A stretch of 52,657 bases of DNA. Origin: a virus. Below the pieces are notes generated by a model that made no database searches, was not told where the DNA came from, and saw nothing but the letters and a program-made list of their open reading frames with translations. The stretch is taken from positions 1-52,657 of IMG/VR virus record IMGVR_UViG_3300033571_024885. One strand, 5' to 3'. Positions within the stretch are counted from its first letter, which is position 1; each line of letters begins with the position of its first letter. Shown piece after piece: positions 1 to 52,657 of the stretch. Position numbers and translations under genes: made by a program.

Positions 1-689
1 AACGCTGAATGGGCGGGTCCGGTATCCGCTCTGCCGTGGGTACCTTTGTCGGCCTATGCATCCGACGGGAAGCCGTCAGCTTGCTCCAAAGGGCGTGCGG
101 TGCAATGGGTCTGGGGAATTGTACGGAGGAGATGTGGGGAGCTTATACGGACCCGGTATCGCCGACGGCGCCTCTCGGATTCTTTAGAGGAAATCTGGTG
201 GACTGGTGACATCCATTGGCCCATGAATAAGGAAGTTCGCATACATCATAGTTCGCAAGAAATATGCTTGGAAATGATAGAGCTCGCCTAATAGTGTCTT
301 AAGTTGCTAGCGCGAGTGAACTTCAGATTTTCCAGTTTTTGCTATGCGGTGACATGATTAGTCCGCCAATTATTGCATGATTTGTGCTGGAGAAGATGGG
401 CCCTGGAATGGTTGGATGCAGGTTATCGGTAAGAATAATAAAATTGCGGGGAAAAGCGTTATAAAATAGGCTGGAACCCCGATCCTTCGAACTGCTTATT
501 CGATGGTTGGGCGAACCACTCTGATTGCCTGCTCTCTTTCCGAATTTCAGCCCTGCTTTCCTCTCACTTATGGCCGGAGAGTCACTGCAGCATAGGGCTT
601 CTGATGGTGTACGACCCAGCGGGGCAAGGTGGTTCACGGACCCGTGAACCACCACTCGCGCTCCCAGCTCCCCAGCTCCCTCTCCCCCG
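1..689. other. Non-coding or unassigned left edge
   Basis: No frame here looks like a gene: the candidates at 46-291 (plus) and 323-655 (minus) have no family resemblance and unusual composition. Bases about 220-560 are richer in A and T than the neighbouring reductase gene. The only structure I see is the hairpin at 628-653. The part before 200 has G-rich motifs that made me consider a group II intron end, without support. Confidence 0.5.
628..653 (-). terminator. Stem-loop downstream of the reductase
   Basis: An 11-base perfect stem (GGTGGTTCACG / CGTGAACCACC) with a four-base loop lies 37 bases beyond the reductase stop. On the minus strand it is followed by TTGCCCC, not a U run, so it may be a weak terminator or an RNA 3'-end stabiliser. 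Confidence 0.45.
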
Positions 690-3600
690 TTACCCCTGCG
701 GCTTCGCCAGCGGCAGCAGGCACTTGTCCGAATCGCAGCCGGCAGGCCCCGCTTCCATCAGCTCGCCGCGGTCGTAGCGGGCCAGGGCTTCGAAGAAGTC
801 TGCCGTGCGGCGGCGACCTTCCACCTCCTGGTGCAGCCGTTCGTAGGTGGCCTTGTCGATCGGTTCGAACGGCAGCCGCGGGAAGGTGGCGTTGGCATCG
901 AACCGGGCCAGCAGCGCCGCGGAGATGTAGCCGAAACCTTCCTGGATGGCCTCGTGGATCTTGTGGGCCAGCGGTTCGATTTCGTTCTCGCGGAATTCGA
1001 TTGTGGCGCTGGTGTTGTGGGCGGTGTAGTGGCGCTGCACCTGCATGTAGAAGTCAAACTGGGCCAGCGCCGAGAAATTGTTGATCTCCACCGTGTCGGC
1101 ACCCGGCAGGTTCGCCCAGCTCACCTCCGTGGGGATCTCCACCAGCCACTCGCTGCAACGTGGATCAAACGGATCATCCAGCAGCCTTCCCAGTTCGTCC
1201 TTGTCCGATTGGCTCGGCACGATCGTGTAGCCGTAGTCCATGCAGGCCAGCGCCACCGGATCGTTCTTGCGGAAGGTGATGCGGCGGATGAAGCGCTGCG
1301 CCTTGGGCGGATGCCAGCCCGGGCTGGCGCCGGTGAGCAGGCTCTTGGAATTGTGACTCACAATGGCCCCCTGGAAGTACCAGGAGTCGTCATCGTCAAC
1401 ACCGCTCACGCTGAAGTCGTAGGTATAATCCGGCTCAGGATCCCGCTCCACTGACGAAACAGTAAACGGCGCGTAGCTAGAGTGCGTCATCTTGGCTGAA
1501 CGAAGAGGTCTTGCGCGACATTTTTCGCTGAACTTATTCAGGAAGTCCCTTGACTCCGGCAAGGTTGCGGCCCTCGACATGACAAGTGACCACATATCCT
1601 TCTCTTCCTGAAGACTTTGCCCCTGTGTATTATGAGACACGGTACAGCCAATCCCAACCGCTTCGGCGATTTGTTGAAGGTTTCGGATAAACGCTTCAGA
1701 GGCCATGTCAATCGAGAAGTGCCCTTTGGTTCTCACGCACCCATCGGTGTCGATAAGGCCGGCGATGAAGCCAAGTACGGACTCCCGAGAGGACACGCGG
1801 ATCGCGAGCGGGACTCTTTCCAGCTCTTTACTCTTTCCCTTTTCAAAGCCGTTCAAGTGCATCCAGTCCCATAGCTGTCGAGAGGCAAGGCAGAACTCGG
1901 TCGTCCTCTCCTCGTCTCGAATGGTGCCAGCAAGCCCGAAAAGCTTTGAAGCCACTTCCCTGAGCCGTATGGTCACAGCGCTTCCCGCCGGCATTGAGAA
2001 CCGGATTCGATGACATCTCTCACTCATGCTGCCGTTACCGAACAGCGCTCCCAGGAAATACGCGAGGTCGGGCGACATGGTGGCTGGTGTGCTAATCCCA
2101 ACCGACAGCAGTCCAAGCGAGTGCCCGGCAGATTCCCTACGAGCTTCCCTCGTGTACGCAAAAGCCTCCACCGGGATCAAGGCAGCCTCTGACGTATTGC
2201 GGTACTCTCCGAGTGAGTGCTGGATCCTTGACCCAGGCGCCAGGTCCTCGGCTCGACACCATTCGCCGCTCTCCAGCAGCAACCTGTGATCCGGCGTCAG
2301 ACGAAGCACTCTCTTGTTTTTGAGTGTGACCCTGATGAGTTCCATCGGCTGGTTGGCGATCCCGGTCTCGGCACTAATGCCGCCTCTGACGCTAAGCCCA
2401 GAGACCTCTGTTTCACCGCTCCCGGGCTCGAGCAGATCGTCGGCGTACAGCAAGCCTTGGTCGAAGACTCTAAGCGCTGTCCTGTCGAGACAGCCTGCCG
2501 GCTGCACCGTGGTATAGCGGTTCGGGATGCGAATGCCCTGGGATAGGCAGTACGACCTGACCTCATCGCCGACGATGTTTCGCCAGTGGGTCAGGTACTG
2601 GCGCTCCGCTTCGACGAAGGCTCTGCCCTGCTTTGCGGGGCGACCATCCATCATCCACTGCAGCCAGGATTCGCCAAAGGCTGTCACAAAGAAGTCGAAC
2701 AGGCCTGTGAAGCTGACGCCGACGATGGGGTCGTTCTCGCGGCTGTACTGGAGGCGTTCACTCGGGAAGTGGTGATGAAGCAGACCAGCGACCTGAAGCG
2801 CGGCGGCGCGGAATGCGCGATCTTGCGCCGGCTGGTCGGAGGGTTCGATGCGGTTCAGGTGCACGTCCCCGAGGTTGCAAACATTGTCGCAAAGAAGAAT
2901 TTCCGCGCATTGGCCACTAACAATTCCACCCGTAAGTGTAAACGAATTATTAGTTGGGACAGTGCAGCAGTAAACGGCAGGAGCGATTCCGGCGTCCGTG
3001 ACTGCAGACACTTTTAAGCCTTTGTACCTCATGTTATAGGCACAACGTCTATCAGAAAGGTCCTTCAGTCTAGTAAACTCTACCAGCCCAGCAAGCTTGA
3101 TGGCACCAGCCTGGCCGATGCTAAGCCGATGAGACTCTTTGTTCAGGCAGACGCCGCCCCTGTGCCCCAAGTCGTGATACCGAGCTGGGCGAGGGGGTGA
3201 GATTCTGAAGCGAATCCCAATATCGTGGAGCAGCAAGCCCAGTCCCTCCAGGAACTCCCTCGAGATCGAGACGATCTGATAGCCGTAGCCATTCTTTGAA
3301 TCCAGGGTCGTGCCATCAGCGTCGAACAGTCCCGCGATGAAGTCAAGCTGACACTGTCGAGTCCAGTTGTAGACCTCCTTGGGAAATTCCTTCTTGTAGA
3401 CTGAAACCCAGGGTGACAGGTCTTCTTCTAGCGATTTGCCTAGGTTCAGCAGGTAGCCAGCATCGGATAAGCCAAACCGCTCTCCGGTCACTCGGCCGCT
3501 CCGCGCGACGTACTTTTTAACTCCGATCTCTCGCTGTGACTCGACCAGCCTATCTACGCAAACATGCTTGGGCTCGTACACCTTGCAGACCGGTGTGAAC

Positions 3601-5177
3601 TGACTCTTGTTATAGGTCCCGTCCCCAACAAGAAAACCTTTGAGGTAAGCGCCATTAGCATGGACCTTACCGTTGACACGCTTTTCCGTGGACTTGAGCT
3701 GCATGCCAGGCTGGAGGTCTCGCGCCTCGATCCGCGTCCCGTCTTCTAAGATGAACGCGTGATACGGAGTGACGGTGTAACTAATTCCGCAATGGAGTTC
3801 AACGCGGACAACTGGCTGATCGGTTCCGGTTACCCTGAAGTTGTCAATTTTTACCCACCGGACACCGTCGAACACTTCAACCTCCCTGCCAACTAATGAC
3901 TCGATCGGGAAATGCCCCTGCCTTGTCATAACCATGGTCCCCGGGATAAGGCAGGGGTTCAATCCGTACCGGTGCATCCTGTGGTGGATGATCCGGTCAT
4001 TCGTGGGTTCGCCGACCTCTTTCGCGAGCGTCCTGATGTAGTTCGTCGCCGCAGTCTTGTCAGATCTATTGTACAACTTCAGGAAATGCTTCTTCTTGCC
4101 TGGGTCATCGAGCAGGTCGGCGTTTGCGCGCGCAATCGCCTCCGGCACATACTGGATCGCGCCTTCGCCACTGCCATGCTGCAGCGTCACTGCATCCAGG
4201 ATCTCCTGGTACGTCGGCTTGTGATGCCAAGTCCGCGTGTGGTTCGCCATGCGAAGCGCCTCACGCTCCGGGTCCACGCTCCAATTACCATCCTCGTCTT
4301 GCTTGTATAGACCAAGCTTCGCGATTGCGGCCTCTTCGTCGTGCTCGCTGAACTGCCTCATACCCGCTGCGCGTCTAATGCTGCCGGCAACGACGGCGCT
4401 CGCAGCCTCGTCAATCAGCAGGCACGCCTCGATCGGCGTCAGCTTCCGCCCGTGGGCCTTCCCGAGCAGCGTCGTGACCCGCTCCAGGGTGGACCGAAGC
4501 TTAATCGGGTTCGACACCCCGCCAAACCCCTTCAGGCGATTTCCAGCCCCCCGCACGTGCGTCAGATCAATGTTCACGAAGACGGGCTCATCCTCTTCGC
4601 CGCCGACCTCGAGCAGCCCCATCGCTATATTGATCAGTCCCTGATAGGCGTCGACCCACCCCTGCCGGGAGTCGCCAACCGTGATGTCGACCGAGGTCGG
4701 ATGAGTAAACTCGATCCCGGTACTCTCCTGCCCGCCATCGCTGTCGGGATCCTCCTTGACGGTCCCCAGCACGAGCTTGTGCTTGATCGGCGGAAGCTTG
4801 CCCACTACGTCCTGCTGGAGCACGGCGCCGGTGCCGGTACCGCACATGGCGAGCTCCATCAGTAGGCCGAACTGGGCCGGCTCATCGATGAAGCTCGACT
4901 GGCAGTTGTAGAAGCCGTAGAAGTTCTCGGGCTGCCGGCTCCAGTCGGTGCCGCTGACCCAAAGGGCCCGGCCACTGGGGAAGGCCTGCTGCTGTAGGGC
5001 AGCCTCCAGGCAGAGTTCGCGCTGCTCTTCGGTGAAGGAGCCGACCTCCGCGATGCCATTCACGGCACGCGTCACGGCCTCAGTGAAGCTCTCCCGGGTG
5101 CCATCGTCTTTGCGACGGCTGTAGCTCCGATAGAAGACAGCAGGAGCACAGGGAGCGGACTCCAGGAAATCTGACAT
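690..5177 (-). CDS. nrdJ: Class II (B12-dependent) ribonucleoside-triphosphate reductase with two inteins
   Basis: Reduces ribonucleotides to deoxyribonucleotides in the cytoplasm to feed phage DNA synthesis. The open frame is 1500 codons from an upstream TTG (5192), or 1495 from the ATG at 5177 preferred here; removing two inteins leaves about 770 residues, the size of monomeric adenosylcobalamin enzymes. In TTG-based numbering, Cys97 (motif FYNCQSS) is the N-terminal redox cysteine, the thiyl-radical motif NP-C-AE is split by the first intein (N412-P413, then C762-A-E764), CNLG follows at 772, and the C-terminal shuttle pair is C1486/C1491. The glycine-rich loop around residue 900 (PAG/SKSLLTGASPG) is split by the second intein. 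It is the last gene of the minus-strand block. Neither start has a convincing ribosome site (GGAAG lies before the TTG). Family call is secure; the exact start is not. Confidence 0.93.
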   Translation of the reverse strand: MSDFLESAPCAPAVFYRSYSRRKDDGTRESFTEAVTRAVNGIAEVGSFTEEQRELCLEAALQQQAFPSGRALWVSGTDWSRQPENFYGFYNCQSSFIDEPAQFGLLMELAMCGTGTGAVLQQDVVGKLPPIKHKLVLGTVKEDPDSDGGQESTGIEFTHPTSVDITVGDSRQGWVDAYQGLINIAMGLLEVGGEEDEPVFVNIDLTHVRGAGNRLKGFGGVSNPIKLRSTLERVTTLLGKAHGRKLTPIEACLLIDEAASAVVAGSIRRAAGMRQFSEHDEEAAIAKLGLYKQDEDGNWSVDPEREALRMANHTRTWHHKPTYQEILDAVTLQHGSGEGAIQYVPEAIARANADLLDDPGKKKHFLKLYNRSDKTAATNYIRTLAKEVGEPTNDRIIHHRMHRYGLNPCLIPGTMVMTRQGHFPIESLVGREVEVFDGVRWVKIDNFRVTGTDQPVVRVELHCGISYTVTPYHAFILEDGTRIEARDLQPGMQLKSTEKRVNGKVHANGAYLKGFLVGDGTYNKSQFTPVCKVYEPKHVCVDRLVESQREIGVKKYVARSGRVTGERFGLSDAGYLLNLGKSLEEDLSPWVSVYKKEFPKEVYNWTRQCQLDFIAGLFDADGTTLDSKNGYGYQIVSISREFLEGLGLLLHDIGIRFRISPPRPARYHDLGHRGGVCLNKESHRLSIGQAGAIKLAGLVEFTRLKDLSDRRCAYNMRYKGLKVSAVTDAGIAPAVYCCTVPTNNSFTLTGGIVSGQCAEILLCDNVCNLGDVHLNRIEPSDQPAQDRAFRAAALQVAGLLHHHFPSERLQYSRENDPIVGVSFTGLFDFFVTAFGESWLQWMMDGRPAKQGRAFVEAERQYLTHWRNIVGDEVRSYCLSQGIRIPNRYTTVQPAGCLDRTALRVFDQGLLYADDLLEPGSGETEVSGLSVRGGISAETGIANQPMELIRVTLKNKRVLRLTPDHRLLLESGEWCRAEDLAPGSRIQHSLGEYRNTSEAALIPVEAFAYTREARRESAGHSLGLLSVGISTPATMSPDLAYFLGALFGNGSMSERCHRIRFSMPAGSAVTIRLREVASKLFGLAGTIRDEERTTEFCLASRQLWDWMHLNGFEKGKSKELERVPLAIRVSSRESVLGFIAGLIDTDGCVRTKGHFSIDMASEAFIRNLQQIAEAVGIGCTVSHNTQGQSLQEEKDMWSLVMSRAATLPESRDFLNKFSEKCRARPLRSAKMTHSSYAPFTVSSVERDPEPDYTYDFSVSGVDDDDSWYFQGAIVSHNSKSLLTGASPGWHPPKAQRFIRRITFRKNDPVALACMDYGYTIVPSQSDKDELGRLLDDPFDPRCSEWLVEIPTEVSWANLPGADTVEINNFSALAQFDFYMQVQRHYTAHNTSATIEFRENEIEPLAHKIHEAIQEGFGYISAALLARFDANATFPRLPFEPIDKATYERLHQEVEGRRRTADFFEALARYDRGELMEAGPAGCDSDKCLLPLAKPQG
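1350..2492 (-). other. Intein 2 in the reductase, with LAGLIDADG endonuclease
   Basis: A 381-residue intein splits the conserved PAG/SKSLLTG loop of the reductase. It starts with Cys (CLDRTALRVF), has a block B LTPDHRLLL, dodecapeptides LAYFLGALFGNGS and LGFIAGLIDTDG, and ends with the standard IVSHN before an extein Ser. All residues needed for splicing are present. The endonuclease motifs keep their acidic residues in the second copy (DTDG), while the first has Asn-Gly, so nuclease activity is uncertain. It is not closely alike in sequence to intein 1, which argues for separate arrival rather than duplication. Confidence 0.92.
2910..3953 (-). other. Intein 1 in the reductase, with LAGLIDADG endonuclease, ending in Gln
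   Basis: A 348-residue intein lies between P413 and C762 of the precursor, directly before the thiyl-radical cysteine. It begins CLIPGTMV (block A), carries TVTPYHAF (block B with its TxxH), two dodecapeptides (KGFLVGDGTYN and IAGLFDADGTT), and ends GGIVSGQ followed by C. The terminal residue is Gln rather than Asn and the residue before it is Gly rather than His. Gln-ending inteins are known, so splicing is plausible but may be slower. The NPC/AE insertion point is a recognised reductase intein site. Confidence 0.92.
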
Positions 5178-5224
5178 TGATAGGCAAAGCAAGAGTTAGT
5201 CTTCCGCTTTCGCGGGCGTCGATT

Positions 5225-5479
5225 CTACCCCAGATCGCGGGATTCTGCGACTTTCTGCCAGGGCTCGGGCAGGTTCTGGAACATGGTGCCGCGAAGTGCG
5301 GCGCGCGCTGTCACCCAGGCTCGCAACAGGTCAATCGCGTGGTTGCGAAGCGCGTCTGGATCGCGGCACTCCTGCAAAGCGCGAACCATGCTTTCCTGCT
5401 GAAAGCGCTCGGCCATGGTGAGCTCAAAGGCGGGATTCGGTTCCAATCTAAAATGTGCAAGGCCAGCGAACTCTAGCAT
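5225..5479 (-). CDS. Small helical protein, possibly NblA-like
   Basis: An 84-residue protein predicted to be almost wholly helical. Residues about 12-30 read LEPNPAFELTMAERF; NblA proteins, which trigger phycobilisome breakdown in cyanobacteria, start their helix with a similar (E)LT-x-EQ-x-F motif and then have a second leucine-rich helix, as here (HAIDLLRAWVTARAALRG). Some freshwater cyanophages carry nblA. The match is to a short motif and the protein is longer than usual NblA (about 60), so this is a hypothesis; an uncharacterised small cyanobacterial family is the main alternative. It starts two bases after the stop of the upstream gene and is probably cotranscribed with it. Confidence 0.72.
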   Translation of the reverse strand: MLEFAGLAHFRLEPNPAFELTMAERFQQESMVRALQECRDPDALRNHAIDLLRAWVTARAALRGTMFQNLPEPWQKVAESRDLG

Positions 5480-5481
5480 AC

Positions 5482-5658
5482 CTAGGTCCCGGGCTCCCGC
5501 AGCGGAACCCCCTTCAACCTGTCAACATGGGCCACGATTCCCTCGTAGACACGTTTCCACTCCGGATGCCTGTGGCTGTACAGGCGAAGCGTATCCAGCG
5601 CATCCAGGAACGCGTCTTCGGTCGGGTCCTCAACGAGGACGTCGCGGATGATAGCCAT
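5482..5658 (-). CDS. Hypothetical protein, 58 residues
   Basis: I do not recognise this small acidic protein (starts MAIIRDVLVEDPTED). The open frame runs back into the primase gene in another frame, so the ATG at 5658, 28 bases past the primase stop, is taken as start; a GTG at 5703 or 5700 that overlaps the primase end is the alternative. No clear ribosome site is seen. Position between primase and the NblA-like gene, with only two bases to the latter, points to one operon. Confidence 0.6.
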   Translation of the reverse strand: MAIIRDVLVEDPTEDAFLDALDTLRLYSHRHPEWKRVYEGIVAHVDRLKGVPLREPGT

Positions 5659-5686
5659 GGCCGACAGGCGTGTCCGTAGGATGCCG

Positions 5687-7264
5687 CTACAGTAGCGCAC
5701 CACCCAGGTCAGCAAGCTTCGTCGTGACGTACTCCACAGCGGCCGGCTCGGCACTAAGCGAGATCGTCGGCCTGACCAGTGGCCTGACGACCCTGCTGTA
5801 GCGCTGTTCGGAGACCGCCAGGATCGCCATCGCTTCACGGGGGCCGAACTCCGGCGAGAACTGCTCAAGATCCGACAGGCGGCGCCAGAACCAGACGTGC
5901 GCCGCACCAGCCAGAAAGCCCATCAGCGGGCGCAGCGTCTGCCTGAGGTGCGGGTAGTGGACGTACAGCCGCAGTGCTCGGCGTTCCACCTGGAACCTGA
6001 CCCACTGCGGATCGGGCCTGGACCAGGCCGCATAGTGCGAGATCGTCGGCAGCCCAGAGATCCACCCCTTGGCCAGGGACGAGGCCGCCTCAGGCGTGGC
6101 CGCCAGCACCGCCGAGGCCTTGTCGACGTAGTGCTGCCTGAGGGCGGGCGACCTGATGGACTCTACCAGGTTGCGAATTGCCGTCTCTGCTGCAGAGAAC
6201 TTCTTGGTGTCGGTCCTGTCAAGTCCGGCCAGCCAGGAGTCGATCTGCCAGTCGAGCCACGGCACCGCCGCCTCGATGATGCCGCCGAAGTCCATGCCAG
6301 CGTCGACGCAGTCAGCCGGATCCATCCCATCCGGGAGTTTGGCGATGCTGATGTTCGCTTCGCCCTTGCACGCGAACGGGCCGATCGCTGACACCGCCCG
6401 AGCAGTGGCGCTGGCGCCACCCTTATCGGCGTCCATGCAGAGCACGAAGTTCGAACACTTCAGCATGAGCCTCTTGACGGCGGCCTCGCTTGGTATCGCC
6501 GTGCCCTGCAGTGCAACGACATTGCAGTGCCCAGCGCACCACAGCCGAATCACGTCAAGCTGCCCTTCGACTATCACCATGAAGCCAGCGTCCCTGGCAG
6601 CCTCCCAGGCCCTATGCTCATTGAAGAAAAGGCTTGACTTCTTGAAGATCTCACTGTCTTTCGAGTTGATGTACTTCTCCTTGCCGGAGTAAAGCGGATC
6701 GATGACACGCTTCGAAAACCCAACAATCCTGCCGGCGTGATCGTGGATCGGAATCGTGATTCTGCCACCGTCTGGGGCCCCGGCGTCCCATCCAAGCTCG
6801 AAGAATCGGCTGGCCTCTGCTGTCAGGCCGCGACCGAGTATCCAATCACGGGCCGATTCTCCAGTCCTGGAGCGAATTGCCTTCCGGTAGCGCTCATGCG
6901 CCCTGGTCAGCGACGAACGCTCTGACTCGATCCTGGCGCGACGTTGCCTCTGCGCCTCCTGGTCCTCGTCGTCCCTCAGGATCTCGACCGAGTGCTTCTC
7001 GGCGATGCGCTCGACAGCCTCTGCAAACGACAGTGAGAACTTCTGCTTCACGAAGTCGATCCCGTCCTTGCCACCGCCGCAGGCAAAGCAGAAGCAGATT
7101 CCCTTGGCGTCGTTGATCGTCAGCGACGGGTTGGTGTCGTTGTGCCACGGGCACAAGGCGACCGCTTCACGGCCAACCTTCTTGAACGCGATCCCCTCCG
7201 ACTCCAGGATCGCCGTGATCGGGACTGCCCTTACGGCCTCGATGGTGCCCTGTGAGATGCTCAA
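5687..7264 (-). CDS. dnaG: DnaG-type DNA primase
   Basis: Makes RNA primers for DNA replication, partnered with the DnaB-like helicase at 31748-33532. The 525 residues contain a CHC2 zinc-binding domain near the N-terminus (C38, H41, then C57/C59 and C62 in the CFCFACGGG stretch) and a TOPRIM catalytic core around residues 225-300, with the glutamate motif VIVEGQLDVIRLW and the acidic pair in VLCMDADKGG. The C-terminal 200 residues have no domain I can name and probably bind helicase. The ATG overlaps the stop of the sigma gene by four bases (ATGA), indicating translational coupling. Confidence 0.92.
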   Translation of the reverse strand: MSISQGTIEAVRAVPITAILESEGIAFKKVGREAVALCPWHNDTNPSLTINDAKGICFCFACGGGKDGIDFVKQKFSLSFAEAVERIAEKHSVEILRDDEDQEAQRQRRARIESERSSLTRAHERYRKAIRSRTGESARDWILGRGLTAEASRFFELGWDAGAPDGGRITIPIHDHAGRIVGFSKRVIDPLYSGKEKYINSKDSEIFKKSSLFFNEHRAWEAARDAGFMVIVEGQLDVIRLWCAGHCNVVALQGTAIPSEAAVKRLMLKCSNFVLCMDADKGGASATARAVSAIGPFACKGEANISIAKLPDGMDPADCVDAGMDFGGIIEAAVPWLDWQIDSWLAGLDRTDTKKFSAAETAIRNLVESIRSPALRQHYVDKASAVLAATPEAASSLAKGWISGLPTISHYAAWSRPDPQWVRFQVERRALRLYVHYPHLRQTLRPLMGFLAGAAHVWFWRRLSDLEQFSPEFGPREAMAILAVSEQRYSRVVRPLVRPTISLSAEPAAVEYVTTKLADLGGALL

Positions 7265-7905
7265 CGATTTTCGACGAACTTGCGGAAACGAACAGCGAGC
7301 GCCGACGGCGGGCGGCGCAGGCGACCCCGACTGTACTCCTCCAATTGCCGTCTGAGGACCGGTGGCATCGCCTCGATCAGCGCCTCAGCCTCTCGCTCGT
7401 AGGAGGATAGGTCAAAGGCCTCTTCGGCTTCTAGCGCCTTTCCTGGCAGCGAGTGGTCTTTCAGTTCCAGCGGTGGGCCAGAGCACGCAAGCATCACGTC
7501 CTGCCATTCTTCGGCGTCGATCTCGAGCTTAGCACAGATCTGCTCGTCCGTGGCACCCTCCAGGATCATTCTGCGCCCTTTGACCCAGAGCTCTCGCATC
7601 CGGTGGGACAGGCGCATGGAGTAGGTGCGGTCCCTGATGTAGTGCAGGATCGCGCCGCGAATGTATGGAACAGCGAGCGACGAGAACCGCATCGTTCGGC
7701 CGGTGCGCACGCTGACCAGGCCGGCATCGTACTTGGCCGCCGCCTGGCATAGGCCCTCGAATGCAGCGCTCTGCAGGATCGAGAACTCGATGCCGGTCGA
7801 TCGCTGGTAGCGCCAGGCGATCTCCCGTGCCAGGTTGATGTTATCGGCAGCAAGCTTCTGCTGCTCGCGTGTCAGCCTGAAGTCTGGCTCTCTCTTTGCT
7901 GCCAA
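7261..7905 (-). CDS. Sigma-70 family RNA polymerase sigma factor (first copy)
   Basis: A 214-residue sigma factor expected to redirect host RNA polymerase to phage promoters. Region 2 covers residues about 20-95: NLAREIAWRY, the core-binding QSAAFEGLCQAAAKYD, and the -10-binding stretch with RFSSLAVPYIRGAILHYIRD. Region 3 follows (SHRMRELWVKGR... DEQICAKLEID). A canonical region 4 is not obvious: the C-terminus is short and basic, so promoters read by it may not need a -35 box, which fits the extended -10 motifs in this window. It overlaps the primase start by four bases and follows terminase closely. A second sigma gene lies at 39000. Confidence 0.85.
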   Translation of the reverse strand: MAAKREPDFRLTREQQKLAADNINLAREIAWRYQRSTGIEFSILQSAAFEGLCQAAAKYDAGLVSVRTGRTMRFSSLAVPYIRGAILHYIRDRTYSMRLSHRMRELWVKGRRMILEGATDEQICAKLEIDAEEWQDVMLACSGPPLELKDHSLPGKALEAEEAFDLSSYEREAEALIEAMPPVLRRQLEEYSRGRLRRPPSALAVRFRKFVENR

Positions 7906-7906
7906 T

Positions 7907-9448
7907 TCACCAAAGCGATAGTTCCGGAGCGTCCTGGATAAGCCTGGAACCCCTCCCCCATCTTACCCCCATAATCTGCGCTGGGGTTCTTTGGTTCATG
8001 TAGTTGATTGCCTGGGCCACGCTGTCGCAAATGTCGTCGTTCTTGACGGCCGGAAACAGGTTGAATTCATTCAAGAACTCATCAAGCCATGGCGCGTGCT
8101 TTGGCAGGTAGACGTTGCCGGCCTCGACGGTCGGCACGATACCCATCAGCCTGAACTCTTTCTTGACGTCTTTGGGCTTGTAGCCGATCAGGCCTGGGAT
8201 CCGAGACTGCAACGTCTGGAAGGCGGCGTGACCGTTAGCAGCCAATTCGATGATGGTACCGCTGACCTGGTACTCGCGTTCAGCGGCATTCCGTTGCGCT
8301 GTCAGGATCATGCCAAGCGTGTCCTGGAAGTCCGCACGCCTGCGCAGCATATCCAGGACGTAGTACTTCACGCCAGACTGGCCGATTGTCGTGACAACAA
8401 CAAAGTCAGAATCGTCGTTGTCGACGAAGGTGCAGTCGACGCTGATCATGATCCTATCCATCACCGGCAGCTCCTGGCGGTCTTTGTAGTACTGCCACCA
8501 CGAGGACTGGAACATGTTGCCCTCTTCCGGTGCCGGGCGCTGCTGGTACTGGGATGACCATTCCCTTGGGCCAATCGTCTGGCGGATCATCTCGAGGTCT
8601 TTCTCGTCGTAGCGCTGGGGGCACAGAGAAATGCCAGCCTTTTCGCGCCAGTCAGGCACGACCTCGCAGTTCGACGGCAGTGGTGGGCGTGACCCAGGCT
8701 CCTCCGACAGGGCGGGCCAGTCGATGATCGTCCAGTTTTGTCTCAGGTGCGCCGGCGCATTCCTCTCGGCTTCCAAGAGGCGGCCGGTCAGGTCGTTCTC
8801 GCTCCACCTGGTGGCAACGACAACGATGGTGCCGTACTCAGGCTCCAGTCGTTGATAGAGCGAGCCGGTGTAGAAGCCCCATAGCTTGCTCATCGATAGC
8901 TTGCTGTCGGCATCAAGCCTGCTTGCCACCGTGTCATCACAGATCAGCAGACCACCCGAGCGGCCCACGACGGTACCTCCGACACCTGTGGCCCAGCAGC
9001 CACCGCCAGACATGGTGTCCCACCTGGTGGCGGCCTTACTGTCGGGCTTCAGGATGCCGCCGGCCTGCGTGTAGTAGTCTCTGGCGTTCCTGCTGAAGCC
9101 CTCTGCGAGCTCTTTTGAGTAGCTCAGGATGCCAACATAGCGCTCAGGGTGAGCTAGTAGATAGGCAGCAGGCAGCAGTCTGGAAGACAGTTCGCTCTTG
9201 CCGAATCGTGGCGGTGCGCTGACAATCAGCCTCTTGCAGTCGCCATCGATCACACGCTGCAATTGCATGATCAACTCAGCGTGAAACCTATAGAACCTGT
9301 ACCTCGGATTTACGTCCTTGATGACCTTGTGGAAGATGACATTCTTCCCGTCAGATATGGTCTTCGCCTTGGCCTGCTTGAGCTCGCGCGCGAGGCCAAT
9401 CGTTCCACCGGCCCGCTCAAGAAAGCGCGCGCCAACCTGATTAGGCAT
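7907..9448 (-). CDS. terL: Terminase large subunit
   Basis: ATP-driven packaging motor and headful/cos nuclease, 513 residues. The ATPase domain has Walker A SAPPRFGKS (77-85), Walker B LLICDD (167-172) and the coupling motif VATRWSEND (211-219). The RNase H-like nuclease domain starts near residue 335 with MISVDCTF and further acidic residues. This is the Terminase_6-type architecture. The ATG shares one base with the stop of the small subunit (TAATG). Being next to primase and sigma rather than to capsid genes, which lie 34 kb away, is unusual. Confidence 0.95.
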   Translation of the reverse strand: MPNQVGARFLERAGGTIGLARELKQAKAKTISDGKNVIFHKVIKDVNPRYRFYRFHAELIMQLQRVIDGDCKRLIVSAPPRFGKSELSSRLLPAAYLLAHPERYVGILSYSKELAEGFSRNARDYYTQAGGILKPDSKAATRWDTMSGGGCWATGVGGTVVGRSGGLLICDDTVASRLDADSKLSMSKLWGFYTGSLYQRLEPEYGTIVVVATRWSENDLTGRLLEAERNAPAHLRQNWTIIDWPALSEEPGSRPPLPSNCEVVPDWREKAGISLCPQRYDEKDLEMIRQTIGPREWSSQYQQRPAPEEGNMFQSSWWQYYKDRQELPVMDRIMISVDCTFVDNDDSDFVVVTTIGQSGVKYYVLDMLRRRADFQDTLGMILTAQRNAAEREYQVSGTIIELAANGHAAFQTLQSRIPGLIGYKPKDVKKEFRLMGIVPTVEAGNVYLPKHAPWLDEFLNEFNLFPAVKNDDICDSVAQAINYMNQRTPAQIMGVRWGRGSRLIQDAPELSLW

Positions 9449-10068
9449 TACTCTTCAATTTCGAACTCGTATGGGTCTTCACTCTCGTTGAGCTCTTCGA
9501 TTCGGACCTTCTCAACCTCCTCTTCGACAACGCTCAGGAGCTCGTTGACTCCCAGGGCCGCGCCCCATGATTCCCTGGACTGTTCATTCAGGCCAGCAGC
9601 AGCCCGCAGCAGGCCGCCCACCAGGCTGATCGGGATCTCTTCGTCATTCTCCTCTGCCTTTGCAATCCGTTTCCCCAAGACGCGCACCAGGTCTTCGGAG
9701 ACCCGGGACATCATCCTGGCCTGGCGTTCAGCGGCGTTTCTGAACTCGACAATCGATTGCTTGTGCTGATTGCGCTTGTCGTTCTCCGTCTCGCGCATGG
9801 CGAGGGCCATTTGTTGTTTATCCCAGGCAGCAGCCCGCCGCTCCCATTGGAACTTGTGAGCCCACTTGACAACAGTGGCCGGCGAGTGCCCACGTTCCTC
9901 CGCCACGCGCTGCAGGCTACGCTTGCCAGCAAGCTGCACATATAACTGAAAAGCCGCGTACTGATCAGCGGACTCATGCTGACCAGCACGCGCCACCTTG
10001 TAGCCGCGTCTGAAGTTGTAGATCGGACCGGGCGTTCGCGGCGGTGGCTTAGCCTCTCTGAACTCCAA
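9448..10068 (-). CDS. Terminase small subunit (predicted)
   Basis: Probably recognises the packaging site and hands DNA to the large subunit. The 206 residues contain a helix-turn-helix of the QRVAEERGHSPATVVKW type at about 57-75, then WERRAAAWD, a long charged helical/coiled-coil stretch and a strongly acidic C-terminus (EELNESEDPYEFEIEE), all typical of small terminases. Gene order next to terL supports the call. The start is a TTG at 10068; the only upstream ATG is out of frame. A six-base inverted repeat (CTGACC/GGTCAG, 10071-10090) lies over the leader and could limit translation or be an operator. Confidence 0.75.
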   Translation of the reverse strand: MEFREAKPPPRTPGPIYNFRRGYKVARAGQHESADQYAAFQLYVQLAGKRSLQRVAEERGHSPATVVKWAHKFQWERRAAAWDKQQMALAMRETENDKRNQHKQSIVEFRNAAERQARMMSRVSEDLVRVLGKRIAKAEENDEEIPISLVGGLLRAAAGLNEQSRESWGAALGVNELLSVVEEEVEKVRIEELNESEDPYEFEIEE

Positions 10069-10112
10069 ACCTGACCATTGCCGGGGTCAGGCTATGGTTC
10101 CAAAACGCAGTT

Positions 10113-10715
10113 CTAGGCGAACCACTCGGATCCTTCCAGCCAGTTTACCGCTAACTGATGGATGTGCGCGTGGTACTCTTCGATGGTACCATTGTTTTCA
10201 ACGTCAACCGAGATAATACGAGGTAGCGAGATGTAGCCACGACTGTCGCCAGCATACGTCTTGCCATCCCTGTGTACGCGCACCAGGAGGACATTGTCTG
10301 CGCCGAACTGGTCGATGATCGGCAGCGCTTCGGACGCGAAGCCACTGTCGCTGCAGACAACCAGACGCGACAGGAAGGAGCGCCTGCGCAGGCGTCGTGC
10401 CGAGAGTTTGCCGAAGATCGCCTCGTCTGCATGGAACCACTTGGCCCAGTCCTCGCTGAGCGAGATCTGCGCCTCGACGTAGCTCTTGCCGAACAGCAGG
10501 TCGCTCGGCTGCGTCTTGATCGACTCGAGGTGCGCGACCTCCTCATCGGTTAGGTCGTAGAAGACCTGCACGGCGGCCTTGAGTGGCTTGCTTTGCTTAA
10601 AATGCGATGCCCCCAGGGCTTTCTCGCAATAGAGAGCAGCGGTGTCCTTGCCGCTGTGACGCGGACCGTTGAAGAAGATGACGCGGTGGTCGGACAGTGA
10701 CTCAAGTGCGGTCAT
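10113..10715 (-). CDS. P-loop deoxynucleoside monophosphate kinase-like protein
   Basis: A 200-residue nucleotide-binding protein beginning MTALESLSDHRVIFFNGPRH, with a P-loop at 17-24 (GPRHSGKD) like phage T4-type dNMP kinases and adenylate-kinase relatives. It would phosphorylate dNMPs to feed the dNTP pool made by the reductase, ThyX and dCTP deaminase. The frame is open far upstream (to 11045), but that part is out-of-frame shadow of the neighbouring gene; the ATG at 10715 overlaps the preceding stop (ATGA) and has an extended -10 promoter 21 bases upstream. Substrate is not shown by the sequence. Confidence 0.8.
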   Translation of the reverse strand: MTALESLSDHRVIFFNGPRHSGKDTAALYCEKALGASHFKQSKPLKAAVQVFYDLTDEEVAHLESIKTQPSDLLFGKSYVEAQISLSEDWAKWFHADEAIFGKLSARRLRRRSFLSRLVVCSDSGFASEALPIIDQFGADNVLLVRVHRDGKTYAGDSRGYISLPRIISVDVENNGTIEEYHAHIHQLAVNWLEGSEWFA

Positions 10716-10969
10716 AGTATGGGCGCATTCGGGTAAATGATAGCAGAAACGCCCCGGATGCGGGGCGAATTGCGCCGCTCGCGGAAGATAGGGTCGGTGC
10801 CCTCGGGGAAGGATGACAGGTAGACCTGGAACAGGTCTCCGGCGTCGGCCTTGAAGAAATACTGGTGCTGGGCGGTGAGCGTCGCCAGTTGCTGGTGGAC
10901 GGCGTCGGCGAATACCTTGAAGGTCATGGGCGTGATACTCGATGGGATGGGCCCCTCTGGGGTTGCCAT
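10712..10969 (-). CDS. Hypothetical protein with the YLxSFPEGTxPIFRER motif
   Basis: An 85-residue protein of unknown function. Its middle (HQYFFKADAGDLFQVYLSSF, then PEGTDPIFRERR) resembles an N-terminal module I associate with several phage proteins, where FRER is normally followed by a cysteine-rich HDCSxCR segment. Here that continuation is replaced by a short unrelated tail encoded over a terminator-like hairpin, so this may be a truncated relic of a longer protein. The ATG at 10969 lies only six bases after a TACGAT -10 box, so the message may be leaderless. It overlaps the kinase gene by four bases. Confidence 0.7.
   Translation of the reverse strand: MATPEGPIPSSITPMTFKVFADAVHQQLATLTAQHQYFFKADAGDLFQVYLSSFPEGTDPIFRERRNSPRIRGVSAIIYPNAPIL
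10737..10745 (-). promoter_or_regulatory. Extended -10 promoter for the nucleotide kinase
   Basis: TGCTATCAT on the minus strand, 21 bases before the kinase ATG and directly downstream of the hairpin at 10751-10766. It lies inside the 3' end of the preceding gene. No -35 box is visible. Confidence 0.55.
10751..10766 (-). terminator. Terminator-like hairpin inside a gene end
   Basis: GCCCCG-CATC-CGGGGC followed on the minus strand by GTTTCT. It falls within the last codons of the 85-residue gene, just before the kinase promoter, so it could end upstream transcription while the kinase has its own start. Confidence 0.55.
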
Positions 10970-11127
10970 TTGAGAATCGTACCACAGACACAACAAAGCC
11001 GCCGGGTGGAACCGACGGCCTTGCGTCCCTGTTTGCGCGGCCCACCGATCTGGTTCGGCGGGTTGTGCAGCAAGACGAGGTCGACTTCTCCCCTTACCGA
11101 TTTCGGCTTGCGCCCAGGGGAGGCCAT
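10924..11127 (-). CDS. Possible small basic protein, 67 residues
   Basis: An open frame beginning MASPGRKPKSVRG with a basic central part and a CCVCG motif near residue 45 that might bind metal. It overlaps the start of the 85-residue gene in another frame. An AGGGGG lies immediately before the ATG, too close for a good ribosome site. Codon choice is compatible with coding but I recognise no family; it may be chance. Confidence 0.3.
   Translation of the reverse strand: MASPGRKPKSVRGEVDLVLLHNPPNQIGGPRKQGRKAVGSTRRLCCVCGTILKWQPQRGPSHRVSRP
10976..10984 (-). promoter_or_regulatory. Extended -10 promoter, leaderless arrangement
   Basis: TGGTACGAT on the minus strand; the -10 hexamer TACGAT ends six bases before the ATG at 10969, so transcription would start at or within a base of the start codon. 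Confidence 0.5.
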
Positions 11128-11221
11128 CCCCCTGACCGGTCCCCCGACAAGGAGGCTCCGGATTTAGCCCCGCCCCTGCGGTAGGTGACGGGTACAGTGC
11201 ACAGGCTGGCCGAATGCCTGG

Positions 11222-11296
11222 CTAGGGCTCTTCCGGGGCAGAGGTCAGAGGTACGGACTGGGGCTGATCCCCGCGTGTCTGACGTGAACTCCCCAT
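11222..11296 (-). CDS. Possible 24-residue peptide gene
   Basis: ATG at 11296 is preceded by AGGAG with good spacing and by a TACAAT box at 11309-11314. The product would be a 24-residue Ser/Pro/Gln-rich peptide (MGSSRQTRGDQPQSV...). The expression signals are better than those of most genes here, but a peptide this short without known relatives is speculative. The rest of 10970-11373 holds no other gene I can support apart from the 67-residue candidate. Confidence 0.25.
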   Translation of the reverse strand: MGSSRQTRGDQPQSVPLTSAPEEP

Positions 11297-11308
11297 CCGT
11301 GCTCTCCT

Positions 11309-11314
11309 ATTGTA
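11309..11314 (-). promoter_or_regulatory. -10 box downstream of the tRNA
   Basis: GGTACAAT on the minus strand, 60 bases past the tRNA 3' end; would serve the small frames at 11296-10712. Confidence 0.4.
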
Positions 11315-11373
11315 CCGATGGGTGGCCGATGCCGCTCGCCGGTGGACGGCTTCGGGACTGGCACGCCCTGGCA

Positions 11374-11446
11374 TGGGGGTCGCGGGGATCGAACCCGCCT
11401 TCGCGGCGTTATAAGCACCGAGCATTCTCCAGATTGCTAGACCCCC
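11374..11446 (-). tRNA. tRNA-Ile, anticodon UAU
   Basis: Folds as a full cloverleaf on the minus strand: acceptor GGGGGTC/GACCCCC, a three-pair D stem (GCA/TGC), anticodon stem CGGTG/CGCCG around loop CTTATAA, five-base variable loop, and T arm GCGGG-TTCGATC-CCCGC. Loop positions 34-36 are TAT, reading AUA isoleucine codons. The discriminator base is A and CCA is not encoded. Bacteria usually read AUA with a lysidine-modified CAU tRNA, so a UAU tRNA is uncommon and would let the phage read this codon without lysidine synthase. It lies between the glycosyltransferase and the small-gene cluster. Confidence 0.93.
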
Positions 11447-11452
11447 TGGCTC

Positions 11453-12430
11453 CTAGTTGTCAACGCTATCCTCATTGCGACAACGGAAATAGTGCCGCAG
11501 CAGGTCGCGCAGTCTGACGCTTTTCTCGAAATCTTTGTCCTGTTTTCCGCGCATACTTAGTTCATAGACGCCTTGATAGTTTCGCACAAGGTCTACGCCG
11601 GGATCAAAGTCTGTGTCGTTCAGGATCTGCCAGCGATCCCAGTACTTGCGATCGGCTTTCTTTCCATGCCAGTAATGAATAATATGCCCTTTCATGTAGC
11701 CTACATCCATCCTGATTGCCGGCAACTGCCGCCGCTCCCACTCAAGTACTGCGCGACGGTAAGCCTTTGGCGCTTTTGGGTGATAGCTTCGCGATGCTTG
11801 TCCGATAAAGGCCAGCGCCATGTGGCGATCACCAGCTCCGGCGACGCCAACGTCGAAGAGTCCGCCCATGGCATCCCAGGCCTCTCGCGTACAGGCCCAG
11901 GCGTAGCCCGGGTGCCACTCGTGGTATGTTGTCTCTGGATGAATGGCGCCGCTCTCGATGTAGCGGCTCATGAAACTGTGATGCGTCTGAAGCGCTTCAC
12001 CATTCGGCCCGAGGTCGGTTGCCGTCTGCCAGAGTTGAATGACTTGATACACCTGCAGCATGTGCATGGCTTCCGTCACCCAGTCGCTCGGCTCTTTCCA
12101 CCCGACGAAGTCAACGTCGGCGTCGATCCAAGCGACATACTCCCAGTCTGACGGGAGACGACTGACAAGGATATTCAGGCAGTTTTCTTTTGCCCAAAGT
12201 TCGTCTCGACCACGAAGCCGAAGGTGGCGCGGGTTCTTTGGATCGGTGATTTCAAACGGGCGAGAACCGAGCTGAAGCTCTGCAGTCCAAAGGCTGACAC
12301 CCGCTCGGCGCATCCTTTCATTGAACTCATGCCACAGACGATAGCGGCTGCCGAAGCGCACCGGGTTGCTGATCATTGTGACAACATGCAGCCGGCTGTT
12401 GTCAAACGAGCCGTAGCGTGGGCAGGTCAC
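11453..12430 (-). CDS. GT-A type glycosyltransferase-like protein
   Basis: A 325-residue protein with the nucleotide-sugar and metal-binding DxD motif in YVAWIDADVDFVGW (D103, D105, D107), and a later acceptor-side segment HPGYAWACTREAWDAMGG as in many GT-A enzymes. It could glycosylate phage DNA, virion proteins or host surface; the sequence does not say which. The GTG at 12430 is used because an extended -10 promoter lies 31 bases upstream; ATG at 12376 is the alternative. The gene stops just before the tRNA and is probably cotranscribed with it. Confidence 0.75.
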   Translation of the reverse strand: MTCPRYGSFDNSRLHVVTMISNPVRFGSRYRLWHEFNERMRRAGVSLWTAELQLGSRPFEITDPKNPRHLRLRGRDELWAKENCLNILVSRLPSDWEYVAWIDADVDFVGWKEPSDWVTEAMHMLQVYQVIQLWQTATDLGPNGEALQTHHSFMSRYIESGAIHPETTYHEWHPGYAWACTREAWDAMGGLFDVGVAGAGDRHMALAFIGQASRSYHPKAPKAYRRAVLEWERRQLPAIRMDVGYMKGHIIHYWHGKKADRKYWDRWQILNDTDFDPGVDLVRNYQGVYELSMRGKQDKDFEKSVRLRDLLRHYFRCRNEDSVDN

Positions 12431-12461
12431 TGGAGTGGGGCGGCAAATGGCGGACCCTCGG

Positions 12462-12470
12462 ATTCTAGCA
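12462..12470 (-). promoter_or_regulatory. Extended -10 promoter for the glycosyltransferase
   Basis: GTGCTAGAAT on the minus strand, in the 60-base gap after thyX. No clear -35 box. Confidence 0.65.
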
Positions 12471-12490
12471 CGCGCGGCCGCGTTTTGCGA

Positions 12491-13270
12491 CTACGGCGCC
12501 AGCCTGGCGCGGTGGAGACGGCTCTCCTTGTACCAAGCGGCTATCTCGGGCGCCCAAGCCTCGAGATGAGGCCACATTAGATCGCACAGGGCACGGATCT
12601 CGAGCTGCGCGTCGAGCTTGGCCCGCAGATCGAGGAAGTGCAGCAGCGCCCGCAGGCTGAAGCTCACCACGAAGTGCTGGCGGTAGTCGAACGCCAACAC
12701 ACCACGAGCGTCTTCCTCAGTCACTCCGAGATTGATCTCGCGGGTGTACCGAATGGCGGTGTCGTAGCAATGAATCAGGCGCTCTTTGCGGCGCTCATTG
12801 GTGTAGTAGTACCTCTTGCCCTGTCGATCCACGTAGGAGCCGACGGGGCGGACGTAGAACAGGCGCTCGAGCGCTGTGAACCAAGGATGATCAAGGCTCA
12901 GGTCCTGGGGGCAGACTGCCTTGCTTTCCTGGATGAACCGATAGACCCTGTCGCCCGTATAGCGCATCGACTGCACATCGAAGCTCACCCCGACCCGGTG
13001 GGTGCGGGCCTGCTGCATCACCGAGTGGGGAAAGAACCCAGTGGCAAACGTGATCTGCGGGTGCTCAAGGGGGCCGTAGTGCCCCCGTTCCCCGGCCAGC
13101 AGGCGCTTCACGCAGATCTCGCCGGCCTTTGACTCCTCAGGACAGGGCTCGTCAGCGACGAAGTTCTCGCTGTAGTCCTGGTGCATCGCCTGCCAGCAGG
13201 CCTGCTGCGGGTTCGGGGTCGCCGCCAGGCGCTCGACCCGAAACAGGGGGTCGTAGATGGACTCGGGCAT
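12491..13270 (-). CDS. thyX: Flavin-dependent thymidylate synthase ThyX
   Basis: Methylates dUMP to dTMP using methylenetetrahydrofolate and FAD/NADPH; acts as a tetramer. The 259 residues contain the signature RTHRVGVSFDVQSMRY (89-104), in which eight residues separate HR from the serine, one more than the classic RHRX7S spacing. GPLEHPQITFA before it and NERRKERL later also fit the family. Together with reductase, dCTP deaminase and the nucleotide kinase it completes the phage's dTTP route. The ATG at 13270 has no ribosome site; it lies 12 bases after the upstream membrane-protein gene, so it is likely in the same operon. Confidence 0.95.
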   Translation of the reverse strand: MPESIYDPLFRVERLAATPNPQQACWQAMHQDYSENFVADEPCPEESKAGEICVKRLLAGERGHYGPLEHPQITFATGFFPHSVMQQARTHRVGVSFDVQSMRYTGDRVYRFIQESKAVCPQDLSLDHPWFTALERLFYVRPVGSYVDRQGKRYYYTNERRKERLIHCYDTAIRYTREINLGVTEEDARGVLAFDYRQHFVVSFSLRALLHFLDLRAKLDAQLEIRALCDLMWPHLEAWAPEIAAWYKESRLHRARLAP

Positions 13271-13282
13271 TGGTGTCGCGGC

Positions 13283-13498
13283 TTACTTGCTGTCGACGAT
13301 AGCAGCAATCACCAGCAGGAGCAAGGCCACCGCTCCGACCGCCCCCAGGATGGCGAAGGGGATCCAGAAGGGCGCCAGCACCCAGACCCAGGGCAGGGAG
13401 ATGTAGCCGAGCGCCTTCGGGACCACCAGGGTGGCGCCAAGCAGGCCCAGCACTGGGAAGGAGTTGTTGACCTGCACGGTCGGTTCGTTGGAGGACAT
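13283..13498 (-). CDS. Small membrane protein, 71 residues
   Basis: After a polar 12-residue N-terminus come two strongly hydrophobic segments (about 14-36 and 40-67, the latter rich in LLLLVIAAIV) and a short DSK tail. Two-helix proteins of this size can be holins, but the endolysin is 17 kb away and the neighbours are thyX and a glycosidase, so no role is assigned. The frame is open to 13645, but the part upstream of 13498 overlaps the glycosidase gene; the ATG at 13498 lies 49 bases past its stop. Confidence 0.7.
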   Translation of the reverse strand: MSSNEPTVQVNNSFPVLGLLGATLVVPKALGYISLPWVWVLAPFWIPFAILGAVGAVALLLLVIAAIVDSK

Positions 13499-13547
13499 CG
13501 CGGAACAAGGCGGCCGGGCGTCCCCAATGTGCCATACAATGGCCGCG

Positions 13548-14477
13548 CTACAGACCGAAGTCGATCGGAGCCGCCACGCCAGTGATGAAGTCGCGGTCCG
13601 CCTGGAGAGAGGTGACATTCCGGAGCACACTCCCCTCCAGGCCATCCATCAGCCATACCGGCTGCCCATTGCGGAACGCGCCGGTGATGCCGTCCACGTT
13701 GCTTCGCAGCGGCGAGGCGTGGTCCGTATCGGCCACGACCGGGCCATCCAGTCCACTGATGTTTGCACCCAGGCTGGCAGGAGCAAACCAGTCGGCGCCG
13801 GAGCGCTTCATCCATTCATCACTGGTGCGAGTCACGTAACTGACTCCAACCGGCTTGTCGGTCAACTTCTGAACGAATGAAACAAATTTACGCTGCCAGC
13901 CGGTAGTCACGCTACTGCGGTCCGGCTCGTTTGCGATCTCATAGATCACGTTGTCAAACGGCTCCAGTCGTCGCACCAACTCACGCACCACCCGCTTCTG
14001 GTATCGGTTCCACGGCCCCCTGGAGTGCACCAGATTCACGGCAGAGGGACCAACGCCTTGTGCATTGTTGCTGGGGTTCAGTGGGTGTCTGGCCCACTCG
14101 TCAGCCCCGAAAAATCGATTAAACGCTCCATCGAAAAGGACGACGCCAGCGACCTTCCCCTGCCGCCTTGTGGACTTGACGACCTGTTCCCAGCGGTCGA
14201 AGTATGCTGGGTTCAGCTTCTCCAGGTCAAACTTGCCATCGACCCTGCGCCAGGGCATGGGCGAAACGATGGCGTCCCTCCCGGTGCTCCATGGCTGGGG
14301 GCCGTCCAGGGTCACTCTTGGTACCTCGACGCTCCACAGACGGGTGAAGTTGCCGACAAGCTGACGCAGGGGGCGCAGCCTGCCGCCGAAGGACTGCACG
14401 GTGTCCCACGTGTGGGACCCCGCCAGGCGAAGATTTTCGCCGCGATAGCGAAACTGATCGTTACGAATCTTGATCAT
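13548..14477 (-). CDS. Glycoside-hydrolase-like (TIM-barrel) protein
   Basis: A 309-residue protein with the arrangement of clan GH-A enzymes: an early beta strand RLWSVEVPRV, a helix with YFDRWEQVV, VAGVVLFDG, and the acid/base motif NVIYEIANEP in which E184 is the likely proton donor. A second catalytic glutamate near the C-terminus is not obvious: the equivalent strand reads QPVWLMDG with Asp, so it may be an inactive or atypical member. There is no signal peptide. It could be a virion-bound depolymerase for host surface glycans. It has its own extended -10 promoter at 14515. Confidence 0.7.
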   Translation of the reverse strand: MIKIRNDQFRYRGENLRLAGSHTWDTVQSFGGRLRPLRQLVGNFTRLWSVEVPRVTLDGPQPWSTGRDAIVSPMPWRRVDGKFDLEKLNPAYFDRWEQVVKSTRRQGKVAGVVLFDGAFNRFFGADEWARHPLNPSNNAQGVGPSAVNLVHSRGPWNRYQKRVVRELVRRLEPFDNVIYEIANEPDRSSVTTGWQRKFVSFVQKLTDKPVGVSYVTRTSDEWMKRSGADWFAPASLGANISGLDGPVVADTDHASPLRSNVDGITGAFRNGQPVWLMDGLEGSVLRNVTSLQADRDFITGVAAPIDFGL

Positions 14478-14514
14478 TGCGCGGACGTTCGCGAAAGACT
14501 TTGTAACCGGCTAG

Positions 14515-14523
14515 ACAGTAGCA
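14515..14523 (-). promoter_or_regulatory. Extended -10 promoter for the glycosidase-like gene
   Basis: GTGCTACTGT on the minus strand in the gap between the exonuclease stop and the glycosidase start, 37 bases before the ATG. Confidence 0.55.
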
Positions 14524-14526
14524 CGC

Positions 14527-15438
14527 CTAGGAGGCTTCTGGGGTAGCGAAGATCGACTCCATGTCTTCGTCGTAATCGTCGCCAATGTACTCTTCAACGG
14601 GAGAGCGGTAGTAGCTTGGCAGTCCCAGCATGGTGGACTGGACCCCTGGTCCGTCCCAGCGATTCTCTTCCAGGCAGCGGCGCAGGCGCATCCTGGCTTC
14701 GCCCGTCTGCCGGTAGGACTCCTCGACGGCGGCGGCGTCTAATGATATAACGCTGCAGTTATACGGCGCCTCGCGCTCGATCGCAACGAAGACGAATTCG
14801 GTCGGCAGGTCATAGCAGGCAGCAACGCCCTCGCTGTACCAGCCCGATTGAAACAGGTAGTTAAGCCCACCAAAGATTTTTTTCTGGAAGACGTCAGGAT
14901 CGGCGCAGTCCGTCGTCTTCAGATCCAGCACCACGGCGCGATCGGGCAACAGCAGCAGGCGATCGACCCGCGCCTTGCACTCGATGTCCTGCTGCCGCCA
15001 GTAGATCGAGACCTCGTTGTACTTGTGGTAATCCGGCTGCGCGGGGTCGAACCACTCCAGCCGCCGAAGCGACTCCGTCATCCCGTGCACGGCATCCCAC
15101 GAGCGCAGCGCATCCGTCCGCGAGAGCGGCGTTCTGCCTTCCTGCTGCGCGCGCCACGCCTTGCCCTCTTTCGTCGTCAACGACAGCCCTTCGGGCTTCA
15201 TCACGTAGCGCTTCTCGAACTCCTCATCGCCCTCCAGGGCCTTGCAGTGGACGGCAGTACCAAGCTCCATCACGGGTGTGGGCGAGAACCTCCGCGTCTT
15301 GGCGCACTGGTAGTGCGCTGGTGACTGCAGGATGTGCTTCAGGACGCTCTGCGACTCACCGGTCGCCTTGCGATACTCGGGCTCAGGCTGGAAGTAGACA
15401 TGCCTGCCCATCAGGTCCTCGGTGCTTGGTGCTGCCAT
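14527..15438 (-). CDS. PD-(D/E)XK exonuclease, RecE/ExoVIII-like
   Basis: Degrades one strand of duplex ends to give single strands for the annealing protein (Sak3-like, 38180). About 303 residues with the PDDEXK-like layout: KYNEVSIYW (E142), KARVDRLLLL (D159), AVVLDLKTTD (D172-x-K174), then a helix containing QSGWYSEGV. The N-terminal SQSVLKHILQSPAHY and ELGTAVHCKALEG match the DUF3799/RecE-type group. ATG at 15438 is taken; a GTG lies two codons upstream. A TATATT -10 box ends six bases before this ATG, suggesting a leaderless message. Confidence 0.85.
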   Translation of the reverse strand: MAAPSTEDLMGRHVYFQPEPEYRKATGESQSVLKHILQSPAHYQCAKTRRFSPTPVMELGTAVHCKALEGDEEFEKRYVMKPEGLSLTTKEGKAWRAQQEGRTPLSRTDALRSWDAVHGMTESLRRLEWFDPAQPDYHKYNEVSIYWRQQDIECKARVDRLLLLPDRAVVLDLKTTDCADPDVFQKKIFGGLNYLFQSGWYSEGVAACYDLPTEFVFVAIEREAPYNCSVISLDAAAVEESYRQTGEARMRLRRCLEENRWDGPGVQSTMLGLPSYYRSPVEEYIGDDYDEDMESIFATPEAS

Positions 15439-15444
15439 AGGCAC

Positions 15445-15450
15445 AATATA
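15445..15450 (-). promoter_or_regulatory. -10 box TATATT, leaderless arrangement
   Basis: TGCATATATT on the minus strand with six bases between the hexamer and the exonuclease ATG, the same spacing as at 10976. The core is palindromic and could also work to the right. Confidence 0.5.
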
Positions 15451-15467
15451 TGCAGAGCCAGCCCGCC

Positions 15468-15596
15468 ATGTTCCGGTACCGCTACCGCCATCCAGGGTCC
15501 AGCATGTGGCGCTACGACGTGGCCACCTCGCTGGAGTCGCTTGAGTACGCCAGGCGGGTCTTCAAGGCCTGGTCATTCCCGTTTGAAGCCATTTAG
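15468..15596 (+). CDS. Possible 42-residue protein on the opposite strand
   Basis: An open frame in the 128-base gap between two minus-strand genes, coding a basic, aromatic-rich 42-residue peptide (MFRYRYRHPGSSMWRYDVA..., ending FPFEAI). Third codon positions are mostly G or C as in the real genes here, and the palindromic TATA at 15445-15450 could act as promoter. It overlaps the last 24 bases of the RusA gene. No family is recognised. Confidence 0.4.
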   Translation: MFRYRYRHPGSSMWRYDVATSLESLEYARRVFKAWSFPFEAI

Positions 15597-16010
15597 CTCC
15601 AGGATCCTGGCCTCCCATGCCGACTCCGCAAGAGAGGTTGGGACCCAGTCGACAACGAGAAGCGGAATGATGCCCAGGCGGTCGTCACCCCAAAGGATAC
15701 CCTCCTCTTTCTGCTTCTTCAGCGGAGCGGCGGCGTCCATAAAGAAACCGGCCAGGTTGTCCGCGTCGCCCCTTGCTTCTCCCTGGACCCTCAAGTAGAG
15801 CCCAACCGGGCCCTCGAGCATCGGCCTCGGCCATTGTGCCTTGAGGTGATCCCTGAACTCCTTGCGCGCATTCTTATACGCAGTGTCCATGTAGGCGTGG
15901 CCAGACTTGGTCAGCCTGGGTCTTTGCTTGAAAGCCATTGGAAGGGGGATCTGCAGCACGTAGTCCGGCTCGAGAATCAGCCGGCTGATCCGGCTCAGTT
16001 CAGCGCTCAC
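15573..16010 (-). CDS. rusA: RusA-type Holliday junction resolvase
   Basis: Cuts four-way DNA junctions during phage recombination and before packaging; RusA works as a dimer with acidic residues binding magnesium. The protein has PMAFKQRPRL and GHAYMDTAYK near the start, then the acidic motif RGDADNLAGFFMDA and WGDDRL, matching RusA's three catalytic aspartates in order. The GTG at 16010 is preferred since GAGGA sits six bases upstream; the frame continues to an ATG at 16028. It overlaps the preceding gene's stop by a few bases. Confidence 0.85.
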   Translation of the reverse strand: MSAELSRISRLILEPDYVLQIPLPMAFKQRPRLTKSGHAYMDTAYKNARKEFRDHLKAQWPRPMLEGPVGLYLRVQGEARGDADNLAGFFMDAAAPLKKQKEEGILWGDDRLGIIPLLVVDWVPTSLAESAWEARILELNGFKRE

Positions 16011-16182
16011 GGATGTTCCTCGCGTCATAGCAGACGACCGTCCGGCGTTCGTTCACAAGTTCGATGATGCAGCGGTCTGGGTAGCAGGCGACGACGGCGC
16101 CAGGCTTCCAGCCGGTGCCCGTATAGACCGAGACGGAATGATGCTTAGTATAGGCACGAAATCGGCCTGGACTGTCTGACAT
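16000..16182 (-). CDS. Hypothetical protein, 60 residues
   Basis: Begins MSDSPGRFRAYTKHHSVSVY and has alternating short strands (GWKPGAVVACYPDRCIIEL), suggesting a small beta-barrel; no family recognised. The frame is open to 16251, but that ATG lies within or before the -10 box, so the ATG at 16182 is chosen. It heads the minus-strand transcript from the divergent promoter. Confidence 0.55.
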   Translation of the reverse strand: MSDSPGRFRAYTKHHSVSVYTGTGWKPGAVVACYPDRCIIELVNERRTVVCYDARNIRER

Positions 16183-16232
16183 GCGCTCGGATCCCTTTTG
16201 TTTCGGCACCTGCTCGACTGGCTCCTTAACAC

Positions 16233-16238
16233 AGTATA
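16233..16238 (-). promoter_or_regulatory. Leftward -10 box of a divergent promoter pair
   Basis: GATATACTGTG on the minus strand; the TATACT hexamer faces left and lies 18 bases from the matching rightward TATACT at 16257. Would transcribe RusA, exonuclease and the genes beyond. Confidence 0.65.
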
Positions 16239-16256
16239 TCGTCCCTCCCATGCCGG

Positions 16257-16262
16257 TATACT
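16257..16262 (+). promoter_or_regulatory. Rightward -10 box of a divergent promoter pair
   Basis: GGTATACTA on the plus strand, 22 bases before the ATG at 16285 and mirror-image to the leftward box. Would start the virion-protein operon. Confidence 0.7.
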
Positions 16263-16284
16263 AGAGTGTAGATCGACCCGTGCA

Positions 16285-16515
16285 ATGTCCGAAACCCTTG
16301 GTCAGATCGTTCGCGACATTCGCGATCAAATCAGTGGAACCGTCAGCAGCGGCGGAAACTCGATTCCCCCATGGGACTACCGCCAGTTCTCGTACTCCGG
16401 CGGCAACCTGACCACCGTGACCTACAAGAGCGGTGGCGCTGCGGGTGAGGTGGTTGCGGTGCAAACGCTTGCCTATGACGGAAGCGATAAGCTAATCAGC
16501 GAGACCTGGAGCTGA
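16285..16515 (+). CDS. Virion-associated hypothetical protein, 76 residues
   Basis: First gene of the rightward virion block. It begins MSETLGQIVRDIRDQISG, a helix, followed by a small beta domain with the pattern QFSYSGGNLTTVTYKSGG and LAYDGSDKLISETWS. Beta-rich motifs like YKxGGxxGxVV...Y are common in tail-fibre and head-decoration proteins. The frame is open from 16198, but the ATG at 16285 is set by the promoter at 16257. It is separated by four bases from the next gene. Confidence 0.7.
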   Translation: MSETLGQIVRDIRDQISGTVSSGGNSIPPWDYRQFSYSGGNLTTVTYKSGGAAGEVVAVQTLAYDGSDKLISETWS

Positions 16516-16519
16516 TCTG

Positions 16520-17080
16520 ATGGCCTATCGATTTAACCCTTTTTCCGGCACGCTGGATCTCGTTGGCGAGGGAACGATTGAGTCGGGACTGCAGCCCGGA
16601 GACGAGCTTACGGAACTTGGCAGTGGTGATGCGGCACAGGGACAGGTGCCGGCAGCAGATGGAGAAGGCGGAATCACATGGGAAGATCCGCAGTCGGGCG
16701 GCGTCGTGCAGCGCAGCACCGCCTCCGTGACCCTGACGGCTTTGGCTGGCGGCGCCACTGGCACCGGCACAATCACGCTGCCGAGGGCCTGCACGATCCT
16801 GAGCATCGAGACAAACCGCGCCGGATGGGTGAGGCTCTATGACAGCGCAGCCGCAAGTGCCGCCGACGCGTCACGACTACGAACGGCCGATCCCGGTCCT
16901 GATGATGGCGTGATCGCTGAGGTCATCACTACTGGAGCGGCAACAGCGGTGCCGTCTAACAAGCCTATTGCTGCAAACGCTGAGACGACACCGACTACCT
17001 CCTACCCTGTCAGGGTCACGAATGACGGGGCCACTGGGGATTTCACCGTGACCATTACCCACATCCAAATCCAACCCTGA
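16520..17080 (+). CDS. Virion structural protein, 186 residues
   Basis: N-terminus MAYRFNPFSGTLDLVG is a short anchor of the kind found at the start of many cyanophage tail-tip proteins. A linker (QVPAADGEGGITW) leads to a beta-sandwich region with TGTITLPRACTILSIETN and FTVTITHIQI. Probably a baseplate or tail-fibre attachment protein. No Shine-Dalgarno site is seen. Three bases separate it from the following gene. Confidence 0.75.
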   Translation: MAYRFNPFSGTLDLVGEGTIESGLQPGDELTELGSGDAAQGQVPAADGEGGITWEDPQSGGVVQRSTASVTLTALAGGATGTGTITLPRACTILSIETNRAGWVRLYDSAAASAADASRLRTADPGPDDGVIAEVITTGAATAVPSNKPIAANAETTPTTSYPVRVTNDGATGDFTVTITHIQIQP

Positions 17081-17082
17081 TC

Positions 17083-18072
17083 ATGGCCGTCACCAAGCAG
17101 ACCTACACCGCTACCGCCACCTGGACCGCATCAGGGCTGGCAGACATATTCCGCTCGGCATTTATTGATGCTGGCCTGATGACCGAATGGCACGACGCCT
17201 TCCTGTCGGGCTCCATTGAGAACCGTGTCCTTGCCGTTGCATACAACGCAGCCAAGACGTATGGCACAACCTATTACTGGTTCCAGTTCACTACTGGCGG
17301 TGTGTTCTACAGCAACGCAAGCGGGTGGAACGCTGCCAGCGACATCCCCAGCGGGACGCAGTATCTGGACTTCTATGCCACTACGACCAACGCCACGACA
17401 AACCACGTGCAGCTTCTTGCACTGGCCACAAACACGACCGTAACGCTGACCCGTTACACGTCGAGCAACATGACCTTTTTCCTGTTGCGGAGCGGTTCCA
17501 ATAGCTTGCCGTTTTGCATTGACAGTCCTGGCGTCACTTTTCAGTCGTGGGCTGACCTTGACAGGGGCTATCACAACGGTCTTCTAAGAGTGTCCACAGA
17601 GCTAGCAACCACGACAGCGGGCGTTCGATTTTCAACGCTTTTCAGATGCAGAAGGGCCTTCCTGGATGGATGCGTGAACTATGGTAGCACTCTTGTAAAC
17701 AACAACTACAACGACGAAATTCCAATCAGCAAATTTGCTTTCTTTGGCGCAGTTTCAAACAGCCCTAACAACGTTTTTGGCGCATCTTCTCCAGAATCGG
17801 GATTGGCGCTCCCATACGCGACAACCGCTGGGAACCCGGCATTTGCTGCCGGGTTCTCTCCTGTTTATACGGGACTCCAGCTTCAATCGGTTCTTTCTAG
17901 CACGATGCCAGACGACTTTGGGATCTTCGCTTCCAGGGCTGTCAACACCTGGTCGGTTCAGGACACACTGACCGTTACCGCTGGCGTCGAAGAGTATGAG
18001 GTTCTTTCCCGAGCCAACGGCGCTGGCGTTGCCGGGCAACCTTCTGCACTCGTGCTTGCGAGGACCGTCTGA
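17083..18072 (+). CDS. Tail/virion structural protein, 329 residues
   Basis: Starts MAVTKQTYTATATWTASGLA, then a DIFRSAFIDAGLMTEWHDAF helix and a Thr/Asn/Tyr-rich beta domain, the usual composition of phage tail-tip and receptor-binding proteins. Nothing points to an enzyme. It shares overall style with the proteins at 25204 and 24782, indicating a family of related fibre components in this module. Its stop overlaps the next ATG (TGATG). Confidence 0.75.
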   Translation: MAVTKQTYTATATWTASGLADIFRSAFIDAGLMTEWHDAFLSGSIENRVLAVAYNAAKTYGTTYYWFQFTTGGVFYSNASGWNAASDIPSGTQYLDFYATTTNATTNHVQLLALATNTTVTLTRYTSSNMTFFLLRSGSNSLPFCIDSPGVTFQSWADLDRGYHNGLLRVSTELATTTAGVRFSTLFRCRRAFLDGCVNYGSTLVNNNYNDEIPISKFAFFGAVSNSPNNVFGASSPESGLALPYATTAGNPAFAAGFSPVYTGLQLQSVLSSTMPDDFGIFASRAVNTWSVQDTLTVTAGVEEYEVLSRANGAGVAGQPSALVLARTV

Positions 18073-18266
18073 TGCCTGAATCCATTACACCAGCAGCAGG
18101 AATCAGCACCAGACCCGCTGCGACTGAAACCCTGTCAAGTTTTGCTCCCGACCTTGGTGGCACTGAGCAGCTTGACCGAGTTGCGTTCGATGCCCCATCC
18201 GGGCCCGGCCCCGAGCCGACTCGCCCTGCTGCAGGTTGGATATTCCCGAGAGGCTTATCTCTCTAG
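18072..18266 (+). CDS. Hypothetical protein, 64 residues
   Basis: A Pro/Thr/Ala-rich, probably unstructured peptide (starts MPESITPAAGISTRPAATET) whose ATG overlaps the preceding stop. Its place inside a tightly packed virion operon supports it being translated; it may be a linker or assembly peptide. No family recognised. Confidence 0.55.
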   Translation: MPESITPAAGISTRPAATETLSSFAPDLGGTEQLDRVAFDAPSGPGPEPTRPAAGWIFPRGLSL

Positions 18267-18300
18267 TTGCCGCACTCGTTCTGTTTCCTGACTCATTCCA

Positions 18301-21300
18301 ATGGCTTCCGATCTGATCCAGTTCATTCAGTCAAGCCTCTCTGAGGCGCAGGCAACAGAGGCTACGCTCGCCGCCCGCATTGCTGATCTCGACGCAGCAA
18401 ACACCGAAATCGCGGAACTCGAGGCCGAGCTTGCGGCGGCCCAAGAACGCATCAGGGAGCTTGAAGCCCTCCAGAACAAAGTCCCCGTAGGCGGTGCTGA
18501 CACGCTGGCCGCTACTCAGGATACCCGGGTCACTTACTCAGCGGCTCAGCTACTCGCAAACGACAGTGACGCTGATCCCGGCGATGTGCTCAGGATCGCC
18601 AGCGTTGCCAGCGGCACTGGTGGAGCAGTGGTGCTCAATGCGGACGGTACCGTTACGTTTACGCCCGCTGCTGGCTTTAGTGGCGCCGCAAGTTTCGTCT
18701 ACACCGTCACCGATGGGAAAGCGGCTTCCGCCTCTGTCAGCGTGACCGTGAACGTTGCCCCTGCTACCCCGCCAACTGCCAGACAGACCATTCTCACCAC
18801 CCAAGTTCCGGTTGACCTGAATCGCAGTGATAACCAACCGTGGGAGGTTGGTGTTCGATTCACAACTGCTGTTGATGGTCTGATTACCGCAATTCGTTTC
18901 TTCAAGAGCGCTGGTGAAACCGGCACTCGCACCGGCAAGTTGTGGACTGACAGTGCGCAGCTTGGATCTGTTGCATTTGCCAACGAAACTGCATCTGGCT
19001 GGCAGGAGCAGGCGTTTTCGACTCCAATCCAGGTTCGTGCAGGGACTGTCTACACGGCAAGCGTAAACATCAACCGTTTCTACACGGCGACCAACAACGG
19101 ATTTGCTTCCGCAATCACAAACGGAAGCTTGACGGCTCCTGTCCAGGCCGGTCGTTACGGCGGCACTGTAAACGCTCGTCCGAACGCCATCTTTGCCAAT
19201 CAGAACTACTTTGTCGATGTGGTGTTCGTTGCGCAAGAGCAGCCAACAACAGCACTGGATTTTTCAATTCAGGGCGAAGCCGATGCGGCGCAGTTTCTGC
19301 GCACCGCCACCATGGGGCCAACGCTAAGCGAAATCACTACGCTGGCAGCGTCCAACAACGCAGAAAGCTGGTTCGATGCTCAGGTTGCAGCCAGTTATGA
19401 CGGCAGCCAATTTGCCGAATGGACACCGGGCGCCAGTGGCAAGTTCACCAGGAAACCGGGCTGGATCGCTCAGGTCAACTCATGGATGACGCTTCCCCGT
19501 GGCGAAGCGTTCTCAAACGAGGGCATCGACTCTGGCGAGGGTCACGCCGACAGACCGCAGCGGCAATGGTATAACTATCGAATGATTGACACGGGCTTAC
19601 TTTACAACAACCCGCCTGTTGGTGGATTGTGCAACCCAACAAGTGCTGCTGCTCCCAGGGCGCCGCAGAAATCGCTGATGCTGCGGCTGTCGTGGATTAT
19701 GTCGAAGTTCATTGTGACTTCAATTCCTGGCGGAGGTGTAGAGCGGACTAGGTATGACGGTCCAGCCTGGTACGAACTGATCTCCCGCCACGTATTCGGC
19801 AACTACGCCGACTTCCTGGAAGAAGTAACGTACTCTTTCCCAATGGCCAAAATGTTGACCCATTACGCAAATGCGCGTGGGCCGCAGGCCGATCAAAACT
19901 TCGCGCGAGAAATCGTGCAACTAATGACCATGGGCATTTGGTCGCTCAACGACGGCGGTGTGCCGTTGCTCGATCAGAGCGGTCAGCGAGTGCCCAATTA
20001 TGTCAACCAGGATATTGTTGAGCTTTCCAAGGTCTACACCGGACTGGTGCATCCGTGGTTGCTGAATGAGCAGGTTTACTACCAGGATCCAGCTCCTGAG
20101 ATTTTCCGTGCCGGCTTCTCGCTGACCACGGATCAAAGATGGATTAGGGATCATTTCGGTGCACACTTTAGAGGTGTTTCTGGCAACGACCGCGTTAGCC
20201 GCTCAAACGAGATTGACGTTCGATTCACTAACTACGGCTATCGCAAGCCCCTCAGCCGTGTTGAAGCGGGCAAACGGTATCGGATTGCCAGCGTCAGCAA
20301 TGGCGCTGCGTTCGCGTCCATAGGTGCCGACAGCACTCCGGCTGTCGGAGAGGTGTTTCTGGCAACGGCTGATGGCACGTCCGCCATGGTCAGCGCGGGG
20401 CTTGTCGAAGAGCAGCACATCAGCTTCGCCGGCTCCTATCCGCGCCTTAAAATCTCTGCAGGACTGCATGATTTTGGTGCGGTTTCAATCCCGCGATTCA
20501 ACATCAACATCCCTGCTGGCACTGATCCAGAGACTGAAATCCGCCTGGTCACGAAAGCGCTGGTCAACCATCCCAGCACTGCACCCTATGTCTGCACACG
20601 GCTGATTCGTTTCGCTACTACAGCCAATCCATCACCGGGCTACGTGTCTCGGGTTGTTCGGGTGTTCCGCGACAACGTAGACAACCCGCAGCAAATGGCC
20701 GCTGTGTGGAAAGCAATTCTGTTTGATCCAGAAGTGAGAACAGGCACCCGCACCAATGCTGCCAATTTTGGCAGGCTGCGTGATCCGTATGAACTGTTTA
20801 CCGGCCTGATTCGCCCGCTCGGATTTACGTCTCATCATACCAGCGACCGAAACGAAGTTGCCTGCTTCTACCGTGGGCCCGGAAATCAAAATGGGATGGC
20901 CCCTGCTGTTGCTCCTAGTAACAAGCAGGCTGGATTCCTATTTGTTACGGAGCGGGATGATGATGACTGGGACGCTCAGGTGTTGCTCGGTGTTTATCCC
21001 ACCAGGGCGCCATCAATTTTTGGACACTACCCGCCTGACGGGACAATGCCAGGGGACACTGAAATCCTGTCTCCAGAATCAATCCTTTATACGCCTGGCC
21101 GCCTAAGTAGCGTCAGCAGAGTGCTGGAGCGGCTGATCAGCTTCGGGCCAAACGCATACCGCACGATTAACCGATCTGCGGTTGACCAGCCGATTTTGGT
21201 TGGCAGCTTGGCTCCAATCACGTATGACTGGTTGCCGACCAGTACACCGGCGGCTCTGGTAAACAGGCTTGATCTGCTGCTGACCGGCGGGCGTACACCC

Positions 21301-21411
21301 GCTAATCGGCAACAGGAAATTATCACGGCAATCACGCCTTTAAGCGGTGAAAACCGTGTCGGCTTGGTCGCACAGACCCTGATCAATTCCCCAGACTTCT
21401 ATCGCCAGTGA
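18301..21411 (+). CDS. DUF1800 protein with coiled coil, cadherin-like and DUF4082 domains
   Basis: A 1036-residue multidomain protein. Residues 1-60 form a coiled coil (AELEAELAAAQERIRELEA). About 65-157 is a tandem-95/cadherin-like domain (LLANDSDADPGDVLRI ... GFSGAASFVYTVTDG). About 165-300 matches DUF4082 (VGVRFTTAVDGLITAIRFF, ETGTRTGKLWT, ASGWQEQAF). The rest is DUF1800: ADAAQFLRTATMGPTLSEI, HVFGNYADFLEEVTYS, NFAREIVQLMTMGIWSLNDG, AVWKAILFDPEVR and FGRLRDPYELFTGLI. DUF1800 proteins in bacteria are usually exported and paired with DUF1501, which is the next gene here; their function is unknown. There is no signal peptide, so in the phage it is probably carried on the virion by its N-terminal domains. 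Confidence 0.9.
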   Translation: MASDLIQFIQSSLSEAQATEATLAARIADLDAANTEIAELEAELAAAQERIRELEALQNKVPVGGADTLAATQDTRVTYSAAQLLANDSDADPGDVLRIASVASGTGGAVVLNADGTVTFTPAAGFSGAASFVYTVTDGKAASASVSVTVNVAPATPPTARQTILTTQVPVDLNRSDNQPWEVGVRFTTAVDGLITAIRFFKSAGETGTRTGKLWTDSAQLGSVAFANETASGWQEQAFSTPIQVRAGTVYTASVNINRFYTATNNGFASAITNGSLTAPVQAGRYGGTVNARPNAIFANQNYFVDVVFVAQEQPTTALDFSIQGEADAAQFLRTATMGPTLSEITTLAASNNAESWFDAQVAASYDGSQFAEWTPGASGKFTRKPGWIAQVNSWMTLPRGEAFSNEGIDSGEGHADRPQRQWYNYRMIDTGLLYNNPPVGGLCNPTSAAAPRAPQKSLMLRLSWIMSKFIVTSIPGGGVERTRYDGPAWYELISRHVFGNYADFLEEVTYSFPMAKMLTHYANARGPQADQNFAREIVQLMTMGIWSLNDGGVPLLDQSGQRVPNYVNQDIVELSKVYTGLVHPWLLNEQVYYQDPAPEIFRAGFSLTTDQRWIRDHFGAHFRGVSGNDRVSRSNEIDVRFTNYGYRKPLSRVEAGKRYRIASVSNGAAFASIGADSTPAVGEVFLATADGTSAMVSAGLVEEQHISFAGSYPRLKISAGLHDFGAVSIPRFNINIPAGTDPETEIRLVTKALVNHPSTAPYVCTRLIRFATTANPSPGYVSRVVRVFRDNVDNPQQMAAVWKAILFDPEVRTGTRTNAANFGRLRDPYELFTGLIRPLGFTSHHTSDRNEVACFYRGPGNQNGMAPAVAPSNKQAGFLFVTERDDDDWDAQVLLGVYPTRAPSIFGHYPPDGTMPGDTEILSPESILYTPGRLSSVSRVLERLISFGPNAYRTINRSAVDQPILVGSLAPITYDWLPTSTPAALVNRLDLLLTGGRTPANRQQEIITAITPLSGENRVGLVAQTLINSPDFYRQ

Positions 21412-21416
21412 TTGCC

Positions 21417-22748
21417 ATGACTTTCTCACCTGAACTCAAGGCGTCTCTGGCGCCACTCCGCCCAAGTGACTTTAAGGTTATCATCTGCTTCTTTGCCTTT
21501 GGTGGCCGCGATTCGCACAATGAGTTAGTCCCACGTAGCGGGAACAATCTGAGCCGGTACAATGAAGCCCGCCCCGGTGGCTTGCGCATTGAGCAATCGG
21601 AACTGCTTTCTCTGAATGGAAATAGCGCATGGGGATTGCACCCAAATATGGGCTATTTCCGAGATCAGTGGAACGCAAACAGATTGGCTGTGCTGCGTCA
21701 TGTAGGCATCCTGAACGAACCCGCCACCAGGACGCAACTACGTGAACAGCCGAGCCGGTACGAACCGCAGTTTCTTGGAGCGCATGACGCGCAGTGGGAG
21801 CAGTGGCAGGACGGCCTGGAGTTTCGCTCAGTAGCTCGGACTACTGGCTGGATGGGGCGACTCGCTTCGCTCCTTGAGGGAGTCTGGAACGTGCCAACTG
21901 CAGCAGCAGACAACGATCTGATGCTGAGCTGTGTATCCATCGGTGGCCTCAGTCGGCAACAAAGGGCATTTCCGCCTGACGGCTCTGTAGCGCTGCCAGT
22001 GGAAGCCAGGCCCGGAGCATTTGGGTATGGCTCCAGCCAGGCAACTCGCCTGCGAGAGCTTTTCACCGAGGCCGAAGGTGCTGGGCTGCCTGCTGCTGTT
22101 GACGCCAACCGCATTAGGCAGGGCTGGAAGCGTCAGGCACAAAAAAACCTAGCGGCTCCTGGGTTTATTCAAGGCCAGCTTCGCGCATTGCCCCAAGCTG
22201 TATCTGATGCTCTGGCCCCTGCGCCGCAGCTCCGCCCGATAGCCCAGGCGATCTACACAGCCCAACAGAATCAGGCACTTGGCATCAGGCGACTAGTCGC
22301 TTTTGTGCCAATCGGCGGCTGGGATCACCATGCAAACCTGCGGCCTCAGCATGATCCGCTGATTCTCGGCCTCAACAATTCTATGGCAGCGATGGCAGCG
22401 GCCATCAACGCCATGGGGCTTACGAACAGCGCGGTGCTTTGCACACAGAGCGAATTTGGCCGCACATTCCGTGGCAACAGCAACGCAGGTACAGACCACG
22501 CATGGGCGGGCCATCAGTTTGTGATGGGCGGGCCAGTCATTGGAGGCATGTATGGCCCTGAGCCGAATTACGCCCCTACCGGCGAACACGTTGCTGACGA
22601 CAGCGGCAACATTTTTATTCCGCAGATCAGCACGGATCAGTATTACGCTACGCTGCTGCGGTGGTTCGGCTTACCAGTGGATGCCATCAACGCTGTGCTG
22701 CCAGGGGCTTCGCGGTTTACACCCCAAACCCTGAACTTTGTGCCTTAG
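21417..22748 (+). CDS. DUF1501 protein (alkaline-phosphatase/sulfatase-like fold)
   Basis: A 443-residue DUF1501 protein: KVIICFFAFGGRDSHNELVP, GLHPNMGYFRDQWNANRLAV, FVPIGGWDHHANL, CTQSEFGRTFRGNSNAGTDH and VMGGPVIGGMYG follow the family's order of conserved blocks. DUF1501 belongs to the alkaline-phosphatase/sulfatase clan, and D/H-rich motifs (GGWDHH, GTDHAW) could bind metal, so hydrolysis of a sulfated or phosphorylated surface polymer is possible but unproven. Bacterial members usually have a Tat signal; none is present. ATG at 21417 is chosen; a GTG at 21408 overlaps the DUF1800 stop. The two genes are clearly one unit. Confidence 0.9.
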   Translation: MTFSPELKASLAPLRPSDFKVIICFFAFGGRDSHNELVPRSGNNLSRYNEARPGGLRIEQSELLSLNGNSAWGLHPNMGYFRDQWNANRLAVLRHVGILNEPATRTQLREQPSRYEPQFLGAHDAQWEQWQDGLEFRSVARTTGWMGRLASLLEGVWNVPTAAADNDLMLSCVSIGGLSRQQRAFPPDGSVALPVEARPGAFGYGSSQATRLRELFTEAEGAGLPAAVDANRIRQGWKRQAQKNLAAPGFIQGQLRALPQAVSDALAPAPQLRPIAQAIYTAQQNQALGIRRLVAFVPIGGWDHHANLRPQHDPLILGLNNSMAAMAAAINAMGLTNSAVLCTQSEFGRTFRGNSNAGTDHAWAGHQFVMGGPVIGGMYGPEPNYAPTGEHVADDSGNIFIPQISTDQYYATLLRWFGLPVDAINAVLPGASRFTPQTLNFVP

Positions 22749-22787
22749 CGAACCGACGACCTGACCTGTCATGGTACGGCTGCGTCC

Positions 22788-22807
22788 GAGCCGCCTGCCA
22801 GCGGCTC
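22788..22807 (+). terminator. Hairpin after the DUF1501 gene
   Basis: Perfect seven-base stem GAGCCGC/GCGGCTC with a six-base loop, 40 bases past the stop. No U run follows, so termination is uncertain. Confidence 0.4.
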
Positions 22808-22842
22808 CCAATAAAAGACCGGCACGCGCCCGTGACTCGGAA

Positions 22843-22851
22843 TAATATAGT
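22843..22851 (+). promoter_or_regulatory. Possible promoter (TAATATAGT)
   Basis: AT-rich TAATATAGT in a GC-rich gap, about 51 bases before the ATG at 22903; could be -10 TATAGT or TAATAT. No -35 or TG extension seen. Confidence 0.4.
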
Positions 22852-22902
22852 GATGGGGCCTAACCTCTACGAGGCACATCGTCGTTCTCCGCTACTACTC
22901 CA

Positions 22903-23295
22903 ATGACTGCTCGCTCTACTTATCCGATTCGCGAGGGCTTTCATCTCGACGCGAACTCCCAGATCACCACTCAAGCCAAGGACCTGGGCTACGACCTGGG
23001 CACCGTTGGCACCATCCGCCTGATCGTGCTCGACGCCACTGTGGTGGCCCCTACCGGCAATGGCACCGGAGCCAGTATCCAACTGCAGGATGCCGATGAT
23101 TCCAACGCGGTGTTCTTCACCATCACGCAGGCCGACCTGGCCAATGCTGATGCCAACGGCGTCTACATCGACCACCTCCGTGGCGCCAAATTTGATGGCA
23201 TCCGGAATGTGAGGATGGCCTATGTCGCTGGGTCCGCCGGTACCGGCACTGCTGGCGCCATCACCGGCTTCAGCGTCTACCTTGATCGCGTCTGA
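22903..23295 (+). CDS. Virion structural protein, 130 residues
   Basis: Beta-rich, with a TQAKDLGYDLGTVGTIRLIV strand region, a loop rich in Gly and Thr and a C-terminal ITGFSVYLDRV. Composition resembles head-decoration or tail proteins of cyanophages. A likely promoter lies upstream and a terminator hairpin follows, so it may be transcribed as a single gene, which suits an abundant virion protein. Confidence 0.7.
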   Translation: MTARSTYPIREGFHLDANSQITTQAKDLGYDLGTVGTIRLIVLDATVVAPTGNGTGASIQLQDADDSNAVFFTITQADLANADANGVYIDHLRGAKFDGIRNVRMAYVAGSAGTGTAGAITGFSVYLDRV

Positions 23296-23314
23296 TCGCT
23301 AAAGGCGCACACTG

Positions 23315-23333
23315 GCCCGCCTAAACAGCGGGC
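23315..23333 (+). terminator. Rho-independent-like terminator
   Basis: GCCCGC-CTAAACA-GCGGGC followed by TTCTGTG, 20 bases after the stop of the 130-residue gene and immediately before the next promoter. Confidence 0.6.
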
Positions 23334-23344
23334 TTCTGTGTAGG

Positions 23345-23350
23345 TATACT
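23345..23350 (+). promoter_or_regulatory. Promoter -10 box TATACT
   Basis: GTAGGTATACTACC, 23 bases before the ATG at 23374; same GGTATACTA core as the promoter at 16257. Confidence 0.7.
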
Positions 23351-23373
23351 ACCCCAGAACATATCCAGTCGAC

Positions 23374-23982
23374 ATGCACATCTACGGCGCACCGGTCTAC
23401 TACCGTAAAGAACTCGAAGACGGCAGAGTCCTTCGCCGTCGGGTGTTCTACCTGCAGGAAGCATCAGAGCTGGAAGGCCTCGGTTGGGAGCGTGGGAACA
23501 AGCCCAAAGAGGAAGAGAGCGATACCCAGACCGAGCCCCAAGAGCAGGAAGAGCCCGATCCCGCGCCCAGCCCCGAACCAGCCGCCGAAGAGGTACTGGT
23601 GCCAGGGGTTGAAGACGACACCTTTGAAGCCGACGAGCAGATCGAAGAAAAGCAGCCGACCGAACTCGAGTTCATGAGCAAGGCTGAGCTGATTGAATAC
23701 GGCCGGAAGATCGGTGCTCCGGTCAGCGCATCGATGAACAAGCAGGCAATCGTGGATACGCTGAAGAAAGCCGAACCGCGCTTCCTGTATCCCGATAAAT
23801 GGGCGCCGCCCAAGAAGGCAAAGCGCTTTGACCGCATCACCGCCCCAGACGGCTCCGAATGGATCTTCGATCAGCCGCGCCTCGAGGATGGTCGCTACGA
23901 GCACGACGATCCGACGACCCCTGAGTTCGAGTCTGCGCTGACCTGGATGCCGTTCGAGGAAGTCGATGGAAGTGACGTATAG
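23374..23982 (+). CDS. Acidic protein with SAP/HeH-like helical domain
   Basis: 202 residues in three parts: an N-terminal beta region (VYYRKELEDGRVLRRRVFYL), a long acidic Glu/Pro linker (about 45-90), and a helix-turn-helix-like SAP/HeH-type motif (MSKAELIEYGRKIGAPVS... KQAIVDTLKKAE) before an acidic C-terminus. HeH/SAP-type modules occur in phage head-joining and RNA/DNA-binding proteins. Function is not known. It has its own promoter, and its 3' end overlaps the next frame by 17 bases. Confidence 0.75.
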   Translation: MHIYGAPVYYRKELEDGRVLRRRVFYLQEASELEGLGWERGNKPKEEESDTQTEPQEQEEPDPAPSPEPAAEEVLVPGVEDDTFEADEQIEEKQPTELEFMSKAELIEYGRKIGAPVSASMNKQAIVDTLKKAEPRFLYPDKWAPPKKAKRFDRITAPDGSEWIFDQPRLEDGRYEHDDPTTPEFESALTWMPFEEVDGSDV

Positions 23983-24148
23983 CCAAGGGCCCCGGATCCT
24001 GGATGACGGAACAAACCTGGACCGGGACATTCTGGCAAGCCACCCAAGGACCAGCAGACGTCAGATCTCTGATCCTGTCTCCGACGGGTCGCTTGGAGAG
24101 CCCGGCTACGAACCTGGGCAGAAGAATCTCGATGGTTCCCTTCTCTAG
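23966..24148 (+). CDS. Hypothetical protein, 60 residues
   Basis: Starts MEVTYSQGPRILDDG and ends in a Gly/Pro-rich segment (GSLGEPGYEPGQKNLDG). Overlaps the preceding gene's end. A second frame (24003-24158, 51 residues, MTEQTWTGTFWQATQG...) covers the same bases; codon choice does not clearly decide between them, and only one is likely translated. Confidence 0.45.
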   Translation: MEVTYSQGPRILDDGTNLDRDILASHPRTSRRQISDPVSDGSLGEPGYEPGQKNLDGSLL

Positions 24149-24177
24149 GGAACACTAAACGGTAAAGAGGACGCGCA

Positions 24178-24516
24178 GTGGCTGCCACCATTTCACACAA
24201 ACGAGGTGATACGTTCGAGTGGTATCTTGAGCTACCAGCCGACGAGTACGAGGATGGGTACTTTGTGGGCTGGACAGTCGCATCGCAGATCCGCAACACG
24301 AAAGGAAGGCTTGTAGCGGAACTTAGCACGTCCTGGGGTACCCCAGCGGAGAATACTCGAGTGCTTAGGCTGTTCGCCGCCGATACGGCCGGATGGCCGC
24401 TTGGTGACCACGAGGCAGATGTCCAGTTCACACGTGAATCCGACGGATTTATTAAGTCGACTGAAACGTTCATAGTCTCCGTCGGGAAGGACGTAACCAT
24501 TACCGAAAATGGCTGA
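24178..24516 (+). CDS. Tail-associated beta protein, 112 residues
   Basis: Follows a pattern common beside phage tail-fibre genes: KRGDTFEWYLELP, VASQIRNTKGRLVAEL, then WPLGDHEADVQF and a C-terminal STETFIVSVGKDVT. Likely a baseplate upper-domain-like or fibre-linker protein; the pattern, not a solved relative, is the basis. The GTG start has AGAGGA seven bases upstream, one of the better ribosome sites here. Its stop overlaps the next ATG. Confidence 0.72.
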   Translation: MAATISHKRGDTFEWYLELPADEYEDGYFVGWTVASQIRNTKGRLVAELSTSWGTPAENTRVLRLFAADTAGWPLGDHEADVQFTRESDGFIKSTETFIVSVGKDVTITENG

Positions 24517-24712
24517 CAATCCAATACCGATTCGATTTGTCTCGTCAGGGCAGCCGATTCCGATCGAGATAAGCCCGTCAAGTGGAACCATCGAGCCAAC
24601 TGCGGCGATGACAAGCGCGGTTAAAGGGGAGAGAGGGGACCCTGGCATACATATCGGGCCAGAGCCACCCGAGAACACCTCCATCCTGTGGCTTGATACT
24701 GGATCAACATAG
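24509..24712 (+). CDS. Small tail protein with collagen-like motif
   Basis: 67 residues with a short Gly-X-Y-like stretch (GERGDPGIHIGPEPP) and C-terminal NTSILWLDTGST; the GPxPPxNTxxLWxDT ending is frequent in cyanophage fibre or neck proteins. Overlaps the upstream gene by eight bases, so translation is coupled. Confidence 0.65.
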   Translation: MADNPIPIRFVSSGQPIPIEISPSSGTIEPTAAMTSAVKGERGDPGIHIGPEPPENTSILWLDTGST

Positions 24713-24781
24713 ACAAGTTGCCTCTGTAGCCAGGGTGAGCGGAATACTAAGAAGGCACCCGGCTTTGCTGCATCCTGACAC

Positions 24782-25201
24782 ATGGCTTCCCATCTACAGA
24801 ACAACTTCATCGCTGACCTGGCGGCCGGCAACCTGATTCCCGGAACTCACGAGTTCAGGATGACACTGCACACGTCGGCATACACGCCAAACAAGGACCA
24901 TAATCGGTTCGACGATGTGACCAACCAGGTAGCCAATGGCAACGGTTACACCACTGGCGGTGAAATTGTCACAATGACAATCACCACTGATAACGCCAAC
25001 GACCGAACCAGTATCAGCTTCTCTGAGCCTAGCTGGGCTTCGGCAAGCTTTACTGCTCGCTACGGCGTGGTGCGCAGGGCCAGGGGTGGCGCCGCGTCTG
25101 CCGACGAATTGATTGCGACGCTGGACTTCGGTCAAGATGTTACCGCAACCAATGGAACTTTTGCTACGGATGAGACTGCGCCATTCTACATCAATAACTG
25201 A
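24782..25201 (+). CDS. Virion structural protein, 139 residues
   Basis: Starts MASHLQNNFIADLAAGNL, then a Thr/Asn-rich beta region ending in APFYINN. A similar layout (short helix, then strands with Ala/Ser/Thr) is seen in the protein at 47607-48041, which suggests they are related head or tail components placed in two separate operons. No enzyme motif. Confidence 0.72.
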   Translation: MASHLQNNFIADLAAGNLIPGTHEFRMTLHTSAYTPNKDHNRFDDVTNQVANGNGYTTGGEIVTMTITTDNANDRTSISFSEPSWASASFTARYGVVRRARGGAASADELIATLDFGQDVTATNGTFATDETAPFYINN

Positions 25202-25203
25202 TA

Positions 25204-26031
25204 ATGGCGATCACAACCTTTGATCAGTACATCGGGGCCTACAAACAGCACATCCAGCTCGCCAAAACCAACACCGTGACGACGGTTGCGGGCCGGGAGT
25301 CTACACTGATTGACCGTGCCGGCTTTCCGGCTGCCGGGTCGTTGTCGCCGTCGCAGACAACCAACGGCGTTGTGCCAACTGATGCAACGACCGGGTTCCC
25401 CGCGATCCAGACGTTCCAGGGCAGCAACAAAGGTTATCTGAGCCGGGTGGAGGCTTACAGCAATGTGGCCTGCACACTGTTCCTGTTTGATCTGCTGTTC
25501 TGGGCTGGCGGCACGGTGATTCCCACGACGGGAACCACGACTGTCACCCTGTCGTCGCAGCCAGACTTTTCGGGCAGGCTGCCGCTTGATGGCGGTGGTG
25601 TCAACCCAGCATGGAATGAAACGGAGCTGTGGCTGCAGTCCAACGTTGCCTGGTCCAACCATGCTCACACGGCATCAGTTGACTACACCGATCAGGACAA
25701 CAATGCTGGAGCCAATACGGGCAACATCAGCACGCAGAACCGCGTTATCAACTCCATGATGCGGATGCCGTGGGCTTCTGGTGACTACGGCACCCGCATG
25801 CTGGAAGGCTACAAGCTGAACGGCATTTCTTCTGCAGCGGGTCAAGTCACGGCAATGGTGCTGCGCCGGATTTGGGCAGGAAGGCTGCAGGCGAACCAGT
25901 ACATGGTATTTGGCCCTGATCTGACCGGGATGCCGCAGGTATTCGATACCTCTGCATTGTTTGTCGCCTGCAACACTGATTCAACCACGTCACCTACACC
26001 GACCCTGATCCTGGAGATCGCGGAGGGGTAA
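25204..26031 (+). CDS. Virion structural protein, 275 residues
   Basis: Starts MAITTFDQYIGAYKQHIQLA, with a Thr/Ser/Gly-rich middle (VIPTTGTTTVTLSSQPDF) and a conserved-looking hydrophobic core (VTAMVLRRIWAGRLQANQY). Likely a major tail-tip or appendage protein. It is three bases before the repeat protein and two after the previous gene, within one operon. Confidence 0.75.
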   Translation: MAITTFDQYIGAYKQHIQLAKTNTVTTVAGRESTLIDRAGFPAAGSLSPSQTTNGVVPTDATTGFPAIQTFQGSNKGYLSRVEAYSNVACTLFLFDLLFWAGGTVIPTTGTTTVTLSSQPDFSGRLPLDGGGVNPAWNETELWLQSNVAWSNHAHTASVDYTDQDNNAGANTGNISTQNRVINSMMRMPWASGDYGTRMLEGYKLNGISSAAGQVTAMVLRRIWAGRLQANQYMVFGPDLTGMPQVFDTSALFVACNTDSTTSPTPTLILEIAEG

Positions 26032-26034
26032 GCC

Positions 26035-28131
26035 ATGGCCCTACGGGCGCGGCGTGGCATCCTCACCCGATCCAATCGGCGCAACTTTGCTGCGACCACT
26101 GCGCCGGTTCGCCCTGGCGCCTGGAGTGATGTAGCTGAATCGCTGTTTGGGCGCATTGATGCGCTTGACGGCAGCGTAGTTGCGCAGTATTCCGGTGCTA
26201 CGGCCTCCACGACCGTCGGAAGCGTGAGTGCGGCCGGGGCCGGTACGGCGGGGTATTCAGTCGCATCCTCATCGACAACGCAAGGCCAATGGACAGCCAG
26301 TAGTGCTGTCAATGCCACTGGAGATTATGTCGGTGGCACCGCAGCAACGACGGCGTCCTCTTGGGCGGCCTTGGCCAGCGCAACAGCAGCCCACGCCGGG
26401 CCAGGCACTAGCGTTGCTGCGGCCATCAACGCGGCGACTGGCACCGCATCCGCGAGCTGGACTAGCGCGGCGACGGCAACAACGGCGGCAGGATGGACCG
26501 GATCGGCATCGGCCTCCGGCGACTATCTGGGCCCTGGTACAACGACGGCGCATGGTACTCACGCCGCTACGGGCGCGGCGACGGCAGGCCACATAGGTTC
26601 CGTCAACACCACGACGGCCGGCTCTTACTTGGGAGACGGAGCGGCCACTGCTCGGTACGACGGCTCCCAGGGCGAAGCGGTCGGCGGAACGTGGTCCGTC
26701 ATCTTAAGCGGTACTGGCGGATACGAGGGCGCGAGCAATGCGGCAACCGCTGCATCTAACACAGCTACTGGCACTGCGGGTTCGCAACATACTGGCTCGA
26801 CATGCGAAACCGCACCAGGGACTAACACAGCAAGCGGCGGCGCTATCGCTGACTACACTGGCGCGGTTGTCGAAACGACGACAGGAACATACGCAGCCGC
26901 TGGTGGAACAGGGAACACTGGCGTCTATTCAGGCGGGGACACGGCGGCTCAGGATGCAGTATGGGAAGCCAGCGCTACTGCCGTCGGAAGCCACGGGGGT
27001 ACATCAAGCAATACATCGAGCTGCGAATACGAGGCCAACGGCTCTGCGCTGGCAGTCTGCACAGGAGTAGCAGGTGGAACAGAGCAGGCCGAGTGGGTCA
27101 CGCGTGGCGATTGCCTGTCGGCGTGGGGCGGGGAGTCGGGTGCAATCACCGTCGGCGAATGGGTCGCCAATGGTGGTACTGGCTCCACGGGTGAATACGG
27201 AGGCACTGCTGGCACGGTAGTCGCCGGCTCCACGCAGGCATCCGGATCCGCATTGGCGCCGAGCCCTGGCAGCGAAGCCGACACTGGCAGTGGCGCATGG
27301 CAGGCCTCTGTATCGGTCTCAGCGGCATACCTGCCAATCGATTTGAACGTCAATGCCGCAGAGTGGAATAGCGCAGGGGCTGGGATAGCTGAGTACAGCG
27401 CTACTGGAGATGCCAGTGTCGCCCAAGCGAGTTGGACTGCTGGCGTGTCCTCCAACGCTGGATACGCGGGCGGGAGTACCACAACTTCGAGCGGCACGTG
27501 GAGCGTTGCCGGCGGCGCGTCGTCGTCCTTCAGTGGCACAGAGGCAGATACCACTCAGGCTAATTGGACGGCCGTGTCCACGAGTAACGGTCTTGGCGAA
27601 TACGTCGGCCCAGGAACTGCTGCATCAGCAGGGCAATGGTCGGCCATAGGAGGGGCGACGTCTAGTTCTGCCGGCTCGGAGACGACACCGATCGCGGCGG
27701 TATGGGGAGGGGCCGGAAGCGCTGCGCCGTCGTGGGCAGGGGATCAGGCTGCAATAGTCGGCGGCCAATACGCGGGACGGGTGCATCAACTAGCGATATG
27801 GACTGGCTACCAGTCTTCGCCGGGAAGCGCCGCGTGGGCGGCTCACGGCAGTGCAGTCGCTACTCACAGTGGTGCAAACAGGTCGACCGAGTATGCCGTA
27901 TGGATTGCGGAATGCGATGCCATCGCAGCATTCGGTGGTGATACAGCCCTCGTGTGGCCGGCAGAATGGGTCTCGACGGCGACAGGTAGCACAATACTGT
28001 ACTGGTACGACAGTAATCTGGACGAATGGAGGCCGGGATCTCTGATGAGATGGAGTACGGCGAGGGGCGCGTGGGAGAACGCCGAATGTCGCGCATTCTC
28101 TGGTGGTGAGTGGCGTTCTGTTAGCGGCTGA
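26035..28131 (+). CDS. Repeat-built Ala/Gly/Ser/Thr-rich fibre protein
   Basis: 698 residues. A basic N-terminal head (MALRARRGILTRSNRRNFAA) may anchor it to the virion. From about residue 52 to 654 it consists of some 27 tandem units, mostly of exactly 22 residues, each with an aromatic at position 1, Gly at 3 and Trp near 13 (for example YVGPGTAASAGQW and WTGYQSSPGSAAW). The C-terminal 44 residues are a Trp-rich cap (LYWYDSNLDEW ... GGEWRSVSG). Regular aromatic/Gly spacing and small residues suggest a beta-solenoid or stacked hairpins, as in adhesins. Probably a receptor-binding or side-fibre protein. No such repeat family is known to me. Confidence 0.82.
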   Translation: MALRARRGILTRSNRRNFAATTAPVRPGAWSDVAESLFGRIDALDGSVVAQYSGATASTTVGSVSAAGAGTAGYSVASSSTTQGQWTASSAVNATGDYVGGTAATTASSWAALASATAAHAGPGTSVAAAINAATGTASASWTSAATATTAAGWTGSASASGDYLGPGTTTAHGTHAATGAATAGHIGSVNTTTAGSYLGDGAATARYDGSQGEAVGGTWSVILSGTGGYEGASNAATAASNTATGTAGSQHTGSTCETAPGTNTASGGAIADYTGAVVETTTGTYAAAGGTGNTGVYSGGDTAAQDAVWEASATAVGSHGGTSSNTSSCEYEANGSALAVCTGVAGGTEQAEWVTRGDCLSAWGGESGAITVGEWVANGGTGSTGEYGGTAGTVVAGSTQASGSALAPSPGSEADTGSGAWQASVSVSAAYLPIDLNVNAAEWNSAGAGIAEYSATGDASVAQASWTAGVSSNAGYAGGSTTTSSGTWSVAGGASSSFSGTEADTTQANWTAVSTSNGLGEYVGPGTAASAGQWSAIGGATSSSAGSETTPIAAVWGGAGSAAPSWAGDQAAIVGGQYAGRVHQLAIWTGYQSSPGSAAWAAHGSAVATHSGANRSTEYAVWIAECDAIAAFGGDTALVWPAEWVSTATGSTILYWYDSNLDEWRPGSLMRWSTARGAWENAECRAFSGGEWRSVSG
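26188..27996 (+). repeat. About 27 protein-level repeats of 22 residues (66 bases)
   Basis: The period holds in the protein but the DNA units have diverged, so the array is old rather than recently expanded. A few units are 23 or 24 residues long. Consensus: aromatic-x-G, nine residues, W-x-A, then a small-residue run. Confidence 0.75.
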
Positions 28132-28168
28132 ACTCGGTAAAAGGAATACTATGTAAAACACTCCGTCA

Positions 28169-28474
28169 ATGCCACAGAAAAAGAAGCGCTCCACCGCAAG
28201 CTTCTACGCCAACAACCCTGAGGCGTACAAGAAGAAGCTCGCCTACGACAAGAAGCGCAACGCCAGGCCGGATCGCAAGGAGTATCGGGCGGAACTTGCT
28301 GCTGAAAGGCGGGCGCGTGGGTTGATGGGCAAGTCGGGCCCCGATGTCAGCCACACCAAAGGCGGTGGCTTCAAACTCGAGGATCCATCAAAGAACAGGG
28401 CTCGAAACGGGCATGGCGACAACGGCCGGCTGGCGTCAGGTAAAGGCACCCGCAAGTCCAAGCCCAGGAAGTAA
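28169..28474 (+). CDS. Small basic virion-associated protein
   Basis: 101 residues, very Lys/Arg-rich: an ANNPEAYKKKLAYDKKRN helix, YRAELAAERRARGLMGK, then a SHTKGGGFKLEDPSKNRARNGH segment. The order helix, K/R helix, SHTKxG, NRARNG is one I have seen in small proteins of several aquatic phages and large algal viruses, where the role is unknown; DNA condensation or head completion would suit the charge. It ends exactly where the opposite-strand homing endonuclease begins. Confidence 0.72.
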   Translation: MPQKKKRSTASFYANNPEAYKKKLAYDKKRNARPDRKEYRAELAAERRARGLMGKSGPDVSHTKGGGFKLEDPSKNRARNGHGDNGRLASGKGTRKSKPRK

Positions 28475-28996
28475 TCAGCACTCCCTGACTGGCGCGAACT
28501 CGCCGAAGAAGCGTAGCTCCGCGCAGCGCCTCGCGGCGATGGCTTCGTCGACGGAGGAGAAACTGCCAATATATTCCTCCCTGCCATTCTTCTTGATTCT
28601 CACCCGCCACTTTCCGTGGTACAGCCTGATACCAGTGAAGCCGGAGGAGTTATTGCTCTGCAAGTTTACCCTGTTCCTATTGTTCTCCGCGTGACTAGCC
28701 AGTCTAAGGTTCTCCGGCCTATTGTCCCATGGCTTGCCATTGACGTGATCGATCTCTAGACTGCCAGGGTTCCCGCCGTTGTATAGCGCCCAGACGATAC
28801 GATGGTTTTGATATAGCCTGAATTGAAAGCGGACCTGCCAATAGCCATCCTTTCGAAGGGTCCCGGCAGGGTCGCCCGGCCTCATCTTACCCCTCGCTAC
28901 CGCATAGACCAGGCCGCTCGGGCCCTCGCTGTCCACGCGAAAGGTCTCGCCGAGGATTCTTAGTAGCTCTCCCTCCAGTGGCATCGCGTCTCTCAT
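28475..28996 (-). CDS. Free-standing HNH homing endonuclease with AP2 domain
   Basis: 173 residues: HNH_3-type nuclease core with NHRIVWALYNGG, LEIDHVNGKPWDNRPENLRL and ASHAENNRN, followed by an AP2-type DNA-binding domain (SSGFTGIRLYHGKWRVRI ... IGSFSSVDEAIAAR). Such genes spread by cutting phage genomes that lack them. It lies on the minus strand between two plus-strand genes and has its own extended -10 promoter, both typical of a self-contained invader. Start ATG at 28996 has a weak AGG directly before; ATG at 28984 is possible. Confidence 0.9.
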   Translation of the reverse strand: MRDAMPLEGELLRILGETFRVDSEGPSGLVYAVARGKMRPGDPAGTLRKDGYWQVRFQFRLYQNHRIVWALYNGGNPGSLEIDHVNGKPWDNRPENLRLASHAENNRNRVNLQSNNSSGFTGIRLYHGKWRVRIKKNGREEYIGSFSSVDEAIAARRCAELRFFGEFAPVREC

Positions 28997-29023
28997 CCTG
29001 TTCGCGCCAAGGGGTACAAGCCT

Positions 29024-29032
29024 ATCTTACCA
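29024..29032 (-). promoter_or_regulatory. Extended -10 promoter for the homing endonuclease
   Basis: TGGTAAGAT on the minus strand, 27 bases before the ATG at 28996. Confidence 0.55.
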
Positions 29033-29072
29033 CACTGATGCGGAAGACTAAGGAGTCCCCGCCAGGCCAGGC

Positions 29073-29372
29073 ATGGAGCATCCGTTCGCCGGGATGGTCA
29101 TCAGGTTTGTCTTGGTGGTCTATACCGTGACTATCGCAACCTCGGTGTACGACGTAGTGCGTTGTAGCGCAACTGCATCTAACGCATGTATTGCAGAACG
29201 TGCTGCGCTGATTGAGGTGTCGAACCAGGTGCCGATGGTGCTATTCGCCTGGCTGGCTGATTCGCCGCTGAGCGGTAGAGGATCAGAAAAGAAACCGACC
29301 GAGAGGAAGGTGCCGGTACCCAGAAAAAAGCAGGACGACGACCCCCGAAACAATCCGGAGCCGATGGGATGA
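29073..29372 (+). CDS. Membrane protein of the lysis module
   Basis: 99 residues: an N-terminal hydrophobic segment (GMVIRFVLVVYTVTIATSVY), a second weaker one near 50-62 (VPMVLFAWLA), and a polar basic tail with Pro-Arg-Lys runs. Two Cys lie in between. Location next to a TM/coiled-coil protein and the endolysin suggests holin or spanin function, not proven. Its stop overlaps the next ATG. Confidence 0.65.
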   Translation: MEHPFAGMVIRFVLVVYTVTIATSVYDVVRCSATASNACIAERAALIEVSNQVPMVLFAWLADSPLSGRGSEKKPTERKVPVPRKKQDDDPRNNPEPMG

Positions 29373-29680
29373 TGATCATGCCTTCCAAGTTTTTCAGGCT
29401 TACGACTTTTTCGCGTCCGGCGAAAAAGCTTGTGCGGAAAATCAGCGGACTGCTTCAGTCGGAGGAAGCAGCACTTAGACCATACCTGCCTGGCATCTTT
29501 CAGTACATCGATCGCTCGATGCCAGGCATGCTGACTAATGCCGACGGCTATGAAGTCTACGAGCTCATTGCTCGCGGCATTCAGCGCGAAACCGGTCGCC
29601 GCGCAAAAGCGTCAGAGGTGCGAATCGTCACAAGACTGTACGACCCAATCGTCGCCGCCGCAAAGGTGTTCATCCAATGA
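29369..29680 (+). CDS. Hypothetical protein, 103 residues
   Basis: A basic, mostly helical protein (KKLVRKISGLLQSEEA ... YLPGIFQYIDRSMPG ... IARGIQRETGRRA). I do not recognise it. It is translationally coupled at both ends within the lysis module (overlaps of four bases), so a lysis-related or late role is likely. The first of three possible Met codons is used. Confidence 0.65.
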   Translation: MMIMPSKFFRLTTFSRPAKKLVRKISGLLQSEEAALRPYLPGIFQYIDRSMPGMLTNADGYEVYELIARGIQRETGRRAKASEVRIVTRLYDPIVAAAKVFIQ

Positions 29681-30093
29681 GCGAGGGACTGACCAGGGAA
29701 GAGGTATCCAGGATTGACGCGGCCGACCTGTACCACAGATTGGGCAAGCTCGAGGGCCTGATTGAGCTCAACAGCAAGACTCACCTGGCAACGCAGGAGC
29801 AGCTCCAGGTGCTCGCGAGCGCACTGTCGACCCTGCAGGCAAAGCAATCAAGCCTAGAGGCAGCAATGGACTCCAACCGCGCGGTATCGAGCGCCGGCTA
29901 CGAAGGCCTGAAATCGATAGTCATTCCAATCGCGGCGATCATCGTCACATACATCGTCGCTCGCGGCACAACGCCGCCATGCCAAAACCACAGCAATCCA
30001 AGGATTGCTCCCACACTACCCAGGGTGACTCCAATTGTTGACTGGAGACCAAGTAGCGGAACTTGCCCTGAAGTACGGCGCAAGATGGCCTGA
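29677..30093 (+). CDS. Coiled-coil membrane protein, spanin- or holin-like
   Basis: 138 residues with a cytoplasmic-style coiled coil (LYHRLGKLEGLIELNSK ... LASALSTLQAKQSSLEAAM), then one hydrophobic segment (IVIPIAAIIVTYIVA) near residues 80-95 and a short Pro/Arg-rich tail. Coiled coil plus one membrane helix just before an endolysin is typical of small lysis proteins in cyanophages. The last 59 bases overlap the endolysin gene. Confidence 0.7.
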   Translation: MSEGLTREEVSRIDAADLYHRLGKLEGLIELNSKTHLATQEQLQVLASALSTLQAKQSSLEAAMDSNRAVSSAGYEGLKSIVIPIAAIIVTYIVARGTTPPCQNHSNPRIAPTLPRVTPIVDWRPSSGTCPEVRRKMA

Positions 30094-31108
30094 GCTCGTA
30101 AGGGCCCAGTGGCAGGTCGAGTCCGGTGGGGGCAAGTATCTTGCTGCGCGAAACAATCTGTTTGGGCTCAAGAGTTCAACAGGAACTCCTGCGGAAACAA
30201 CCGAGTACGAGAACGGCGTTCCGATTACAATCACAGACAATTTCAAGGAATTCGAGTCGCAGGAAGAGTGCATACGCTACCTGGTTGAAAAGTGGTATAA
30301 GGACTACAAGGGGTATAAGGGCGTTAATAATGCGGCAAGTGCAGAAGATGCAGCGAGGATGCTCCAGTCGGAAGGATATGCTACGGACCCAGACTATGCC
30401 AGCAAGCTGATCAAGGCAATGCCCGCTGCACAAACTCGCGCAAGCCTATACAATGCCGTCCTGCACTTTGAAGGACTGCCGCATCAGATTGACGCGCTCA
30501 AAAAGCTTGACGCTTCGCTGACACCGCAACAAGCCGAGGAATTCACCAGGAATTGGCGCAAGCAGGTCAGACCAAAGTTTCCGCTGGCGGTGCCTTACTT
30601 CTACCAGTCAGACAGCAAGACGGGACAGGGCCAGCGGATGTGTCAGGCCAGCGCTATTGCATCCAGGGTGAAACGCATTGCTCCGGATATAATCAAGGAC
30701 GACGACGACTATCTCAAGGTTGTCAATCGCTTCGGCGACACCGTGTCTCAGCAGGCGCACCAGGCGGCGCTTGCACATCTTGGGCTGAAGGCTGAATTCA
30801 GGACCAATGGCAGTGAAAAGCTTCTACTGAGCCTGCTGGACGATCTTGTAGACGTGCCCATCGGCGTACTGCACAAGGGGCATGTTTCCAATCCTGTCGG
30901 CGGCGGGCATTGGATCGACGTGATTGGCTACGACTCTAAGTACTTCCACGTGCATGATCCATTCGGCGAGATGGACGTCGTGAATGGCGGTTATGTGAAG
31001 ACAGGGCCAACTGACGGGAAGAACCAGCGCTACACGCGCAAGAACCTGTTGAAGCGCTGGTTGATCAGTTCAAATTCGGATGGCTGGTTGTGGATCATTC
31101 GCAAGTAA
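30035..31108 (+). CDS. Two-domain endolysin: glucosaminidase plus C39-like peptidase
   Basis: Breaks the host cell wall. Residues 5-145 form a glucosaminidase/flagellar-muramidase-type domain with catalytic E29 in VRAQWQVESGGGKYLAARNN, and residues 180-357 form a C39-like cysteine peptidase domain: LAVPYFYQSD, the Cys in RMCQASAIAS (C203), His in GGGHWIDVIGYD (H292) and HVHDPF (D308). The two domains would cut glycan and peptide bonds. There is no signal peptide, so release depends on a holin. The start is TTG at 30035, with AGGGTGA about ten bases before it. Confidence 0.88.
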   Translation: MLTGDQVAELALKYGARWPELVRAQWQVESGGGKYLAARNNLFGLKSSTGTPAETTEYENGVPITITDNFKEFESQEECIRYLVEKWYKDYKGYKGVNNAASAEDAARMLQSEGYATDPDYASKLIKAMPAAQTRASLYNAVLHFEGLPHQIDALKKLDASLTPQQAEEFTRNWRKQVRPKFPLAVPYFYQSDSKTGQGQRMCQASAIASRVKRIAPDIIKDDDDYLKVVNRFGDTVSQQAHQAALAHLGLKAEFRTNGSEKLLLSLLDDLVDVPIGVLHKGHVSNPVGGGHWIDVIGYDSKYFHVHDPFGEMDVVNGGYVKTGPTDGKNQRYTRKNLLKRWLISSNSDGWLWIIRK

Positions 31109-31131
31109 TCCTGTGGTTTCTGCCTGGGTAC

Positions 31132-31350
31132 ATGTTTGACGGCCATAGGATCGTCAGCACTGGCGTAGCGCTGCCCGCGACTCAGCATATCAATCCCAAG
31201 ACTGGACGCCTCATGTACTACGTCCGCCCTTTGTTCGAAGGTGGCGCCGGAGTCGGACTCTACGTCAGCCACGACGGTCTGGTGAAGGCCCTGGGCGGCT
31301 ATACGGACGCCTCTTCGCCGCCGGACTCCTCATCCTCACCAGCGTCATAG
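31132..31350 (+). CDS. Hypothetical protein after the endolysin, 72 residues
   Basis: Starts MFDGHRIVSTGVALP and ends in a Ser/Pro-rich tail; the middle (TGRLMYYVRPLFEGGAGVGLYV) looks like a small beta domain. The frame extends back to a GTG at 31090 inside the endolysin. Its 3' end overlaps the convergent membrane-protein gene by about 50 bases. No family recognised. Confidence 0.5.
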   Translation: MFDGHRIVSTGVALPATQHINPKTGRLMYYVRPLFEGGAGVGLYVSHDGLVKALGGYTDASSPPDSSSSPAS

Positions 31351-31751
31351 GACAGACCTGGGATGCTCTCCACGACGCCGCGTAGGTAGGCGTGCACCCG
31401 GGCCGGCTCCCAGCCGTGCTGGTTTACCAGGACCATCCCGATCTGGTTCAGGGCCACCGTGTGGCCGACCGTCCAGAGGCGACGCTGGATGGCGTCGTCC
31501 CTGATAACGGAGGCCTGCTGGATCACGCCGAGTTCCGACAGGTCTTGGCTCTGCTCGGCAAGCAATCGCGAGTGTTCAGCCCTCTCTCGATCCAGGGCGA
31601 ACATCAGCCACTTGGCAAACGCCTGGATGCCAGCAATTAGCGCACCGAAGAAGAGTGACGTGACTGCAGAGACCGCGCGATGCAGCATGATCAGCAGCAG
31701 GATCAACGACCCAAAGATCGATCCGACGGCCCTGAACAGAAAAGCTCTCAA
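31299..31751 (-). CDS. Membrane protein downstream of the helicase
   Basis: 150 residues. Two adjacent hydrophobic helices (VGSIFGSLILLLIMLH and VTSLFFGALIAGIQAF) are followed by a charged helical region (RERAEHSRLLAEQSQDLSEL) and an acidic tail. TTG at 31751 is taken as the start: it overlaps the helicase stop (TTGA) and has AGGAGG eight bases upstream, one of the strongest ribosome sites in the window. The frame itself is open to 31817. Function unknown; membrane tethering of the replication machinery is one idea. Confidence 0.7.
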   Translation of the reverse strand: MRAFLFRAVGSIFGSLILLLIMLHRAVSAVTSLFFGALIAGIQAFAKWLMFALDRERAEHSRLLAEQSQDLSELGVIQQASVIRDDAIQRRLWTVGHTVALNQIGMVLVNQHGWEPARVHAYLRGVVESIPGLSYDAGEDEESGGEEASV

Positions 31752-33532
31752 TTCAACAGCCTCCTGGCCTTCACAACGGCGGGATGATTGATGGTATCGT
31801 CGCCCTTGAGGGTGCACGTGTTGTAGTCGATCTGGATGATCGAACGGTCCACGCTTCCGCCTCTGACGGGTCTCATGGTAGGGTTCCCGCTGGCGTCGCT
31901 ACCCCAGATTATCTGGCCCTCCCTGACCTTATCGTGCCAGATTTCTATCATGTTTTCGGACGGTTCTCCGCCCTGTACTGGGCGCTTCCTGCACAGCCAG
32001 ACGCAGTGCGCATTATGCGCAAGCACGTCGGTGCCTCTGATCTGTGACTGCGTTGGTGGCGGTGGCTCTTGTCCTTTTGCCCAGTACGTGGCATCATCCA
32101 GCTTTTCCCTATTCATTTGGCAGGTCAGGATCAGGTCGACGGCTAATTCTTTGCAGACAGCGTCCAGGATCTCGGCGCGCTCTGACAGCATCGCCGTCTC
32201 GTCCCTCGGGGCGCCCTTGTGTCGCTTGATCGCATGGAAGTGGTCGATGACGACCACACGCAGCTCTGGACGACGTGCCTTGATCACCCTGATCGACTGT
32301 GCTATGGCATGTGCGCACGGCTTCTGAGGCGCCTCCGTCAGAAGCCGGCCACCGGACGCCTTCATCTCTTCAGCCATCGCCATGAGTACCCTCTCGAGGC
32401 CGGGCTTCGGCAGCAGCCTGTGGTAGATCAGTTCGGTTGCATCCACGTAGCCAATACCGTCAGAAGCGTTGGACCAGTGGACGCCGGAAACTCCAACCGT
32501 CTTCCTGACCAGCGATGCAAACAGGCGTGCCTCCGTCGCCTCTCTTTCGAGCTCGGCGGAGATGAAGGCGACCGTCGCGCCACCAAGGACGATCGATGTG
32601 GCAGCGTGCGAGGCCAGGGCCGTCTTGCCGACTGCGGGCCTAGCAGCCAGCAGCAGCATGCGATACTTGTGCTGCGCAGGGCCGTGCGGCATGACGCCTC
32701 CACCGCAGTCCAGGTCCATCGCGTAGACGCCAGTAGAGATGGGGCGCTGGGGTTTACGTTCTTTCATAATCGAATCGATCCAGTTATCGGCACCGTCGAC
32801 CGGTTGGCCGACGATGGAGTCGATCGCGTCAACGAAGCGACCTTGGGAGCCGATCGTGCCGCGAACAATCCCAAGGCACTCGGTTGAACGGTGCTGTAGA
32901 AACTCCAGCGCGTCCTCAAGTTTGGACTCGGCGCGAATGTTTTGCTTGGCGACGTGCAGCGTATCCAGGTACAGGGCCCTGACGCGAAAGCGCTTCAGCA
33001 CGTCGAGCGCGGTGTCCCACTCGGTGTCCGGGTCGCCATAGGACTCCATCAGGGATGGGTCTGCCAGTTCGTGGATGGCCTGGCTGAAGTCCGTGACAGG
33101 GACGATCCTGGAGGCCTCCTGGCGCATCGTGTACGCCACCGCCAGGGAGTCTCTGGAGATCACGCTGGTGTCCGACTGGCCGATGAAGACCATGTCTATC
33201 TCGTGGGCGATGGCTCTAAATCTTGCGTCGCTCCACAGGACGGGCGGTACTGACTGGTCGAGCATCACGCCGAAGGCGGATCTAAGGGCAGCCCAGAGCT
33301 CACGGGCACGCGCCGAGGAGGACGCCAAGACGCGGGACAGGACGATCGCCTCCTGCGGCGTCGTGTCTTCGCGCTCCTGGACGCTGCTGGGTTGTAGCTT
33401 GTCGACAATCCTGGCAACCTCCATCGCCGACAGGTGGCCGCCGTCGGAGGTTGATCTCAGGCCGTGTTCCGTCTGCTCCAGCAGCCCAAGCTCGATAGCC
33501 TTCTGGATGTAGTACGGAAGTTCTTCACTCAT
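31748..33532 (-). CDS. dnaB: DnaB-like replicative helicase
   Basis: Unwinds DNA at the fork as a hexamer and works with the primase at 5687. Of 594 residues the C-terminal RecA-type ATPase has Walker A ARPAVGKT (297-304), a following SAELEREATEARLF segment (DnaB motif 1a-type), Walker B VVVIDHFHAI (426-435) and a later RGTDVLAHNAH motif. The N-terminal 250 residues match the usual N-domain and linker in length. A long insertion is not apparent. The ATG overlaps the upstream gene's stop by four bases. Confidence 0.92.
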   Translation of the reverse strand: MSEELPYYIQKAIELGLLEQTEHGLRSTSDGGHLSAMEVARIVDKLQPSSVQEREDTTPQEAIVLSRVLASSSARARELWAALRSAFGVMLDQSVPPVLWSDARFRAIAHEIDMVFIGQSDTSVISRDSLAVAYTMRQEASRIVPVTDFSQAIHELADPSLMESYGDPDTEWDTALDVLKRFRVRALYLDTLHVAKQNIRAESKLEDALEFLQHRSTECLGIVRGTIGSQGRFVDAIDSIVGQPVDGADNWIDSIMKERKPQRPISTGVYAMDLDCGGGVMPHGPAQHKYRMLLLAARPAVGKTALASHAATSIVLGGATVAFISAELEREATEARLFASLVRKTVGVSGVHWSNASDGIGYVDATELIYHRLLPKPGLERVLMAMAEEMKASGGRLLTEAPQKPCAHAIAQSIRVIKARRPELRVVVIDHFHAIKRHKGAPRDETAMLSERAEILDAVCKELAVDLILTCQMNREKLDDATYWAKGQEPPPPTQSQIRGTDVLAHNAHCVWLCRKRPVQGGEPSENMIEIWHDKVREGQIIWGSDASGNPTMRPVRGGSVDRSIIQIDYNTCTLKGDDTINHPAVVKARRLLN

Positions 33533-34497
33533 CGCGCTCGTCCTCTTGCGTTGTCGTCGTCGTAGGCGGGAGCCGGAGGGTCAACTTCCGGGTTCAGCGT
33601 CGGGTCGGGCCAGGCACAGTTGGGGACCTGTGGGAAGCGGCGCCGGAGGCGTTGGGGGTCGAACCCGGCGTCCAGCACGGCCTGGCAAGCGTTGACGACG
33701 CGAAGCTTGTGGCCCTGTCTCACGGCACCGAGGTCGAACGCCTGAGCATAGGCGAACTGGGCTGCGATGTACTCACTGATCACGGGGCGCAGGTGGCCAG
33801 GGTAGACCGTGTGCTTCAGCCTTGGGGCGGCACGCTCTGGCTTCGAGCCCGAGGCGGCGCCCTTCTCGTACAGGCTCAAGACGTTGGCCCGCTTGCGGTC
33901 GGTCGGACGGTTCAGGCCTGTGATCGACGCCAGGGTCTTGTTGCTGTTCTGCTCAAGCCAGAACTCGGACGACTCGACGCCAACCGCTATCCCCTGGAAG
34001 AAACGCTCGTAGTCGTAGGGCTCCAGCCCAAGGTCGCTCATGTGACTGTTCACCGCTTTCGCCAGGCTATCCGGCACGACCCGGAGGCTCGAGTAGCCCA
34101 GGGGCTTCAGGCGGTTCCAGGCATCAGCAAGCTCCGCCTTCGGGTCCCTTCCGGAGGTCAGCAGTGGCGCCGACACAGCCAGGCTGCTCTCGAGGTTGAA
34201 CCGCAGGAACTTAGCGGCCCTGGTGAGCGGCTGGAGCTCGATCCTGGTGGCGGAGATCATCCTGACCAGCCCCAGGTCTCTCAGGTCGCGCATGGCGGCC
34301 TGGCGTGAGTTCCGGTGCAGCCCAACCAGGGCGTCAAGCTCGGCGCCGCCATGAAGCTCGTCGGTCCCCAGCAGGATCAGCGAGATCAGTAGGAGCTTCG
34401 GGACAGGCCTGAGGTCCGGGCAGTAGGCGACCAGGCGCATGATCGCGTTGTCCGGTTCGTGGTGCCAGTCGACGGCGCGACAGACGCTGAAGGGCAT
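33529..34497 (-). CDS. Winged-helix replication/helicase-loader-like protein
   Basis: 322 residues. An N-terminal winged-helix-like region (KLLLISLILLGTDELHGG ... LVGLHRNSRQAAMRDLRDLG) of the type found in phage replication initiators is followed by a helical C-terminal part with basic patches. Location directly upstream of the helicase and beside an AT-rich repeat region makes an origin-binding or loader role likely. The frame extends to a GTG at 34527, but that overlaps the extended -10 box TGCTATGGT (34518-34526), so the ATG at 34497 is used. Confidence 0.68.
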   Translation of the reverse strand: MPFSVCRAVDWHHEPDNAIMRLVAYCPDLRPVPKLLLISLILLGTDELHGGAELDALVGLHRNSRQAAMRDLRDLGLVRMISATRIELQPLTRAAKFLRFNLESSLAVSAPLLTSGRDPKAELADAWNRLKPLGYSSLRVVPDSLAKAVNSHMSDLGLEPYDYERFFQGIAVGVESSEFWLEQNSNKTLASITGLNRPTDRKRANVLSLYEKGAASGSKPERAAPRLKHTVYPGHLRPVISEYIAAQFAYAQAFDLGAVRQGHKLRVVNACQAVLDAGFDPQRLRRRFPQVPNCAWPDPTLNPEVDPPAPAYDDDNARGRAR

Positions 34498-34517
34498 GGG
34501 GGCTCGGCGAGGACTGA

Positions 34518-34526
34518 ACCATAGCA
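34518..34526 (-). promoter_or_regulatory. Extended -10 promoter for the replication genes
   Basis: GTGCTATGGT on the minus strand, 20 bases before the ATG at 34497; drives loader-like protein, helicase and membrane protein. Confidence 0.55.
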
Positions 34527-34549
34527 CCTAAACGCACCCTGGCGGTCGG

Positions 34550-34595
34550 CGGGTCGTCAGTGGGACGGTTTACAGGGTGTCTGCCGGGTCGTCAG
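34550..34595. repeat. Direct repeat CGGGTCGTCAG, two copies
   Basis: Copies at 34550-34560 and 34585-34595, start to start 35 bases. Possible iteron or operator. Confidence 0.6.
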
Positions 34596-34636
34596 AAAGA
34601 GGGGTGTGTCTTGGGACATTAAGAATGTATTCGGGA

Positions 34637-34663
34637 GAACTACTACCTAGAAGAACTACTACC
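34637..34663. repeat. Direct repeat GAACTACTACC, two copies
   Basis: Copies at 34637-34647 and 34653-34663, 16 bases start to start; a looser third copy (GAATACTACTA) follows near 34760. Confidence 0.6.
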
Positions 34664-34858
34664 CTTAGATAACCTATAAGGGAACTATACACTTTTAGAC
34701 AATAATACCCTATAACGCAGTAATATACTCTTCTTATCTTCTAATGTTTCTTATATCCTGAATACTACTAAGAACAACTGCACTTATGAAACCCTCGAAA
34801 AACGCATCAGAACCATTGCGCCGCAATGGGTTTACCCAGGTCGAAAAAGGGTCAGCAA

Positions 34859-34874
34859 ATGTGCTGGAGCACAT
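34859..34874 (+). terminator. Terminator-like hairpin before the early block
   Basis: ATGTGC-TGGA-GCACAT followed by ATTTTG. Could stop or attenuate rightward transcription out of the AT-rich region. Confidence 0.45.
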
Positions 34875-34954
34875 ATTTTGTGCAGTTTTCACCTGGCTGC
34901 AATGGCTTTCTGGTGGCCAGTGTTCATCGCTATACCGTTTGGAGCCCGAAGCCC

Positions 34955-35206
34955 ATGATTGGTGAAGAGCAGTTCCGCGAGGACTACGAGGAGATTGGCC
35001 GCAGCCTGTGCGGCGCTTTCGAGGACAAGGCCATGACCTGGACTCAGATCTGCGACATCACTGCCGCACTGGGACACCAGCCCGGGGACACTCAGCTCTG
35101 GCTGCGCTACTACCGCGCCGAGCAGAAGGGTGAGCCATTGCCATCGCTGAGCCGCAATCCGGAGAGGCGTCGGCGCCGCGCGCGCAAGAAAGCCGCCGGG
35201 TCGTGA
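34955..35206 (+). CDS. Hypothetical protein, 83 residues
   Basis: Starts MIGEEQFREDYEEIG and ends with a strongly basic run (RNPERRRRRARKKAAG), so it may bind nucleic acid; the middle (WTQICDITAALGHQPGDTQLW) is helical. The frame is open from 34826, but GCTATACCG (about 34930) followed by GGAG at 34940-34943 and this ATG make 34955 the best start. No family recognised. Confidence 0.6.
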   Translation: MIGEEQFREDYEEIGRSLCGAFEDKAMTWTQICDITAALGHQPGDTQLWLRYYRAEQKGEPLPSLSRNPERRRRRARKKAAGS

Positions 35207-35212
35207 TACATT
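35204..35212 (+). promoter_or_regulatory. Extended -10 promoter for the DnaQ-like exonuclease
   Basis: GTGATACATT, overlapping the end of the preceding gene, 21 bases before the TTG start at 35234. Confidence 0.5.
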
Positions 35213-35233
35213 GGGCGGGAGTGCGCTGCTGCC

Positions 35234-35959
35234 TTGGACCTGAAAACCGTCCTGATCCTGGACACGGAAACGACTGGCCTGTCGCCGGAGGACTCACAGG
35301 TCATCGAGGTCGGCGCCATCCTGTTCGAGGTGCAGGACCATCGCTCCACGTTGGCTCAGGTCTCGTTCCTGCTGCCGTGCCTGAGCAACCCGGTCGAGAG
35401 CATCAACAAGATTCCGCAGGGCCTGACCCAGAAGGGGCTCATGGTCCAGGACAAGGCCCAGGCGCTGTTCCTCGAGATGGCTGAGCGCTGCGACGCCTAC
35501 GTTGCGCACAACGCGGCCTTCGACCGGAAGTGGTTCGACATCGTCGGGGAGAACAAGCAGCCTGACATCTACGCGCAAGTGTCGCTGCCAGACAGGCCCT
35601 GGATCTGTTCGATGGAGGACATCCCATGGCCGAAAGAACTCGGCTTGAAGCCCAGGCCCGGGCTGAAGGATGTCGCCCTGGCACACGAGGTCCCGGTATG
35701 GGCAGCACACCGGGCGCTGACCGACTGCATCTACCTGGCCCAGGTCTTCGAACGACGCGGCGACGTCCGGGAGCTCCTCACACGGGCACTCGAGCCGAGG
35801 TTCCTGTACAAGGCCCTGGTGTCCTATGACGACCGTCAACTCGCCAAGGATGCTGGCTTCCAGTGGAACGAACCGGTGCCCAAGGCGTGGACGCGACGCT
35901 TGACAGAAGCCGAAGCCGCTGTGCTACCATTCCGTGTGCAACAGGTGGGGCGCACCTGA
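35234..35959 (+). CDS. DnaQ-like DEDDh 3'-5' exonuclease
   Basis: 241 residues. Exonuclease motif I VLILDTETTGL (D10, E12), motif II with AHNAAFDRKWF, and motif III AAHRALTDC with the His-x4-Asp of DEDDh enzymes are all present, so it should be active as a proofreading or end-trimming nuclease on DNA or RNA. No DNA polymerase is seen in the window, so it may serve a host or out-of-window polymerase. The start is TTG; no in-frame ATG lies near. Confidence 0.88.
   Translation: MDLKTVLILDTETTGLSPEDSQVIEVGAILFEVQDHRSTLAQVSFLLPCLSNPVESINKIPQGLTQKGLMVQDKAQALFLEMAERCDAYVAHNAAFDRKWFDIVGENKQPDIYAQVSLPDRPWICSMEDIPWPKELGLKPRPGLKDVALAHEVPVWAAHRALTDCIYLAQVFERRGDVRELLTRALEPRFLYKALVSYDDRQLAKDAGFQWNEPVPKAWTRRLTEAEAAVLPFRVQQVGRT
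35900..35930 (+). promoter_or_regulatory. Promoter with TTGACA and TGCTACCAT
   Basis: Consensus -35 TTGACA at 35900-35905 and extended -10 TGCTACCAT at 35922-35930; the spacing to TACCAT is 19 bases, longer than the usual 17. It lies inside the end of the exonuclease gene, 48 bases before the next ATG. Confidence 0.55.
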
Positions 35960-35978
35960 TCCAGCCGCGAAAAATTCA

Positions 35979-36794
35979 ATGACGCTTTTCTCCCACGAAC
36001 ATGAAGACCCAGAGCCGCAGTACCTGGTAAAAGGCGTCGAGCGGCGACAGGGGGCTGACCCAGTCGCCACTAGTGCGCCCGTGCCGCCAGACGAACCTTA
36101 TGGACGAGAGGCTTCCATGATATTTATGCAAAAGATAAAAATCAATGCCGCCACCCCCAGCGCACCCGTGCCGCCGGATGAGTTGATTGACCAGTGGGAA
36201 CAAGAATACGCATGCCTGCCGTATTCACCAGATTTCCCATGCAGTACTTCCCATAAATACATCGCCAAGAAAACTGCCGACTGGGGCTATCAACAAGCCC
36301 TACCCGAGCGGCAGGAGTTGACGGAACTGCTGACAAACCTTGTGCAATCACTGGATGATCTGATCACCAGCTCGGACGGTGTAGCCGGACTGCACTTAAA
36401 CGGCAACATCGCTCACTGGGAAAGCCTGCTTGAAGGTGGCAGGTTTGAGGGCTGGTTACTCGCCTTGTACCAAGCCCGCGCTTGGGCCGAGCGACTCGTG
36501 GAAAGTCAAGAAACCCTGCCCACGCGGGAGAATTTGAATTGGGACAAGCTCAACGATCCTGATGCGTTTAATAAGCTGCCCGCAAAGCAACTTGGGCCAC
36601 ATAACTCAGTTGTTAGAGATCCGCTTGAGATTGAAGTTTACTGCGGAAAGGCTCATGTGTTTTTCGAAGATCACACAATCGAGGACATTGTGAGATACGC
36701 AATTAAATGTGGTGGAATTGATGATGTTGAGTATATGGTTCGTGAAGCCCGCGCTTGGGTTGAGCGGCTCAGTGGAGGTGGTAGCGATGGCTGA
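35979..36794 (+). CDS. Hypothetical protein with repeated APVPPDE motif
   Basis: 271 residues starting MTLFSHEHEDPEPQYLVKG. SAPVPPDE occurs twice (near residues 32 and 60), indicating a short N-terminal duplication. The central helical part with YIAKKTADWGYQQALPERQE and LLTNLVQSLDDLI resembles accessory proteins I associate with cyanophages; function unknown. ATG at 35979 is chosen over a frame-extending ATG at 35934 which lies at the promoter's start point. It is slightly less GC-rich in its second half than its neighbours. Confidence 0.65.
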   Translation: MTLFSHEHEDPEPQYLVKGVERRQGADPVATSAPVPPDEPYGREASMIFMQKIKINAATPSAPVPPDELIDQWEQEYACLPYSPDFPCSTSHKYIAKKTADWGYQQALPERQELTELLTNLVQSLDDLITSSDGVAGLHLNGNIAHWESLLEGGRFEGWLLALYQARAWAERLVESQETLPTRENLNWDKLNDPDAFNKLPAKQLGPHNSVVRDPLEIEVYCGKAHVFFEDHTIEDIVRYAIKCGGIDDVEYMVREARAWVERLSGGGSDG

Positions 36795-37020
36795 CCGCAA
36801 ACCTTTGTGGGAGGTGATGCACGACGCTTTTTTAAGCGTAGGCCTAACTGGCGAGAAGGGACGCAAGGGATTTGCCGCCGAACTCCGCGCCATTGCGGAC
36901 GAGGCGGTGCCGGAACATCTCTGTCAGGCAGACGACTCATGGGACGCGGCTGCCATTGCATACGGTGTAGTCCGTGATCGCCTGTTGGCTGCTGCTGATG
37001 AAGCGGAGTGGCGACCTTGA
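36787..37020 (+). CDS. Hypothetical protein, 77 residues
   Basis: Helical, starts MADRKPLWEVMHDAFLSVG, with an acidic middle. Its ATG lies eight bases inside the preceding gene's end. No family recognised; probably one transcript with the gene before it. Confidence 0.6.
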   Translation: MADRKPLWEVMHDAFLSVGLTGEKGRKGFAAELRAIADEAVPEHLCQADDSWDAAAIAYGVVRDRLLAAADEAEWRP

Positions 37021-37044
37021 ACGCCTGCCGCAATCTGCTACAAT
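37017..37044 (+). promoter_or_regulatory. Promoter with TTGAAC and TGCTACAAT
   Basis: -35 TTGAAC at 37017-37022 and extended -10 TGCTACAAT at 37036-37044, spacing 16; 29 bases before the ATG at 37074. Confidence 0.65.
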
Positions 37045-37073
37045 AAAGCCCATACCAAGGACAAACCCCACCA

Positions 37074-37334
37074 ATGGACGTTGCTAAAGGATGGATCGGG
37101 AAGAAGGTGCGGTCAAGCGATGGCCGCACTGGGAGCATCACGAAGGCGGTGCAGGTAATGTGGACGCTGGACCTGTACATCACAGCGGACGACGGATCCA
37201 CCGCTAAGACGACACTGAATGCCAGGGGCGGCGACTTTGGCGATCATTCTTGGCAGTGGTACTGCCCTGAGTTCTCTCATGGCCCTGCGTGGTTGCCATT
37301 GACGGATCAGTCACCAGACGTGGAGTACGAGTGA
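37074..37334 (+). CDS. Hypothetical protein, 86 residues
   Basis: Starts MDVAKGWIGKKVRSSDGRTG; short strands (SITKAVQVMWTLDLYITAD) suggest a small SH3- or KOW-like barrel. No family recognised. It has the best -35/-10 pair in this region and its stop overlaps the next ATG. Confidence 0.65.
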   Translation: MDVAKGWIGKKVRSSDGRTGSITKAVQVMWTLDLYITADDGSTAKTTLNARGGDFGDHSWQWYCPEFSHGPAWLPLTDQSPDVEYE

Positions 37335-37642
37335 TGCAGCACGCAATCGTTCGAGCCCACAAGGGCTCATCCGCCGGCAGGCTTGCCGCCCCGCCAGGAC
37401 GCATCAGGAGAATCGTCGAGTCGGCCAAGCGGTACGGCAGGACGGTCCAATACTGGCGCTGCCGCTACAGCGAGAAGGTTGGCGGCTACCTCTATGAGGT
37501 CGTCCTGGCGAAGCGGCGATCAGGCTCGCGCAGCGGTCCGCTGATGGCGTATCGCGGCTACACCTTCTTCGACCTGTGGCCCGAGCAGCGTGCTATGTTC
37601 AAGCGTCTCGGGCTTGAGCCCGGCGTCCAACCTTTCGATTGA
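37334..37642 (+). CDS. Hypothetical protein, 102 residues
   Basis: Basic protein starting MQHAIVRAHKGSSAGRL, with an R-rich middle (RIRRIVESAKRYGRTVQYWR) and mixed strand pattern (GGYLYEVVLAKRRSG). ATG at 37334 overlaps the preceding stop (TGATG); the open frame extends back to 37289. Role unknown; charge suggests nucleic-acid contact. Confidence 0.6.
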   Translation: MQHAIVRAHKGSSAGRLAAPPGRIRRIVESAKRYGRTVQYWRCRYSEKVGGYLYEVVLAKRRSGSRSGPLMAYRGYTFFDLWPEQRAMFKRLGLEPGVQPFD

Positions 37643-37645
37643 GCC

Positions 37646-38134
37646 ATGGGAACCAACTACTACCTGATCACCAAGGGCGGCAACCCCTGTCCCACGTGCG
37701 GGCACGTCGACCCTCCGCCGAGGAAGCTTCACATCGGGAAGTCCAGCATGGGCTGGTGCTTCAGCATGCAAGCCGACCCGCTCCAGCAGTGGCGCTACCA
37801 CCGGGACCCCTCTAAACTATGGGGGCTGACGACCTGGAGGGCCATGTTTGATGGCGAAGGCCGCCGGATCGAGGACGAGTATGGCACTCCGATCTCTCCG
37901 GAAGAGATGGTTGCGATCATCACCGACCGCGAAAGCCGTAGCGACGAGCCGTGGAAGGACGGGTGGTGGGTGAGCCCATTCCTGTCAAACGCATACTCTT
38001 GCGAGGAGGACTTCCATCGCCGCAGCTACTCCGAGCGAGGTCCCAACGGATTGCTGCGTCACAGGATCGACGGGGAGCACTGCGCTGGGCACGGTGATGG
38101 CACCTGGGACCTGATCGTCGGCGAGTTCTCGTAG
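37646..38134 (+). CDS. Zinc-motif phage protein of the MGTNYY type
   Basis: 162 residues. The N-terminus MGTNYYLITKGGNPCPTCGH is shared by many small phage proteins of unknown role; CPTCGH with later His/Cys (GWCF) may bind zinc. The rest is Trp/Asp-rich (WKDGWWVSPFLSNAYS). It follows the preceding gene by three bases. Confidence 0.7.
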   Translation: MGTNYYLITKGGNPCPTCGHVDPPPRKLHIGKSSMGWCFSMQADPLQQWRYHRDPSKLWGLTTWRAMFDGEGRRIEDEYGTPISPEEMVAIITDRESRSDEPWKDGWWVSPFLSNAYSCEEDFHRRSYSERGPNGLLRHRIDGEHCAGHGDGTWDLIVGEFS

Positions 38135-38146
38135 CGGCCTGTCGCG

Positions 38147-38155
38147 TGCTATACT
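38147..38155 (+). promoter_or_regulatory. Extended -10 promoter for the annealing protein
   Basis: CGTGCTATACTGTG: a consensus TATACT with TG extension, no -35, 24 bases before the ATG at 38180. Confidence 0.7.
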
Positions 38156-38179
38156 GTGTGCAACGACAGTTCGCGTTCA

Positions 38180-38872
38180 ATGTCCGAAGTCACAGAACAG
38201 GCTCCACTGTTGCCCAATCTGATCGGGAAGGTCGAGAAGGAGCGGATCGAGACTATCGGGACGGGCAAGTATCAGGCCGCTTACCTGAACTGGGCCCGAA
38301 CCTTCAATATCCTCCGCGAGCACTCGCCCGACTGGCTGGTGGAGTGCGAGCCCGCTCCCGATGGGACTCTTGTCCACCGGGCGCCGGTCGGCGGCTACCT
38401 GATGCTGCGGCTTCGGAATATCCGGACCGGCCTGGTGACGCCCTCGGTGCCACAGGCGGTGATGGACAACCGCAACGCGTCCATCCCCTACGAGAAGATC
38501 ACTAGTCGCGACATCACTGATACGCAGCGCCGTGGTGGCTGCCTGCTACTCGCGCAGCAGACTGGCCTCGCGTCCGAGTTATGGGCAAAGGATCCGCTGG
38601 AGTCCGGCTACTCCCAGAACGGCGACAGCGAGCGAGTCCCCGTTGAGGCGCCGGTGAAGAGTGCCCCTGCTGCCGTGAAGGCAACGGAAGAGGCGTTCCG
38701 CGAGGCGGCGAAGCAGAAGGGACTGAATGATGGCGCCATCAAAACCCTGGTGGAGAAGATCAAGGCCACACAAAAGCAGGACTTTGGCAGCGCAATCAAC
38801 ATGCTGAGCAAGCGTGATTCCGCCTGGGTAGGGGAACAGAATGCCGCTTCTCCAGCCAAGGAGGGAAAGTGA
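38180..38872 (+). CDS. Sak3-like (DUF1071) single-strand annealing protein
   Basis: 230 residues. The N-terminal half follows the Sak3/DUF1071 order: YQAAYLNWARTFNILREHSP, a beta region with GGYLMLRLRN, VPQAVMDNRNASIPYEKIT, then DITDTQRRGGCLLLAQQTGL. Such proteins pair complementary strands in phage recombination; a RecE-like exonuclease (14527), RusA (15573) and SSB (39886) are the matching partners. The C-terminal part is a Pro/Ala linker and a helical domain (EEAFREAAKQKGLNDGAI) likely to bind SSB or DNA. It ends with a strong ribosome site for the next small gene. Confidence 0.78.
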   Translation: MSEVTEQAPLLPNLIGKVEKERIETIGTGKYQAAYLNWARTFNILREHSPDWLVECEPAPDGTLVHRAPVGGYLMLRLRNIRTGLVTPSVPQAVMDNRNASIPYEKITSRDITDTQRRGGCLLLAQQTGLASELWAKDPLESGYSQNGDSERVPVEAPVKSAPAAVKATEEAFREAAKQKGLNDGAIKTLVEKIKATQKQDFGSAINMLSKRDSAWVGEQNAASPAKEGK

Positions 38873-39018
38873 GGGTGGCCGGGTCAAGCATGCCGAACAT
38901 CGGCCCGGTCACAAACACAGATCAGGTCCTTGAGATGATTGACGTCGGCGCTAGGTCGATCGCGCGGTTCTTCAGTGGTGAAATTATCCAGGACTACGTG
39001 TGGCAGGAAGAAAATTGA
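38869..39018 (+). CDS. Small protein, 49 residues, between Sak3-like and sigma genes
   Basis: GTG at 38869 overlaps the preceding stop and has AAGGAGG four bases upstream, the best ribosome site in the window. The product (MRVAGSSMPNIGPVTNTDQ..., ending DYVWQEEN) is acidic and helical. Its end overlaps the sigma gene by 19 bases. No family recognised, but signals and packing support it as a real gene. Confidence 0.6.
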   Translation: MRVAGSSMPNIGPVTNTDQVLEMIDVGARSIARFFSGEIIQDYVWQEEN

Positions 39019-39866
39019 AGGAAGCTGTCGCAACAACAGACTCTGTTCACCACTGGATGGAGGGGGCCGCCAGCGTTCGAGTTCTGGGGGCCGACGAGGT
39101 CATTGCCATCACCAGAAAGATCCAAGCGCTGCCGGAAGACAGCGCAGCCCGCAAGCGGCTTGTCAACAAGCTAGTGAGGCACAACCTGAGGTTGGCCGTC
39201 CGGTTTGTCAAGAACTTTATGGGCTGCACCCGCAGTGGATGGGACGGCGCTGACACTCTCGACTACCTCCAGGTAGCCGCCATGGGGCTTGTCCGGGCGG
39301 CGGAAAAGTTTGACCCCGCTCGCGGCTACACATTCTCGACCTATTCGCTGCACTGGATGCGAAGCTATGTCTCAAGGTACCACATAAAAAATCGCACGCC
39401 GATCTATGTGCCGGAGTACGCATCCAGGGCTGCTCAGTTCTATAAGCGCAATGGCTACCTGACCAAGAAGTCCGGCAGACCCGTGAGCGACGAGGACGCA
39501 GCAGAGCTCGTCAGACAGACCGAACTCGCGATCGGCTGGGTTTCACTTGACCAGCCGGCCGGCGAGGAGGAGTACAGCGGACGGACGGGCTGCGCCAGTA
39601 TAGCGGACACCATCGAAGATGAAGCACCGCTGCCGGATCCAGCAATCACGTATGACACTATGCTGCAGGGCCTCAGGGAAGCTGGTCTTAGCGAGCAGGC
39701 GGTAGCGCTGATGGTCGGCCTGTTCGTCGAGAACAAGACCGGCGCAGAGATGGCAAGGGAGCTTGGGCTGTCGTACCAGAAGGTGAAGAAGCTCAAGGCT
39801 GACTCGATCGAACGGGCCCGAAAGAACCAGAAAGCATTTGAGCCGCTTATACTGGTAATGCAATAG
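39000..39866 (+). CDS. Sigma-70 family RNA polymerase sigma factor (second copy)
   Basis: 288 residues with region 2 at about 52-130 (NLRLAVRFVKNFM, LDYLQVAAMGLVRAAEKFD, GYTFSTYSLHWMRSYVSRY), a region-3-like segment after it, and a region 4 helix-turn-helix near 240-280 (ENKTGAEMARELGLSYQKVK). Longer and more standard than the sigma at 7261, it resembles cyanobacterial group 2/3 factors. It lies in the early-type block and may switch on late operons. GTG at 39000 is the start, overlapping the small upstream gene. Confidence 0.88.
   Translation: MAGRKLKEAVATTDSVHHWMEGAASVRVLGADEVIAITRKIQALPEDSAARKRLVNKLVRHNLRLAVRFVKNFMGCTRSGWDGADTLDYLQVAAMGLVRAAEKFDPARGYTFSTYSLHWMRSYVSRYHIKNRTPIYVPEYASRAAQFYKRNGYLTKKSGRPVSDEDAAELVRQTELAIGWVSLDQPAGEEEYSGRTGCASIADTIEDEAPLPDPAITYDTMLQGLREAGLSEQAVALMVGLFVENKTGAEMARELGLSYQKVKKLKADSIERARKNQKAFEPLILVMQ
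39848..39853 (+). promoter_or_regulatory. -10 box TATACT for ssb
   Basis: GCTTATACTGG at the end of the sigma gene, 32 bases before the ssb ATG. Confidence 0.6.
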
Positions 39867-39885
39867 CCCTAGAGGGTCACGCTAC

Positions 39886-40251
39886 ATGGCAACAATCACA
39901 ATCGCAGGCTCGGTCTGTGGTGGCAAGGACGGCGGCGATGCCGTCACGCTGAAGACATTCGACAACGGCAACCAGATCGCGACATTCAGTGTCGCCGACA
40001 CCGAGTACTTCTACACCAAGAAGGACGAGGAGCGCAAGGGTCAGTTCTACCGCGTGGAAGTGATCGGCAAGGCTGCCGAGATCGCTACCGACCGGCTGGT
40101 GAAGGGCTCCAAGGTGGCGGTGTCCGGCCAGTTCGTGGCACGCGACTACAACGGCAGCACCTACTACGACGTCAAGAACGCCAGGGTCACCTACCTGGAT
40201 CCCCGCCCCGAGCAGGGCGCGGATCAACACGACGAGGAAGCCCCCTTCTGA
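39886..40251 (+). CDS. ssb: Single-stranded DNA-binding protein
   Basis: 121 residues with an OB fold: TITIAGSVCGG start, QIATFSVADTEYFYTKKDEE, FYRVEVIGKAAEIATDRLVK and KVAVSGQFVARDYNG. The acidic C-terminal tip DEEAPF corresponds to the DDDIPF tail of bacterial SSB that recruits partner proteins, so it should serve both replication and Sak3-mediated recombination. ATG at 39886 is clear; two genes of unknown function follow. Confidence 0.92.
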   Translation: MATITIAGSVCGGKDGGDAVTLKTFDNGNQIATFSVADTEYFYTKKDEERKGQFYRVEVIGKAAEIATDRLVKGSKVAVSGQFVARDYNGSTYYDVKNARVTYLDPRPEQGADQHDEEAPF

Positions 40252-40253
40252 TG

Positions 40254-40262
40254 TGCTAGGAT
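40254..40262 (+). promoter_or_regulatory. Extended -10 promoter
   Basis: GTGCTAGGAT directly after the ssb stop, 24 bases before the ATG at 40287. Confidence 0.6.
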
Positions 40263-40286
40263 TGGCCTGCCGTCCACACCAGGCCA

Positions 40287-40622
40287 ATGATCAAGGGTAA
40301 GGACCTGAACTTCTTCTTCGAAGAAGCCTCCGGGTCGTTCACAGAGAGCGAGCGAGATGAGCTCCGTGCCGCCGCGCAGGGAGCCATCTTTTCTATCTGC
40401 CGCAACTTCAAGTTCGCAGAAAGCAGCGCCAACGACAACAACGTCTTTGCGATTGGCGTCAAGGTCAAGTTCGACCGGAGCGAGCCGCAGACCGTGGTGA
40501 GCACTGTCGCCAGCGCGACCAAGACCCAGAAGGCGGACGTCGAGATCATCGTCGACCGTGAGGACTCCTCTGAAGAGGTGGAGACCAAAGACGACCGCAA
40601 TCAACTCGGCTTTCTGGACTGA
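40287..40622 (+). CDS. Hypothetical protein, 111 residues
   Basis: Starts MIKGKDLNFFFEEASGSFT; a beta segment VFAIGVKVKFDRSEPQ and an acidic C-terminus (DREDSSEEVETKDDRNQ). An acidic tail next to ssb suggests a DNA-replication accessory protein, but no family is recognised. Four bases separate it from the next gene. Confidence 0.65.
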   Translation: MIKGKDLNFFFEEASGSFTESERDELRAAAQGAIFSICRNFKFAESSANDNNVFAIGVKVKFDRSEPQTVVSTVASATKTQKADVEIIVDREDSSEEVETKDDRNQLGFLD

Positions 40623-40625
40623 CGC

Positions 40626-41057
40626 ATGGAGGGCTTCGATTCTTTCTCTCAGTTCGAGGCTATCCCAGGTGCAGTGGGGGCGTTCGTCGACGACTTGCCC
40701 CCGCTCACTCATGCGCAGATCAAGCCGTTTGTGATCGCCATCCTGCTCAAGCGTGGCGGCGTCTCGCCTCACGAGGTCGTCGCCGCAATGAATGCGCACT
40801 GCCGCGATGAGGAAACCAAAGAAGGAGGGTGGGACCCGATCGACGAAGATTGGACCGAAGGCACCCTGCTCGAGAAGATGGTCGACGAGGTTTTTGGCAA
40901 AATGGTCGCCGATGGCGAGCTTGAGTACAGCGAAAAACGTAATACCTGGAAGATATCACCTGGATCTCTTCGTAGCGTGATACAATGGTGCACGTGCATG
41001 GGGGCACGGATCCCCGCACACCTCTTCATGGACCTCGGACTGCAGATACACAGATGA
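40626..41057 (+). CDS. Hypothetical protein, 143 residues
   Basis: Starts [15 protein letters not shown]. The centre has a winged-helix look: [19 protein letters not shown] and an end strand [14 protein letters not shown], so DNA binding is possible. An extended -10 box lies inside its 3' end, and its stop overlaps the dCTP deaminase ATG by three bases. Confidence 0.65.
40978..40986 (+). promoter_or_regulatory. Extended -10 promoter for dCTP deaminase
   Basis: GTGATACAAT inside the upstream gene, 67 bases before the dcd ATG. Confidence 0.5.
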
Positions 41058-42706
41058 TCTTAAACGACAAGCAGATCGAAGAGTTGTGCTACGACGGAAT
41101 GATCGAGCCTTGGAGATGCGGTCTTGCTCGCAAAAGCATTGCCGGACGCGGGATCTTGTCATACGGCCTTGGCTCGTATGGCTATGACATCAGATTGTCG
41201 CCAAAAGAGTTTCGAGTCTTTAAGCGACTGCCCGGGATGATCGTTGACGTCAAGGCATTCAGCGACGTTAACCTAGAGCAAGTGGCATTGCTATACGACA
41301 ATTCAGGAGGACCCGCTGACGGCTCCGCTTATTTCATTCTGCCGGCTCACTCCTATGGGCTCGGTGTCTCTCTTGAGCGGATCAAGATGCCGAAGGATGT
41401 CACGGCGCTGTGCATCGGTAAAAGTACTTACGCCAGGTGCTTCAGTGGGGACACTAAGGTCAAGCTTGTCGACGGAGACTATTCGTTCACCGAGCTGATT
41501 GAGCGAGCGAACGCCGGGGAAAGGCTGTATGGGTTTGGTGTTCTTGATGGCCGCATTGTTATCCAAGAGCTCGTATCGCCTAGGTTTATCGATAATAGCG
41601 CCTTGCTAGAGGTTGCGCTTGACAACGGCGAGTTGATCCGATGCACTCCCGATCACAAGTTTCTTCTTAAGAACGGCGGCGAAGTAGAGGCCCGGCATCT
41701 TGAGTCAGGGGATTCGCTACACGCCATTTACGAGTGGGATGACCACGGCTACCCGGGGGTGTACGATCCCGTCTTTGCAGCAAGGCTCGGGTCCTCTGGC
41801 CGCGACAGAAGAGGAGCCCGCTCTTCTGTCCATCGGATGGTAGCCAGGGACATACTTGGAAAAAGCGAAGGCTTTGACGTTCACCATTTGGACGGCAACA
41901 AGCGCAATAATCACCCATCCAACCTCGAGTGCATCTCCGCATCCGAGCATGCGCGAATCCATAACAGAGAAAGCTTGCGGCACCTGCTAGGCGGCCAAGC
42001 TAGTGCCGAGAAGTTTGCGACCGACCCCGAACATCGCCAGAAGATCTTGAGCATTTTGCACTCTGACGAAAACAAGCAAAAGGCGGCGGAGGCCAGGCGT
42101 CCATATCTGCATTCCAGTGAAAATCACAAGCGGCTTTCGATAGCACGCCAAGCGCGATGGCAGCAAGAGGGAGCAAAGGAGAGACAGTCGCTAGTAGCTA
42201 GAAACGGCGTAGGGGCTTTGCGTCGTCGAGATGACATTACCCATGAGGCCTTGGTAAATGCGCTGCTTGCTACCGGCTCCGTTAGGGGGGCGGCTAGAGT
42301 CCTGGACGTAGATAGATCGGCGTTTCGTCGGTTTCCACACATCCTTCAGCGGTTCAAGGAAGGAAGACTTGCGGAAAATCACAAGGTGAAACAAGTTAGC
42401 CCGGTCCCTGGAAAGCACCCGACCTACTGCTTGACCGCTCCGCGAACCGGCAACTTTGCGCTTTCCGCTGGTGTATTTGTCAAAAACTGTGGTATCATCG
42501 CGAACACTACGCCGATCGAGGCTGGATGGGAGGGTCACATCACTCTCGAGTTCAGTAACTCTTCCGACGCGGATTGTCGGATCTACGCCTACGAAGGAGT
42601 GTGCCAGCTTCTGTTCTTCCGTGGTGAACCATGCCTCACCAGCTACTCCTGCCGCAGTGGCAAGTACCAAAACCAGGAAGACCGCGTAACCCTTCCGAGG
42701 GTTTAA
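41054..42706 (+). CDS. dcd: dCTP deaminase interrupted by an HNH intein
   Basis: Converts dCTP to dUTP, which feeds dTMP synthesis by ThyX. The precursor is 550 residues; removing a 350-residue intein leaves 200, the usual enzyme size. Extein motifs: [13 protein letters not shown] near the start, then [15 protein letters not shown] (ending R128) joined after splicing to [18 protein letters not shown], whose glutamate (E139 of the spliced protein) is the catalytic residue of the family. The frame is open from 40985, but the ATG at 41054, overlapping the preceding stop, gives the normal N-terminus. No separate dUTPase is seen in the window, so the enzyme may be bifunctional; this is inference. 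Confidence 0.92.
41438..42487 (+). other. Intein in dCTP deaminase, with HNH endonuclease
   Basis: Begins [14 protein letters not shown] (block A), has a block [12 protein letters not shown], and ends GVFVKN before an extein Cys. The residue before the terminal Asn is Lys rather than His. The insert carries an HNH nuclease ([20 protein letters not shown] and SEHARIH) and a helix-turn-helix ([18 protein letters not shown]) instead of a LAGLIDADG endonuclease. It splits the active-site region between KSTYAR and CGII. Confidence 0.9.
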
Positions 42707-42734
42707 TTCAATCAATTCCTTATCGAGCATTTTC

Positions 42735-43070
42735 ATGATCAAGAAGCCATTAGGCATCAGATCTCTCTTCAGCGAAGAGCTTTGCGCCGCGCTTGGCATT
42801 TTGGTGGTTCTTAGTACTGTGATCCTAGGGTCGATCGTACTCTACCCGGATGACGATGAGGTCTCTGGTGTTGTATCGAGCAGTGGCTACAGCAATGTGG
42901 AAGTCCTGGGGTTCGAGCCGTTTCGATGCAGTGAAGACGACATGTTCAGGATCGGCTTCCGAGCAACCGGCCAGAACGGTGAGCGCGTGCGGGGCGTCTA
43001 TTGCGGTGCGCCGCTGAAGGGTGCTACAGTCAGGATCATCTCGGTCGAACATGGAAGCCCTCGGATTTGA
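42735..43070 (+). CDS. Membrane-anchored hypothetical protein, 111 residues
   Basis: An N-terminal hydrophobic helix (ALGILVVLSTVILGSIVLY, about 19-38) follows a basic start, so the C-terminal beta domain (VEVLGFEPFRCSEDDMFRI) would face the periplasm. Two Cys (in FRCSED and GVYCGA) could form a disulfide there. Unknown function. Overlaps the start of the next gene by 20 bases. Confidence 0.65.
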   Translation: MIKKPLGIRSLFSEELCAALGILVVLSTVILGSIVLYPDDDEVSGVVSSSGYSNVEVLGFEPFRCSEDDMFRIGFRATGQNGERVRGVYCGAPLKGATVRIISVEHGSPRI

Positions 43071-43224
43071 CCCAACACCGTTCGTAGCCATACCCTGGAC
43101 CGTCGTGACTGTGTTTTCCGTTCTGGGATCGGCCGTCGCTGTCTGGCTGATCACGTGCTTACTGATCCTGGGGATTGGCGCATTCCGCTACCTAGTACTG
43201 CTTTTGATCGGGAAAGAAAAATGA
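43051..43224 (+). CDS. Small membrane protein, 57 residues
   Basis: Nearly all hydrophobic: one helix from about 14 to 40 (VVTVFSVLGSAVAVWLITCL) continuing into a second at 41-54, ending GKEK. Could be a holin-like or accessory membrane protein. The frame is open from 43021; ATG at 43051 is the first reasonable start. Its stop overlaps the next ATG. Confidence 0.6.
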   Translation: MEALGFDPTPFVAIPWTVVTVFSVLGSAVAVWLITCLLILGIGAFRYLVLLLIGKEK

Positions 43225-43733
43225 AGCCAATTGTGATTAAAGCCAAGATCAGACCGACAAAAGCTCAGGCGGGAGAGCTGAAAGGCCTTGTTGGCAAAGA
43301 TATGAATGGCGGAGTTGATGTAGCAAGCAGATCCTATCTGCCTGATCATGCACAGTTCAGGGAGCGCGTATTATCTGCCTTGAGGGAAAAGGGGTGGGAC
43401 TATTCTAATCGGCGTACTCCTTACGGCAATGAGGACATAACGTTGGCCGGTGGTTCAATCATGCCGCATGATGACCCTGGCTGGGGCGCGGTCGCCATTC
43501 TACCACTCGCCTTCAGCGGTGGTTATCTCGGTCATCCGCGCATCAAAGAGCTTGGTATTGATGCGGATGAAGAGTTCTCACTGGTGACCAAGCACGGCTG
43601 GGTCATTGGCAGGACTGGCGACATCATCATCTTTAACGCGGATGTCTGGCATGCCTGGGTCTGCAACCGCTGCTGCGCGATGTACAGTTTGACAGTCAAG
43701 AGGCTGCGAAAGCGCAAGACTGCGCGGCCATGA
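43221..43733 (+). CDS. 2OG-Fe(II) oxygenase-like protein
   Basis: 170 residues with a probable double-stranded beta-helix: iron ligands H83-x-D85 in GSIMPHDDPGWG and a distal H144 in FNADVWHAWV, separated by strands such as AVAILPLAF and GDIIIFN. Cyanophages often carry such enzymes, which hydroxylate proteins or nucleic-acid bases. The 2-oxoglutarate-binding basic residue (R150 or K160) is not certain. ATG overlaps the preceding stop. A bidirectional terminator follows. Confidence 0.62.
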   Translation: MKPIVIKAKIRPTKAQAGELKGLVGKDMNGGVDVASRSYLPDHAQFRERVLSALREKGWDYSNRRTPYGNEDITLAGGSIMPHDDPGWGAVAILPLAFSGGYLGHPRIKELGIDADEEFSLVTKHGWVIGRTGDIIIFNADVWHAWVCNRCCAMYSLTVKRLRKRKTARP

Positions 43734-43755
43734 AAAAGCGGGCCCGGAGGCCCGC
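43733..43755. terminator. Bidirectional terminator between convergent blocks
   Basis: GCGGGCC-CGGA-GGCCCGC flanked by AAAAA on the left. On the minus strand the stem is followed by TTTTT, a good terminator for the capsid operon; on the plus strand CTTGTG follows. Confidence 0.85.
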
Positions 43756-43781
43756 CTTGTGTGCTAGAGTCAAGCTCCAGG

Positions 43782-44690
43782 TCAGGGATTGTCGGTCGCG
43801 TCGACGTTGGTCACGCGAGCGGCAGCACGGCCATTCACCAGGGCCATCCCGCAGTACCACTCAACCCGGGTCACCAGGCTGGGCACGTCGTGGGATTCAC
43901 CCAGGTCGCGGACGGAAGGCCCGCCATTCTGGATGCCGGTCAGGAGCTCGTTGCCGAACGCCACCACGTACAGGGACTGGTCGGCGGGATCGCTATCCAG
44001 GATCGGAGCGTTCTTGTGGTCGCGGTCGAACTCGATGATCGGCAGGCCGGCATAAGCGGTCTGCTGATAGCCGAACTCGGTGCGGCTGATGTCGATCTGA
44101 CCGCTCTCGCGAGCCAGGGCGGTGATGTGGCGACGGGCGCTCTTGGAGGCGCAGATCACCTTGCGGCCACCCTGGGCATCAACGGCGTCGATCGCCTCGT
44201 CCAGTACGCCCAGGTCGAGGCGGTCGGCGGTTGGGGCGTTCCGGAGGATCTGGGAGTGGGTGGCGTAGTCGGCCGCGGGCAGGCGCGTGGCCAGGCCGTC
44301 GAACTCAGCGGCGCTGGAGTTGGAGTCGCCGTGGATGAACAGGGCCTCGAAGGCGAGACGCATGGCACGCACCTTGGACTGCACCTGATAGGCGCGGGCC
44401 TGAGGGCCTTCCAGGTCGACGATGGCGCGGTCCACGCGGATGTCACCACCGAAGAGCTTCAGCGCTTCGCTGTACTGCTTCACGTTGGCATAGCTCTCGG
44501 TGTAGCCGTCGTTGAACCGACGGAACCCGACGTCGCCGAGGCCTTCTTCACGCTTCCAGAACAGGCCGCTGCCCTGGACTTCGCGGAAGGGGAGAATGGA
44601 CAGGAGGGGACCCGCAGCAAGCTCGGTTACGACAGCGAGCTCCTGGGGGGTACGGGAGTGCTTACGAGCCTCCGCAAGAGAAAGTCCCAT
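43782..44690 (-). CDS. Major capsid protein
   Basis: 302 residues, the expected size and pattern for a phage major capsid protein with HK97-like fold: an N-terminal helix (SLAEARKHSRTPQELAVV), the E-loop-like stretch LFWKREEGLGDVGFRRFN, spine helix YQVQSKVRAMRLAFEALF followed by IHGDS, and ICASKSARRHITALA in the P/A domain. It is preceded by a scaffold gene and followed by the strongest terminator in the window, both typical. There is no obvious ribosome site; transcription may come from upstream through the scaffold leader. Confidence 0.82.
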   Translation of the reverse strand: MGLSLAEARKHSRTPQELAVVTELAAGPLLSILPFREVQGSGLFWKREEGLGDVGFRRFNDGYTESYANVKQYSEALKLFGGDIRVDRAIVDLEGPQARAYQVQSKVRAMRLAFEALFIHGDSNSSAAEFDGLATRLPAADYATHSQILRNAPTADRLDLGVLDEAIDAVDAQGGRKVICASKSARRHITALARESGQIDISRTEFGYQQTAYAGLPIIEFDRDHKNAPILDSDPADQSLYVVAFGNELLTGIQNGGPSVRDLGESHDVPSLVTRVEWYCGMALVNGRAAARVTNVDATDNP

Positions 44691-44828
44691 GATGGTAGGG
44701 GTGAAAGACTGGAAAAGGAAAGGATTGACCGACCAGGCATCTCGCCACTTTCGGCTTGGCCCCTCCCCGCCAAGTCATCACGACTAGACCAGGGCTGGGT
44801 TCTCAGTCCTAGTGTTCCAATCCATACA

Positions 44829-44853
44829 GAAAAACCCGCATTTCTGCGAGTTT
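44829..44853 (-). terminator. Terminator after the scaffold gene
   Basis: On the minus strand CTCGCA-GAAA-TGCGGG, extended by AAA/TTT, then TTTTTCTG. It lies between scaffold and capsid genes, so some transcripts may end here and capsid output could differ from scaffold output. Apart from this hairpin the 187-base gap shows nothing clear. Confidence 0.7.
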
Positions 44854-44877
44854 GATATGAACAAGTTGCGCGACTTG

Positions 44878-45636
44878 TCAGGAGAAGGCAGCCTCGAACA
44901 TCTCGTCGGGTGACTTGCTCATCAGGTCATCGGCGGACACGCCGTCGATACCGGATGCGCCCAGTCCCAGGCCAGCGCCGGAGCCCTTCGAGCCACGGAA
45001 GAACGTCCCGTAGATGGGGTGCTTCTTGTAGCCGGCGATGTAGTCCACCGGGTCGATGCGTTTGCCGGTATCGGGGTCCATCACGGGGTTGCCGTCGCGA
45101 TCGATCACGGTGACGGTACCGTTGGCCTCAAGTCGGAACTCGGCGCCAATGCGGTCAGCCATCATGTCGAAGAACGACACGCCGTCCTGGGAGTCGGGGC
45201 GCCCCTCAGCGGCGATGAACACCTTCTCCAGGGCGTACCTCTTGCGGAACTCCTGGAGCTGACGCTGGTGCGCCTCGGCCTCTTGCTTCGCCTGACGGGC
45301 CTGGGCGCCGTACTTCTCCTCGAGCAGGGCGGTCCGCTCTTCGGCAGCCTGCCGTTCGCGCTCGGCGATGGCGGCCTCCTCCTGGAGTCGGCGATACTCC
45401 TCGGGGTTTATCTCCTTGAACTTCTCGAGAGCACGCTTCTGCTCCTGAAGTTCTTTTTCGTAGGTCTTGCGGGATTCGCGCTCAGCGCGGAGAGCACGCA
45501 GCAGGTTGTCGACCTCAGCCTTGGGGATCATCCCCTCGGGGATCTGCTGTTCTTGGCTTTCACCGTTGGGGGCTTCGCCCTCACCGGACTGTTCGCCTTC
45601 GCCAGGAGTCACTCCTGGCAGAATTTCATCAGGCAT
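44878..45636 (-). CDS. Capsid scaffold protein
   Basis: 252 residues: acidic disordered N-terminus (VTPGEGEQSGEGEAPNG), a long coiled coil of about 110 residues (YEKELQEQKRALEKFKE and onward), then a C-terminal domain with GYKKHPIYGTFFRGS. Coiled coil plus a position directly upstream of the capsid gene is the standard scaffold signature. It would fill the procapsid and leave before packaging. Confidence 0.82.
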   Translation of the reverse strand: MPDEILPGVTPGEGEQSGEGEAPNGESQEQQIPEGMIPKAEVDNLLRALRAERESRKTYEKELQEQKRALEKFKEINPEEYRRLQEEAAIAERERQAAEERTALLEEKYGAQARQAKQEAEAHQRQLQEFRKRYALEKVFIAAEGRPDSQDGVSFFDMMADRIGAEFRLEANGTVTVIDRDGNPVMDPDTGKRIDPVDYIAGYKKHPIYGTFFRGSKGSGAGLGLGASGIDGVSADDLMSKSPDEMFEAAFS

Positions 45637-45667
45637 GGATTCCAGAGCATCTCGCCCTGATTGAATT

Positions 45668-45690
45668 GCCCGATAGTGTTCCTATCGGGC
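45668..45690 (-). terminator. Stem-loop at the end of the 49-residue gene
   Basis: Perfect nine-base stem GCCCGATAG/CTATCGGGC, loop of five, covering the stop codon of the gene at 45682; followed on the minus strand by AATTC, so weak as a terminator. It may instead protect the RNA end. Confidence 0.5.
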
Positions 45691-45831
45691 TGCCTTAACC
45701 GCTTTCCGGATCTGCTGGTCTGCGATACGCTTGTACATCCCCCTGTCGAGATAGGCGGATCTGTTGACTTGAGTCTGGAGCTGATTCTTATCAATCAGCC
45801 TATACGTGTTGTCTGACGGCCCTTGTTCCAC
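45682..45831 (-). CDS. Small basic protein, 49 residues
   Basis: GTG at 45831; sequence MEQGPSDNTYRLIDKNQLQ then QTQVNRSAYLDRGMYKRIADQQ and a basic end KAVKAAR. Codon use, length of open frame, a -10 box 21 bases upstream and a stem-loop at the stop all point to a real gene lying between tail and scaffold genes. It is probably a small virion or assembly peptide. No family recognised. Confidence 0.55.
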   Translation of the reverse strand: MEQGPSDNTYRLIDKNQLQTQVNRSAYLDRGMYKRIADQQIRKAVKAAR

Positions 45832-45852
45832 TGCGGCTAATCTTGCAAGTCT

Positions 45853-45858
45853 AGGATA
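45853..45858 (-). promoter_or_regulatory. -10 box TATCCT before the 49-residue gene
   Basis: GGTATCCTAG on the minus strand, 21 bases before the GTG; same GGTAnnCTA shape as the boxes at 16257 and 23345. Might drive small gene, scaffold and capsid together. Confidence 0.55.
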
Positions 45859-45924
45859 CCTGTGCGGAAAGCAGGGCCTGGCTCACACGCTTTGACGTGA
45901 GGATGGCGGGGGTTAAGAGGGTGG

Positions 45925-47211
45925 TCATAGGTTCATGCCTAGGCTTGCGTAGAAGGGGCGCCAGTCTTCGCCAAAGTCAAATGCCGTCATTGGGTAGTAG
46001 TCGCCGTCTACTGTTGCCGGTATCGGCCTAGGCCTAAGCACATGGGTCGGGGCTCCAGACACGATTTGATTGATGTATTGCCCGCTCTGGACAATTGCCT
46101 TGTATTGATTTGGTTTCTGAAAGTAAGGTGCCCAAGTCGGGAATAGCTGTTTGCTCTGCAGCAGGGGGATCCAGTCCAACTGGCTTCCAGGCGCGGCAGC
46201 GGCCTGCGCTGCGCTGGTTAGCGACTGGACGACGTCTTTGCGGAGTATTACTGGCGTTGCCCCGGTGGCAGGATTGCGGCCTAGTGGCTCGTTCTGATTG
46301 TCCTCCTGCGGATAAGCTAGGTATGAATAGAACTGAGCACTAGACAGATATAACTCCGAAGACCCTGGCACGGGAACCCCAAGGCTTGCGTAAAACGCAT
46401 TTTGATAGTGCGTTGCAATCCATTTGATGTGGTCTACAAGTCCTGGGGTTACAGGTACAAGCCTAGCTTGTGCGCTGTCAATTAGGACAGCCTGCCTGTA
46501 GATGCCGCGCCAGCGGGTGGCAGTGTGCAGGTTTGTAGAATTGTCATAACTCGTTATTGTCCAACCTGTTACCATCCACGGGTCGGCGGTCCCTTCTTCG
46601 ACTGCTCCCTTCGGCACCTGTGCGCTAATCTCATGTGTGCTAGTCTTGTAAAACTCTGAGCCGCCATTTATTCCGTATCCCAGGATAAGTATTAGCAGTT
46701 TGTCTTTGTAGACTGGCATTATTAAATCTCCTTCATAGTCATCGAATGCAGTATTTGCAAAGTCTGCGCTGCGGTTGATTGTCGCCCTGCTTGAAAAGCT
46801 GTGACTGGCGCCGAAATACTCAAATCTTACGGTGTAAGGTCCGCTGTTGCCATAGGTGACGGGGCCGGGCTGTTCATCAACTGCTCCATAAATGCGTCTC
46901 CATCCGAGTGCCCAGTCAAGGCCGGTTACCCTAATAGGCTGATTCAGCCGCCGAGGGTGAGGGTCGCTTCCTCTGATCTTGGGATCCTTTCTGCCATTCC
47001 AGTCGCTGTCGGCGCGACTCCTGCGGTAGGGTGACCTATTGTCCGGTGCAGGCCGCGACAGCCGGCTCTTTGAGGCGGTCTTGGTGGCGCGATAGGGCCG
47101 GCCGATCTTCCTCTTCCTGGCCTCGAGCGCTCTCTGTTCAGAGCGTCGCTGGGCCTCCCTGAGCTTCCTGGCTTTCTCCATTAGGTCGTCGCCAGGGCGA
47201 AATAGTGACAT
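45925..47211 (-). CDS. Tail/virion protein, 428 residues
   Basis: A basic, charged helical N-terminus (LMEKARKLREAQRRSEQRAL) is followed by a beta-rich body with many Tyr/Trp/Asn and Pro residues (GYGINGGSEFYKTST, LYLSSAQFYSYLAYP). Composition is that of a tail-tip or receptor-binding protein. No enzyme motif. It is the last gene of the tail series before the small 49-residue gene. Confidence 0.7.
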   Translation of the reverse strand: MSLFRPGDDLMEKARKLREAQRRSEQRALEARKRKIGRPYRATKTASKSRLSRPAPDNRSPYRRSRADSDWNGRKDPKIRGSDPHPRRLNQPIRVTGLDWALGWRRIYGAVDEQPGPVTYGNSGPYTVRFEYFGASHSFSSRATINRSADFANTAFDDYEGDLIMPVYKDKLLILILGYGINGGSEFYKTSTHEISAQVPKGAVEEGTADPWMVTGWTITSYDNSTNLHTATRWRGIYRQAVLIDSAQARLVPVTPGLVDHIKWIATHYQNAFYASLGVPVPGSSELYLSSAQFYSYLAYPQEDNQNEPLGRNPATGATPVILRKDVVQSLTSAAQAAAAPGSQLDWIPLLQSKQLFPTWAPYFQKPNQYKAIVQSGQYINQIVSGAPTHVLRPRPIPATVDGDYYPMTAFDFGEDWRPFYASLGMNL

Positions 47212-47214
47212 GCC

Positions 47215-47607
47215 TTAGAATCCTATCTCGAGCGTCAGACTGTAAGACTGCACGTTGCCCGGCGGTATTACGATGTTTGATGTCTCGATGTAGACGCTGT
47301 ATGGGATCGTCTCGCCATTAAGAAATACTACAACGTTTCTATAGGAGATCGGACTCGGCCCAGTGCACTGGAATGATGCCGCAATCAGGTCCGATGTCGC
47401 AGCCTGCTTGACTGCGTCAAAATCGCCTCCCGTCACAGGCGCGGTAAATCTGGAATAACCGTTACCAGAAACCTCGTTAGCCAGCCATGCCGAAAGCAGT
47501 GGCTCGCCCACTGCTGCAGTGGAGTTAGTCAGCGCCACAGTGACGGTACGCCCCGCGAAGGATGCCGCCCATTGTCTTTCCAGTTCCTGGATTGTCGGTT
47601 GAGCCAT
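47215..47607 (-). CDS. Virion protein, 130 residues
   Basis: Starts MAQPTIQELERQWAASFAGR, then a beta domain (TVTVALTNSTAAVGEPLL ... NVVVFLNGETIPYSVYI). Likely a small tail component. Its ATG overlaps the upstream stop (TAATG) and its stop is three bases before the next gene. Confidence 0.68.
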   Translation of the reverse strand: MAQPTIQELERQWAASFAGRTVTVALTNSTAAVGEPLLSAWLANEVSGNGYSRFTAPVTGGDFDAVKQAATSDLIAASFQCTGPSPISYRNVVVFLNGETIPYSVYIETSNIVIPPGNVQSYSLTLEIGF

Positions 47608-48041
47608 TATGGGTACTGTATCTGCCAGGAGATGATGCCATCTTCGTTCCAGAGAATCACGAAATCAATCCCATCGAGTGCTATTCGTACTCCGTCAAAA
47701 TCAACATAGGCAACCGGCGTATTAGAGGCAGAATGGTACACAAGAGCTGCATTTGCGGTAATTGAGCCGCCATCAGCGGTCCAGGAGGGTTCATCCGCCG
47801 TAAGCCCTAGGAGGCCAAATTCGATTTCGCCTGCATTTATGCTTGTCAAGTCCTGTCCGCCGGCCAAATAACCGCTACCGGCACTGATCTCGGATGCCGT
47901 CAAGATGCTTGAGGCCGAGGTCGCAGAATAGCTGAAGCTCCCCCCGGAAAGCAGGGCTACTCTCAGTGCCAATGGCGCGCCAAAGGTCTGATTGATTAGC
48001 CCTGTCAGCCCGGCCGTGTAAGGCGAGATGCTCGCAGCCAC
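47607..48041 (-). CDS. Virion protein, 144 residues
   Basis: Starts MAASISPYTAGLTGLINQTF, followed by beta strands (LALRVALLSGGSFSYSAT ... NTPVAYVDFDGVRIAL). Similar in style to the protein at 24782-25201. Role likely structural in the tail. A 70-base gap without clear signals precedes it. Confidence 0.68.
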   Translation of the reverse strand: MAASISPYTAGLTGLINQTFGAPLALRVALLSGGSFSYSATSASSILTASEISAGSGYLAGGQDLTSINAGEIEFGLLGLTADEPSWTADGGSITANAALVYHSASNTPVAYVDFDGVRIALDGIDFVILWNEDGIISWQIQYP

Positions 48042-48111
48042 TCGGTTGTCCTTAGGTGAAGCAGCTTAGTATTCCAGAGCGGCGCCGAGAAAGCCGCCGG
48101 CCGCCAGCGGA

Positions 48112-48873
48112 TCAACCGGCTTCTATTGACGGCTCTTCGCCTCTTACTATTGCTCGGATCGGGTAGGCCTGCCTGGAGTCGCCAATCACAAGCGGCCGAC
48201 GCGAATTGACTCTTACCACAATGGGCGCTGTTATCACTGGTCCAGTCGCTGGGGCATCGATAGTCGGCTCGGGTCCGCTTACGATTATACTGACGGCAGG
48301 AGCTTCGCCAGTGAATGCCACGATCACCTGCCTCAGTACTGTCCCAGAGGTCGACGTTACCCTAAGTTCTTTTTCAAGGTTTAGAACACTGATAGAGGAA
48401 TTGACCCCGAGACGTGATCTGCTGGTAAACCGCAGATTCAGCGTTTCGTTATATGGTATTGTGATTACAGCTTGAACGATTCTTGGTCCAGGGTTTGGGC
48501 CGACATCCTGCCAGAGTCCGCTCCTGAGTACCCAAATGTGGTTGTTACTTCTTTCGATGACGCCATCACCTTCGATCGCGTCCGGAAACAAGTAGGACAG
48601 ACGCTGCGGGCCCATGCCGGATGCCTCATGAAGGCAGCCGATCATCCTGGAAGGGGATGTATCGACGATGGTCGGCTGCGTTGCCGGTGGTGATGGGCTG
48701 ACGGTCGGCGGCAATGGGTACCACGGGGCGCCGGGTTGGCCTCCGGGGTCTTCGTCTCCACCGGGCTCTACCGGGTCAACTGTCGTTGGCGACGATAGCA
48801 GACAGGACTGGAAGACGTCCGGGGGAATTCCGGCTACCCCGATCCTTGCTGTCGGAACCAGAATCTCTGCCAT
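48112..48873 (-). CDS. Tail protein with Pro-rich linker, 253 residues
   Basis: N-terminal MAEILVPTARIGVAGIPPDV, a Pro/Gly/Asp-rich linker (about 30-70), then a beta region with Ile/Val strands (RIVQAVITIPYNETLNLRF ... GPVITAPIVVRVN). Short N-terminal anchor plus linker is common in proteins attached to the tail tip. Two bases separate it from the upstream gene. Confidence 0.68.
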   Translation of the reverse strand: MAEILVPTARIGVAGIPPDVFQSCLLSSPTTVDPVEPGGDEDPGGQPGAPWYPLPPTVSPSPPATQPTIVDTSPSRMIGCLHEASGMGPQRLSYLFPDAIEGDGVIERSNNHIWVLRSGLWQDVGPNPGPRIVQAVITIPYNETLNLRFTSRSRLGVNSSISVLNLEKELRVTSTSGTVLRQVIVAFTGEAPAVSIIVSGPEPTIDAPATGPVITAPIVVRVNSRRPLVIGDSRQAYPIRAIVRGEEPSIEAG

Positions 48874-48875
48874 GA

Positions 48876-51077
48876 CTAACTCGCTTGCCCCCAGTAGAGT
48901 GCGTCAACACCGGCGACCACACCAGTGGAGTCCAGTGTCCACGACATTCCGTTTGTTTTGTACAACGCAGACCTGCCGTTCGCGAAGATGTAGATGTTTG
49001 ACATCGGCTCGGCTGGCAATATCTCCGGCGGTACCTGAATACCAATTCCGTATCGGGTGCCAAATAGTAGTCTGTTCTGTATTCTGCCGTAGGCCGCTGC
49101 CTTCGCTGGGGCATCGCTCGGTGTGGAAGAGTAGGTGCCGTTGGGGTTCCTGGTGAAGGTATCGTCTGGCGCGTAGGGCATCGAGAATTCGATCCTGCGT
49201 TGCGCCGCAGCAGAACCCAGTGCAAGCTCGAGCAGTGCGACTGATGACGTCTGGTATCCATTATTTGGGTCGCCGCCATTTGCTAAGTCTGCAATAGCGC
49301 GCTCCTGCGCCCCTGGGCGGCCGTCAAGGATCGCCTCCCTGCCAGAGCGCGTCTGGACCTCGTCTCCGAGATAGGCCATCCTAAGAGCTAGTGCCACGAC
49401 CGCTGCAGCATTGCTATCGGTTGTCGTGTACGCGGACGGCAAGAAGTAGGCGTCCTCGTAGTTCGGTAAAGAATCTCCCTCATATATGCTCGACAGCGTC
49501 TGCTGGCCGCGCGGCGTATTGCAAAACAGCTTGTAATAACTTGTTGTGATCTTTGACACTGGGAAGTTCCCAAGATTCTGGAGCCTGTCCCTTTCGCCTG
49601 ATTCATTGACGGACCATACCTTCAATTGGCGTCCGCTGGTTTCGTACCTGCGCACCGTCCTCTCGATCAATACCCTGTCGTTCGCCGGCGGCAGCCAGAT
49701 ATTCGGAGGACTTGGGCTTGGTGTGTCCTCCTCGCTTCCGCTACCGACGCCGGAGATATAGGCAAGGGAGCTATCGCCCTGCCTATAGCGAATCGTAGTG
49801 CCGCCAAGGGCTACAGCGGTAGGGCCATAGACTTCAGTCACCTCTTCGGTGACCTCGTCATATCCCTCCACCTTGTCGCTAGCAAGGCCTGAGGATGGTA
49901 TTCTGTACGTGTATGTCGTTATCGTTTCAACAGTCACCCTTCGATCTGCCCATGCCAGCGGAACCTGGACGTCGGAGGCCAGGCTTGGAAAGCTTTTCTT
50001 CCAGTTCCTGGCTTGGGAGACGGGCTCAGTGTTGTAGGCGGCTACGATGGACGTCTCTGTAGTAGTTCTCCTTGTTACTCGGTCCCAATTATCGTACTCT
50101 GTTCTGGTTTCAGACTCGGGATAGTAAGAAAAAGTGTCGACTTGCGTGTAGTAATTACTTTGCGTAGATCCGATAGAACCACTAATTATTCCACCAGACG
50201 ATGTAGCCCCAGCGGGGACCGACCACCACCCGTTGATGGAGGTATTGGTGACACCAACACCGAAGAACTCTGTTCTTGGGTAATCCTGGGTGATTACTTC
50301 GATCAGGGTGAGTGGACCTCTGTTAGACTCAAGCTCCCAGTTGCGTCTTAACTGGCCGTCTTCGTCGTCTTCGTCGGGCTCCCTCAGCCTCAGCGTGGAG
50401 TATGAAACGACTACTGACTCTGCGGGTAACTGACCTATGCCCAGCGGAGAAACATCAATAATGTTCTGATTTGAGAGTACAGGCCCGCCCGTGCCTTCCT
50501 CGTCGAGTCGTCGGATCTGCAGGACTTCATTGAAGTCCAGGTAGCCGAAGTACCCCTCGGACACCAGTAGATCGCTCAGGATGTTCACGTAGCCGCCGTC
50601 GAAACTGAAGGAGGGGATGCTGAACCTGTTCGTCAGCGGCATCGACGATGCTTGGATGCCGAGTTCCTCCAGGCACCTATTGGCGACCGAACTTGCGGCG
50701 ATAGGCAGGACTACGATCTGGTTTTCGTTTGGATCCTCCTCCTGGTTTAACGGATCGTCGTAGACACTCCAGTCGATCGGGTCCTCTAGGTCGCTCAAAT
50801 AGGCGAGCTTGCAGCCGAGCTCAACAGTGGTGATGTTCCGAAACGGATCACTGAAGTAGCTCATGACCCTGAGTCTGCGCGGGATGGTCCTGGTGATACC
50901 GTCCTTCGTGTATTGAAAAATCACGGTGTCACCAGGAGATGGCGAGATGACAGCATCGATCTCACAACTGCCCCTGGTCGAGATAAGGCCGCGTTCGGGG
51001 ATAAACTCGTCAACGAACGAAGCATTCAGCAGCGGGCCGAGCGTGCACCTACATGTGGCCCTGATGTCGATAGCCAC
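48876..51077 (-). CDS. Large tail-tip/baseplate protein, 733 residues
   Basis: Starts with a beta region (IDIRATCRCTLGPLLNAS, GDTVIFQYTKDGITRTIP) and EDPIDWSVYDDPLNQEED, then a long body rich in Ser/Thr/Tyr. Size and position after the smaller tail proteins suit a tail hub or minor tail protein; a hub-like fold is my guess. The GTG start lies right after the upstream stop. Confidence 0.7.
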   Translation of the reverse strand: MAIDIRATCRCTLGPLLNASFVDEFIPERGLISTRGSCEIDAVISPSPGDTVIFQYTKDGITRTIPRRLRVMSYFSDPFRNITTVELGCKLAYLSDLEDPIDWSVYDDPLNQEEDPNENQIVVLPIAASSVANRCLEELGIQASSMPLTNRFSIPSFSFDGGYVNILSDLLVSEGYFGYLDFNEVLQIRRLDEEGTGGPVLSNQNIIDVSPLGIGQLPAESVVVSYSTLRLREPDEDDEDGQLRRNWELESNRGPLTLIEVITQDYPRTEFFGVGVTNTSINGWWSVPAGATSSGGIISGSIGSTQSNYYTQVDTFSYYPESETRTEYDNWDRVTRRTTTETSIVAAYNTEPVSQARNWKKSFPSLASDVQVPLAWADRRVTVETITTYTYRIPSSGLASDKVEGYDEVTEEVTEVYGPTAVALGGTTIRYRQGDSSLAYISGVGSGSEEDTPSPSPPNIWLPPANDRVLIERTVRRYETSGRQLKVWSVNESGERDRLQNLGNFPVSKITTSYYKLFCNTPRGQQTLSSIYEGDSLPNYEDAYFLPSAYTTTDSNAAAVVALALRMAYLGDEVQTRSGREAILDGRPGAQERAIADLANGGDPNNGYQTSSVALLELALGSAAAQRRIEFSMPYAPDDTFTRNPNGTYSSTPSDAPAKAAAYGRIQNRLLFGTRYGIGIQVPPEILPAEPMSNIYIFANGRSALYKTNGMSWTLDSTGVVAGVDALYWGQAS

Positions 51078-51827
51078 CTAGATCACCCTTGCCCGAACCA
51101 GGGATACCGTGTACTCGTTAATCCTGGCACCCTCCACAAGCCTGCTCTCGACCGTTGCAGTCGGGATACTGACAGGAAACCAGGCGCCAGTAGTCGGTCT
51201 GACGACAACCGTTGCCGCATACCACGCCAGGATCGCCTGCCAGTCTGCAAGCAGGCCGCGCCCCTCGATGTTCTGCTGCTCCTCAAGAACCAGGGGACCA
51301 GAGATGGTGTGAACACCGCCAGGGGTAAGCGCCAGAGTCGGCCCAGTATTGAAGGACTCGATGGGTTTGTTCAATTGCAGCGTGCCGGTGCCGATGGTGA
51401 TTGTCCCAAGATCCGGTAGTTCGCTGTCGCTTGCGCCAGAATCTTCGGCCTGCCTGGTCAGAACCTCGAGCTTATCTGCAGCGTGAACCAGTCTGACGGA
51501 GACCCTGAGCCATCCTCCGGCCTGCTCGCCTGAGGGCGGGTCCGCGAACCAGCACGGCACTGCGGTCCATGTTTCATCGCCCGGGCCAGTGGCGGTCAGT
51601 GCGATGGTCGTCCCGACCGAGCCCGACTCGACCGAGTCGGGTTCCGTGATCCTCGTGTTGCGCCAGGCGTTATAGGTATTGGTGAGGCTGATCCACTCGC
51701 TCGGTGTCAACAGGCCGGTGATTGTCCACTGCCGTGCCGTCAATCCACGATTCGTTTCTGCGGCCTCGTAGCCGAATGGCTGGGCCGTCAGATTGCTGAA
51801 TTCAGTCGTGCCGATTGTTACAGCCAT
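51078..51827 (-). CDS. Distal-tail-like protein, 249 residues
   Basis: Beta-rich: AVTIGTTEFSNLTAQPFGY, RGLTARQWTITGLLTPSEW, and a C-terminal EYTVSLVRARVI. The pattern (binding loop, tail-tip strands) and position directly after the tape-measure gene match distal tail proteins of siphoviruses. Its ATG shares a base with the tape-measure stop. Confidence 0.68.
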   Translation of the reverse strand: MAVTIGTTEFSNLTAQPFGYEAAETNRGLTARQWTITGLLTPSEWISLTNTYNAWRNTRITEPDSVESGSVGTTIALTATGPGDETWTAVPCWFADPPSGEQAGGWLRVSVRLVHAADKLEVLTRQAEDSGASDSELPDLGTITIGTGTLQLNKPIESFNTGPTLALTPGGVHTISGPLVLEEQQNIEGRGLLADWQAILAWYAATVVVRPTTGAWFPVSIPTATVESRLVEGARINEYTVSLVRARVI

Positions 51828-52657
51828 CAGGTCAGCCTGTTGCGCATGCGCATCTCAGAGATGCGGTTGTCATAGGACCTGAAGTCAACATTCACATTCC
51901 AGTCCTTGGCCGCAAGGTCGTCGATCGCGCGACTTAGCTTGCCGATCTGGATAGCCTGTTCGGCCTGGACCGCGGCAACTTCGCGGAGCTCGGGCGACTG
52001 CTGGGGCCTGGTGTTCAGGGCTCCAACCAGGCTTCGAAGCACCCCGCCGATGCCGTCGGCGCGAGTGGCGCGCGGGGCGGGCGGCGCCAGTGTGGGGCCG
52101 ACTCGGCCGGTCGGTGCATTGATGTCCTTCCAGATATGGGCGGGGACGACGGTGCCTCGCCCGGGTGCGCGCCACATCGCGTTGCGCGGGCGGCGGATTG
52201 GAGTCAGTGTGCCGGCAGCGCTCAGGAAGCCCTCCTGGCCAAGCTCGTTCACCTGATACGACTTGCCGCCTTCGACGGGGCCGCCGGTCCAGCGGGACGG
52301 GACGACGTTCACCCGGATGGTTACCGTCATGCCGTCCAAGCCCTTGATGCGGCTTGCGATCTTCCCGGCCTCATCGGCTGCGCTGCCGAGTTCCGACTTC
52401 AGGTTTTCACTGAAGCCGACGCCCTCGGAGATCCCCTCGCTGGCCTCAATGGCGGCTTCGGTTAGCGTCCCAGCGCCACTGGCCGCGTTCTCCAGGCCTG
52501 CGCCGACACCCTGGGATGCCTCGCTGACGCCACTCAGGGCCTCCTGCGAGCCGCCAAGAGCTTCTTGCAGGCCGCCAGCCTGCTCCGCGATGCCGCCGAC
52601 GCTGTTAGCAGCGGTCTCCGCGCTACCGGCAAGCGAGGAGGCGTCAGAGGCTGCTTC
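51827..52657 (-). CDS. Tape measure protein, C-terminal part (cut by window edge)
   Basis: The frame is open from the window's right edge to the stop at 51827, 276 codons. The first 100 residues are Ala/Gly/Ser/Glu-rich helical repeats (LQEALGGSQEALSGVSEAS, GLENAASGAGTLTEAAI), then KSELGSAADEAGKIASRIKG and a basic C-terminal region. Such repetitive helical segments are typical of tape-measure proteins that set tail length. The TTG at 52339 is only an internal codon. The protein continues outside the window; its full length is unknown. Confidence 0.75.
   Translation of the reverse strand, partial: EAASDASSLAGSAETAANSVGGIAEQAGGLQEALGGSQEALSGVSEASQGVGAGLENAASGAGTLTEAAIEASEGISEGVGFSENLKSELGSAADEAGKIASRIKGLDGMTVTIRVNVVPSRWTGGPVEGGKSYQVNELGQEGFLSAAGTLTPIRRPRNAMWRAPGRGTVVPAHIWKDINAPTGRVGPTLAPPAPRATRADGIGGVLRSLVGALNTRPQQSPELREVAAVQAEQAIQIGKLSRAIDDLAAKDWNVNVDFRSYDNRISEMRMRNRLT

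Follow-up and report, generated by a model that had tools for sequence, protein, structure and literature searches.

Directly after a gene for a single-strand annealing protein of the Sak type, the virus analysed here carries a frame of 49 codons plus a stop (positions 38,869 to 39,018, + strand) that is real, conserved and coding, and that is never found in the open frame of Sak. Here, the window is the whole stretch of DNA that was analysed (52,657 nucleotides), and positions refer to it unless another locus is named. The virus is related to phages of cyanobacteria. We consider it likely that the 49 codons are an alternative C-terminus of Sak, reached by -1 programmed frameshifting, and that a free peptide of 49 residues is possibly made as well. 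The sequence strongly indicates the -1 mechanism, while the occurrence of the slip and its frequency are what we infer from it.

The Sak gene and the layout of the locus

The upstream gene (38,180 to 38,872, + strand) encodes 230 residues in what is taken here as the zero frame. Profile searches matched it to phrog_21418 (1.2e-51), to the Sak-like phrog_8492 (8.8e-6) and to Pfam SSAP_Sak (9.1e-4). The score of the last match (19.2) is below the Pfam cut-off of 22.3, and SSAP_Sak was matched by 24 of 24 aligned members of the family at E-values up to 0.1. A Foldseek search with the structural model of the window Sak returned the Sak of phage 80alpha as best hit (8qe9, E-value 2.3e-6), followed weakly by Mgm101 and Rad52 (E-values 0.005-0.02). 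These profile and model matches identify the product as a single-strand annealing protein of the Sak type with a Rad52-like fold, for which annealing activity is predicted. The 80alpha protein (8qe9, 8pq8) is the best match of the main domain in both fold and sequence, whereas the out-of-frame tail is a feature of the cyanophage branch.

Translation of Sak ends at a TGA (38,870-38,872). The tail frame is in -1 relative to Sak and begins with a GTG at 38,869, and its stop overlaps a TTG at 39,015, one of two possible starts (the other is a GTG at 39,000) of a sigma-70-like factor encoded on the same strand up to 39,866 (Pfam Sigma70_r2, 5.2e-12; phrog_351, 1.8e-30). A gene for SSB follows at 39,886-40,251 (+ strand). 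Farther downstream, at 40,985-42,706, an intein that carries an HNH endonuclease splits a dCTP deaminase gene (Pfam DCD, Intein_splicing and HNH_3).

An AlphaFold2 model of the tail peptide consists of one helix, predicted with a pLDDT of about 90 at tail residues 17-34 (38,917-38,970, + strand), and an extended end. The helix leads into an FF-x-G motif (FFSG, 38,968-38,979, + strand), which was recognized in a motif alignment of the loci described below.

Conservation of the tail among relatives

Sak homologues were gathered from viral contigs of IMG/VR (the best 80 loci of each search), from genome contigs (three loci) and from the Synechococcus phage isolates S-CBS2, S-CRES1, S-CRES2 and S-CRES3. 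In all 26 loci of the first list, a sigma gene was located downstream of Sak, and the Sak stop was directly followed by the coding sequence of a short peptide containing F-x-G, in most cases as FF-x-G. By inspection of the three reading frames, this tail peptide was assigned in 64 of the 112 unique Sak loci examined: 47 times in the +1 frame, 16 times in the -1 frame and once in frame 0 behind a TGA. No such peptide was seen in the remaining 48 loci, most of which encode more distant Saks. None of the 112 loci encoded an in-frame fusion of Sak and tail; therefore, the intervening stop is kept. Removal of junctions with more than 85% identity left 54 loci (39 in +1, 14 in -1 and one in frame 0), and five later loci stand outside of this cut: L158 (from S-CRES3), L234 and L275 in +1, and L169 and L184 in -1. 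Contig L005 is identical to the window across 10,690 bases and thus is not independent evidence. The Sak gene of S-CRES2 (L159) is annotated as two genes and has an internal TAG at about position 2403; because of this stop it was left out of the count.

The first-pass annotation had suggested that the frame should be looked for in related phages. It is kept there as a coding frame, and the loss from relatives that was named as the contrary outcome was not seen. Among the 54 deduplicated loci, the second F and the G of the motif were present in every one. In both frame classes, the glycine codon has fixed first and second bases and a largely free third base, with the four glycine codons used 23, 14, 11 and 6 times, and TTC and TTT are used alike for the two phenylalanines. 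Pairwise differences at the first, second and third codon positions amounted to 0.50, 0.39 and 0.69 in the tail frame of the +1 class and to 0.45, 0.35 and 0.67 in that of the -1 class, compared to 0.71, 0.72 and 0.73 (+1) and 0.74, 0.74 and 0.76 (-1) just past the tail stop. Hence, conservation does not extend past the stop codon of the tail. A profile built from the 53 other tails, with the window omitted, recovered the window tail as the best match in a six-frame search of the whole window (E=1.9e-7). A profile made of +1 tails only detected several -1 tails at the expected place, including that of the window (7.2e-5), and other -1 tails were weak or undetected.

Some loci form hairpins in this region, many tails extend into a terminator-like hairpin, and the stretch past the Sak stop folds somewhat better than shuffled sequences, all of which would suit an RNA element, terminator or hairpin, in place of a coding frame. 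We regard this reading as having next to no probability, and it was rejected on the three-base codon periodicity. The free choice between TTC and TTT and among all four glycine third bases also speaks against it, and the motif is kept in loci with no hairpin covering it.

We found no credible relatives of the tail in Pfam, PHROGs or PDB, and no convincing second copy of it in S-CBS2, the first 40 kb of S-CRES1 and S-CRES3, or the window. The records of S-CBS2, S-CRES1 and S-CRES3 carry no annotation for the conserved tail module.

A separate small ORF was observed in another branch of Saks (L050, L058, L061-L074 and more). It overlaps the end of Sak in a different frame and encodes a conserved protein with the pattern HFQVRLD..LA..L.HY, perhaps a ribbon-helix-helix protein, although this is a guess. 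In at least some copies, its ATG lies inside the end of Sak.

Slippery heptamers at the -1 loci

In the first set, all 16 -1 loci, or 14 once junctions above 85% identity are removed, displayed a heptamer of the form X_XXY_YYZ in register with Sak, located 3' of the point where the -1 frame opens and 5' of the Sak stop. These were A_AAA_AAG, C_CCA_AAG, C_CCT_TTT and, in the window, G_GGA_AAG (38,863-38,869, + strand), which lies directly 5' of the stop. The later loci L169 (C_CCA_AAG) and L184 (A_AAA_AAG) also carry one. Together with the 14 deduplicated loci, heptamers were thus present in 16 of 16 cases versus 2.37 expected under synonymous codon shuffling; related -1 loci are not independent, yet four different heptamers occur at several positions. 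In the +1 class, by the same shuffling, a heptamer was found in one of 40 loci versus 1.54 expected. C_CCA_AAG, G_GGA_AAG or A_AAA_AAG is used at 14 of the 16 -1 loci, and these are described in one part of PMC4066793 as the three most efficient heptamers in E. coli when stimulators are present.

In the window, the -1 frame is open from the heptamer into the tail. A stem-loop of 11 bp with a 16-nt loop (38,875-38,912, + strand) starts five bases past the heptamer and is a candidate stimulator. Its folding energy of -20.5 kcal/mol (z -1.72) is moderately special, as 7 of 200 shuffled sequences reach an equal or better fold. Hairpins comparable to this one and close 3' of the heptamer are weak or absent in several other -1 loci. 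At L101 and L107, AGGAG or AAGGAG lies eight bases 5' of the heptamer.

Based on this layout, we propose that most ribosomes would terminate at the TGA at 38,870 and release the 230-residue Sak, while a fraction would slip back by one base on G_GGA_AAG. This slip may be aided by the stem-loop and perhaps by the purine-rich AAGGAGG (38,858-38,864, + strand), a Shine-Dalgarno match that shares two bases with the heptamer. Continued reading in the -1 frame would then yield a minor fusion of Sak and tail of 279 residues, with the predicted helix leading into FF-x-G. The relatives would reach their tails through other -1 heptamers or, in other branches, through a +1 shift. Some features of the window weaken the frameshift reading: its Sak has an exceptional, non-aromatic end, its place in the Sak tree is unsure (both described below), and the Shine-Dalgarno match overlaps the heptamer and is better suited to initiation at the GTG. 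Known -1 stimulators are positioned farther from the heptamer than this overlapping match.

The window contains a single tRNA gene, for isoleucine with anticodon TAT (11,374-11,446, - strand). A frameshift-suppressor tRNA encoded by the phage was also considered and is unsupported by this gene.

Start codons and ribosome sites at the tail

The first-pass annotation had described the 49 codons as a hidden gene with the strongest ribosome site. Its description of the sequence proved exact: the GTG frame exists at 38,869-39,018, AAGGAGG precedes the GTG by four bases (GAAA), and GTGA shares bases with the Sak stop. We chose 56 starts of long ORFs in the window by a greedy rule and scored their matches to TAAGGAGGT at spacings of 3-12. 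The seven-base match at the tail was the longest of them all, the next longest having six, and 25 of the 56 starts had no match of at least three bases at these spacings. As a word, AAGGAGG was not enriched in the window (6 copies versus 6.9 expected).

These features favor a free protein of 49 residues as the only product, made by translational coupling, with ribosomes coming from the Sak stop or newly bound at AAGGAGG starting at the GTG at 38,869. We find this account unlikely, and an independent gene served by its own ribosome site did not hold up as the main reading. When we scanned for ATG, GTG or TTG in the tail frame, from the frame opening (or from position -75) to six codons before the motif, 15 of 39 loci in +1 and 3 of 14 loci in -1 had none in the stretch scanned, and their tails are kept nonetheless. 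In the +1 class, the tail frame did not exceed a control frame in loci with a start (24 of 39 versus 38 of 39) and only 4 of 39 had a start near the Sak stop; for this class, start codons were rejected as an explanation. Across the deduplicated +1 and -1 loci, start and ribosome site were not kept. Moreover, synthesis of a free protein alone would leave the 16 heptamers in 16 -1 loci unexplained, and the shortest tails comprise only 15 codons past the Sak stop.

The -1 class is more favorable to initiation. An ATG, GTG or TTG lies within -12 to +6 of the Sak stop in 6 of 14 loci, and 6 of 14 have a start with at least four Shine-Dalgarno bases, versus 1 of 14 in the control frame; because of this, some initiation is possible in this class. 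A particular form of the frameshift reading, compatible with it, is that the purine-rich stretch serves both purposes, so that the shift would give the fusion and the GTG with its strong ribosome site may also start a free copy of the tail. This dual use is a tentative proposal to which we give somewhat less than an even chance. In its favor, heptamer, AAGGAGG, GTG and stem-loop are all packed into 60 bases of the window. Some insertion sequences likewise yield a fusion and a free product from one such stretch. Against the dual use, no other listed -1 locus joins a heptamer to a seven-base Shine-Dalgarno match at the junction. Since this pairing is confined to the window among the listed -1 loci, conservation does not provide a test of the free product.

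Candidate shift sites at the +1 loci

Under the preferred reading, a Sak extended by frameshifting, ribosomes would shift to +1 in the +1 loci, and there the shift site is explained only partly, which counts against this reading. In the last 45 nt of Sak, CCC or UUU was present in 31 of 42 +1 loci versus 17.1 expected, with neither codon in 11 loci, whereas the -1 class displayed no such excess (6 versus 7.3 expected). Considering 34 +1 loci, CCC made up 23 of the 36 proline codons in these last 45 nt and 107 of 427 elsewhere in the same genes (p 1e-6, a value that ignores kinship among the loci). In one +1 group, UUU_C was found in 8 of 8 loci, for which the product of background frequencies is 0.003.

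The stop itself also differs between the classes. UGA terminates Sak in 36 of 39 +1 loci versus 5 of 14 -1 loci, and it is followed by a pyrimidine in 37 of 39 versus 2 of 14. This bias may reflect an aspartate codon (GAY) that opens the tail, or it may belong to a shift that depends on the stop, of the kind described for antizyme in part of PMC9841425. We keep a shift at the UGA itself open, because the GAY codon alone could account for the bias.

The last residue of the short Sak is aromatic (Trp, Tyr or Phe) at 39 of 39 +1 loci and at 13 of 14 -1 loci, and it often lies in an acidic stretch; the window Sak, ending in EGK, has the sole non-aromatic end among these 53. The aromatic ends and the kept stop suggest that the short form is functional in its own right.

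The downstream sigma gene

Given the position of the tail before a sigma gene, the first-pass annotation had raised the idea of an anti-sigma or sigma-coupling peptide. A sigma gene is indeed directly downstream in all 54 deduplicated loci and, in the window, the TTG at 39,015 overlaps the tail stop. Adjacency in every locus, for this reason, does not separate the hypotheses. An action of the peptide on the sigma factor appears very improbable to us, as the frame of the tail is tied to Sak. In S-CBS2, a terminator-like hairpin and a promoter match (11/12) separate the tail from sigma. At 3933-3970 of this locus (L002), the terminator-like hairpin and the 3' end of the tail share bases with the -35 box of a promoter that is strong and sigma-70-like. 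A scan of the interval between tail and sigma in the window showed neither a terminator-like hairpin nor a promoter, and the cistrons overlap, so coupling of tail and sigma is possible there. No anti-sigma family of Pfam was matched by the window peptide (up to E 0.1) or by eight relatives (up to E 10), and in PHROGs the tail had only weak, unrelated matches (0.028 and 0.29).

Comparison with known recoding systems

The heptamers of the -1 loci are of the same class as those of dnaX and of the IS3-family insertion sequences (A_AAA_AAG, G_GGA_AAG), and the window likewise has a 3' stem-loop. In IS3-family elements, ribosomes that shift late in the first frame append a C-terminal part to its product, as we propose for Sak. 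Our case differs from both in that the gene is a phage annealing protein, the stop of the window abuts the heptamer, the Shine-Dalgarno match overlaps it, and the system is known from sequence.

A minor form of a phage protein with an extended C-terminus, such as we propose for Sak, is known from the tail-assembly chaperone G/GT and from frameshift extensions of capsid or tail proteins (lambda, the Listeria phages PSA, A118 and A500, and the lactococcal 936 phages). Those are structural or assembly proteins, whereas Sak is a protein of DNA recombination. For the +1 relatives, there are likenesses to several systems: they often have CCC upstream of the stop, as in the +1 shift of Listeria phage PSA at CCC; UUU_C upstream, as in influenza PA-X, which reportedly shifts to +1 at UCC_UUU_C; and a stop of the form W/Y/F_UGA_Y, as in prfB (CUU_UGA_C) and antizyme (UCC_UGA_U). 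Unlike these known +1 systems, the relatives have no single conserved site, and their last zero-frame codon (UGG or UAY) re-pairs poorly in +1.

As far as the portions consulted describe, the proven cases of frameshifting in phages concern capsid and tail proteins (PMC5009743, PMC4759559). In PMC4759559, which pairs the terms single-strand annealing protein and ribosomal frameshift, the shift in the part consulted is that of a tail protein. A word search of the available text of the paper on 80alpha Sak (PMC5499656) did not return the word frameshift. Our search of the literature, limited to PubMed Central, found no description of frameshifting in a phage annealing protein.

Evolution of the frame direction

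In a tree of Sak, the frame of the tail is largely stable within branches: one comprises 11 -1 loci, another the -1 pair of L101 and L107, and another 33 +1 loci. A weakly supported set of eight includes the window, L114 (+1), five further +1 loci and L027 (frame 0); the branch of the window is long, and its placement is unsure. The tail of L027 (5741-5798 of that contig) lies in frame 0 right behind the Sak TGA, the sole such case among the loci examined; it may represent readthrough, a contig error or decay. Among Listeria phages, part of PMC5009743 describes that the direction of the frameshift (+1 or -1) varies among relatives.

Based on these findings, we lean towards a broader postulate, of which we are less confident than of the frameshift in the window itself: programmed frameshifting would yield a short and a long form throughout a whole branch of cyanophage-type annealing proteins, and in the course of evolution -1 and +1 shifts would have replaced each other while tail and stop were kept. 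The long form, as the minor one, would dope the annealing ring with a few FF-x-G tails, and docking or assembly is the role that we infer for them. The gene proposed to be recoded in this case encodes a recombination protein, and every locus retains the stop that precedes the tail. Since the direction differs by branch while the tail remains unchanged, these phages would allow the exchange of frameshift sites to be compared in nature. If true, this would be the first phage recombinase controlled by recoding that is known from the literature we searched.
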